IMG/VR virus record: IMGVR_UViG_3300022562_000464
Location: 1 to 38,142 of that record
Strand: one strand, 5' to 3'
Length of the DNA stretch: 38,142 bases
Origin: a virus
This document shows, piece by piece, positions 1-38,142 of this stretch; positions within the stretch are counted from its first letter, which is position 1; each line of letters starts with the position of its first letter. A program made the translations under genes and the position numbers. Under the pieces are notes generated by a model, which worked only from the letters and a program-made list of their open reading frames with translations, made no database searches and was not told where the DNA came from.

Positions 1-590
1 TGTAATGTCCCCCACACTACCACCCCTAACACGTGCAAAATCCGTAGATGTTTGCTGTGTTAAATTTAACAGCGCACGCACTTGAGTTGGGCCAACCACA
101 GCAAGTTTAGGTTGTGCGGGATCAACATCATTCGTCATGAATAACTCTTGAATTTCTGTGATCGCATCAAAACTAATTTCTGTGGTGTAGTCGCCAACTG
201 TTTGGCTAGCGGGAAAGGCTGAGGTAGAACCATCACCCACGAGGGCATCAGCAGTTGCAGCGGCAATAATAATATCATCCACTGCGCGATTCATTGAATA
301 CGCTAAGTTTTCGGTTGCTGCGGATTTTGGCTCAACCAACATTTGCACAATATCTTCATTATCAATAACTGTACCTGTGTGCACGGTTTGCGCTACAGAT
401 ACGCGGCGATTCCATGGCAAATCTAGTGCGGGTGTTGGTGGTGCTGAGGTTGTTTTGGCTACCGCGTCGGAAAAGTCTAAAGTTTCCCAGTTGTGGCGGT
501 TACCATTAGAGGCGCGCTCCATTGTGTTGCCGCGCAACTTTGATGTGTACTGTTGAGCTAGTGCTTTAACATTACGTTCATACGTTTGAA
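1..590. repeat. Imperfect direct terminal repeat, left copy (pairs with 37553-38142)
   Basis: Bases 1-590 align without gaps to 37553-38142. I count 11 substitutions, at 105, 115, 118, 145, 244, 280, 373, 406, 445, 448 and 454 of the left copy. The repeat starts and ends exactly at the window edges, which is what a contig that closes on itself looks like. The mismatches mean the two ends were not read from one identical molecule. The best explanation is a circular or circularly permuted genome assembled from closely related variants. Confidence 0.95.
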
Positions 591-624
591 TGTAAATGTT
601 GTCAATATTTAATCCACCGGCCAT
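1..624 (-). CDS. Major capsid protein, N-terminal two thirds (cut by window start)
   Basis: This is the coat protein that builds the phage head. The ATG at 624-622 follows a good ribosome site (AGGAG in the leader) and the product starts MAGGLNIDNIYIQTYE. The reading frame is open to the window edge, so about the last 95 residues are missing here. It is 98% identical over 590 bases to the capsid gene at the other end of the window, and that copy supplies the missing C-terminus. Ten of the 11 differences are silent; one changes Ile to Leu (base 105). Its place directly after a scaffold gene is the usual podovirus order. If the ends join, the full protein is 302 residues. I infer the identity from position, length and scaffold neighbour together with general resemblance to podoviral capsids; no catalytic motif exists to confirm it. 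Confidence 0.82.
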   Translation of the reverse strand, partial: MAGGLNIDNIYIQTYERNVKALAQQYTSKLRGNTMERASNGNRHNWETLDFSDAVAKTTSAPPTPALDLPWNRRVSVAQTVHTGTVIDNEDIVQMLVEPKSAATENLAYSMNRAVDDIIIAAATADALVGDGSTSAFPASQTVGDYTTEISFDAITEIQELFMTNDVDPAQPKLAVVGPTQVRALLNLTQQTSTDFARVRGGSVGDIT

Positions 625-693
625 TTTAATATCTCCTAAGTTAAATGAATAAATCTCACTTCGCTTAGGTCTGCCCAATGAATTTTGGAACCT

Positions 694-751
694 AAAAAAA
701 TTCCAGCAGCAAGACAAATCGTTAGACGGGGCTTTGCTACCTTGCCGCTGG
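694..751 (-). terminator. Terminator-like hairpin with long loop in the capsid leader
   Basis: On the minus strand, CCAGCGGCAAG (751-741) pairs with CTTGCTGCTGG (713-703) with one G-T wobble. The stem has 11 pairs, a 27-base loop, and is followed after two A by seven T (700-694). It lies between the scaffold gene and the capsid start, inside the leader of a candidate capsid promoter. It may be a leaky terminator, an attenuator or an RNA-stabilising structure. The long loop makes a simple terminator less certain. Confidence 0.5.
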
Positions 752-764
752 ATTCAGGAACGAA

Positions 765-785
765 CAAGCAATCGGTTTTTGCTTG
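765..785. other. Perfect 7-bp hairpin in the capsid leader
   Basis: CAAGCAA (765-771) and TTGCTTG (779-785) form a perfect stem around a 7-base loop. It sits just downstream of the candidate capsid promoter and upstream of the larger terminator-like hairpin, so the capsid mRNA would begin with two stacked structures. Function unknown. Confidence 0.5.
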
Positions 786-791
786 CCTTAA

Positions 792-820
792 TTTATAATT
801 CACATGTTAATTAATTGCAA
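792..820 (-). promoter_or_regulatory. Candidate sigma70 promoter for the major capsid gene
   Basis: Minus strand: -35 TTGCAA (820-815), 17-base spacer, -10 TATAAA (797-792). It begins just after the stop codon of the scaffold gene at 830 and points at the capsid gene. The predicted start is near 785, giving a leader of about 160 bases that contains two hairpins. The phage has no RNA polymerase of its own, so host-type promoters are expected. Confidence 0.45.
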
Positions 821-829
821 CCGTGTATT

Positions 830-1687
830 TTATGCACCTACGGCTTGACCATTCGCTAATCTGTGAAGTTTTATCACTTTATCAACTGCCGCCTTATGGC
901 CTGGATGATGCGCGTTCCAATAAGGGTGATCTTTATTCCCTAGAATTTCATCAATGCTTTCGTTCGCTTCTTGAGGCGCCATTGTTTTATCTTGAACATG
1001 TGCATTAATTGCTTCACCGCCTAGCTGTTTTCCTAGCTGGTGCAACCATTTAGCGGTGCTTCGATCAATGGTTTTATTTTTAATTTGGCTAAGCAAAGAT
1101 TCACTCGCACCGGTTGCTTCTGCAATATTTAATATATCGTTCATGCGCTCATCATAGGCCGCGCCCCAATCACTTTTAAGTGCATTCTGTTCACTGGTTA
1201 AGCGTTGATTTGCGGCTTCAATTTGTGAACGATTTACACCTAATATATTTTTTGCGAATTTCTTGAATTGCCGTTTTGTCATACCAATTTCTTTTGCCAT
1301 GGCGCGCAAATCGTGTAATTCATTTTCGCTTACTTCCACATCATCGCCTAATTCATACCCTTTTTCATCGTCCGGTTTACCGAGCGAACGCATAACCTGT
1401 TCAATACTTCCCTCATCCTCAGGATCGGGGGAACGCATTAACCCTGGCACACGTGCCTGTAATGTTCCATAGAACTCGTTAAGCTGTTCGGCGCCAGCAT
1501 CCTTGCCAGGAATGCGAATTGATTGGCCCATGCGTGAGCGCATATTTTCCACCTGGCTCCAAAACTTTTCGGGTGAATCACTCGTTTGTACTTCCTGCCA
1601 CGCTTGCACATTCTGTGGTAAGTTGTTGCGCCAATCTTTAGAAACTATGGTTGTATCGTTTGGTGTATCAATTGGATGGTCGCTCAT
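830..1687 (-). CDS. Capsid scaffolding / assembly protein
   Basis: Scaffold proteins guide capsid assembly and then leave the head. The product (285 residues from the ATG at 1687) is highly charged and mostly predicted helix. It has an acidic N-terminal half, a Lys/Arg-rich helix near residues 140-175 and a basic C-terminus (KAAVDKVIKLHRLANGQ), the general build of T7 gp9-like scaffolds. I chose MSDHPID as the start because GAGG lies just upstream of it; the longer in-frame start would swallow that ribosome site. The gene overlaps the end of the upstream small gene (1668) and precedes the capsid gene, as expected for a scaffold. Identification rests on composition and position rather than a diagnostic motif. 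Confidence 0.75.
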   Translation of the reverse strand: MSDHPIDTPNDTTIVSKDWRNNLPQNVQAWQEVQTSDSPEKFWSQVENMRSRMGQSIRIPGKDAGAEQLNEFYGTLQARVPGLMRSPDPEDEGSIEQVMRSLGKPDDEKGYELGDDVEVSENELHDLRAMAKEIGMTKRQFKKFAKNILGVNRSQIEAANQRLTSEQNALKSDWGAAYDERMNDILNIAEATGASESLLSQIKNKTIDRSTAKWLHQLGKQLGGEAINAHVQDKTMAPQEANESIDEILGNKDHPYWNAHHPGHKAAVDKVIKLHRLANGQAVGA

Positions 1688-1901
1688 ATTTTCTAGCCTC
1701 ATTAATTAATATGTTAAGTGCTTCTTGTTTGCCTAAATTGTAATGCGTTAAATACGGTGAATCACTCACGCACGTTTCACCAATTTGTAAAATCGATTCT
1801 AAAAACCTGCGCATCACCTCAGTTTGTGGGCCTAATAGCGCACGGTGTAAAATCGCACGGCAAGCGTTTTGCTCCGCTTCAATTTCCTGAATGCTTCGCA
1901 T
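1668..1901 (-). CDS. Small hypothetical protein between portal and scaffold
   Basis: A 77-residue, mainly helical protein starting MRSIQEIEAEQNACR. The ATG at 1901 has GAGGTG upstream at good distance; an in-frame GTG three codons earlier is less likely. No membrane segment, metal site or known motif is visible; two Cys residues are not arranged as a metal site. It follows the portal stop almost directly and overlaps the scaffold start, so it is translated with the head genes. It could be a head accessory protein or a small host-takeover protein carried in the head operon. I do not recognise a function. Confidence 0.65.
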   Translation of the reverse strand: MRSIQEIEAEQNACRAILHRALLGPQTEVMRRFLESILQIGETCVSDSPYLTHYNLGKQEALNILINEARKYERPSN

Positions 1902-1902
1902 G

Positions 1903-3549
1903 TTAAACACCTCTTATTTGCGATTGCGTCGCAACCGCTTCACTTTCCGCCTTATCTGCCTTAGCCGTTTTTTCCTGAACTTCTGCTGCGTGCTGTTCTT
2001 CTGCCATGGCTTGCCTTTCACTTCTACGTTCCTCTATCTCAGATTTAGAGCGCATAAATTTAGCTGGCACACCTTGTAAATATCCAACTTCACGAACAGC
2101 AGTATCCCAATCGGGAACGTCAAGCACCTCAGGGTTAACCTGTGCAATAAGTTGAATTTGCATCACCCATCGATCAAACGCATCAATTTGGTGGTGCTGT
2201 AATGTTCTGGCGAGCGGGCCTAAATATTCCACATCCAAATCGCTCGCCATCTCAGCAACACTAGGCGGCATTTCCGGTAATTGCTTGGCACGATATAAAA
2301 TATTGAACGTGCGATTGATTACCGGATCAAGTAAATCCGTTTGTAAGCGGCCTAAGGTTGGGCCTATTAACCGCTCTAATTGTGCAACACGTGCATTAAT
2401 TTCTGTGGCAGTAGCGGGTGTGCCTTCCATTGGTGGCAACATTAATTGGTCTAATAAAAAATAGCTGCGAATGTTTTGGCGGTATCGCTCAATTTCACTG
2501 TAATTAATATCGAAACGTGCACGACTTTCAAAAGGCGCGACCTCATCCATAGACTTAACCACAGTGTAACCACCTGGATTTAAATCTAAGTCGCTAACCA
2601 AACCGCGCTCGGTTGCCATGATAGGCGGATCAATTACTTTTTCTGCCGCTGCAATCATTAATTCAATTAACTTGTTCAGCGTCATGGTGTCAGCCAATGC
2701 CATCATGCCAGGGCTATTTCCCCACATTGAATCGCTGGTTGTGCGCCAGCGCGGAACAAAAGCAGGCATCTCATAATAGCCGCCTTCATTGCCTACGCTT
2801 TCGGCGTCCTTTTCCATAATGTATTTAAAACCCCATGGCCTAGCCATTGGCGCAATGGGTTTTGTTAAATCAACATCGGGATTATTTTTGCGGCGATAAA
2901 TACAAAAAATGATAACCTGTTTTTCATTCTGCTGCGTTGAGCCATCCTGTGCCATTTCCTTAATGTATTGCGGCACATTGTCGCCAAACTTATCCACCAA
3001 TTGAAGCGGTGTAAAATCAAAGCGACGATAAAAATTTAACACGTTATTATCTGCATCCTCTTCGAAATAACATTCCTTTAATGGCACACTCTTGAAATTA
3101 ATACCATCATAATCAACTTCGTTTTTAACCTCCTCCATAATGATAGACGATCCATAATCTACTAAATCTTGGTAGGTTTCCGCTATTTCAATATTGAAAT
3201 TAGAATCATTTAACGTCTTATATATTTGATCGGTGCACGAATCCAACCATTCCACCGCATCATTATCCTGCATTAATTGTTCATTGCGAAAACGCAATTC
3301 AAACCAGCGCACACTACCACTCGTTAAGCTGCTGTGCAGGTGTGAAGCTAAAGCCTGTGAACCCATAATTGCAGTGCCATCATAAACAAAAGGCCGCTGC
3401 CATTCGATTGAATCCTCTGTGCGTTCGTCGCGAAAAAATCTACCGCGATAAGGTGCAATATATCGCTCTATAGAATCCCACATTTGTTGCACAACTTGGC
3501 GGTGACTGGCTAGCGATTGATAGCGGCGTCTAATTTCTTCATTTAACAT
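1903..3549 (-). CDS. Portal (head-tail connector) protein, T7 gp8-like
   Basis: The portal ring forms the DNA entry vertex and joins head to tail. The 548-residue length fits T7 gp8-like connectors (about 530-560). Features typical of the head-to-tail connecting protein family are visible: an N-terminal block with SIERYIAPYRGRFF, then AIMGSQALASHLHSSLTS, a YGSSIIMEE strand, and later GTPATATEINARVAQLERLIGPTLGRL. The C-terminus is a charged, Ala/Glu/Lys-rich helix. I start at the ATG at 3549, since GAGGAAA upstream would otherwise lie inside a longer N-terminus. It overlaps the end of the Acb2-like gene, so the two are translationally linked. Confident call. Confidence 0.92.
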   Translation of the reverse strand: MLNEEIRRRYQSLASHRQVVQQMWDSIERYIAPYRGRFFRDERTEDSIEWQRPFVYDGTAIMGSQALASHLHSSLTSGSVRWFELRFRNEQLMQDNDAVEWLDSCTDQIYKTLNDSNFNIEIAETYQDLVDYGSSIIMEEVKNEVDYDGINFKSVPLKECYFEEDADNNVLNFYRRFDFTPLQLVDKFGDNVPQYIKEMAQDGSTQQNEKQVIIFCIYRRKNNPDVDLTKPIAPMARPWGFKYIMEKDAESVGNEGGYYEMPAFVPRWRTTSDSMWGNSPGMMALADTMTLNKLIELMIAAAEKVIDPPIMATERGLVSDLDLNPGGYTVVKSMDEVAPFESRARFDINYSEIERYRQNIRSYFLLDQLMLPPMEGTPATATEINARVAQLERLIGPTLGRLQTDLLDPVINRTFNILYRAKQLPEMPPSVAEMASDLDVEYLGPLARTLQHHQIDAFDRWVMQIQLIAQVNPEVLDVPDWDTAVREVGYLQGVPAKFMRSKSEIEERRSERQAMAEEQHAAEVQEKTAKADKAESEAVATQSQIRGV

Positions 3550-3781
3550 GTTCTGTTTCCTCACTATTAGGCCGCGCTATGCTTCTAATCGCTGCCATAA
3601 AACCTTGTTCTATATGTGTTCTCCCAATGCTTAACCACCGCGCATCGATGTTAGGCATCGATTTAACCGTATCTAATATGTGAAGTAACGTAGCCTCAGC
3701 AACCTTTAACTCGTTCATCATATAAATTTCAGTTTCATTTAATTCGCGGTAACCCTTAATTTTCCTGTGCTGGTTGTCCAT
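3539..3781 (-). CDS. acb2: Acb2/Tad1-hairpin family protein, probable anti-CBASS nucleotide sponge
   Basis: An 80-residue protein beginning MDNQHRKIKGYRELNETEIYMMNELK and ending with RWLSIGRTHIEQGFMAAIRS followed by IARP. This head-and-tail pair (an H-x-x-IKGYR-x-L start and an R-x-L-x-I-x-R/T-x-x-x-x-Q-GFM-A-x-R-x-x-A-x-P end around a helical hairpin) is, from memory of the family, the signature of the small phage proteins now called Acb2. Acb2 proteins assemble as oligomers that bind cyclic di- and trinucleotides and so block CBASS defence. In other phages they often sit among head genes, as here between a small gene and the portal, overlapping both. The function is inferred from family resemblance; nucleotide-binding residues were not checked against a structure. 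Confidence 0.68.
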   Translation of the reverse strand: MDNQHRKIKGYRELNETEIYMMNELKVAEATLLHILDTVKSMPNIDARWLSIGRTHIEQGFMAAIRSIARPNSEETEHVK

Positions 3782-3962
3782 CTTTTGCCCTCGGTATTGG
3801 TTTAAGTTCTGGAATTTCTAATTGCATTTCTGCGCGCTTCATTGGGCTTGGTTTACCTGTTAACTGTTCTTCTAACTCCCACGCCGCCATAAGTATTTGT
3901 GCATCACTCCACCGGTCGCCACCTGGCTTTTTCTTTTGCCCATATCGAATAACACGCGGCAT
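3756..3962 (-). CDS. Small hypothetical protein upstream of the Acb2-like gene
   Basis: A 68-residue protein with a basic start (MPRVIRYGQKKKPGGDRWSD), a central helix (AQILMAAWELEEQLTGKPS) and a Pro/Glu-rich C-terminus. The ATG has a very strong ribosome site (GGGGGAG). Its end overlaps the start of the Acb2-like gene by 26 bases, so the two are co-translated. The basic start and Trp-containing helix could bind nucleic acid or another protein, but no family is recognised. Confidence 0.6.
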   Translation of the reverse strand: MPRVIRYGQKKKPGGDRWSDAQILMAAWELEEQLTGKPSPMKRAEMQLEIPELKPIPRAKDGQPAQEN

Positions 3963-3971
3963 TTACTCCCC

Positions 3972-4253
3972 CTATTTTTTTATAAAACCTTTGGCCTCTA
4001 ACCACATGGCCACACCCACAGCAATCACACCCACTGCAATAGAAATCTTTTGAATAACGCTTTTACCCACTGCGCGGTATAGATCATTCGTTAACTTTTC
4101 CGCTGCACGTTCCGCTGATTGTTCAATTATTTGCTCGAATGGAAAATCATTCACGGCTTGATTGATAGCCAACTTAATCATGGCGTTAATTATTTTTTTC
4201 TCATCTTCATTAAACGGTAAGCCTTGCCGTCGTTCGGGGCCTTTATAGTTCAT
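3972..4253 (-). CDS. Small single-span membrane protein; possible holin-like
   Basis: A 93-residue protein. Residues 1-65 are charged and helical (MNYKGPERRQGLPFNEDEKK); residues about 68-87 form one hydrophobic span rich in Val, Ala and Gly (ISIAVGVIAVGVAMWLEAKGFI), followed by two Lys. This is a tail-anchored layout. It lies between the large terminase and the portal, where many podoviruses keep lysis genes. That context and the short span make a pinholin- or holin-like role possible, but no endolysin is next to it and the sequence alone does not decide it. Start ATG follows GGAATTGAAGCG, a moderate ribosome site. Confidence 0.6.
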   Translation of the reverse strand: MNYKGPERRQGLPFNEDEKKIINAMIKLAINQAVNDFPFEQIIEQSAERAAEKLTNDLYRAVGKSVIQKISIAVGVIAVGVAMWLEAKGFIKK

Positions 4254-4265
4254 CGCTTCAATTCC

Positions 4266-4277
4266 TTAACATGTTAA
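4266..4277. other. Perfect 12-base palindrome TTAACATGTTAA in a gene gap
   Basis: TTAACATGTTAA reads the same on both strands and fills the 33-base gap between the large terminase stop and the next start. It belongs to the over-represented AAC-NN-GTT class described below. It could be a protein-binding site; no other evidence. Confidence 0.4.
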
Positions 4278-4286
4278 ATATTGAGC

Positions 4287-5633
4287 TCAATAAGAAAACC
4301 GACTTCTGCCAGTACGCACCACCATTGGCCTGCGCATAAAATTATTTTGTCGTGTCACTCTATGGGTGTTGGCGCGTTGAGTCACATCCCCCAACTGAGG
4401 ATGGTAATTAATTGCTAAATAACGGAAGGCATCGGCGCCATGGGAATATTTATCGTGAACAGGTGAATCCATAAACTCACCGATTTTATGATCATACTTT
4501 TTGCGGTAATTATCTAAACAGTCCACACCCTTATTTGTTCGTGTGGCATCAAAATAACATTGCGGCAATAACATGCGCACAGCATTAATGCCGTCACCAA
4601 TTTTTTGCACAGGTGTAATTTCCACACTGTCGAACAGGTTAGACGCTTCAAATAATTCGCGGCGTGTGGTGCCTGTGCTTAATTCCCTTACATCGGCGTC
4701 ATGTGGTAAAAAACATGAACCATAACGATAAGGCTTCCTAGATAGATCACTAAGAATTTCAACCAGCGAAGTATTACGCCACTCCTCATAATCGATTAGC
4801 CTTATTTCATTGCGCACGCATTGGGTAAACCAAATCGCTGTTGCATCGTCCATGCCTAAATCAATTCCTAAATCAACAGGTAACGCGGGTGCAGGTGGAA
4901 TGTTTAACACGCGCCCCTCACTCTTAACACGTTCCATTTCTAAACCATAGAATGAACCGCGCACCGCTGCACTCCAATCACATAAAAATTCTTGGCGGTA
5001 TTCTTCTTCACCCATGGTTTGACGCGCCATCTCTAATTCATCCTCATCAACCACTTTGGTAATGTCGGCACGAAATGTTTTTGCCAGCCATCCTTCACGT
5101 GTTAAACCATCCTGGTAAATATCATAAAAATGATTCTTGCCATTGGGAGTGCCAAGAAAAATACACCACCCTTTTCTATCCGCTAAGGCCGGTCGCAACA
5201 CCTCTTTGTAAATTAAAGGCGACATATTGCCGTATTCATCCAATATGCACCCATCACAATAGTTACCACGCAAAGCATCAAACTCGGTTGCACCGTGTAG
5301 CCACACCATTGCATTGTTATGCGGGAACACTGCGCGCAATTCTGTTTCGTAATATTTCATGCCAGGTATGCGGCGCGTGAATTCTTTTAAATATTCCCAC
5401 GCAATTGATTTAGCTTGCTTATAGGTTGGCGCGATATAGAAAAATTTAGGGTTAGGAAGGGGGCAAGTAAGGGCACCTGCTATGGCTTCATTGATGGCTA
5501 GAACGGACTTACCAAAGCGACGGTGAATAGCAAGAACAGCAAAACGTATACGGTCGCCGTTATTGTATAGCGTGTTATGTATTTCTTGTTGGAGCGGTCG
5601 AGGCTCATAGGGAATTATTATTTTTTTCTGCAT
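4287..5633 (-). CDS. terL: Terminase large subunit (packaging ATPase-nuclease)
   Basis: The motor that pumps DNA into the head and cuts it. The 448-residue protein has both domains. The ATPase shows Walker A HRRFGKS (37-43), the adenine-side motif IAPTYKQAK, Walker B CILDEYG (129-135) and the coupling motif FLGTPNGKNHFYD (159-171). The RNase H-like nuclease shows DLGIDLGMDDATA (Asp258 the likely first metal ligand), HDAD (311-314) and SHGADAFRYLA (Asp401, the last metal ligand). All key residues are present, so it should be active. The length is short for T7 gp19 (about 590) but fits many temperate podoviruses. The ribosome site upstream of the ATG is weak. The small subunit is about 200 bases upstream. 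Confidence 0.95.
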   Translation of the reverse strand: MQKKIIIPYEPRPLQQEIHNTLYNNGDRIRFAVLAIHRRFGKSVLAINEAIAGALTCPLPNPKFFYIAPTYKQAKSIAWEYLKEFTRRIPGMKYYETELRAVFPHNNAMVWLHGATEFDALRGNYCDGCILDEYGNMSPLIYKEVLRPALADRKGWCIFLGTPNGKNHFYDIYQDGLTREGWLAKTFRADITKVVDEDELEMARQTMGEEEYRQEFLCDWSAAVRGSFYGLEMERVKSEGRVLNIPPAPALPVDLGIDLGMDDATAIWFTQCVRNEIRLIDYEEWRNTSLVEILSDLSRKPYRYGSCFLPHDADVRELSTGTTRRELFEASNLFDSVEITPVQKIGDGINAVRMLLPQCYFDATRTNKGVDCLDNYRKKYDHKIGEFMDSPVHDKYSHGADAFRYLAINYHPQLGDVTQRANTHRVTRQNNFMRRPMVVRTGRSRFSY

Positions 5634-5836
5634 AGTGAAAAATATTCATCATGGTTTTGGTATTTTGGCTGTGTGGCTTAGTACGCCTAAGCCGTCGCCG
5701 CGATTTTTGCCCCCACCCCACCCCAAAAAAACGCGGGGAACTGGGGAAAACCAAACCGATTAATGCCTATTTTTCACTGTTTTTTAAGGTGCTTGCCCTT
5801 GTTTCATCGTCAAGCAATCACTGTAACTTATTGTTT
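5634..5836. other. Structured intergenic region between terminase genes; candidate pac/cos site
   Basis: About 200 bases without a convincing gene. It holds a perfect hairpin GGCTTAG/CTAAGCC (5675-5681 and 5687-5693), a run CCCCCACCCCACCCC (5710-5724) followed by seven A, and GCGGGGAACTGGGG (5733-5746). On the minus strand the C-run is three G tracts next to a T tract. Such GC-rich structure stands out from the AT-leaning genome. A site between terS and terL is a common place for packaging recognition, so pac/cos is the suggestion; no cleavage site can be named. Confidence 0.4.
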
Positions 5837-6307
5837 TTATTGCATATTTTGTTCAATCAAGTGGTTGTGTACAAGTTCTGTGTCAAATTCACCATCAATT
5901 GTTTCGCCATCCTGCTCAATGCTTAACGTGTTATCTAATTCCCACTTGTCCTGCCCTGTTTGGAATGGCACAACCACTATGAGCGGGCCTTCGCGCCTCT
6001 CAAAACCCTGAGGTTTCGCACCACCAATATAAATGCCATGTCTCAATTGCAAATACCTATCCATGTGTTGCGCACTACCTTGCAATGCCTTTTCCCTTAA
6101 CACGTTCACACACAATTGCACATCTTCTTGATCACCAATTGCCAAACATTCCTTTAGTCTTGCATCATTTTCTAGCCTTCTATACAGCGTGGCTTCTGAC
6201 ATCCCAAGCGCTTGTGCAATCATCAACCTAGATAACCCATTAGCGGCAAGCCTCTGTGCAAGGTCATAATGTTTTTTTGTAAATTTTATCGAGCGTTTAC
6301 CAGCCAT
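5837..6307 (-). CDS. Terminase small subunit (DNA-binding)
   Basis: The small terminase recognises the packaging site. The 156-residue protein (from MAGKRSIKFTKKHYD) has an N-terminal helix-turn-helix, about residues 12-45, with the pattern AQRLAANGLSRLMIAQALGM then SEATLYRRLENDARL. This is the usual small-terminase or phage-terminase-like HTH. A central helical part (VNVLREKALQGSAQHMDRYL) suits ring assembly, and the C-terminal 50 residues are acidic. It lies directly upstream of terL, which supports the call. I start at the ATG at 6307 rather than an in-frame GTG three codons earlier; neither has a clear ribosome site. Confidence 0.78.
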   Translation of the reverse strand: MAGKRSIKFTKKHYDLAQRLAANGLSRLMIAQALGMSEATLYRRLENDARLKECLAIGDQEDVQLCVNVLREKALQGSAQHMDRYLQLRHGIYIGGAKPQGFERREGPLIVVVPFQTGQDKWELDNTLSIEQDGETIDGEFDTELVHNHLIEQNMQ

Positions 6308-6397
6308 ATTAATCACATGTTCAAATTATTCACTCACAACAAAATACAGCCACTCTCATCAAATATCAAATATGCAATAAATTGTGATGAATATTTA

Positions 6398-6925
6398 TCA
6401 CTTAATTAACTTTTCAGCACCATAAACAGCCAAAAGCATTGCCTCAGCCTTATTATGATCCTTTTTAAATTTTAGTTCAGCATTATTAATCCGCTGCAAT
6501 GCTATCGTTCTGCTGTAATCCTTATCCGCACCAGTTAAACCAAAATACCTTTTCCATTTTTGTGGTGAAACATATTCATACTGAAATAATTTAGTACACA
6601 GCACACCACGCACCACACCAAATGCATCGCCAAAACTAAATGCACCCATAGCGCCATCACGCGGCATTGAATGCACAGCTTCACAGGTTAAAAACACCTT
6701 ACAAGGCGCGCACAATTCAATCACGTGTTCAATCCACAAATTTACCGCATGTGGGCTAACGCGCTTTCGTGTCTTGGTGGTTTCAAAAGGCATATCAATG
6801 GCCTCAACCAATTGATAAAAGCTAGTCGATTCATCCTCATCATTAACACGCACAGCAGCTAACGCACCGCTTACGCCTGGATCAATACCAATGAACAATT
6901 TGCACAATTCGTTTTTCATAGTCAT
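6398..6925 (-). CDS. RuvC-like Holliday junction resolvase
   Basis: An RNase H-fold endonuclease that would resolve branched DNA before packaging. Residues near the start read LFIGIDPGVSGALA, with the first catalytic Asp in GIDPG. The second acid is in FLTCEAVHSMPRDGA, and the last is in the C-terminal DHNKAEAMLLAVYG, the classic RuvC-type D-x-x-x-A-E/D pattern. KWKRYFGLTG is also typical of phage RuvC homologues. The length (175 residues from MTMKNEL) is normal. The track upstream is a low-complexity stretch, so I prefer the ATG at 6925 (or 6919) over an earlier one. It lies next to the terminase genes, where phage resolvases often sit. Confidence 0.88.
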   Translation of the reverse strand: MTMKNELCKLFIGIDPGVSGALAAVRVNDEDESTSFYQLVEAIDMPFETTKTRKRVSPHAVNLWIEHVIELCAPCKVFLTCEAVHSMPRDGAMGAFSFGDAFGVVRGVLCTKLFQYEYVSPQKWKRYFGLTGADKDYSRTIALQRINNAELKFKKDHNKAEAMLLAVYGAEKLIK

Positions 6926-6958
6926 TTTTACTCTGGTTATTTTTTCGGCACTTTTTTG

Positions 6959-6976
6959 CAACATTTTTCGCACTTT
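6959..6976 (+). repeat. 18-base direct repeat, copy 1 (copy 2 at 7002-7019)
   Basis: CAACATTTTTCGCACTTT here and CAACATTTTTTGCACTTT at 7002-7019 match at 17 of 18 bases and are 43 bases apart. A third partial unit (GGCACTTTTTTGCAAC) overlaps the left edge. They could be iterons or operator sites. Confidence 0.6.
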
Positions 6977-7095
6977 TTTTAAAAAAACAAAAAAAATTCA
7001 TCAACATTTTTTGCACTTTAAAAACCCTCTGGCAAACTAATGTGGGTTTTAGCAAACTATTGTTAATTAGTGTGTGTTGATCATGCCCATATTGA

Positions 7096-7157
7096 CTATA
7101 TATTAATAATATTTTACGCTCGTTGGTGCGAGCGTTAAATATTAATAATATATATAG
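7096..7157. repeat. Large AT-rich hairpin with GC core
   Basis: The core ACGCTCG (7116-7122) and CGAGCGT (7129-7135) pair perfectly around a TTGGTG loop. The flanks continue as an AT-rich stem with only a few mismatches, out to CTATA/TATAG. The 12-mer TATTAATAATAT occurs directly repeated at 7101-7112 and 7140-7151, one on each arm. A structure of this size in the gap next to the primase-helicase may act in replication initiation or as a two-way terminator, though no U-tract follows the core. Confidence 0.6.
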
Positions 7158-7218
7158 GGCCACGAAAATTTTTTCATTTTTTTGATGAAAAAACCTCTCA
7201 AATTATTTCCAATCATTT

Positions 7219-9321
7219 CTAGTTATTCGGTGCACAAAACCATTCTGCTAACTCAGCATTTGAATTGCCCTGTGGCGCAATCTTTATTGCAAATTGATGT
7301 TCAAATAAAAACAATGTGCCATCACGCACAGCGCTAGGCGATAAGTTCACAGTGCGGCATTGCTTGCGCCATTCCTTAACAGTCACATGTGCCGGTTTGT
7401 GTATATCGCCATTACGTTCGTTTTCAGCGCGTTTAGCTTGAAAGAGGCGTTCTAGTTCGTTTAAGCAGGCTTCTTGCGATTTGGTGAGCGCGTGGCGTTC
7501 TGTGCGTGGCTTAAATGTCACACGTGGCGCAACAGGTTGCATAAACAATGTGGTGCGGGTTTTATCATCGGTGCCAATATTAATAACATGTGCCTCACAT
7601 GTAAGGGCCTCAGGTTCTTCGAAGTCTTTTGGTGGCTTGTGACACTGCATCTCAGTACGAAAAGACACGCCAGCGCTTAAACCATAATCATCCTCTACGC
7701 GTTTAATTAAATACGCCACATCAGCAGCACCAATTTGCACAGTGCTACCGCGTGCGCTTTGTTGATCGGCCTTACTAACATGATCTATTGGCATAACCGT
7801 GCAACCAAACGCGTGCTGCAATAACCTTAATGATCTAGTGAACGTGTTCATAGTTTCGGCGTCGTTTTCGTTACCCTCCATGCATGTGGACTTGGTATCA
7901 ATCACGATTAACGATAGAGGTATGCCGTTATTGGTGTAATAAGCGCGCAAGCGATCAATAAGCGCATAGACTTGCTTCACCCTGTTAAATATCACTGGCT
8001 CATTACTTACAATCATTTGTGGCGCACCATCGGTTATGTTCATTTCTTTCATGGCGCCTTTTAAACGCTTGCCAATGCCGCGCAAGCCTTCCCCGCAAAT
8101 ATAAGCCACACCGCCTTGTGTGCATTGCATATTGCCCCATGTGCCACCTGTGGCGATTGCTAAGGCCATTGAGAGCACGAGAAAGGATTTACCCGCGCTA
8201 GGTTTGCCAAACATCCATACAAGGGCGTCAGTGGGAATATAAGCAGGCACAAGCCAATCGCGATCACGGTCGCAATTCATAACCTCATCACAGGAATAAA
8301 ATTTGAAGTCGGGGCCTAGTGCGTCGTGTTCTTTGGTGCTGGTTATTTCAGCGGGTGATTGTGGCGATTTACCAAATTGAATATTCACCACATTACTATC
8401 ATCAGCGGCTTTTTGTTCTGCTTTGGTCTTTTGGTCGGCCACGTAATTCAATGCGTTAGATACTGTGATATTCAAATAATCTTTATGCTTGTGCAGTTTT
8501 TCAGTTTGCCCAAACATTTCACGGTTGCGCGCTATCATGTCGGCAATGATGGTGGCCGGTAGATTCATTCGAGCGGCACCTATAGCAATAGACCAATCGA
8601 CACCGCTTTGTGATTCATCGCGTTCGTGCTCATCCACATTATGTTGAAACCATATTTGTCGCCGCTCCTCTTTTGAACAGAAGCGATTTATTGCCGCCTC
8701 TAATTCAGTCCCGTTAACCTGTGCACCGTTCAAGTGTGGCAAGTCTGTGGCAACAATGGACTGTGGCAGGCTTTCTTTAAGTGGAAAAAATTCACGCATA
8801 AATTCATCCAATTGTTTTTGGCAGTGGTTAATGTCGTTGTATTGCAAAAACACATTGGGATTCATGCACACCTGGCGTTTTTCATAATACACCTCTACAC
8901 CCTTTGAATTATTCTTTCGGCCCCGCCCTTCCATCTTGGCAAAAATAATAATGTGTAAGCCTGTGCCGCTTTGACTGAATTCTGTATAGCTTGCGAATTT
9001 CTTTACCCATGCCAGCGCCCATTCATCAATTAGGCCATTAGACACACAGTTATCTAAATCGATAAAAACCAAACCATCCTCTTTAGTTAACATGTAACTC
9101 ACACCAGCGGCTTGCACGTGATTGCACACGTCCACAGCGGTATACAAATCCGTCCATGTTTGTGGGTCGGTTGAACTGGCTGTTCTATCTGGCATCAATG
9201 CTTGGAAAGGCGTTTTAATGGGTTTTTTGTTCGCATCCTTATTGGGTAACAGCTTGTAAATACACCATTGATTTCTGGCGCGCATATAACGCGGTGCTAT
9301 CAAGTCGGGATTATCCAACAT
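7219..9321 (-). CDS. Primase-polymerase / RepA-like helicase fusion protein
   Basis: A 700-residue replication protein that would prime and unwind phage DNA. The N-terminal part (1-200) resembles archaeo-eukaryotic-type prim-pol domains of phage and plasmid proteins: W-x-x-YKLLPN, KKPIKTPF, GLVFIDLDNC (83-92, metal-binding Asp-x-Asp) and SQSGTGLHIII (116-126). The C-terminal half is a RepA-type hexameric helicase: Walker A FGKPSAGKSF (about 370-380), YICGEG, Walker B LIVIDTKS, and MPIDHVSKADQQSARGS, the sensor segment with the usual GS end. A winged-helix-like tail follows. Start ATG is preceded by AAAGGTGAG. The phage has no DNA polymerase, so host polymerase III is presumably recruited. The regulator at 9359 is upstream in the same operon. 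Confidence 0.9.
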   Translation of the reverse strand: MLDNPDLIAPRYMRARNQWCIYKLLPNKDANKKPIKTPFQALMPDRTASSTDPQTWTDLYTAVDVCNHVQAAGVSYMLTKEDGLVFIDLDNCVSNGLIDEWALAWVKKFASYTEFSQSGTGLHIIIFAKMEGRGRKNNSKGVEVYYEKRQVCMNPNVFLQYNDINHCQKQLDEFMREFFPLKESLPQSIVATDLPHLNGAQVNGTELEAAINRFCSKEERRQIWFQHNVDEHERDESQSGVDWSIAIGAARMNLPATIIADMIARNREMFGQTEKLHKHKDYLNITVSNALNYVADQKTKAEQKAADDSNVVNIQFGKSPQSPAEITSTKEHDALGPDFKFYSCDEVMNCDRDRDWLVPAYIPTDALVWMFGKPSAGKSFLVLSMALAIATGGTWGNMQCTQGGVAYICGEGLRGIGKRLKGAMKEMNITDGAPQMIVSNEPVIFNRVKQVYALIDRLRAYYTNNGIPLSLIVIDTKSTCMEGNENDAETMNTFTRSLRLLQHAFGCTVMPIDHVSKADQQSARGSTVQIGAADVAYLIKRVEDDYGLSAGVSFRTEMQCHKPPKDFEEPEALTCEAHVINIGTDDKTRTTLFMQPVAPRVTFKPRTERHALTKSQEACLNELERLFQAKRAENERNGDIHKPAHVTVKEWRKQCRTVNLSPSAVRDGTLFLFEHQFAIKIAPQGNSNAELAEWFCAPNN

Positions 9322-9358
9322 AGTCTCACCTTTATTAGTTTATTAATGTGGGAAAATG

Positions 9359-9610
9359 TTAGTTTTGGTCGTAAGTTGGCACGTAATTATCAATAAAAAT
9401 ATCTGGCCTTAATTCTTCTAATTTAATGCCCATTTTCTTTTTCTGTGAGTAGCGGTATAGCTTTAATGCGTGATCACCTGGAATGCATATTTTCCACTTA
9501 CTTACATTCGTGCGGTGAACATTAAGAATTTCACTTACCCGTGTGGTGCCGCCAAATTTTGAAATGATGTTTTTAATTGCTGTTTCTTGTCGTGCTCGTT
9601 GTACAGTCAT
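9359..9610 (-). CDS. Small Cro/YdaS-like HTH regulator
   Basis: An 83-residue DNA-binding protein. Residues 12-45 fit a Cro/YdaS helix-turn-helix: IKNIISKFGGTTRVSEILNV then HRTNVSKWK, with GGTTRVSEIL as helix 2 and HRTNVSKWK as recognition helix. GDHALKLYRYSQKKKMGIKLEELRPDIF is the usual YdaS/Cro tail. The start has GAGG upstream. It is the first gene leftward from the control region and precedes the primase-helicase, the position of Cro in lambdoid phages. It likely binds the TGCAC sites at its own promoter and at the rightward operon (inference). Confidence 0.78.
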   Translation of the reverse strand: MTVQRARQETAIKNIISKFGGTTRVSEILNVHRTNVSKWKICIPGDHALKLYRYSQKKKMGIKLEELRPDIFIDNYVPTYDQN

Positions 9611-9642
9611 GTGATTAGCCTCTGTGAGTTATTGCCACTTAA

Positions 9643-9674
9643 TTATATTGCACACGTTAAATTTCACCGTCAAC
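9643..9674 (-). promoter_or_regulatory. Candidate leftward promoter for the regulator/primase operon
   Basis: Minus strand: -35 TTGACG (9674-9669) and a perfect -10 TATAAT (9648-9643). The spacer is 20 bases, longer than ideal, so the exact -35 is uncertain. A GTGTGCAA operator-like half-site lies between the two elements. The predicted start is some 25 bases before the ATG at 9610. Confidence 0.45.
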
Positions 9675-9900
9675 GCACAGAAATGCACATTAATTTGTGC
9701 ATAACTTTATTTAAATTAAATGCACTTAGTAAGTTCTTGTTAGTTTTAGTAATTATTTATTGTGATGATGAAAGTTATGCACTGTGCATTTTTTTGCACA
9801 TTTTTTTTAGTCATTTGTTGGGTTAATTTTGATTTATGCACAGCGGGTTGCACCCAGTTGTGCCAGGTGTAAACCAGTGTAAACCAGTGGTGTAAATATC
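9650..9900. promoter_or_regulatory. Divergent control region with TGCAC operator-like sites
   Basis: The gap between the leftward regulator and the rightward recombination operon carries many TGCAC/GTGCA half-sites. Two are paired as dyads: ATGCACA-6-TGTGCAT (9684-9703) and ATGCAC-T-GTGCAT (9777-9789). Singles occur at 9650, 9720, 9795, 9837, 9849 and 9859. Next to the rightward gene is a tandem 10-base direct repeat GTGTAAACCA (9867-9876, 9877-9886) and a partial third (GTGTAAAT, 9890). This is the likely genetic switch. No clear rightward -10/-35 pair could be fixed. Confidence 0.6.
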
Positions 9901-9914
9901 AAACAGGTGAATCT

Positions 9915-10718
9915 ATGATCGAAGCAATCGCAGAAGAAAAACCGAAAGCAAAAAATGCGCTTTCAATTATTCAAACAAATGAGCCAGGGCCTATAGCCGC
10001 GTGTGTACTGGGGCCTCCTGGCGTCGGTAAAACAACATTCTGTTTTAGCGCGCCAAAACCTATTGGAATACTTACCGAACGCGGATTGGGTGATTTGGTG
10101 GTTGATCACTTCCCATTGTGCAAAAAATTTGATCATGTGCTCGATGCGGTTAACCGGTTAATTAATTCAGAACACGACTATAAAACCGTCGTTTTAGATT
10201 CATTAGATTGGTTGCAAGAATTGATTTTTGACCATGTTTGTCGCCGCCATAATGTTGAATCGATAGAGGACGCCAATGGCGGTTATGGCAAAGGCTATGT
10301 CGAGGCTCTACGGGAATGGCGAAAGCTCCTAGATTTATTCGACATATTACGATTCGAATTAAAAATGAACGTGTTAATGACTGCGCACACCGAAGTCAAG
10401 AAAGTGCAAGATCCGCGCTTGCCCACTTATGACAGTTACGCCATTAAATTAAATAAGCGCGCTTCGAGTGTTGTCGAGGAATACTGTGACGCTATTTTAT
10501 TTTGCAGTTGGGATGTGACAGTCAAAGAAACCAAAGAAGGCGGACAAAAACGCACACGCGCTTTGGCGGACGCACCGCGCATTATCCACACGGATTTATC
10601 ACCGCTGTACACAGCAAAAAACCGTTTTCATTTACCCGCCACATTGCCGCTTAAATGGTCGGCATTTGAGGCGGCACTTAATGAATCACGTAATAAGTTA
10701 ATTAATAAAGGAAATTAA
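9915..10718 (+). CDS. Sak4-like RecA-fold ATPase (phage recombinase, AAA_24)
   Basis: A 267-residue P-loop ATPase of the phage nucleotide-binding type, several members of which (Sak4) act as single-strand annealing recombinases. Walker A is LGPPGVGKTT (32-41), Walker B is YKTVVLDSLDWLQ (about 93-105). NVLMTAHTEVKKVQDPR is the sensor strand and loop, and the C-terminal VVEEYCDAILFC is typical of the family. The next two genes encode a DUF669-like ssDNA-binding protein and an exonuclease, the standard partners. AGGTGA precedes the ATG. It is the first gene of the rightward operon. The family call is firm; the recombinase role is inferred from context. Confidence 0.85.
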   Translation: MIEAIAEEKPKAKNALSIIQTNEPGPIAACVLGPPGVGKTTFCFSAPKPIGILTERGLGDLVVDHFPLCKKFDHVLDAVNRLINSEHDYKTVVLDSLDWLQELIFDHVCRRHNVESIEDANGGYGKGYVEALREWRKLLDLFDILRFELKMNVLMTAHTEVKKVQDPRLPTYDSYAIKLNKRASSVVEEYCDAILFCSWDVTVKETKEGGQKRTRALADAPRIIHTDLSPLYTAKNRFHLPATLPLKWSAFEAALNESRNKLINKGN

Positions 10719-10720
10719 AA

Positions 10721-11194
10721 ATGTCTATTTCATTCACAAATGATCAATACGAAAGCGAAGGGTTTAAGCCGTTTGCTAGTGGTTGGGTTGACGCACAAAT
10801 AAGTGACTTTGGCGACGATACCAACAAAGCAGGCACAGGTGAGCTTGCTTGGTTTGAATTCACAATCACCAGTGGCGCCGATAAAGGCCGCGCTTTTCGC
10901 CAGTTCTATAACTATGATCACCCCAATGAAGATGCACAGCGAATTTCACGTGAGCATATTTGCGCCATTGCCAGAATAGTTAACGTGAAAAATATTGTGT
11001 TGCCTGAGGGTTTAGGCGACTTCAACAATAAAAAACTACGCATTCGAATTAGCCAGAAGAAAAATGATGAATTCCCACAAATCAAAGAATATGCGCCATT
11101 AAACCAAGATGGTTTCGATTCGTTGGTGAGTGATGAATTCGAAGTTGAACCCACACCACAGCGCGCACGCCGCGCAGATCCTTACGCTCAATAA
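10721..11194 (+). CDS. DUF669-like single-stranded DNA-binding protein
   Basis: A 157-residue protein matching the DUF669 pattern. It has a short strand-rich domain with GWVDAQISDFGDD, LAWFEFTITSGADKGRAFRQF and YNYDHPNEDAQRISREHICA, and an acidic, partly disordered C-terminus. DUF669 proteins accompany Sak4-type ATPases and are thought to be phage SSBs. The stop of the upstream gene is two bases before this ATG, which has AAAGGA in front. The tail ends in basic RARRADPYAQ rather than the acidic tip typical of bacterial SSB. Confidence 0.8.
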   Translation: MSISFTNDQYESEGFKPFASGWVDAQISDFGDDTNKAGTGELAWFEFTITSGADKGRAFRQFYNYDHPNEDAQRISREHICAIARIVNVKNIVLPEGLGDFNNKKLRIRISQKKNDEFPQIKEYAPLNQDGFDSLVSDEFEVEPTPQRARRADPYAQ

Positions 11195-11234
11195 ACACTG
11201 GGGGCCTTGCCCCCTTTAACTGGGGAATAAAACA

Positions 11235-12320
11235 ATGTCGGTGAATTTAAGTGATGATCCAACCATTTTAAAAATGATGGAAACGAGCGAACGTCTACAA
11301 GACAAAACGCCGCGCAGTTATTTGGGTATGTCTTCAATGGGTGAAGATTGCGACAGAAAACTGTGGAATGATTTTAGACAAGTGAGTCTTAATTGGTTTC
11401 CTGCTAAAACACTTTACGCCTTTGAGGATGGGCACGCCTCAGAAGAAATAACAGCATTTAGGTTGAAAGACATTAGCGGTATTGAACTCGTTACACATAC
11501 GGCCTTAGGTGAGCAAATAGGCTATGTAGATCATGGCGGTCATTTTCGCGGCCACATGGATGGCAAAATAAAAGGGTTAGAACAAGCGCCAGAAAAGTGG
11601 CACGTGTGGGAACACAAATGCAGTAGCCAAACAACGTTTAACAAGTTCGTTAAATTAACCCAAACATTACCACCGAATGAAGTATTAAAAAAATGGAATC
11701 CTAAATACTACGCACAAGCACAGCTCTATATGCACTATTCGGGTTTTGATCGACACTATCTCACTGTAGCGCTAGCAGGTTCACGCGAATATAAAGCGGT
11801 GCGAACCAGCTTAAATAAGCGTGAAGCCAAAAACCTAGTTGAACGCGCTGGTGACATTATCGCCAGTGATAAACCACTGGATAAAATTAGTGAAAATGCA
11901 GACCACTTCAATTGTAAATGGTGCAATTATGCTGGCATGTGCCATGGCACCGAATTGCCGCAATCTAATTGCCGCACATGCTTGCATTCCTTCCCAATTC
12001 AAGAGGGTATAAATGGGCACTGGTACTGTGATCGATTTATGCAAAGAATCGAACCGGATAAACAAAAGCAAACCGATTGCGCAGCACACCTTTACATTCC
12101 CCGTTTATTAAAGAATGTTGGTGAATTAAAACATGTTGATACCGATGGGCGTGCAATTACTTACACCAATAAGTTAACAGGAAAAGAGTTTGTTAATGGC
12201 CCTGGCTTAGACCAATACGAAAGCAATGAATTAATGAATTTAGACGCCGCACTAATTGGTGACACTATGTCGGATACACTTAAAAAAACTTTTGGTGCGC
12301 GTGCGGGGATAAAACAATGA
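11235..12320 (+). CDS. PD-(D/E)XK exonuclease (Cas4/YqaJ-like) with Cys motif
   Basis: A 361-residue nuclease that would produce single strands for annealing. The PD-(D/E)XK core is visible: GHASEEITAFRL (helix Glu), FRGHMDGKIKG (catalytic Asp), VWEHKCSS (the E-x-K pair) and YYAQAQLYMHY (the Q-x-x-x-Y helix). Four Cys follow in CKWCNYAGMCHG and nearby, then CRTCLHSF and WYCDRF, suggesting a Cas4/AddB-like metal or Fe-S site (inference). The C-terminal 60 residues are extra. GGGGA precedes the ATG. It overlaps the next gene by ATGA. With the Sak4-like and SSB genes it forms a recombination module. Confidence 0.85.
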   Translation: MSVNLSDDPTILKMMETSERLQDKTPRSYLGMSSMGEDCDRKLWNDFRQVSLNWFPAKTLYAFEDGHASEEITAFRLKDISGIELVTHTALGEQIGYVDHGGHFRGHMDGKIKGLEQAPEKWHVWEHKCSSQTTFNKFVKLTQTLPPNEVLKKWNPKYYAQAQLYMHYSGFDRHYLTVALAGSREYKAVRTSLNKREAKNLVERAGDIIASDKPLDKISENADHFNCKWCNYAGMCHGTELPQSNCRTCLHSFPIQEGINGHWYCDRFMQRIEPDKQKQTDCAAHLYIPRLLKNVGELKHVDTDGRAITYTNKLTGKEFVNGPGLDQYESNELMNLDAALIGDTMSDTLKKTFGARAGIKQ

Positions 12321-12676
12321 AAACTAAAAAAATGCGAATACATGATGAAATAGCAGAACGCTTTGAATTTATTCAAGATAGAGGCATAGCAGGTGATGAT
12401 TTGGCGGCTTTATTTGATGAAATAAAAAGGCGTGTGTATTTACTCGAAAGCGGTTACATGGCAAAAGAAATGTTATTGATTGACGCAATTGAGGCGGGGA
12501 ATGATTTATTTGATTTTTTTGCAGACATTTACATCGATAAGAAAGTATCCGCGCAAAATGTCGAACGCGAATGTGATGCGCTGCAAACGTATTTATCCCA
12601 TTTAATGCGCAACACGATGGCACCGCATAGCATGGGAATGCAAATAACCCATGAAGATAAACTTTTAAGGAATTAA
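12317..12676 (+). CDS. Hypothetical helical protein in the recombination operon
   Basis: A 119-residue protein starting MKTKKMRIHDEIAERFEF, all predicted helix with alternating acidic and basic segments. Its start overlaps the stop of the exonuclease gene (ATGA), which indicates translational coupling and a possibly related task. No motif is visible. It may be a recombination accessory, but nothing in the sequence shows this. Confidence 0.65.
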   Translation: MKTKKMRIHDEIAERFEFIQDRGIAGDDLAALFDEIKRRVYLLESGYMAKEMLLIDAIEAGNDLFDFFADIYIDKKVSAQNVERECDALQTYLSHLMRNTMAPHSMGMQITHEDKLLRN

Positions 12677-12680
12677 TTAA

Positions 12681-12911
12681 ATGAACACTAAAATAGAAGT
12701 CAAACCGGCAAAATGGGTTAAAGCGGACTTGTACTGTGCACTGACTGGGCACACCAAAATAACTTTGCAAAAAAATAAAGCGAATGGCGTGTGGACTGAG
12801 GGCGTGCATTATAAGTGTGGGCCTGAGGGTTCGAGAACGTTTTATTACAACATCGAAGCTATTGATATGTTAATTAGCAAGCATAAGGGTGAGGTGTATG
12901 CAACCGCATGA
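12681..12911 (+). CDS. Excisionase-like protein (DUF1233/Xis type)
   Basis: A 76-residue protein with the build of lambdoid excisionases: KWVKADLYCALTGHTKITLQ (helix-turn-helix), then GVWTEGVHYKCGPEGSRTFY (wing and strand) and YNIEAIDMLISK. The W-x-EG-x-HY-K ... G-x-R-x-YYN order is the hallmark of this small family. Such proteins bend DNA at attP and steer the integrase towards excision. Unusually, the gene lies in the recombination operon, about 6.5 kb from the integrase at 19480. AAGGA precedes the ATG. Family resemblance is good by eye; activity is not shown. Confidence 0.68.
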   Translation: MNTKIEVKPAKWVKADLYCALTGHTKITLQKNKANGVWTEGVHYKCGPEGSRTFYYNIEAIDMLISKHKGEVYATA

Positions 12912-13119
12912 TTTTATATTGAAAACATCAGTGGCAAAACTCGTGCAAGCTGGCTTGCCAAAGGAACAAAGCGAAAGTATAGCCAGCACAGCATTAGGAA
13001 AATTTAAAAAGCACGAGTTAAGAAACTCTAGTGATATTGATAAATTCCTACAGAAACACATAACCGCTTATAGGCGATTTATGAGACAAGCCGAAAAGGA
13101 TGCAATTAAGCGGCACTAG
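12898..13119 (+). CDS. Small basic hypothetical protein, last gene of rightward operon
   Basis: A 73-residue, Lys-rich helical protein. The ATG at 12898 follows GAGGTG; an upstream in-frame GTG is part of that ribosome site. It overlaps the end of the excisionase-like gene by 14 bases. Its stop codon lies inside the shared hairpin terminator. The basic helices (KFKKHELRNSSDIDKFLQKH) could bind DNA. Not recognised. Confidence 0.6.
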   Translation: MQPHDFILKTSVAKLVQAGLPKEQSESIASTALGKFKKHELRNSSDIDKFLQKHITAYRRFMRQAEKDAIKRH

Positions 13120-13128
13120 CCGCTTAAT
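13105..13128. terminator. Hairpin between convergent operons, holding both stop codons
   Basis: ATTAAGCGGC (13105-13114) and GCCGCTTAAT (13119-13128) form a perfect 10-bp stem with an ACTA loop. TTTT follows on the plus side, and a weaker T tract follows on the minus side. The plus operon's stop (TAG, 13117-13119) and the minus operon's stop (at 13124-13126) both lie within the stem. It likely ends transcription in both directions. Confidence 0.75.
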
Positions 13129-13486
13129 GTGTTTTCTCATCCTCATCTTTATTAAACATGTTCATAACCATTTTCCCCACTTTCGCTTTAATTTCCGCAT
13201 TGCTATCATTTAAGCAAATTTGGTGCTCACGTAAACGCCCTGCATGTTTTAGGCACTCGTGAATTGCGCTTCTGTGATCGATGATGCAACACTCTATTAT
13301 TTCCGTAACAATATCTAAAAATATTGCGGAAATGCCTTCCTCATGCGCGCCCACTGTGACAATGCCATCAACAGAAAACACAAAACACATTGCACCAATA
13401 ATTTTATCGTTATCTATACTTTCTTTGAATCGTTCGCTTTGCTCCATTGAATGAATTACTTGATCAAACACTTTTCTAATGTCCAT
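13124..13486 (-). CDS. Hypothetical protein at the end of the accessory operon
   Basis: A 120-residue protein with a hydrophobic centre (GAMCFVFSVDGIVTVGAHEE), two further hydrophobic helices, and a charged C-terminus. His and Cys residues (ECCIIDHRSAIHECLKHAG) are spaced in a way that could bind metal, but not in a known pattern. It is the last of a chain of overlapping minus genes (overlap of 11 bases with the next). Not recognised. Confidence 0.6.
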   Translation of the reverse strand: MDIRKVFDQVIHSMEQSERFKESIDNDKIIGAMCFVFSVDGIVTVGAHEEGISAIFLDIVTEIIECCIIDHRSAIHECLKHAGRLREHQICLNDSNAEIKAKVGKMVMNMFNKDEDEKTH

Positions 13487-13709
13487 GTGGTTCCTCTGAT
13501 TCAGTGAATTTAGTTTTATTGCTAATATATTTTTTTAGCTTTCTAACTAACGCCTCATTTGTATTAGCATAAATAATATAAATATTTCCGGTAATATCGC
13601 CTATTTCATCATTTCTAATTAAAATGGGCTTATCCTCACGCAAGGCGTTAATGTTATCCTTAGAAATTCCGAAAATAACATCGCCATTGCTTAATCTGGC
13701 TTTCATCAT
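13476..13709 (-). CDS. Small conserved-looking phage protein, function unknown
   Basis: A 77-residue protein with the core GDVIFGISKDNINALREDKP followed by ILIRNDEIGDITGNIYIIYANTNEALVRKL. I have the impression of a widespread phage family with the pattern I-F-G-L/I-S-x-x-N-x-x-x-L-R-x-x-x-P-I followed by a strand and a NEAL helix, but I cannot attach a function. Two consecutive ATG codons (13709 and 13706) are both possible starts. It sits in the accessory operon, overlapping the next gene. Confidence 0.6.
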   Translation of the reverse strand: MMKARLSNGDVIFGISKDNINALREDKPILIRNDEIGDITGNIYIIYANTNEALVRKLKKYISNKTKFTESEEPHGH

Positions 13710-13775
13710 CGGTAAGCGCCCCTAGCAAAATTTTTGCATTCGGTAGGAATTACCATAGTCTTATAAACCAACCAT

Positions 13776-13973
13776 TCATTGCTTAGGTGATTCGTTTTTA
13801 TATTCAATTTCTTTTAACCTCTTAGTGAGTATTTTTATTTCTTCAATAAGTTCTTTATTTACGTTCGTTAATTTATTGATTGTATTTTGATAATTTATCG
13901 TCACAACATTAATAGCGTAAATCAAATAACAAAGTGAAAAAAACATTATGATATTGCCAATTATATTAATCAT
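13776..13973 (-). CDS. Small membrane-anchored coiled-coil protein
   Basis: A 65-residue protein (from MINIIGNIIMFFSLCYLIYA). Residues 1-22 form one hydrophobic span; residues 28-60 form an amphipathic, Lys/Glu/Leu-rich helix likely to be a coiled coil (NKLTNVNKELIEEIKILTKR). The ATG at 13973 overlaps the upstream gene end; an in-frame TTG earlier is less likely. This layout fits a membrane-anchored exclusion or defence factor, or a spanin-like protein, but neither is shown. The coding sequence is notably AT-rich. Confidence 0.5.
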   Translation of the reverse strand: MINIIGNIIMFFSLCYLIYAINVVTINYQNTINKLTNVNKELIEEIKILTKRLKEIEYKNESPKQ

Positions 13974-14394
13974 ATAGATCAAACTGCTTTATGTGCGCTG
14001 TTGCCCTTACTTCGCGAGCAATTAACAATTGAACATCAGATTGCAAAAGGTATTGGCACCGTTTAACCTCATACGCCCTATAGCCCAATATTCTTAGCGT
14101 GTTCCATTCCTCAGGCAAAATCCAACGCCGTAAATGCTCTACGCTCTCACATGCACTAGCGACGTGCAACCCTGCAATACTTGCCTTATGCACAATTTCG
14201 CGGATATTTGGAAAATCAATAAAATGCGGTTTTAAATTCCATAGATCATCGCGCTCAATAATCCATTGCATTGGCACGCCAGGTTTAAAAGGGCCGCGCC
14301 CTTCCCTATCTTGAATTCTATAAGCTGTTTTATTAAACGGTGAATTTTTTGTTTGAAGCCCTAAGTTCTTTAATTTTTTTGTTTGTAGCGTCAT
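13966..14394 (-). CDS. Hypothetical protein of the accessory operon
   Basis: A 142-residue protein. The middle part (YRIQDREGRGPFKPGVPMQW ... ASACESVEHLRRWILPEEWN ... RILGYRAYEVKRCQYLLQSD ... VQLLIAREV) has the look of a compact alpha/beta fold found in small phage and plasmid proteins. I cannot name a function. The first 30 residues, basic and low in structure, overlap the upstream gene by 62 bases and may not be real; no better ATG exists before the conserved-looking YRIQDREG. Confidence 0.55.
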   Translation of the reverse strand: MTLQTKKLKNLGLQTKNSPFNKTAYRIQDREGRGPFKPGVPMQWIIERDDLWNLKPHFIDFPNIREIVHKASIAGLHVASACESVEHLRRWILPEEWNTLRILGYRAYEVKRCQYLLQSDVQLLIAREVRATAHIKQFDLYD

Positions 14395-14686
14395 ATAGAT
14401 TGCCCACTTTATTAGTCATTAATTTAATAACTCGTTCTCTATTCAGGTCATCATGAATCATTGCTGAGATCATACCAATAGCGGCTACTTCATACATTTC
14501 GTTTATACCAAGTTGATGCGGCACTTCTGCGATGTTCATTATTTCCATTGCTTTTATATAATGCTTGCTTGCAATTTCGTTAGCGCGTGTTAACTCATCC
14601 TTAAATAAATCTTTTAAGGCGTCCATAACAAGTTCTTGCGCATCTTTAGGTAACTTTTCTAAAATTTCATCAAAAGGATTATCCAT
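14333..14686 (-). CDS. Hypothetical helical protein
   Basis: A 117-residue, charged, mostly helical protein starting MDNPFDEILEKLPKDAQEL. The ATG at 14686 is preferred over an upstream TTG that has no ribosome site of its own. The end overlaps the next gene of the operon. No motif is visible. The alternation of acidic and basic helices suggests a protein-binding role, which is speculation. Confidence 0.55.
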   Translation of the reverse strand: MDNPFDEILEKLPKDAQELVMDALKDLFKDELTRANEIASKHYIKAMEIMNIAEVPHQLGINEMYEVAAIGMISAMIHDDLNRERVIKLMTNKVGNLYDATNKKIKELRASNKKFTV

Positions 14687-15221
14687 AGTGGTAATTGCTC
14701 GCAAAGTTTCTGATTACTTGGATTACAAAAGATTTTTTAGGTCTTTCGTGTTTAATTAAAGGGTAATTTCTATAATGTTTAGCGGCCATTTCTTCACGCA
14801 ATATAAATGCCTCTTTAAAGGCGTTCCAACATTGATTGGGTTGATCTGGATAAATTCTAAATTTTTTTGTAACAAAAGGTGTGGCGGTTCCTCTCAACTC
14901 TTTGGTGCACCATAAAACTTCTAAATAAAATAAAGGGGAATGCGATTTTAAATTCGAGCACTCCCTAATATTTATGCCTGGCACACCAAATTTAGAGTTC
15001 TTGACGCGTGGTCGTCCTAATGGTTTTTCTAAATCAATATCCCATTCGCGCATTATTTCATCCCTAAATTCAATCGCCGCTTTCCTAGCCTTTCCAATAC
15101 CGCCATAAACGCTTGTAGTGAATGATTTGCGTATATATGGACAATTAGCAGTGCCATAACCCAACCTAACCCAAAATGTTTTAGAACCACTAGGATTGTG
15201 GATAGTAGTAATGCCAAACAT
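14679..15221 (-). CDS. Protein with two AP2-like DNA-binding repeats
   Basis: A 180-residue protein with two similar units. The first, about residues 10-62, is SKTFWVRLGYGTANCPYIRK then SFTTSVYGGIGKARKAAIEF; the second, about 92-150, is PLFYLEVLWCTKELRGTATP then VTKKFRIYPDQPNQCWNAFK. Each reads as three strands and a helix ending in an A-x-x-FRDE/REE segment, like the AP2 integrase-type DNA-binding domain of phage proteins. A basic linker GRPRVKNSKFGVPG, similar to an AT-hook, joins them. No nuclease domain is attached, so it may be a regulator or a degenerate homing protein. Good ribosome site (GAGGGA). Confidence 0.55.
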   Translation of the reverse strand: MFGITTIHNPSGSKTFWVRLGYGTANCPYIRKSFTTSVYGGIGKARKAAIEFRDEIMREWDIDLEKPLGRPRVKNSKFGVPGINIRECSNLKSHSPLFYLEVLWCTKELRGTATPFVTKKFRIYPDQPNQCWNAFKEAFILREEMAAKHYRNYPLIKHERPKKSFVIQVIRNFASNYHYG

Positions 15222-15415
15222 TATTTTCCCTCAAATAATTCATCGATATTAGTGAAGTCAAAACCAGTTTCAATGCTCATATTTTTTATAATGAGTTTGC
15301 ATAGGCTAATCCATTCTTCTTCTGAAATATCCGGTTGCGCCTCAGCAATAATTTGCGGTAAATTCTTCGGGTCTTTTAAATCGCCAACAACAACAATTTC
15401 AATTTTTGTAATCAT
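15221..15415 (-). CDS. Small hypothetical acidic protein
   Basis: A 64-residue acidic protein, MITKIEIVVVGDLKDPKNLP at the start and IDELFEGK at the end. It shares its stop/start with its neighbours (one- and four-base overlaps), so it is translated in the operon. No recognisable motif. Confidence 0.5.
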   Translation of the reverse strand: MITKIEIVVVGDLKDPKNLPQIIAEAQPDISEEEWISLCKLIIKNMSIETGFDFTNIDELFEGK

Positions 15416-15624
15416 TCTATATCTATTCCCATTAATATTTTTTTTGCAGTAACAGCGGCATTATGTGCTTCGGCCCAATGTGCTGTAGAGGTAGCCACAT
15501 AAACATCGGGGCGTGGAACTTTAATTTCACCGCGAAGGGCTTTATTTAAAAGGTGTTTGCAAAAGCGTTCACGCCAAAATAATTCAGCAACTATTTTACG
15601 TGCCAAGCTGTTTTTTACATTCAT
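15412..15624 (-). CDS. Small hypothetical basic protein
   Basis: A 70-residue basic protein with a helical start (MNVKNSLARKIVAELFWRER) and a central His/Trp segment (STAHWAEAHNAAVTAKKIL). It overlaps both neighbours by 4 bases. Not recognised. Confidence 0.5.
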   Translation of the reverse strand: MNVKNSLARKIVAELFWRERFCKHLLNKALRGEIKVPRPDVYVATSTAHWAEAHNAAVTAKKILMGIDIE

Positions 15625-15908
15625 TTTAATTCAGCCTTCCACACTCTATGCATTTTTAGCGCCTGCCTATGAGTGCACGCACGGTCTAAAATTTCCCATT
15701 CGCCTAACTTGTTAAGTACAGCAGTTTCAAAAAGCACAGGCTTATTTTCATCAATGCCATGATCTAGGCACAAAAACACCGTGCTTAAAACCCTGCCATC
15801 ATTAAATTTGGTAAGTCTAATCCTGCGCTTTCTAAAATTCTCAAAAGCAAACGCAAATTCTAAACCTGAACACTTAACAGGTTTACGATGTTTAAGTTTA
15901 TAAAACAT
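15621..15908 (-). CDS. Hypothetical protein, widespread phage/prophage type
   Basis: A 95-residue protein with RVLSTVFLCLDHGIDENKPV then LFETAVLNKLGEWEILDRAC, a pattern (S-TVFL-x-LDH-G-x-x-x-x-PVLFET) seen in many phage and bacterial small proteins of unknown function. The end has THRQALKMH. Overlapping neighbours on both sides confirm it is real. Function unknown. Confidence 0.6.
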   Translation of the reverse strand: MFYKLKHRKPVKCSGLEFAFAFENFRKRRIRLTKFNDGRVLSTVFLCLDHGIDENKPVLFETAVLNKLGEWEILDRACTHRQALKMHRVWKAELK

Positions 15909-16096
15909 TACCAGTTCTCAGGTTTAATACAGTCAGCCTCACCCCACACACACGCGCCACACATCCCAGTGTGATGCACAAGTTTGCCATTTTCATAAAT
16001 CGCGACAGTGGGCTTTAATCCGCAAACTTCACATTCGACCTTGTAATCTGGCATAACTTCGCTTTCTACTTCTGTTTCAATATTATTCGTCGTCAT
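15908..16096 (-). CDS. Small zinc-ribbon-like protein
   Basis: A 62-residue protein with two Cys pairs, C-E-V-C (residues about 23-26) and C-G-A-C (about 46-49), 19 residues apart, and a fifth Cys later. This is a treble-clef or zinc-ribbon layout for one metal ion. Such small proteins are common in phage early or accessory operons. Target unknown. Confidence 0.6.
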   Translation of the reverse strand: MTTNNIETEVESEVMPDYKVECEVCGLKPTVAIYENGKLVHHTGMCGACVWGEADCIKPENW

Positions 16097-16400
16097 TGCT
16101 TTGCTCTACCTTTGGTTTGTTGCGAAATTGCGCCTTAATATTCACATGGGTAAACGCCACCTGTGCATTCATATATTTAAAAATACGTTCTAGTGTGTCG
16201 CTTTGTGGCTTATAATTGTCTTCGCATTTCATAACACGTTCAATTGTATGCGTGCTTAAAAAAGTACCCTCAGCAATTTTCGATGGTTTTTCGCCGCTAG
16301 CGTGCAATAGATCGCACGCCACATGCTTAAAGCCTGTGTCTGAATTACCTAATGCAACCTTTTTACTTAACGTGTTATATATTAATTTTTTAGCTAGCAT
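16083..16400 (-). CDS. Cro/CI-like HTH protein, candidate regulator
   Basis: A 105-residue protein. Residues about 25-70 fit a helix-turn-helix: FKHVACDLLHASGEKPSKIA, then EGTFLSTHTIERVMKCEDNY, where the second half is the turn and recognition helix, followed by KPQSDTLERIFKYMNAQVAF. This looks like a small phage repressor or anti-repressor without a peptidase domain. It is third in an operon that begins with two other likely DNA-binding proteins. It might be the lysogeny regulator in the absence of an S24-type CI; this is inference. It overlaps both neighbours. Confidence 0.6.
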   Translation of the reverse strand: MLAKKLIYNTLSKKVALGNSDTGFKHVACDLLHASGEKPSKIAEGTFLSTHTIERVMKCEDNYKPQSDTLERIFKYMNAQVAFTHVNIKAQFRNKPKVEQSNDDE

Positions 16401-16839
16401 TGTTGTCCCCCTCCAAGATGCGACTTAATTGTGCGTGAATAACTCTTATCGTGTTCATTAGTTTTTCGTTTTGATCAACTAGGTTGGCTATTGCATCGAT
16501 GGCGCTCACTGCACCCGCGCTATAGTTCCTTAGTGGCATGGGTTTGGCGCCCCCCTCCCTTTCAGGTGAAGCCCATTCTTTAAAGGCTTCTAGCGACATA
16601 ACCGCTTGCTGGTGATCATCCAAATATTGCTTGCCCATTGGTGTTAGCTTATAAAGGCTAGCTGTGCCGCTTTTTGTTTTTTTTAATTCACCACTGTCAG
16701 CATAACTAAATAAAGCAGGTGAAACACGCTTAGAAGAAACTCCGTGATACTTGGAAAGCTGCGGCGCTCCTACTGGCTTTTTAGTTGCTATTTCTAACTC
16801 GTTAACAAAAAATAGAAGTGTTGCTTTTACGTCGCCCAC
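16390..16839 (-). CDS. Winged-helix DNA-binding protein
   Basis: A 149-residue protein. The first 75 residues read as a winged helix: LLFFVNELEIATKKPVGAPQ (helix), LSKYHGVSSKRVSPALFSYA (turn and recognition helix), DSGELKKTKSGTASLYKLTP (wing). The C-terminal part has a helix (AIDAIANLVDQNEKLMNTIR) that could dimerise. The start is GTG with AAGGGG at the right distance; no ATG is available near it. Second gene of the accessory operon. Confidence 0.62.
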   Translation of the reverse strand: MGDVKATLLFFVNELEIATKKPVGAPQLSKYHGVSSKRVSPALFSYADSGELKKTKSGTASLYKLTPMGKQYLDDHQQAVMSLEAFKEWASPEREGGAKPMPLRNYSAGAVSAIDAIANLVDQNEKLMNTIRVIHAQLSRILEGDNNAS

Positions 16840-16842
16840 CGA

Positions 16843-17142
16843 TTACCCCTTATATATTTTTGAGATTAAATTGTCATAGTCTACAAATGTTTTGGAAAGA
16901 ATACGCACATTGCTGGTATTTACATTGAGTCTTAATTGAGTTGATTTTTGTGGCTCTATTTTTTCTTGGATTGCATTAGGCGCCAAAGTGTCGAACGCTG
17001 CATTGATTAACCAGCGCAAAATATTTGATGTGTTATTTGTTTTGAATTCCTGCGGCCTATCCGTATGTTTTTTTAGCCATTCCATTTTTTTATTTGTTGT
17101 TTCGTCTATAAAAAAATTGATGCGCCTATAGTCATCACTCAT
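16843..17142 (-). CDS. Possible ribbon-helix-helix-type protein, first gene of accessory operon
   Basis: A 99-residue protein. The start MSDDYRRINFFIDETTNKKM then EWLKKHTDRP...NTSNILRWLINAAF can be read as a ribbon-helix-helix: a short strand, a helix, a turn and a second helix. That would suit an autoregulator at the head of the operon. GAGG precedes the ATG. The match is weaker than for the two genes after it, so the function stays open. Confidence 0.5.
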   Translation of the reverse strand: MSDDYRRINFFIDETTNKKMEWLKKHTDRPQEFKTNNTSNILRWLINAAFDTLAPNAIQEKIEPQKSTQLRLNVNTSNVRILSKTFVDYDNLISKIYKG

Positions 17143-17292
17143 AATTTAGCCTCTTCTTAATTAGTTTTATTTTTATAAGCTCTTTTTAAAAGACCACTAC
17201 AACAAAAGTGGGTGTTAACTAATTAGGAATATACGCCGATGATTTAATCATAACAAGGTCTAACTATGACTCACATAACAAAACCTGGCGCT

Positions 17293-17320
17293 ATAATAAA
17301 CATGTCAATTATATTGTTAA
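17293..17320 (-). promoter_or_regulatory. Weak candidate promoter for the accessory operon
   Basis: Minus strand: TTAACA (17320-17315), 16-base spacer, TATTAT (17298-17293). The leader to the first gene at 17142 would be about 145 bases. The whole gap 17143-17373 holds no gene; its AT-rich sequence is where the operon's promoter must lie, but this pair is only a guess. Confidence 0.25.
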
Positions 17321-17373
17321 TGAAATAAGCACTTTAGTTGTGCAAATCCGTTTGCAAAGTATGAGAGGAATGA

Positions 17374-18351
17374 TTAAAAAACTGTTTGATTTTCCTGGTG
17401 CCGACCGACATAGGTGTCAGAAACATAGATAACACGTTTACCTTTTGGCCAGTCTTTAAACTCACCCTTATAGAATCGGTCATCCATTAATTGTCTATAG
17501 TGTGATTTTCTATAGTGCGGAATTAATTCTTTGTTACTAAATTCTGGCGACTTAACATGGTAAGCATTAATTTTTTGGATGTTGCGCGTTGAAATTAACC
17601 GAGGGTTTATGTGGTTTGGTGTGCCATATTTTATGCGTTCGGGTAATGCTTTCTTATAAATCATAAAGCCAAGCAAATAGCGACATAAATAAAACTGGTG
17701 CTTGAATTCTTCTTCGCTTAAGTCCATGCCACGCAAATAATTGAATTCATTTTGCGAGCGCATAAACGTTTTGTATTCATCAAAACTTTCGCACCTCAAA
17801 ATATTTAAGCAATCATAATCCGGTAATGTCAGTAAAAAATATTCGTGGCTTACATCCAACTGATAGGCAATAGATACAGTGTACCCGCCTAAATTGCTGT
17901 TAATTTGCACATCACCATCAATGCCAAGTGCAGCGGTGAAAGCGTTAAAAGGGTTGTTTTCAGGTGAAACATTAGACCTAACCTCAACCATTAAGCCGCT
18001 GCTAGTTGTGTTTTCGTAGTATTTAAATAATGTTGGAATGGTGAGCATAAAACTTTCATCAGTTTCATACATTGCAGTTGGCGTTTGAAGTGAATATTTT
18101 GAATGAATAAAGCTGTGGCATTGATCTACGGTGTCAACATAGTACGCATTGCGATCACCAGTTAACCAGCCATACTCAAGGGCATGTATTGGGCATTCCA
18201 TGGTTTGCAACATTTCAGGGTAATCGTTATAAACCTTTTTTAAGGTGTACATAATCGCCTGCATGCCGCGCAATTTACTGCTTAACATTCCCGCCTTTCG
18301 GTACAGTTGCGACATACGGTCACAACTTAATCTATAACCCTTGTAATTCAT
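17374..18351 (-). CDS. Hypothetical phage protein, 325 residues
   Basis: A 325-residue protein starting MNYKGYRLSCDRMSQLYRKA with a very strong ribosome site (GGGGGG). The C-terminus has PHYRKSHYRQLMDDRFYKGE and GKRVIYVSDTYVGR, a HYR-x-x-HYR ... VI-V-x-x-TYVG pattern I have seen at the ends of several phage proteins of unknown function. The centre is mixed strand and helix with no nucleotide-binding or nuclease motif. It is alone between two gaps and may be expressed on its own, possibly in the lysogen. Function unknown. Confidence 0.7.
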   Translation of the reverse strand: MNYKGYRLSCDRMSQLYRKAGMLSSKLRGMQAIMYTLKKVYNDYPEMLQTMECPIHALEYGWLTGDRNAYYVDTVDQCHSFIHSKYSLQTPTAMYETDESFMLTIPTLFKYYENTTSSGLMVEVRSNVSPENNPFNAFTAALGIDGDVQINSNLGGYTVSIAYQLDVSHEYFLLTLPDYDCLNILRCESFDEYKTFMRSQNEFNYLRGMDLSEEEFKHQFYLCRYLLGFMIYKKALPERIKYGTPNHINPRLISTRNIQKINAYHVKSPEFSNKELIPHYRKSHYRQLMDDRFYKGEFKDWPKGKRVIYVSDTYVGRHQENQTVF

Positions 18352-18444
18352 TTGCCCCCCTAGTAAGTGTTTACATAAGGGTGAATTATAACCACCTGTG
18401 CAAAACAGTGTGCTATATTTTTATTCGATTTATTGGGGGCATAT
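18352..18444. promoter_or_regulatory. Divergent intergenic region with a small dyad
   Basis: 93 bases between divergent starts. It contains CTGT-GCAAA-ACAG, a small dyad, followed by TGTGC and TATATT. The GTGCA word matches the half-site of the main control region at 9650-9870, so the same regulator might act here. No firm -35/-10 pair. Confidence 0.3.
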
Positions 18445-18879
18445 ATGGCTGTTCGCGCTGCACACAACTTAAGGCGGATTATTCAAAATAAAGCAGGCTG
18501 GCGACTTAAGATTACTTACCCAGTGCACTTGCGCACACAGGGTTCGCCTGAATACCTGTGCAATTTTTGGTTTGGCGCTCGTGAATATGGCAGTATGACT
18601 AAGGCGTTATTTGCCGCCATCACAACCCGCGATCAATTAGAAGTTGAATATGACCTTAGCCCTGTTAACTGGATGACAGTAACCGGCCTAACACATAGGG
18701 TTAGGTTCATGGATGATAGGCAAAGACCATTAGCCGCGTATAGGGTGAGCTGGCGCGACAATGGGAAAAGTTATTCTAAGGACTTCGCTTACAATATTAA
18801 CGACGCAACCGACAAGGCGCGTGCTTATAAGCTAGCGCTTAAGTTCAACACAGAAACTAGAAAAAAGCATTATGCCTAA
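18445..18879 (+). CDS. Protein with two AP2-like DNA-binding repeats
   Basis: A 144-residue basic protein from the ATG at 18445 (GGGGGC upstream; an in-frame start 12 bases earlier lacks a ribosome site). The C-terminal unit, AAYRVSWRDNGKSYSKDFAY then NINDATDKARAYKLALKFNT, is a clear AP2-type integrase-like fold: W-x-x-x-GK ... KDF ... A-x-x-KA-x-x-YK. The N-terminal half (GWRLKITYPVHLRTQGSPEY to TKALFAAITTRDQLEVEYD) looks like a more diverged copy. No nuclease part. It converges with the next gene with a 4-base overlap. Likely DNA-binding, role unknown. Confidence 0.6.
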   Translation: MAVRAAHNLRRIIQNKAGWRLKITYPVHLRTQGSPEYLCNFWFGAREYGSMTKALFAAITTRDQLEVEYDLSPVNWMTVTGLTHRVRFMDDRQRPLAAYRVSWRDNGKSYSKDFAYNINDATDKARAYKLALKFNTETRKKHYA

Positions 18880-19175
18880 GGGTGTAGCGTGCCCTCTGGC
18901 TTTTGTTTGATGTAACCCTCTGGCTTACCCTTAAAGCCGTTTTGTTCCCACTGGCTGAGTGCTTGTAGGGCCTCAGGTTTAGAGTGATAACAAAAACGAG
19001 TCCAGCGCGTTACAGGATCAACCACAATAGATATTGCAACCGTGAATAGAAAGCGCTCAATCACAGCAATGTACTTATCACCTATTGGCTTTGGATCGCT
19101 CACCATACACATGCCGTTTATAACGTTATCATTAGCCCACCACTCGAATAGTTTTTGCTGGTAATCATTGAGCAT
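18876..19175 (-). CDS. Hypothetical protein next to attP
   Basis: A 99-residue protein with Trp-rich start (MLNDYQQKLFEWWANDNVIN) and a C-terminal short repeat (KPEGYIKQKPEGTLHP). The two KPEG units come from a short direct repeat in the DNA (CCCTCTGGCTT twice). GAGGG lies before the ATG. Convergent with the AP2-like gene and adjacent to the attachment region. It may be a lysogeny-expressed gene. Not recognised. Confidence 0.6.
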   Translation of the reverse strand: MLNDYQQKLFEWWANDNVINGMCMVSDPKPIGDKYIAVIERFLFTVAISIVVDPVTRWTRFCYHSKPEALQALSQWEQNGFKGKPEGYIKQKPEGTLHP

Positions 19176-19229
19176 TGTTTGAACCCTCTCACAAATTTAT
19201 ACAATTCTTATACATCAATCCTACAGACG

Positions 19230-19254
19230 AAAAAAAACCCTTGTAAAACAAGGG
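19230..19254 (-). terminator. Rho-independent terminator next to the attP core
   Basis: Minus strand: CCCTTGT/ACAAGGG, a perfect 7-bp stem (19254-19248 with 19244-19238) and a TTT loop, followed by eight T (19237-19230). It follows the 5S-like sequence by about 12 bases, as a terminator follows the last gene of an rRNA operon. It is either a borrowed host terminator that restores the operon end after integration, or a phage terminator for leftward transcripts. Confidence 0.8.
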
Positions 19255-19266
19255 CTTAGAATGGGC

Positions 19267-19287
19267 GCCTGACGATGACCTATCGTC
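19267..19287 (-). other. Probable attP core matching the 3' end of a 5S rRNA gene
   Basis: Minus strand TAGGTCATCGTCAGGC (19282-19267) matches the 3' end of gammaproteobacterial 5S rRNA as I remember it (AGTAGGTCATCGTCA...). A terminator follows, as in an rRNA operon. Upstream of the match the sequence departs from 5S. The core is also a dyad: GACGAT (19271-19276), GACCT, ATCGTC (19282-19287), the shape expected for integrase core sites around a short overlap. The integrase gene starts 190 bases away. The host identity of the 5S match was not checked. Confidence 0.6.
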
Positions 19288-19479
19288 GAGCCGACAAATG
19301 GTCACATGTGGCCTAAAGTATGTTTTTGCGGCCTATCCTGAGGATTCACGCGCCTTTCAAAGCACTTGATTAACATGTTGTCACACACCAAAAGCCACCA
19401 TAAAACACCATACCCAACTTGCTTTTTGACACGGTTTTTATACACTGTTGGTAATTCTTCACTATTCGAGGCAAGACAC

Positions 19480-20775
19480 ATGGCAAACCCTGTTAACAAA
19501 TCCCGCGTTAAAGTTCCTGGCTTCACTGGTATCTATTCACGCTGTAACCGCATTCAAATCAAGTTCACATGGGGAGGTAAAACACACTACCAACCGGTAG
19601 GCTTAGACCTTACCAAACCGAACATCAAAGCAGCGGCTAAGATTCTCGAAACTGTAGAGGCTCAAATTAACATGGGTTTATTTGACTTCGCGGAATTCTT
19701 TCCCAATAGCAAAACTGACACAGTGATAAACGAACAAATGACAGTGGCTAAGCTGTGTGATCTATGGTTTGACAACTGGAAAAAGAACAACCCGCTACGG
19801 TCGAATAGTTCTAGGCGTGGTCATACTTCAATCATCAATAACCACTTTAAGCCACGCGCCAAACTGGGCACGCGTGCTGTTCAATCGATCACTAAAACCG
19901 TGCTGGTTAACTGGCACTCATCATTGCAAACCGATAAAGGCGGCGAATTAAGCCCTTCGCAATTGGGCAAAATTCACACAGTTGCACAGTTCATATTCAG
20001 CTATGCGGAAGGGCTAGGTGTTTTCAAGGATGGCAACCCATGGAATGAATTTAAGGCGTTCTATGAGCACCACCTTAAGCGCACTGGCGAATCAAATTCT
20101 ATTAGTCTTGATGTGCCACTCACAAAAGAAGAATTAGAGCGCATTCTAGCTGCGCCAGGATGCGAACAAACAAAGAACGCCATAAGGTTTAATACTGCCA
20201 TGGGCTTGCGTACTGGTGAGTTATACGGCCTTACATGGGATCGCATCGATTGGGAAAACAAAACCGTATTAATTGATAGACAAATGACACACGGTCACTT
20301 TAAAGGGCCTAAGTATAAATCTATTCGCACTTTGACTTTAACCCATGCAGCAATTGAAGCGCTTAAAGCACAGCAAAAATTCATATTCCAGCAAGAAAAA
20401 TGCGACGTTGAATTTCACGCTGATAAGCTGGATAAGGATGGCGCGCAAATTATCGAACAGGTTAAAGGCGCCAAGTTTGTTTTCTCGAACCCACAAACAA
20501 ACCGCCATTATTGTGATGGCGCTAACTTCGCATCGCGCTGGTATAGCTTGTTAGAAGCGGCGAACGTAGCGCGTGAAACTGTGGAGGGTGAAACTAGAAC
20601 GCCTTACACAATGCGCCACACGTTTGCATCTAGGCTGTTCACCAATGGCGCGCCAATAGAATTTGTGGCACGTGAACTTGGTAATACACCTGGCGTTTGT
20701 CGTAAGCGTTACGCTCGAATTATTCCAAGTGAACAGAAGTTTGACCACTCACTTAAAAATCAATACTTAGGGTAA
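19480..20775 (+). CDS. int: Tyrosine recombinase integrase
   Basis: Integrates and, with an excision factor, removes the prophage. The 431-residue protein (ATG at 19480, GAGG upstream) has an arm-DNA-binding domain (about 8-75, DUF3596-like: GVxxGI/FTGIYSRCNRIQIKFTW), a core-binding domain (about 85-195) and a catalytic domain (about 212-425). Catalytic residues: Arg244 in GLRTGEL, Lys around 277-279, Arg379 in YTMRHTFAS and Tyr411 in KRYARI. Tyr376 stands where many have the first His of HxxR, and Asn402 (LGN) where many have LGH; both occur in this subgroup. It is the first gene of a short plus operon. The attP-like site is directly upstream. Confidence 0.93.
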   Translation: MANPVNKSRVKVPGFTGIYSRCNRIQIKFTWGGKTHYQPVGLDLTKPNIKAAAKILETVEAQINMGLFDFAEFFPNSKTDTVINEQMTVAKLCDLWFDNWKKNNPLRSNSSRRGHTSIINNHFKPRAKLGTRAVQSITKTVLVNWHSSLQTDKGGELSPSQLGKIHTVAQFIFSYAEGLGVFKDGNPWNEFKAFYEHHLKRTGESNSISLDVPLTKEELERILAAPGCEQTKNAIRFNTAMGLRTGELYGLTWDRIDWENKTVLIDRQMTHGHFKGPKYKSIRTLTLTHAAIEALKAQQKFIFQQEKCDVEFHADKLDKDGAQIIEQVKGAKFVFSNPQTNRHYCDGANFASRWYSLLEAANVARETVEGETRTPYTMRHTFASRLFTNGAPIEFVARELGNTPGVCRKRYARIIPSEQKFDHSLKNQYLG

Positions 20776-20780
20776 GCAAT

Positions 20781-21017
20781 ATGAAAACACCACACGAACA
20801 GGCAAAACAGTATGCAAGTTGGTTTTTAAAAAACTGTGGCGCGCCACTGGATAAACCAGAATTCACACAAGAAATAGTTAACCAACTATGGGAAAACATC
20901 GAAGCGCAAAACGAATTATTCCTTACCTTGTTTGCGCTTAATGACTTGGCAACCTCAGAAAATTTTTACAGCACTTTTGCAATGATGATTCGAGATAGGG
21001 CTAACAACCATGAATAA
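20781..21017 (+). CDS. Small hypothetical protein downstream of integrase
   Basis: A 78-residue acidic, helical protein (MKTPHEQAKQYASWFLKNCG) that starts five bases after the integrase stop. It overlaps the lipoprotein gene by 8 bases. Co-expression with the integrase suggests a lysogenic role, but no motif is seen. Confidence 0.6.
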   Translation: MKTPHEQAKQYASWFLKNCGAPLDKPEFTQEIVNQLWENIEAQNELFLTLFALNDLATSENFYSTFAMMIRDRANNHE

Positions 21018-21249
21018 GTTAATTTTAATCGCCACACTAATTGCCACATTATCAGCCTGTGACGACCACAGCCAAGTTAAGTTTGAATGTGGCGACTCCA
21101 TGCAAACAGTGATATATGCGAACCCCGTAAAAATACCAACTGGCTATTTGTTTTTAGAGGATGAAAAGCGCGTGGTGATCGCGCCTTATAAGGATGAATG
21201 GGTTATTAGAGCGGGTAAAAGTACGCTAACTATTTGCTGGCCTATCTAA
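21010..21249 (+). CDS. Small predicted lipoprotein
   Basis: A 79-residue protein with a signal peptide MNKLILIATLIATLSAC and a lipobox (LSAC, lipidated Cys17). The next two residues are Asp, which in E. coli-type Lol sorting keep a lipoprotein in the inner membrane. The mature part is short and strand-rich (VIYANPVKIPTGYLFLEDEK). Its gene overlaps the stop of the late operon by 4 bases in convergent direction. Small phage lipoproteins can block superinfection or serve lysis; the position beside the integrase favours a lysogen-expressed exclusion factor. This is inference. Confidence 0.68.
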   Translation: MNKLILIATLIATLSACDDHSQVKFECGDSMQTVIYANPVKIPTGYLFLEDEKRVVIAPYKDEWVIRAGKSTLTICWPI

Positions 21250-24200
21250 TGTAACGGGTTAAGTTTAATATCCTTAGGGTGCAAGGATCGCGCCCGACCT
21301 CTCAGCCTTACCGACTTCTTAAAGTTCTTGTCTGCATCATCCCTAGCGCCATAAGTTTCTAATATCTCCCTAACCCATAGCTCAACCGTGCCCTTATTCA
21401 AAAGTTCCTCACCAATAGGGCTTAAGGTTTCAGCCTCTAATAACAGGTTAGGTAAATCGTTTTGCACGAACTCAACAAACGCCACAGATTCGGCACCATC
21501 TAGCGCCCGCGTTAACAATTTGGCGCGTATAGAATTTGGGCCGTCATCTTTTTGGCTTTCGTATTCACTCGAATTAATAACACGTTCAACATAATCACGA
21601 CGCGTTTTACCAACACGCTGGATAAATGCATCATAAATTTTGCCAGTGCCAGCGTCGAGTTCAGCCAGGGAAAATTCAACACCACCGAAAGCAACTATAG
21701 GGCTAGGCTCCTCTGGCGCCACCTGCTGAACAATCAATTCCACGTTAGCCTTGTCGCGCTCATACTTTGGTGAGCCAATTTTAAACGGTGACATTGCATA
21801 AGCCACCTCACCCACCTGTGGCAATTTTACGGAACCGTCCCAATAGCGAGCAGGGCGCATGTTAAATGATAAGCCAGGTAAACGCGTGAACGCGGTTTGT
21901 TTCATGTAATCTAGGAACCCGCTTTGCGCTTGCTTATCCTGTGTAACTTGTCGCGGTATTGGATCAATTAAATTTTTCACATCAGCAAGCATTGAGCTAT
22001 AAGGCACAAAGCCAGCAGGCAAACCGCCTACCGCTCTGCGCACTTTAAAATATTCACCCTTGCTACCTTCTAATAACGTGTTAAATCCTTGCATGAATGG
22101 CATTTCTGTTAGGTTGTCGGCAATGATTAACACCATTGAACCAAACGCCTCAGTGAATTCTTCTTTGCTGCCTGAGTATTTAGCTTGATCGCGGTAAGCG
22201 CTGATAGCGGCAAGGGCTTGTCCAAATGGTGCCAACCTATCCACACTATAGAACTCGTTACCTAATCGGATGGCGTTAGGTTGCCAGCCTTCTTTTAGCT
22301 TGGCATCTTTTACACCGTACTTCTCAGGGCCAGGGCCGGTTAATATTTCCGCGTCGTAAAGTTCCCACGCGGCAACAGCAAGGCCAACACTCCACAACAC
22401 TTTTGCGTTTGCTAAATCGCGCTGTGCGCCACCTGCCGCCCACTGTGCTTGTATACGTGAGGAAAAAGGCGATAGCGGTGATATTTCCACAATGCGCCGC
22501 GCAATGTTTGTTGGCGTATCAATGAACGGGATAATGAAGCCAAGTTCAGGTGTGTGGTGAATTGCCGACTTGGTAGCCTTAATGAACTTGCTAAGTATTG
22601 GGCCGTTAATTTCATCTTGGAAAGTTGTACGCTTGGCAAACTCCATTGCTTTGGCGTGCATGTTTTCAGTGGGCAAATTAATTAATTCCTCTGCACGTTT
22701 CCACATTGCTGAATCTGTTAAACCCTCCAGCTTTGCAGTACGCACAGCTTGCGCGCTTAATTCTTGGCGGTACGCAATAGCCTTGCCTAGCTCATCCTCA
22801 GCGCCTAGAAAACGATAAGAGGCTAACGCCACATTGCTTACCTGTTTACCAGCTTTATCACCAAAGAAAAATTTTGAAACGTTCTCAAAGCTACCCACTT
22901 GATTTTCTTCTGTGCCTTTAGTGCGCCCACTAAAGCGGCCTTCGTTTTCTTGGAATGCCTTAACCATCATGCCAAACGAATCGCGTAAAGTCATAAAGGT
23001 AGAGGCGTTCGCGGCCAACACTTCTTGCATCGACATATAGTCTTTAACTTCTTTACCCATTAACGCGTTAATTGCTTTGCGACCTTCACCCAATAGGGCA
23101 CCAGTCGGCCTAATCAATAAATTATCCCAACTGTTTTGTAGAACGGTGCCAGCCATATTAACTATATGCGTGCGCGGTGAGGTAAGAATTTGTGCGCGCC
23201 AATACTCTAACGCTGGCTGTGTAACGCCGCGTAATTTGCGCCCTAAATAACCTAAGAATCTACGCGCCGCGCCTGGTTCGCCCTGTGCCTGTTGCTGTTC
23301 GAATGTTTGCACTAATTTGGCTTGCCACAAAATATCGTTTTTCCCGCCCATGGTTTGTAACAGGTTAGACATTTCTTCTAGGTTGCCACTCTTTAAAGCC
23401 TGCGCAATCATACGGTGAGAGCTAAGAGCGCGACCAGTTTCACGCGCATTATTATTTACGTATTGCACCATGAAGTTTAATTGTTCCATGGTGGCTTGAA
23501 ATGTAAGCAATGTTTCAGCGGCATTATCGCCACCATTAATTGCTTTAGAAATTGAGCGCATGTTTTCAAATAGGCTGGCAGTCAAAACACGTGCGGCATA
23601 GTTTTGCTTATCTGTTAATAAACCTTTTTGCGTACCTTTAAACACGCCTTCTAATTCGCCAAAAATATCAGCGGGTGTTTTTACTGACTTGCGAATTTCT
23701 TCAAAGGTGCGTGATGCGCGCTCGCCTGTTTGGTCGGCAATGTAATCTAACACCGCCGCCATCTCATCAGCGCTTTGCATATCTTCAAACGTTTTATTAA
23801 TCGCTGCGCGTGCGCCCTGGTGATGACGCTCAATATTATAAGAACGTTGCGGCGTCAATTTATCCGTAGGAATCACACCGCTTTGCTGTGCCTCCAAAAC
23901 CTTTTGCGGGTCAACTGGTTTAACATCAAAGAATGGAAACTCTTGACTAACATCACCTGTTAAATTGCTGCGCGCAGTTGGGGCCACACCGCTTAATTCG
24001 TCTGCGGCTTGCGTCTCACCGCGAAGCATTACCTCTAAGTCGTTCATTGCTTGCGGTGTTAATAGATTTTTAGGCTGTTCCATTTTATCTAAAATGTCCG
24101 CTGTTCTAGGTGCGGCCATATTTTTTAAGGACTTTAATATTTGCCGCATTCCACCTTGACCACGCATAGCCACATCCATGGTTTGACCTTGTGGGTCGAA

Positions 24201-24287
24201 TGGCACACGTAAAGGTTCCGCGCCATTCTCAGCGCGATCAATGTCGAAAGTTAACTGGTTAGCAATTAGTTGTTCATAGTTCTTCAT
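21246..24287 (-). CDS. Large internal virion protein (LPD38-like large polyvalent protein)
   Basis: A 1013-residue protein, last of the late operon. It matches large phage proteins injected with the DNA or forming the ejection core. The centre, about residues 355-720, has ALEYWRAQILTSPRTHIVNM (about 359-380), then AYRQELSAQAVRTAKLEGLT, TPTNIARRIVEISPLSPFSS and WSVGLAVAAWELYDAEILTG, a block I know from LPD38-type large polyvalent proteins. One or two hydrophobic segments suggest membrane interaction during ejection. No lytic transglycosylase motif was seen, unlike T7 gp16. It overlaps the preceding large protein by 14 bases. Confidence 0.75.
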   Translation of the reverse strand: MKNYEQLIANQLTFDIDRAENGAEPLRVPFDPQGQTMDVAMRGQGGMRQILKSLKNMAAPRTADILDKMEQPKNLLTPQAMNDLEVMLRGETQAADELSGVAPTARSNLTGDVSQEFPFFDVKPVDPQKVLEAQQSGVIPTDKLTPQRSYNIERHHQGARAAINKTFEDMQSADEMAAVLDYIADQTGERASRTFEEIRKSVKTPADIFGELEGVFKGTQKGLLTDKQNYAARVLTASLFENMRSISKAINGGDNAAETLLTFQATMEQLNFMVQYVNNNARETGRALSSHRMIAQALKSGNLEEMSNLLQTMGGKNDILWQAKLVQTFEQQQAQGEPGAARRFLGYLGRKLRGVTQPALEYWRAQILTSPRTHIVNMAGTVLQNSWDNLLIRPTGALLGEGRKAINALMGKEVKDYMSMQEVLAANASTFMTLRDSFGMMVKAFQENEGRFSGRTKGTEENQVGSFENVSKFFFGDKAGKQVSNVALASYRFLGAEDELGKAIAYRQELSAQAVRTAKLEGLTDSAMWKRAEELINLPTENMHAKAMEFAKRTTFQDEINGPILSKFIKATKSAIHHTPELGFIIPFIDTPTNIARRIVEISPLSPFSSRIQAQWAAGGAQRDLANAKVLWSVGLAVAAWELYDAEILTGPGPEKYGVKDAKLKEGWQPNAIRLGNEFYSVDRLAPFGQALAAISAYRDQAKYSGSKEEFTEAFGSMVLIIADNLTEMPFMQGFNTLLEGSKGEYFKVRRAVGGLPAGFVPYSSMLADVKNLIDPIPRQVTQDKQAQSGFLDYMKQTAFTRLPGLSFNMRPARYWDGSVKLPQVGEVAYAMSPFKIGSPKYERDKANVELIVQQVAPEEPSPIVAFGGVEFSLAELDAGTGKIYDAFIQRVGKTRRDYVERVINSSEYESQKDDGPNSIRAKLLTRALDGAESVAFVEFVQNDLPNLLLEAETLSPIGEELLNKGTVELWVREILETYGARDDADKNFKKSVRLRGRARSLHPKDIKLNPLH

Positions 24288-27200
24288 TGGATTGTTCCAT
24301 TTGTTGCGCGCTCATAGCAGCGCCAGTGCCACCCATTAATATTTGGAAAAAAGGAAAACCCTCAAATTTAGCTTTGTACTTTATGCCAGGTGTTAGTTTT
24401 AAAGTCCACACTTCCACAGGGCCATCGCTTGTTTCCATGGTTACCTTTTTTACTTCGCTGCCAAATTGTGTTGCAATTCGGTTTGCCTCAGCCACCATCT
24501 TTTGATCATAAACAAGTTCATAAAGTTTTTGATATTGTGGTGACCATCGCTTTGATTGTACCTCTGAGGGCGTCCATGAAATAGAATCATAGTCACCATC
24601 TGCCGCCTCTCGAATCATGCGTCGAATTGCAGTAACAGGGTAATCATCTTTAAGCGGTGCACGTGATACAGCGGAATGCGACTTATTTATTTTGTCGCGA
24701 AGAATTCCACCCTCTACAGAATCCTTTAACATATTGCTAAATTTACCATACGCATTATAAATAACTGGTGGCAATAGCTTAGAATACTTTGGCGAGTTTC
24801 TTATTGAATTAATTAAATCAATTGGCGACGTATTTAAATAGGTATTTTCTAAAACTTTTTTCACCTCATAAGGTGTGCGAATATCAAGTTCCTTAGCTTT
24901 CTTTTCGGCAACCTGGAATGCTCTTTGTATATCATCCACTCTTTCGTAAAAGACATTTGCCACTTCTTTTTTGTCATACTCAATAATAGACTTTTGCAAT
25001 TTATCAAGTTCAGATTTCCACTGAATAACTTGCTTATCAAGTTCAGGGCCTTTATATCCAAACTGTTTACCCGCGTTATGCCAATCGCTTTGAATCTCGT
25101 CAACAAATAATGTTTTACCTGTAGTGGGTGTGTCAAAATCTTGCGCCCTAACGTGAAATAAAATATTTGAATTATCTGAATAATGACCACCATTATATTC
25201 TTTGGTCATCACACCGGTTTGTTCGAATAAAATTTCACGGTAATTAGTGCCGCCCTGTAGTGACCATGCTGGATCGGTAAATTTCGCGCCACCCTCGAAC
25301 CCTTCTGGAATTTCTTCACCGCGTAAAGATCGCAAATCATTTTCATAATAAGAGTTGATGAATTCTTCTACTTCTTCTATGTCCCTAAATCGCCGCTGGT
25401 TTGCAAAATCGCCACGTGTCGAACTCACTAGATAACCTTGCTCATCATTCCCCCTAACGGCAACACCTAAATCATAATTAGTAAATTCATAAAGCGGATC
25501 GGCCATATATTCTTGGCGCGCTAAATCCTCGGCAATATCATCCTTCCAGTCATCGATGTGACTATTAACTTGTTCATCTGTTGCGTTTGGATGGTCACGC
25601 CTAAAGCGTGCTGCCTCAGCATCAAAATCGTGCGTGGTGTAAAGCTCTATATTTTCACGGATCGGTTCGATGTTATGTGCATAATAATCGTAATCGTCCA
25701 AAACCTCTTCGGAAAAATCATCCATAACCCTAACAGGTGTAAACTCCTCCACCAATCCTGTAAATCTACGCTCGGTTAAATTAAAATTATTCTTTGCTAG
25801 ATAATCTTTTATTTCTTGTTTGGTAACGTGTTCATTACCTTTAAGCGCTAAGAAAGTATCTAAGCCTGACCAGAATAATTCATCACTTTTAAAGTCACCT
25901 TTTTTACCTAACCCATTAATGCGCTTGAATAGCTCGTCACCTGTGCCGCCTTTCTTGCTAATGCTTTTATCAATAGCCTGCTCCAATCGTGAATAAAAAG
26001 GGTCAACCACTTGCGGCACTTCGCCAAACATTTCGGTTTGTTTATTAATTCCATAAGGGCTAGCGCTGCCTAATTGTTTTCCGAATGAACCAGGCATAGG
26101 AAAATAAGGGTCGCTGCTGTTTTGTTTAATTAAATCAACTAACGCATTAGTTCCACTCGCTACGCCACGAAAGCCAGCGCCTAAGCCTTTTATGCCTAAG
26201 CCTATTCCAGCAGTCATACCCATACCAATTGCGGCACCACTGGTTGCCTTATCGCCAATCTGTTCCACATTATATTCATCACGAACGCCAGCGGCTTTTT
26301 CGACTTTTTGTTTTTGCACTTCTTGAAAGCCACCATAAAAAAAGCCTTCTGGTGCACTGGAAATTGTCGCAGCTAATATCGGCATAAATGCACGATTACC
26401 AATTCTACCGGCCATCATTTTTTTATAGGCCAAACTTCCAACAATACCACCGGCATAAGTAGCGGGATCAATTAACACGTTACCTGCACCGCGTTTAAAA
26501 TAGTCCCACGTGTGCCCCGACATATCGATGTTTTCATAAACTGACATCATGTTCCAAAATGCCTTTTTAAATAAATCATCAGAAGCATTAGAAACACGTG
26601 ACGCCATAATTCCTTGTGCTGTTAAATTATTATTGAATTGCGACATAAGTTTAAGCGCTTCGCCACTTAACTCCTCATCACTTAGGTCAACAGGTTTTCC
26701 ATACCATTTTTCTAAAAAATATTTTGATGAATTCATCCACGCTTCATGTGCTAATAAATCATCGTGCTTAATTGGTGGCATTTTACGTGGCGGATTATCC
26801 TTATTGTTCCACACTCCACTTTGCACATAATCGACATATTGCTCACAGTCATTAACATGTTCTGCAATATCCCAAGCAATGCCAACATAAGGGCCAGCAT
26901 AATCGCTTACACACTTTTGGAATTCGTCAAAACTTTTATTTTCTTTTTGCGCTTGGTAGGCAATTTGCGAAAGTGGGTAAACGTCCTCAGTTGGGCGCCC
27001 ATTGTTTGCATCAACGTAAGAGGTGCGCAATTGTTCCACAGCTTTTCGCGCCACGCCATCGGCATCATTTAACGCCTTAAATTCTTGGCGCCCTGTGCCC
27101 CAATCATAACCGGCCACAGCAGACTTTAACGGTGCCCTGTATTTATTGGGGATCACTAAACTATCTTGTGATTCACCAAAACCACCTTGCTCTAAATACA

Positions 27201-27408
27201 TGGCATTAAAGTTATAATCGTCGCGCTTAATATTTTGATTCAATAATTTATTGGTATCGAATAACGAATTAACCTTTAATGTTGCCTCATCATTCTTTTG
27301 TTTTTCCTGTTTGGCTCGAACACCGGAAACAAATTGACCACCATCGCTTTCGGCTTTTAATTGTTCAGCACGCGCATTAACAAACCAATCATCAATATTA
27401 TTCGGCAT
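24274..27408 (-). CDS. Large internal virion protein (large polyvalent protein)
   Basis: A 1044-residue protein in the slot of T7 gp15/gp16. Residues about 310-420 have Gly-rich hydrophobic segments (SGAAIGMGMTAGIGLGIKGL) that could enter membranes. About residues 715-790 carry a conserved block of phage large polyvalent proteins: WSLQGGTNYREILFEQTG, ILFHVRAQDF, GKTLFVDEIQSDWHNAGKQF. A partner block, AIRRMIREAADGDYDSISWT, PSEVQSKRWS, is near 925-960. The family is thought to carry enzymatic effector domains; activity is not known. A very acidic stretch (DDFSEEVLDDYDYYAH) precedes. AAAGGAG lies before the ATG. It overlaps both neighbours. Confidence 0.75.
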   Translation of the reverse strand: MPNNIDDWFVNARAEQLKAESDGGQFVSGVRAKQEKQKNDEATLKVNSLFDTNKLLNQNIKRDDYNFNAMYLEQGGFGESQDSLVIPNKYRAPLKSAVAGYDWGTGRQEFKALNDADGVARKAVEQLRTSYVDANNGRPTEDVYPLSQIAYQAQKENKSFDEFQKCVSDYAGPYVGIAWDIAEHVNDCEQYVDYVQSGVWNNKDNPPRKMPPIKHDDLLAHEAWMNSSKYFLEKWYGKPVDLSDEELSGEALKLMSQFNNNLTAQGIMASRVSNASDDLFKKAFWNMMSVYENIDMSGHTWDYFKRGAGNVLIDPATYAGGIVGSLAYKKMMAGRIGNRAFMPILAATISSAPEGFFYGGFQEVQKQKVEKAAGVRDEYNVEQIGDKATSGAAIGMGMTAGIGLGIKGLGAGFRGVASGTNALVDLIKQNSSDPYFPMPGSFGKQLGSASPYGINKQTEMFGEVPQVVDPFYSRLEQAIDKSISKKGGTGDELFKRINGLGKKGDFKSDELFWSGLDTFLALKGNEHVTKQEIKDYLAKNNFNLTERRFTGLVEEFTPVRVMDDFSEEVLDDYDYYAHNIEPIRENIELYTTHDFDAEAARFRRDHPNATDEQVNSHIDDWKDDIAEDLARQEYMADPLYEFTNYDLGVAVRGNDEQGYLVSSTRGDFANQRRFRDIEEVEEFINSYYENDLRSLRGEEIPEGFEGGAKFTDPAWSLQGGTNYREILFEQTGVMTKEYNGGHYSDNSNILFHVRAQDFDTPTTGKTLFVDEIQSDWHNAGKQFGYKGPELDKQVIQWKSELDKLQKSIIEYDKKEVANVFYERVDDIQRAFQVAEKKAKELDIRTPYEVKKVLENTYLNTSPIDLINSIRNSPKYSKLLPPVIYNAYGKFSNMLKDSVEGGILRDKINKSHSAVSRAPLKDDYPVTAIRRMIREAADGDYDSISWTPSEVQSKRWSPQYQKLYELVYDQKMVAEANRIATQFGSEVKKVTMETSDGPVEVWTLKLTPGIKYKAKFEGFPFFQILMGGTGAAMSAQQMEQSNEEL

Positions 27409-29059
27409 CGCTGGTGACTCCTTTGGTTAGCTCGTTAATTAGATTGATAGCCATATCATCATCTAATTCGCCATTCGTTAATGCGTCCTCAATTTTTATT
27501 TGAGTTGCTTCAATGTCAGTGACTTTGCCTTTTTTGCCTGAGGCACTAGTGACCTCCTTCGTCACAATAAAGCGCTGTAATTGACTAGCCCTAAATTTAG
27601 AGTAAGCCTCATCAACCGCACTCAATCTAAATTTATTCCAATTTTGCTCGTGCCATAAGTCTGGATCGAAGCCAGGGCCTTGCTCAAATGCCGCCTTAAT
27701 AATGGCGCGCTCATATTCCGCTGCTGCAATTAAATCTGTGCGGTCACCTGTAATTTGCGAAACCATATCACGCCCTGCACCTGTGAGAACTTTATAGGCT
27801 CGATCAATAACAAGTTCTAGGCGTGGACTATCCAAAACCCTATCGTCTGATTTATTTATTTCATCCATCAAACGAAAGTATGTTGAACTTGTTAAGCTCA
27901 CAGTTCCATCGTACTGGCCCGTTTTATCGTCATAACCCATGGCCTTATTAAGCATTGAAATTACATTTGCTTTACGCGTAGCGTGTGGAACGTCGGGATC
28001 ACGAATACTTAACCGGCCAATCATTACAGATAACAGGTTGGCGGTAGCGGGATTATCCTTAGGTGTACTACCACCGGTAATTTGTGCGCGCTTTGCATTA
28101 ATAAGTGAGCGCATATCAATTGGTTCTAATGCGCCTTTACGTTTTGCAATTTCTGACCACGACATTCCAACCGTATACATGTTAAGTAAGTCATCATTTA
28201 AAAATTGCTTAGACGTTCGCTCTACAACTTCTTTGCGTTCCTTTTCCTTTTCTTTAAGTATCGCGTTGCTGCGGTTGTAAATATCATTGCGCTGGTCAGC
28301 AGTCATTTGAATAGCTGGATCAGATAACGCACCCAATACACCGCGCACGGTGTTGGCATCGCCTGTGGTAATGGCTTGCATTGAAACTTCATATTGCACA
28401 TCGCCTACCACGTTAATTAAATGTTTGCTAACTTTATCGGGTGACCAAATTCCAGCTTCACCCATTTGCACAATTACATCACGTGCGGCATTCACATCAC
28501 CGGCCTTTACTTCTTGCGAATAACGCATATCACCTAACGCGCTCATTTCTGCTTTTTGTTCTTTTAAATTTAACGTGATAACTTCAGCGGCGCCGCTCGA
28601 TGTTCGCTTAGTTAATGCGTTATCGTATTTCTTTAAAAGATTTGGCCGATTGCCTACGGCCTTATGGCCCTTGTCGCGAATTTGTTTAACATGATAATCA
28701 TGTATCATTCCGCGAATTAAGTGGCTAGACACATATGTTTGCCCGTCGCCAGGTTGAATACCTTGTGCTTCAATAATTTTTTGGCGTAATTCTGGCGGAA
28801 TAATTGGGTCATTTGAAATGTCAATCACTTCCTTATTGTTTATATATGCCAGCAATTCTTCATAACCTTGTAATGAACTGCCAACAGCAGAAGCTAACTT
28901 TGCCTCATCTAAAGCCTTTTGATAACCAAGCGCAGCGTTACCCACTGTGTTAAGTAAATTGCGCTCGGCATCCTGAACCATTAACGTATTCTTTAAAAGA
29001 TTTTCGTCCTTAGAAATTCGATTAAGGTTTTGCCCTTGAACCACGCCTGGTAATTTCAT
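27398..29059 (-). CDS. Internal virion / ejection protein, gp15-like position
   Basis: A 553-residue, almost wholly helical, charged protein with no membrane span. It follows the gp14-like gene and precedes the two large proteins, the place of the internal core protein gp15 in T7-like phages. I start at the ATG at 29059, which overlaps the upstream stop as TGATGA; a TTG one codon earlier is an artefact of open frame length. The sequence shows helices such as VVERTSKQFLNDDLLNMYTV and RLELVIDRAYKVLTGAGRDM without a motif. The call is by position and composition. Confidence 0.62.
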   Translation of the reverse strand: MKLPGVVQGQNLNRISKDENLLKNTLMVQDAERNLLNTVGNAALGYQKALDEAKLASAVGSSLQGYEELLAYINNKEVIDISNDPIIPPELRQKIIEAQGIQPGDGQTYVSSHLIRGMIHDYHVKQIRDKGHKAVGNRPNLLKKYDNALTKRTSSGAAEVITLNLKEQKAEMSALGDMRYSQEVKAGDVNAARDVIVQMGEAGIWSPDKVSKHLINVVGDVQYEVSMQAITTGDANTVRGVLGALSDPAIQMTADQRNDIYNRSNAILKEKEKERKEVVERTSKQFLNDDLLNMYTVGMSWSEIAKRKGALEPIDMRSLINAKRAQITGGSTPKDNPATANLLSVMIGRLSIRDPDVPHATRKANVISMLNKAMGYDDKTGQYDGTVSLTSSTYFRLMDEINKSDDRVLDSPRLELVIDRAYKVLTGAGRDMVSQITGDRTDLIAAAEYERAIIKAAFEQGPGFDPDLWHEQNWNKFRLSAVDEAYSKFRASQLQRFIVTKEVTSASGKKGKVTDIEATQIKIEDALTNGELDDDMAINLINELTKGVTSDAE

Positions 29060-29478
29060 CAAACCGTACTCATGTAATAGTTATAGCCTGTGCCAATTGC
29101 TTGGCTTGCACCCTGAATAACACTAGACCTAAACAGTGCATCACCTTGCGCTTGACCACCTTGAATAATTGCTTGTCTGTTTTTCTGCGCAATATTTCTT
29201 TGCATTACATATTGGCGGCTTTGTTCGCTGGCTACAGAATCAAAATAAACTTGCGCGGTGCCAGTCATAGCTAACCCGCTAAATGCTGTTCCTGTTTCGA
29301 TCATGGCTAAGTTCTGTTGCTGTTGATCCTTTAACCTGTAAAGTTCTTCTTGCGCTTGTTCCCAATATGCAGCGGCTTGCGAGCGCGCTTGTTTACGCGC
29401 TGCACGCTTCGCCTCATAACCTTGATAAAGTGAAAGGGCTGTTTGCGCACCTGCCACACCTGCCGCTAATTGCCACAT
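29059..29478 (-). CDS. Internal virion protein, gp14-like
   Basis: A 139-residue protein. An Ala/Gly-rich hydrophobic start (MWQLAAGVAGAQTALSLYQG) is followed by a Lys/Arg/Ala/Gln helix (AKRAARKQARSQAAAYWEQA) and repeated Gln-rich helices. This layout matches small gp14-like internal core proteins that line the ejection channel. It follows the gp11-like gene with a strong ribosome site (GGGGGAAT). It ends with GTGYNYYMSTV and overlaps the next gene. Confidence 0.7.
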   Translation of the reverse strand: MWQLAAGVAGAQTALSLYQGYEAKRAARKQARSQAAAYWEQAQEELYRLKDQQQQNLAMIETGTAFSGLAMTGTAQVYFDSVASEQSRQYVMQRNIAQKNRQAIIQGGQAQGDALFRSSVIQGASQAIGTGYNYYMSTV

Positions 29479-29480
29479 GG

Positions 29481-30074
29481 TTAAATTCCCCCTCTCGAAT
29501 TATTTAAGCGGCCAACACGAAAGCGTTTGGATTTGCCTTGCATGTTATCCATGGTTTTAGCTTTCTGCATTTTTGCTGCATACATATTAACTAACCCCTC
29601 ATACATTTTTAGATTTTCCGTTAACGGAATGCACATCTCCATGGCTAGGCGTGCCGCCAATGCTTGAATAAATAACGTGCTAAATTTTGTGGTGTCCTCA
29701 ATGGTGTTAATTGTTCTGTAATAAATTTGAGTTGAATTACATAAAATAAAATCATCTTCAACAACCCACTGAAATTGCGGGTTATACAAAAGCTCGTCTG
29801 AATTATCACTGCAAAAGGTAACGCGTAAAATATCTGTAGCAATTTGAAACTTATATTGGTAACCCCATTCTGGCGTAGCTACTACAGGTGAATCATTCGC
29901 GTAACGCCGCACAGCAAAAGACCACTCAACTTCCTCTAAAACGGCATCACGCATAAGCGGATATTGCAGCGCACACAATTGCTCTATCTTGCTTTCAGGG
30001 TTTTCTAAACTTGTTATCGGATCGGAACCCAAAAGCGATAAAGCTAAATTACAAATCTCAACATTGCTAGCCAT
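29481..30074 (-). CDS. Tail tubular protein A (T7 gp11-like gatekeeper)
   Basis: A 197-residue protein. The start MASNVEICNLALSLLGSDPI then TSLENPESKIEQLCALQYPL and MRDAVLEEVEWSFAVRRYA is the classic gp11/adaptor signature (N-x-AL-x-x-LG ... A...YP.....L....W.FA). Gp11 sits below the portal and starts the tail tube. Length matches T7 gp11 (196). A tail fibre gene lies between this gene and the gp12-like gene, which is unlike T7. Confidence 0.9.
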   Translation of the reverse strand: MASNVEICNLALSLLGSDPITSLENPESKIEQLCALQYPLMRDAVLEEVEWSFAVRRYANDSPVVATPEWGYQYKFQIATDILRVTFCSDNSDELLYNPQFQWVVEDDFILCNSTQIYYRTINTIEDTTKFSTLFIQALAARLAMEMCIPLTENLKMYEGLVNMYAAKMQKAKTMDNMQGKSKRFRVGRLNNSRGGI

Positions 30075-30088
30075 AATTATTTAACCTG

Positions 30089-32401
30089 TTATGTTGTTAT
30101 CTCAACCCATGAACCCGCGTGCAAAGTTGTTGGGTCGGGATCGGAGCCGCCTTGTGCCCATAGAAATTGAAAATTAATTGGCGCACCCGTTGGATTTTCT
30201 ATAGTTGCTTCAACTTCGAATAACGCTCTAAAAGTTGCCAGCGCGCCACCTATAACGGTGTGCGTTGCTGTGCCAGAATCACCAGAACTGCCAGCACCAG
30301 CAAGTGAGCCAGAGTTATTTATATAGCGGTAATTGCTTGTGTAATTAAAATTACCATCACCAAACGTCACGCGAAAACCGCCATTGGCCGCACCGCTTTG
30401 GCTAACGATTAAACCCATGCGAACGCGTGCAACTGTATTAGCGGGGATAGCGACTTGATTATTTAAGTCGGCCTCAGCGGTTGGGGTATTGGTTGAGGTT
30501 CTAGTTGCATTCGCGCTTAAAACTAGGCGCGTTGGGCCTGACATATCCGATTCTGTTAACACGCGCTCTAATCCGCTTTGAGCTTGATTAATTGCCTCCA
30601 CATATCCGCTTGTAGCATTAAGCCGCAAAACTTCAACCTGTCCACCCGCGCCAGGTGGGTCGATTGTAAATCTTAAATCTACGCCCTCAGGATCACATTC
30701 AATATATGCGTGATTAGTTGCGCCATCATAGCCAAACTGAACAAGCAAATTATAGCTAGGGTCTTCTATTCTAAAAAAGCCATCTTGCCCCGCAATAGAT
30801 TGTCGTTTAGTTACTTCTAGTTCATTCACATAAAAAGCTGGCTCATCTTCAACTTCAAAACTAAGAACGCCAATAGCATTTAATTTTAAATAATTATTGC
30901 CGCTAAGGTTTGAAGTTCTTAACCATAAGTCATCATTTACATTATCGGTTGTGATTAAAGCATCAAGACTCCAATGCATTGTGCCAGTCATAGGCACACT
31001 ACCATTTGCAAGAAAATCACCGCTGCCCACGCCAACATCAGCGGTTGTTAATACGCGCTCAAATCCTGCACCGGTTAACAGGTTATTCACTTCGAGTCCG
31101 CCCGCTGCTGGCGGTATAGTGCGAGCTACTAAATTATTTCCGTTGTCTAAAAATAAACAGCCATTTGTATCGTCGAAAATAGCTCTGGTTGTGCCCGATG
31201 TTCCAATTGTTATTGTGTTAGGAAACCCACCATGCACGCTGTTGTATGCAAATATTTGAGATGCGCCAGAACCAAAAATTGCAAAGTCTGAATAAAGCGA
31301 AACGTTTGACGCCAAAGAAAAATTATCGGCATTCGAAACCATTTGCAAAATATTTGGGCCAGGACTGCAAAAGCCTGTATCTGGATCGCCATTAAATGAA
31401 ATACTTAAGTCTGTTCCGCCAGGGCCATAACTGCCTTGGCCGACACGCACCATATGATTTCCAATCAAACTTAAATCGTTATAAATGGTTGTAAAATTCG
31501 TAGCAAAAGAAACGACTAGATTACCTTCTTGATATACAAGCGTCGGGCCTAAATCATATACAGTAATCCCCATAGTGGATTCATTACCGATAGTAACATC
31601 ACCACCATAAGGATTAATTTGCATGTTCGCTATAGTATTTTGATCAGCACGCGTTTGAATTATTGATGGGCCAATTCCCATGCTGGGTTCAATATCGGGG
31701 TTAACTGTTCCGATAATTAACGCGGCACTTGGATCGCCGCCAACTGGATTGCTAGGGTTATTGCCTGGAAATTCATTACCCCCAGTCGGAGGTATTAAAC
31801 TAACAGGAATTGTGCCTGTGCCATCTAATTTAACTAACCCGTTAGCCACATTGGTTATCGGGTTAAGTGTCACATTGTCGGCAAGTGTTGGGTTCGTAAT
31901 CGTGAGCGTTTGTGTATCGCTGGAAATTATTTGGTTAGCTTCTAACGTGTTAACCGCATTTTCTAAGTCGGTAATGTCTGAGGCATTCTGTGCAATGTCC
32001 GCTGTATTATCGGCAATGTTCGCGGCATTAATCGCAATATCAAAAGCCAGCAAACCATCTTGGCGCCGCAAATCCTGAACAAGCAAAGTTAATTTATCTA
32101 AAGCCTGCTCATGTTCTTGCGCGGGGAACCGTGTGTAAATTGGGTAATCTGTTAACTGTGTTGGCGCCACCAATCGAAACAATAAAACTTCTGAAAAGTT
32201 AGGTGGCGCTACGTCAAACGTTACCGTCCCGCCTGGGCTTGTTGATTGGTTTGCGTTTACCGAAACTGTGTGTGGTTCGCTGATTCCATTAACCCATGCG
32301 CGCACTTGATCTGGGCTAAGCACAACAAACGTAAATGCAAAAACAGTTTGCCCACCTCCACCAGTGTATTCATTTTGTGTAACTTGTGTAGTAACTGTCA
32401 T
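30089..32401 (-). CDS. Tail fibre with T7 gp17-like N-terminus
   Basis: A 770-residue fibre. Residues 1-110 match the T7 tail-fibre attachment domain: VTQNEYTGGGGQTVFAFTFV, then VNGISEPHTVSVNANQSTSP and PAQEHEQALDKLTLLVQDLR. A coiled-coil stalk with heptad/NT-D repeats follows (IADNTADIAQNASDITDLEN, about 125-150). The shaft is rich in Gly/Asn and carries FERVLTTADV and LERVLTESDM, two copies of the E-RVLT repeat that divides fibres. The last 130 residues look like a C1q/TNF-type beta-jelly-roll receptor domain (RLVLSANATRTSTNTPTAEA ... GSWVEITT). It probably binds the host surface. Adjacent genes overlap by 4 bases. Confidence 0.85.
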   Translation of the reverse strand: MTVTTQVTQNEYTGGGGQTVFAFTFVVLSPDQVRAWVNGISEPHTVSVNANQSTSPGGTVTFDVAPPNFSEVLLFRLVAPTQLTDYPIYTRFPAQEHEQALDKLTLLVQDLRRQDGLLAFDIAINAANIADNTADIAQNASDITDLENAVNTLEANQIISSDTQTLTITNPTLADNVTLNPITNVANGLVKLDGTGTIPVSLIPPTGGNEFPGNNPSNPVGGDPSAALIIGTVNPDIEPSMGIGPSIIQTRADQNTIANMQINPYGGDVTIGNESTMGITVYDLGPTLVYQEGNLVVSFATNFTTIYNDLSLIGNHMVRVGQGSYGPGGTDLSISFNGDPDTGFCSPGPNILQMVSNADNFSLASNVSLYSDFAIFGSGASQIFAYNSVHGGFPNTITIGTSGTTRAIFDDTNGCLFLDNGNNLVARTIPPAAGGLEVNNLLTGAGFERVLTTADVGVGSGDFLANGSVPMTGTMHWSLDALITTDNVNDDLWLRTSNLSGNNYLKLNAIGVLSFEVEDEPAFYVNELEVTKRQSIAGQDGFFRIEDPSYNLLVQFGYDGATNHAYIECDPEGVDLRFTIDPPGAGGQVEVLRLNATSGYVEAINQAQSGLERVLTESDMSGPTRLVLSANATRTSTNTPTAEADLNNQVAIPANTVARVRMGLIVSQSGAANGGFRVTFGDGNFNYTSNYRYINNSGSLAGAGSSGDSGTATHTVIGGALATFRALFEVEATIENPTGAPINFQFLWAQGGSDPDPTTLHAGSWVEITT

Positions 32402-34692
32402 TTTTGATTACTCGTTAATTTGCCGTAAATAGCCGCAATAGTTAAGCGGACTGGTAAAACTTCATTCACCGTAATTACACCGAATTCGTTGAAACCAGTG
32501 TCATAAACATCGGAGTCAATAAATTGTTGTGGTGGTTCAGGTAAATTCATAATTGCCTGCGGTGAGCGATCTGGCGGCCTATCGCCATTAATTATTGGCG
32601 GCACACTGTATAACCCTCTCACGCCCACTTTTGAGAAACGTTTTTTAGAAGTTAAACCCGCGTCGGGTGTTGCGGAATTTTGCGGGAATGTTGTAACGGT
32701 GAACGGGTAAACTAATCCCACACTAACCACACCAGCAACAGCAGCCATATAAATTTCACCACCTGTCACGGTTTGTTGTCCGTCATAAGCACCATCTAAA
32801 AATACGCCGACTTCGAAACCTTCCAAAACATCGAAGCCACCTAATTGCCCTGGTTCCGTTAGTGTTGGGTAAACTTCAATTTCACAATCTAAAATTCCCC
32901 ACGAATTAAAATCACGCAAAGGAAAAATAGTTTCGATGTTAATTACTTGTTGAGCGTCCACAGTTCTTTCGATTACGAGCACAATCACATTGCGCCCTTG
33001 CGAATCGTTAACTACGCAACCATCTAAAATGCGTCCATCTGTTTCCATGCGCGACCACGCTTGCACGCGCATATCATCATCAAACGAACAAAGAATAATC
33101 GTGCCATCTTGCATAACGTTCCAAAGCGTTTGATTTGGGTCACGAGTATAAAAGTGTCGCCTGAATTCTTTCTTACCTAAATGCTCCGCCTTTAAAATAA
33201 TATTAGGCGCAATAAATCCGCCATCGTTATCATTGTAAAAAATCAAACGTAAATCATTATTGCCGCCCGTAGGCAAAACAATATTTTTTCCCATGCTTAT
33301 TTTTTGTGGGTTACGTTCGGCGCCGAAATTTGTTTGCACAAAAATACCAATGTCGCCAGGAATTATAGGCCCTGCATTGGTTGCTTGAATTGTGTATTCG
33401 CGGCGTCTATCGCCATACAATAAATTTTTATTTTGTGCTAACCACGTATTAATATCGCGCTGAATTCCAACTAATTCTAAGCCGTCATTTTTTGCAGCAG
33501 CGCCTAAGGCGAAATCTTTCCAGTCATATGTTTTACTGGCCCATATTGTTTCGGGTGCGGTTGCTAAACCTGTTAACACCAATCGACCTTGTGAACCTAT
33601 ACCAATGCTAGGCCAATCATTTGGCCCCCATGCGGTAGGGGCAAAAGTAAAAACATAAGTTCCAAAGTTCCACGCGCCATCGTAATAGAGCGCCTGAGGT
33701 GCATGATTAGGGTGCAAACAAATTAATTCGCGGTCATCAAAAGGCGATTGCACAAAATGCAAATCCTCTAATTCTGCACCGCTGTAAGGTGTGGCAAGTA
33801 TTACGGGAACTTCACCTGTTACCGGCCTGACTTTTAAGTACACGTTATCTATTGTGCACCAAGTAAAAATATTCCCAACAATCAATGAAGGGCTTTCTAT
33901 GCCGCGCATAAAAAACTCAACTGTCACATGAATGTCGGTGCCTGCTGCTATGGGCGCACCGGCCACAATGCTTAATGTGAATTTACGATTTACCAAATAA
34001 TCTAAATTAAATTCCTGTGTGCCAATTTCGCTACCGCCATACGTAGTGCCAATATTCAGCCTTAGAATATATTCCCAATCATCTAATAAATAAGGCGCCT
34101 CCTCAGGGTCACCATTGAATGTGCTAAGTATTGCATCAGCCTGTAAAACAAATTCCTGTGCATCGGCACCAGTGGTAACCATTTGGCGGATACCTTGCGC
34201 GGGAGTTTCAAAACCTAGCGGTTTATTATCAGAAGCGCCGGAAATACTTAGCCGCACATTGCCTTGTATTGTGCCGCCTACTGAACCAAAAATTCCCTCT
34301 GGATTATCGTTAACCGGAACCTCAGTCCAACCAGCAGTGCCTAAGGTGAACGTGTTATTAATTAACAACTGAACAAATGCGGTAACGCTGCCACCAATAA
34401 CACCGGTTTGCCAATCGAGCACGGCCACACTGCCATCATAAAATGCCGCAATTAAATCGTTATTTTCTGGCCCAATAAAAGACCAAACGCGCATAAAGTT
34501 ATCAGTTAATGAATCATAACTCGTTAAATAGGTGGTGCCTGGTCTTGTGGTAACTGGGCCTTGTGGCATTACAAAACCATTTAAAATAAGTTGCGCGCCT
34601 TCCCTAACAAGTTCATTTTCAACCTGACCAAACAATAAAGGGCTTAATTCACCTTGCGTAAATCGTTGCTGTAAAATATTCCAATTAGGCAT
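32398..34692 (-). CDS. Tail tubular protein B (T7 gp12-like nozzle)
   Basis: A 764-residue strand-rich protein. The start WNILQQRFTQGELSPLLFGQ then ENELVREGAQLILNGFVMPQ and GPVTTRPGTTYL is the gp12 signature (FT-x-GE-x-SP...R.D......G......N....P.G...RRPGT). The later parts VQSPFDDRELICLHPNHAPQ, SRLVLTGL and IWASKTYDWKDF are also typical. Gp12 forms the nozzle at the tail tip and holds fibres. Length is close to T7 gp12 (794). It overlaps both neighbours. Confidence 0.92.
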   Translation of the reverse strand: MPNWNILQQRFTQGELSPLLFGQVENELVREGAQLILNGFVMPQGPVTTRPGTTYLTSYDSLTDNFMRVWSFIGPENNDLIAAFYDGSVAVLDWQTGVIGGSVTAFVQLLINNTFTLGTAGWTEVPVNDNPEGIFGSVGGTIQGNVRLSISGASDNKPLGFETPAQGIRQMVTTGADAQEFVLQADAILSTFNGDPEEAPYLLDDWEYILRLNIGTTYGGSEIGTQEFNLDYLVNRKFTLSIVAGAPIAAGTDIHVTVEFFMRGIESPSLIVGNIFTWCTIDNVYLKVRPVTGEVPVILATPYSGAELEDLHFVQSPFDDRELICLHPNHAPQALYYDGAWNFGTYVFTFAPTAWGPNDWPSIGIGSQGRLVLTGLATAPETIWASKTYDWKDFALGAAAKNDGLELVGIQRDINTWLAQNKNLLYGDRRREYTIQATNAGPIIPGDIGIFVQTNFGAERNPQKISMGKNIVLPTGGNNDLRLIFYNDNDGGFIAPNIILKAEHLGKKEFRRHFYTRDPNQTLWNVMQDGTIILCSFDDDMRVQAWSRMETDGRILDGCVVNDSQGRNVIVLVIERTVDAQQVINIETIFPLRDFNSWGILDCEIEVYPTLTEPGQLGGFDVLEGFEVGVFLDGAYDGQQTVTGGEIYMAAVAGVVSVGLVYPFTVTTFPQNSATPDAGLTSKKRFSKVGVRGLYSVPPIINGDRPPDRSPQAIMNLPEPPQQFIDSDVYDTGFNEFGVITVNEVLPVRLTIAAIYGKLTSNQK

Positions 34693-36068
34693 TATGCCGC
34701 CCTCGCTGCATTACCATCGCTAAACACCGCAACCCACACGCCCGCGCCATCGGTTGCAAAATCGCGAAGCGTTCCAGTGCTACCAGTATTTAGGCCAGCG
34801 GTTAACGTGTTCCACGTTACGCCATTGTCAGCGGAATAAGACGCGCGCGCCGAACTGCCACCGGTTGCCCAATTACCCTGTTCATCAGTTTCGAGTGCTT
34901 CTAATGATGTATTGCTGGCACCGGTATTTAACCCGTTAGGAGTTAACACGCTCCACGTTGCTGTAGTGTCGTTGGATTGCCAGCACAAACCAGCGGCACC
35001 GGTTGTAATAAATCGCCCGTTAGTGTCGTTGTTCATTCCGCGTGTAGCGTCGTTTGGCGTCATTGAAATAGTGAACGGTGTCCACGTTGCTCCGTTATCG
35101 GTTGAACGTGCACAGAAATTAGTTTGGGTAAATGCACCGAATAACCAATTACCATTGCGGTCTGTTGTGAATCGTCGCTGCGCTGTACCTGTGTAGCCTG
35201 TTCCCAAACCCTGAGTTAATGCCGACCATGTGGCCCCATTATCAATTGAGCGCGAAACAAAACCACTTTCACCAGCACACAGCCATACGCCATTGCGGTC
35301 TGTTTCTAAATCCCATTTACGATTGAAAGTACCCGCGCCTAAATTAAGCGGCGCTTGTGCCCACGTCGCGCCATTATCAACAGAACGCGCCGCCATGCCA
35401 TTATCACCAGCGGCAACCCATACACCATTGCGGTCTGTTTTAATACAGCGAAACGTTCCGGTTTGCCCGCTTGAAATTCCCTGTGGTAATGCAGACCACG
35501 TTAACCCATTATCAGTTGAGCGAGCCGCGCCACCACTGGCGCCAACTGCTACCCATACGCCATTGCCATCGGTATCCACTGAATAAATATCTGTGGCTGA
35601 TAATTGCGGACTGTTTAACCCGTTAGGTAATGCAGTCCAATTTGTTGGCGGTGATGGTGGTGGAGGTGGCCCAAAGGTTCCACCGTCGCGCCAAAAGGCT
35701 TTTAATCTATCCATTAGCGAACCGGTATAACCAGCACCGCCTAATAATTCAAACCACATATCGTTAACATGTGCAGGAGTCGCGCCCTGTGCAATTAAAA
35801 ATTGACGTTGGCAATCTGCAATATTCCCGCTTGTTGCACCACCCGCTTGATAATATTGTTTAAGTCGGTCGTTAAGGTGCCCTGTATAACCCAAATCACC
35901 TAACGCGTGAAACATGTAATGATCAATATTTCCAGCGTCCACCGTTAACGCAACATAATCAAAACCATCCTCAAAGTCCGCCACATCCACTATCGGCGCT
36001 GTGTTTTCAAACCATAGAACACGTTCGGGAAGTGCTTCAAATTCGCTAACATCATCAATAAATGCCAT
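34692..36068 (-). CDS. Sialidase-like (Asp-box) beta-propeller tail protein
   Basis: A 458-residue protein in three parts. Residues 1-130 hold two copies of a short unit, GYTGHLNDRLKQYY and GYTGSLMDRLKAFW. A Pro linker (GPPPPPSPP, about 134-142) follows. Residues 145-458 are a repeat of about 50-60 residues with at least six Asp boxes (S-x-DNG-x-TW: RSTDNGLTW, RSVDNGATW, RSIDNGATW, RSTDNGATW, QSNDTTATW, YSADNGVTW), each with TD-x-NG-x-W. This is a beta-propeller of the sialidase/BNR fold. Active-site Arg triad and Tyr were not identified, so it is more likely a glycan-binding tail decoration than an enzyme. Confidence 0.8.
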   Translation of the reverse strand: MAFIDDVSEFEALPERVLWFENTAPIVDVADFEDGFDYVALTVDAGNIDHYMFHALGDLGYTGHLNDRLKQYYQAGGATSGNIADCQRQFLIAQGATPAHVNDMWFELLGGAGYTGSLMDRLKAFWRDGGTFGPPPPPSPPTNWTALPNGLNSPQLSATDIYSVDTDGNGVWVAVGASGGAARSTDNGLTWSALPQGISSGQTGTFRCIKTDRNGVWVAAGDNGMAARSVDNGATWAQAPLNLGAGTFNRKWDLETDRNGVWLCAGESGFVSRSIDNGATWSALTQGLGTGYTGTAQRRFTTDRNGNWLFGAFTQTNFCARSTDNGATWTPFTISMTPNDATRGMNNDTNGRFITTGAAGLCWQSNDTTATWSVLTPNGLNTGASNTSLEALETDEQGNWATGGSSARASYSADNGVTWNTLTAGLNTGSTGTLRDFATDGAGVWVAVFSDGNAARAA

Positions 36069-36073
36069 GTTAA

Positions 36074-36724
36074 TTAACTCCCTAAAACAACTTCACGTCG
36101 AGTAATTACAATTGAACAACTGGCGGAAGGTTGCCAGCCAGCAAGCGGAGACGGTTGCGCGAATAAACCACCGGCATCAATTCCGCCATTTATGGACGCC
36201 CTTAATAATTGAGCTGTAAAAATCGTCGAGGCGGGGAACGTTCCAGAAATTACGAAAAGTGAGGAGGTGGAAACGTTAAAATTATCTAATTGCGCGTGAA
36301 TCGAACCAACATTTTGCACACCGTTAACCAATGCGCGTGCGTATAAATTGGCTACACCTGGCACACCAGTGCGCCCAAAAACCAAACGTAAAACGAGTGA
36401 ATAGTTACCCGCTTGCAAAACAGTTAGTGCGCCATTCGCCGCCAAACTAAAAAAAGCGTTTGCTTGTGCGGCGCCGAAAGTAATTTGCAAAGGCGTATCT
36501 AAACCCGCTGGTTCCTGCGTAACGTTTGAGACTGCGCGAAAAACTTCGATTTCATTAACAGCCAAACCACTTAACTGTGTGTCTAATGTGGCAATGTCAT
36601 TTGTGTTAGTTAATATATCGGCTGTGTTGGTAACAATGTCGGCTGTATTGGTGGCGATATTACTTTCATTTAAATTAATTAGGGTGCGATATTGCGTAAG
36701 TGCGCCCGCTGGATTGATTGGCAT
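36074..36724 (-). CDS. Short tail fibre/virion protein with C1q-like C-terminal domain
   Basis: A 216-residue protein from the ATG at 36724 (MPINPAGALTQYR, with AGGAG just upstream). The longer open frame runs back through the terminator stem and is not credible. Residues 20-55 form a stalk of NT-A-DI repeats (NIATNTADIVTNTADILTNT, NDIATLDTQL), the same kind of coiled coil as in the long fibre. The rest is a strand-rich, C1q/TNF-like domain. It is the first gene of the late tail operon and may be a second fibre or a head/tail decoration. Confidence 0.68.
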   Translation of the reverse strand: MPINPAGALTQYRTLINLNESNIATNTADIVTNTADILTNTNDIATLDTQLSGLAVNEIEVFRAVSNVTQEPAGLDTPLQITFGAAQANAFFSLAANGALTVLQAGNYSLVLRLVFGRTGVPGVANLYARALVNGVQNVGSIHAQLDNFNVSTSSLFVISGTFPASTIFTAQLLRASINGGIDAGGLFAQPSPLAGWQPSASCSIVITRREVVLGS

Positions 36725-36737
36725 TTTTAGTTCTCCT

Positions 36738-36763
36738 AAAAAAAAGGCCCGCAAATGCGAGCC
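36738..36763 (-). terminator. Strong rho-independent terminator after the capsid genes
   Basis: Minus strand: GGCTCGC (36763-36757), ATTT loop, GCGGGCC (36752-36746), then eight T (36745-36738). The stem has 7 bp with one G-T wobble. It separates the capsid unit from the tail operon, like the main terminator after T7 gene 10. The tail operon starts 14 bases later, so it needs readthrough, antitermination or its own promoter. Confidence 0.88.
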
Positions 36764-36798
36764 ATTACACCCTTAAACGTGGAATTCTCACATGTTAA

Positions 36799-37071
36799 TT
36801 ACTGGCGTTTCGGTCGGCCTGGTTTTCTTTTTGGCTCGTCCGTGTCCACCTCTGTTTCTTCTTCTGTTGAAGTTTCAGCAGCTTCATTAACTTGTTCAGC
36901 AGTTTCTTTTTTATGCGGGATTTTCTTTGTGTAGTGAGCAACAAAATTTTTCACAACAGCTAAATCAATTAATAACAGGTTACTGATTTGCTCGGCGGTT
37001 TTGCCTTCTTCGACCATTCGCCTAATTTGATTTTTGTGTTCTTGGCGCGCTCCTTTAAGAAATCCAAACAT
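36799..37071 (-). CDS. Small HTH-like protein with acidic linker and AT-hook tail
   Basis: A 90-residue protein starting MFGFLKGARQEHKNQIRRMV. Residues 10-45 read like a helix-turn-helix (EEGKTAEQISNLLLIDLAVV), residues 55-78 are acidic, and the end KRKPGRPKRQ contains the GRP core of an AT-hook. The ATG at 37071 has GAGGGG in front; an in-frame TTG earlier is part of that site. It lies between the capsid gene and the terminator, where decoration or head-completion proteins are found. DNA binding is inferred. Confidence 0.6.
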   Translation of the reverse strand: MFGFLKGARQEHKNQIRRMVEEGKTAEQISNLLLIDLAVVKNFVAHYTKKIPHKKETAEQVNEAAETSTEEETEVDTDEPKRKPGRPKRQ

Positions 37072-37082
37072 AATAAAACCCC

Positions 37083-37220
37083 TCAACGTTTAATGTTTTT
37101 CACAGTTCCAGACTGTGTTTTTTTTGTGCCTTGATATTGGTTTAAGGCGCGATGCGTGCCAGGGTTATATGTACCTTGCTGGCTAGCAGTTGGCTTACTG
37201 CATCCTTTAGAATCTTTCAT
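37083..37220 (-). CDS. Very small basic protein after the capsid gene
   Basis: A 45-residue basic protein starting MKDSKGCSKPTASQQGTYNP and ending TVKNIKR. The ATG at 37220 has GAGGTG at good spacing. Its stop abuts the next gene's ribosome site. No fold is predictable; the Gly/Gln/Lys composition suits a disordered peptide. It could be a minor head or packaging factor. Confidence 0.5.
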   Translation of the reverse strand: MKDSKGCSKPTASQQGTYNPGTHRALNQYQGTKKTQSGTVKNIKR

Positions 37221-37267
37221 GTTAATCACCTCTTAATTTAAATTGCCATCCATGGCAGGGCTAAAAA

Positions 37268-38142
37268 TTATGGTGTGTAAGTGTCAGCGAATGCACCACG
37301 TACAATTTTGCGGTCGTCCACGCGAACAGCGCCCATAACAAGATAGGCGTAAATGCGCCACGCAAAAGAGCTGCTAGGATCTTGCGCAATTTGTACGGTT
37401 AAATCTTGGTTAACTTGTAAACCAAGTGCATCGGGGCAGAAAAACAAAGTATCGATTTGATCAACAGCGGGTGCTAACAAACGAGTTGACATAATCCAAG
37501 TGAAGCCCATCCAATTAGGCACAATCCCGCTAGCCATTAAATTCGTTAGCGGTGTAATGTCCCCCACACTACCACCCCTAACACGTGCAAAATCCGTAGA
37601 TGTTTGCTGTGTTAAATTTAACAGCGCACGCACTTGAGTTGGGCCAACCACAGCAATTTTAGGTTGCGCTGGATCAACATCATTCGTCATGAATAATTCT
37701 TGAATTTCTGTGATCGCATCAAAACTAATTTCTGTGGTGTAGTCGCCAACTGTTTGGCTAGCGGGAAAGGCTGAGGTAGAACCATCACCCACGAGTGCAT
37801 CAGCAGTTGCAGCGGCAATAATAATATCATCTACTGCGCGATTCATTGAATACGCTAAGTTTTCGGTTGCTGCGGATTTTGGCTCAACCAACATTTGCAC
37901 AATATCTTCATTATCAATAACTGTGCCTGTGTGCACGGTTTGCGCTACAGATACGCGTCGATTCCATGGCAAATCTAGTGCGGGTGTTGGTGGTGCGGAA
38001 GTTGTCTTGGCTACCGCGTCGGAAAAGTCTAAAGTTTCCCAGTTGTGGCGGTTACCATTAGAGGCGCGCTCCATTGTGTTGCCGCGCAACTTTGATGTGT
38101 ACTGTTGAGCTAGTGCTTTAACATTACGTTCATACGTTTGAA
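37268..38142 (-). CDS. Major capsid protein, C-terminal part (cut by window end)
   Basis: The open frame runs in from the window edge and stops at 37268. It supplies about the last 290 residues of the 302-residue capsid protein; the first 11 lie beyond the edge and are given by the left copy. Parts of interest are RRVSVAQTVHTGTVIDNEDI (near 60), the strand VVGPTQVRALLNL (near 170), and the C-terminal SSFAWRIYAYLVMGAVRVDD, which look like the strand-rich core and tail of an HK97-fold podoviral coat protein. The tail operon follows as expected. The in-frame ATG at 38089 is internal and not the true start. Confidence 0.82.
   Translation of the reverse strand, partial: QTYERNVKALAQQYTSKLRGNTMERASNGNRHNWETLDFSDAVAKTTSAPPTPALDLPWNRRVSVAQTVHTGTVIDNEDIVQMLVEPKSAATENLAYSMNRAVDDIIIAAATADALVGDGSTSAFPASQTVGDYTTEISFDAITEIQELFMTNDVDPAQPKIAVVGPTQVRALLNLTQQTSTDFARVRGGSVGDITPLTNLMASGIVPNWMGFTWIMSTRLLAPAVDQIDTLFFCPDALGLQVNQDLTVQIAQDPSSSFAWRIYAYLVMGAVRVDDRKIVRGAFADTYTP
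37553..38142. repeat. Imperfect direct terminal repeat, right copy (pairs with 1-590)
   Basis: Right partner of the 590-base terminal repeat, with 11 substitutions and no gaps. It ends exactly at the window edge. Merging the copies would give a circle of about 37,552 bases. Confidence 0.95.

Follow-up and report, generated by a model that had tools for sequence, protein, structure and literature searches.

A predicted Acb2 anti-CBASS gene among the head genes of a temperate podovirus

Introduction

Does a small gene that overlaps the portal gene of a virus encode an Acb2 cyclic-nucleotide sponge, and how might such a gene have come to lie among structural genes? An earlier note on the virus record IMGVR_UViG_3300022562_000464, made from the sequence alone, had proposed an Acb2-like anti-CBASS gene at positions 3539-3781, inside the head operon. 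We followed up this proposal across the window, by which we mean the whole stretch of 38,142 nucleotides, and in related phage genomes.

Results

Judged from its genes, which include a tyrosine integrase at 19366-20775, a capsid gene at 37268-38140, a Head-tail_con portal and a terminase, the record is a temperate podovirus. Its two ends (1-590 and 37553-38142), both inside the capsid gene, are 98.1% identical over 590 bp, with 11 mismatches. This overlap probably reflects circular permutation of a complete or nearly complete genome of ~37.5 kb; the assembly may draw on a mixed population. A test for exact terminal repeats would not reveal the overlap. A near-identity DNA search of window positions 1-12000 against phages returned no matches, and in a scan of genome contigs with a portal alignment, aimed at the host, the portals retrieved were all distant (24-26% identity) and came from two MAGs, labelled Rickettsiaceae and Candidatus Finniella.

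On the minus strand, the gene order is terminase, a 93-aa protein, a 68-aa protein, acb2, portal, an 80-aa protein, a probable scaffold and the capsid. The features that concern us here are as follows:

4287..5633, minus strand: terminase large subunit (PF03237; phrog_2, E 5e-38)
3972..4253, minus strand: 93-aa protein with a C-terminal hydrophobic stretch (seen by eye), between the terminase and the 68-aa gene
3756..3962, minus strand: conserved small gene of 68 aa, upstream of acb2 (64-aa homologue in the related phage L082, 37% identity, E 2e-10)
3539..3781, minus strand: acb2, predicted cyclic-nucleotide sponge of 80 aa (profile, PDB, fold and residue matches)
1903..3549, minus strand: portal (head-to-tail connecting protein, Head-tail_con), 548 aa from ATG 3549 (PF12236, 375 bits; phrog_332)
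830..1702, minus strand: probable scaffold or internal head gene downstream of the portal, between portal and capsid and conserved in relatives (phrog_3742, function unknown)

The acb2 frame runs from an ATG at 3781 to a stop at 3539, exactly the coordinates first proposed. It shares 26 bp with the 68-aa gene upstream and also overlaps the portal gene, as the earlier note had said, by 11 bp (or by 26 bp if an upstream GTG at 3564 is the portal start). The N-terminus of the product is MDNQHRKIKGYREL, as had been quoted; the supposed C-terminal end, SIGRTHIEQGFMAAIRS, is present in the protein but does not end it, since a 13-residue tail, IARPNSEETEHVK, comes after.

The profile search that had been suggested gave a clear match to the Acb2 family: Pfam PF24729 (Acb2_Tad1_hairpin) aligned over its full length (profile positions 1-58 of 58) and scored 63 bits where the cut-off is 27 (E 3e-17). 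We also made a profile of homologues from other phages, with the window protein and PaP2 excluded; run against all six frames of the window, it matched the acb2 frame alone (E 2e-36), and on the strength of these two results we dismiss a chance match. The closest solved sequences found by phmmer were those of PaP2 p26, which is Acb2 (8h2j, E 3.2e-15; 8ixz, E 1.6e-14), followed in third rank by T4 Vs.4 (E 0.67). Among PHROGs the product falls in phrog_717, of unknown function, and NCBIfam and PADLOC yielded no matches to it, which reflects the content of these libraries (PADLOC covers defence, not counter-defence).

Structure prediction agreed with the profile. An AlphaFold model built with 36 sequences consists of two long antiparallel helices (residues 16-40 and 47-69) with pLDDT above 95 over most of both and block means of 89-99 across residues 11-70; the N-terminal 10 residues are of low confidence (mean 54), and the model does not show the short N-terminal helix as such. 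When this model was compared with the PDB by Foldseek, only PaP2 Acb2 (E 9e-5, TM 0.70) and T4 Vs.4 (E 7.5e-3) were matched at E <0.01, the remaining matches being unspecific (E >1) and for the most part helical. Sequence and model together thus indicate that 3539-3781 encodes a true Acb2, a known type of protein with a well-described mechanism, whose novelty lies only in its position in this virus.

The likeness to PaP2/PaMx33 Acb2 (p26; PDB 8h2j, 8h2x, 8ixz) extends over the N-terminal motif MDNQHxKIKGYR, the C-terminal motif RWLxIGxTxIxxGxMAxIRxIAxP, which is identical in the window protein, the Y11/K26 and R/T positions, and the predicted hairpin fold. The two differ in overall length (80 aa in the window, 13 residues fewer than the 93 aa of PaP2/PaMx33), in the C-terminal tail, which is a polar NSEETEHVK in the window protein and DSF in PaP2 Acb2, and in the loop between the long helices, which is shorter in the window protein within a family where loop length varies widely. 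We considered this short loop as a possible new variant and rejected the idea, as the loop is similarly short in most homologues from viral contigs. The genes are also differently placed: acb2 of PaP2 converges with an annotated capsid gene, whereas the window gene lies inside the terminase-portal operon. T4 Acb2/Vs.4 (PDB 7uq2) has the same fold as the window model and conserves the Y, N, K, T and P positions, yet it is only ~25% identical in a structural alignment, its type carries D at the position of window (R48) and PaP2 R, and its gene, close to regB and vs, lies outside the structural regions. Acb2 homologues of Pseudomonas phages (MZ868714.1, MT104468.1 and similar ones) are annotated in public records as 'NAD/FAD-utilizing enzyme', very probably wrongly.

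We next consider the residues associated with ligands, using an alignment of 38 proteins that takes in PaP2 Acb2 and one T4-type Acb2. Y11, N23, K26 and P71 were invariant in all 38, K26 being what we take to be a residue of the cyclic dinucleotide site of Acb2, and R48 and T55 were kept in 37/38. The latter pair aligns with R67 and T74 of PaP2, presumably its cyclic trinucleotide contacts. By this alignment, the window protein keeps residues of both the dinucleotide site (Y11, K26) and the presumed trinucleotide site (R48, T55). Y11 aligns with T4 Y8, for which a ligand-binding role has been shown by mutation; T4 Acb2 has another ligand contact at F82 (PMC12657218), a position that is A in both the window protein and PaP2.

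To place the gene in its lineage, we compared the window with the nearest relative that we found, L082 (identities: portal 56%, terminase 62.5% and capsid 66%). There the terminase gene is followed by the 64-aa gene, portal, scaffold and capsid, without acb2 between them, and the 64-aa gene, the homologue of the window 68-aa gene, directly overlaps the portal start. In the Vibrio phages K300 and Rostov 6, terminase and portal are direct neighbours. No acb2 was found in ~80 portal-relative loci (record fragments, in the stretches available), and a search over the full length of the L082, L083 and L086 records did not find it either. For this reason we favour gain over loss: acb2 was probably gained between the 68-aa gene and the portal rather than lost from L082, and the 68-aa gene probably marks the backbone into which it was inserted. 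This 64-68 aa small gene (window 3756-3962; L082 7810-8004) carries the pattern RVIRxGxKxKP ... WELE between terminase and portal, and may encode an accessory protein of the terminase or the portal. The neighbouring 93-aa gene, which had no Pfam or PHROG family match above cut-off and is absent from L082 at this place, is a second accessory gene near acb2.

In other phages, acb2 occupies varied positions. The closest acb2 sequence (63%, in L002) lies in front of a DNA primase gene and that of Pseudoalteromonas phage B8b in front of RecT, placements from which we conclude that acb2 moves between phage backbones. Elsewhere it sits between terminase and portal (L004, L043), between portal and protease (L023), between portal and scaffold (L022), after the portal (L038), or beside the tail sheath (L019 and Vibrio phage 1.087.A), a spread that covers several portal families. 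Vibrio phage 1.087.A, L004, L043, L022 and L023 therefore resemble the window in having acb2 among structural genes, but their backbones, portal families and insertion points differ from those of the window.

Of 49 records with acb2 that were screened for position, 14 had a Pfam portal hit and were counted. The gene was within ~1 kb of the portal in four of these (L023, L030, L070 and L043, the first three sharing a layout) and ~5 kb or more away in the other 10, so that a strict rule placing acb2 beside the portal was rejected. Unrelated phages repeatedly have acb2 close to terminase, portal or tail genes, but as a minority layout. In the shared layout of L030, L023 and L070, acb2 directly follows a lambda-type portal and a protease comes next (families checked in L023), a distinct arrangement in which acb2 recurs within head operons.

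These comparisons bear on two other accounts of the gene. As PF24729 spans the hairpin of Acb2 and Tad1 alike, the product might correspond to the hairpin portion of a Tad1-type sponge that blocks Thoeris by way of gcADPR. Tad1, however, has an N-terminal antiparallel beta-sheet domain (PMC12043709), whereas the window protein is only 80 aa long and all helical in the model, with no strands and no room for them before residue 11; the complete Acb2 N-terminus MDNQH stands at the protein start, and the upstream gene encodes a different 68-aa protein that does not supply the missing domain. The best sequence and fold matches are all to Acb2 and none to Tad1, and a review ascribes to Acb2 the capture of cyclic di- and trinucleotides only, capture of gcADPR, the Thoeris signal, being credited to Tad1 and Tad2 (PMC12043709). 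We regard this account as very improbable, and the protection against Thoeris that the earlier note had envisaged finds no support in that review.

The position of the gene, between a head-operon gene and the portal here and adjoining terminase or portal in other phages too, could instead suggest that an Acb2 relative, degenerate or repurposed, no longer binds ligands and serves a structural or assembly role beside the portal. Against this stand the retention of the ligand-associated Y11, K26, R48 and T55, the head genes of ~80 portal relatives that do without acb2 at this place, and the homologues that other phages carry in replication or other non-structural regions, and we consider such a role very improbable. 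The explanation we hold with high confidence is a joint one, in which a true Acb2, translated from the head mRNA as an accessory insertion beside the portal, would form hexamers that sequester CBASS signals.

Discussion

Combining these results, we outline a model for how this Acb2 may act. An accessory acb2 would have entered this phage lineage between the conserved 68-aa gene and the portal. Given the tight overlaps, it would be translated from the terminase-portal-head mRNA, in lytic growth or after prophage induction, and gene order likewise leads us to infer its co-expression with structural proteins; a promoter scan of the acb2 region found sites no more numerous than expected by chance. 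By analogy with PaP2 and T4 Acb2, the protein would fold as a helical hairpin and then form a hexamer, holding cyclic dinucleotides at head-to-head sites of the hexamer via Y11 and K26 and cyclic trinucleotides probably at the trimer ends via R48 and T55. Sequestration of both kinds of signal by these hexamers is likely to block CBASS effectors, and signal removal would keep them off until virions are made.

The suggestion that the gene might also protect a lysogen runs against a review that reports Acb2 acting in induction, not in lysogenic maintenance (PMC12043709), and the late-operon placement of acb2 points the same way. Phages from which acb2 has been deleted evade CBASS when their major capsid gene is changed (PMC10419184). 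This hints at a link between the production of capsid and the activation of CBASS, in view of which a late supply of Acb2 would make sense. A possible cost is that, in hosts with Panoptes, Acb2 itself sets off defence (PMC12657218).

A broader reading is that phages repeatedly place acb2 in terminase-portal-head operons such that the sponge is made as synthesis of the capsid, a suspected CBASS trigger, begins, and that the sponge may even travel with the head. We think this generalization unlikely; if true, it would mean that expression of the sponge is matched in time to the moment of CBASS activation.

For this lineage, our results add a confident Acb2 to a group of temperate podoviruses in which no examined relative has one in the head region. 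The contrast between L082, which is without the gene, and the window, which has it, offers a clean comparison suggesting that acb2 can enter a head operon while overlapping both of its neighbours, and the two layouts make the timing of anti-CBASS expression testable.
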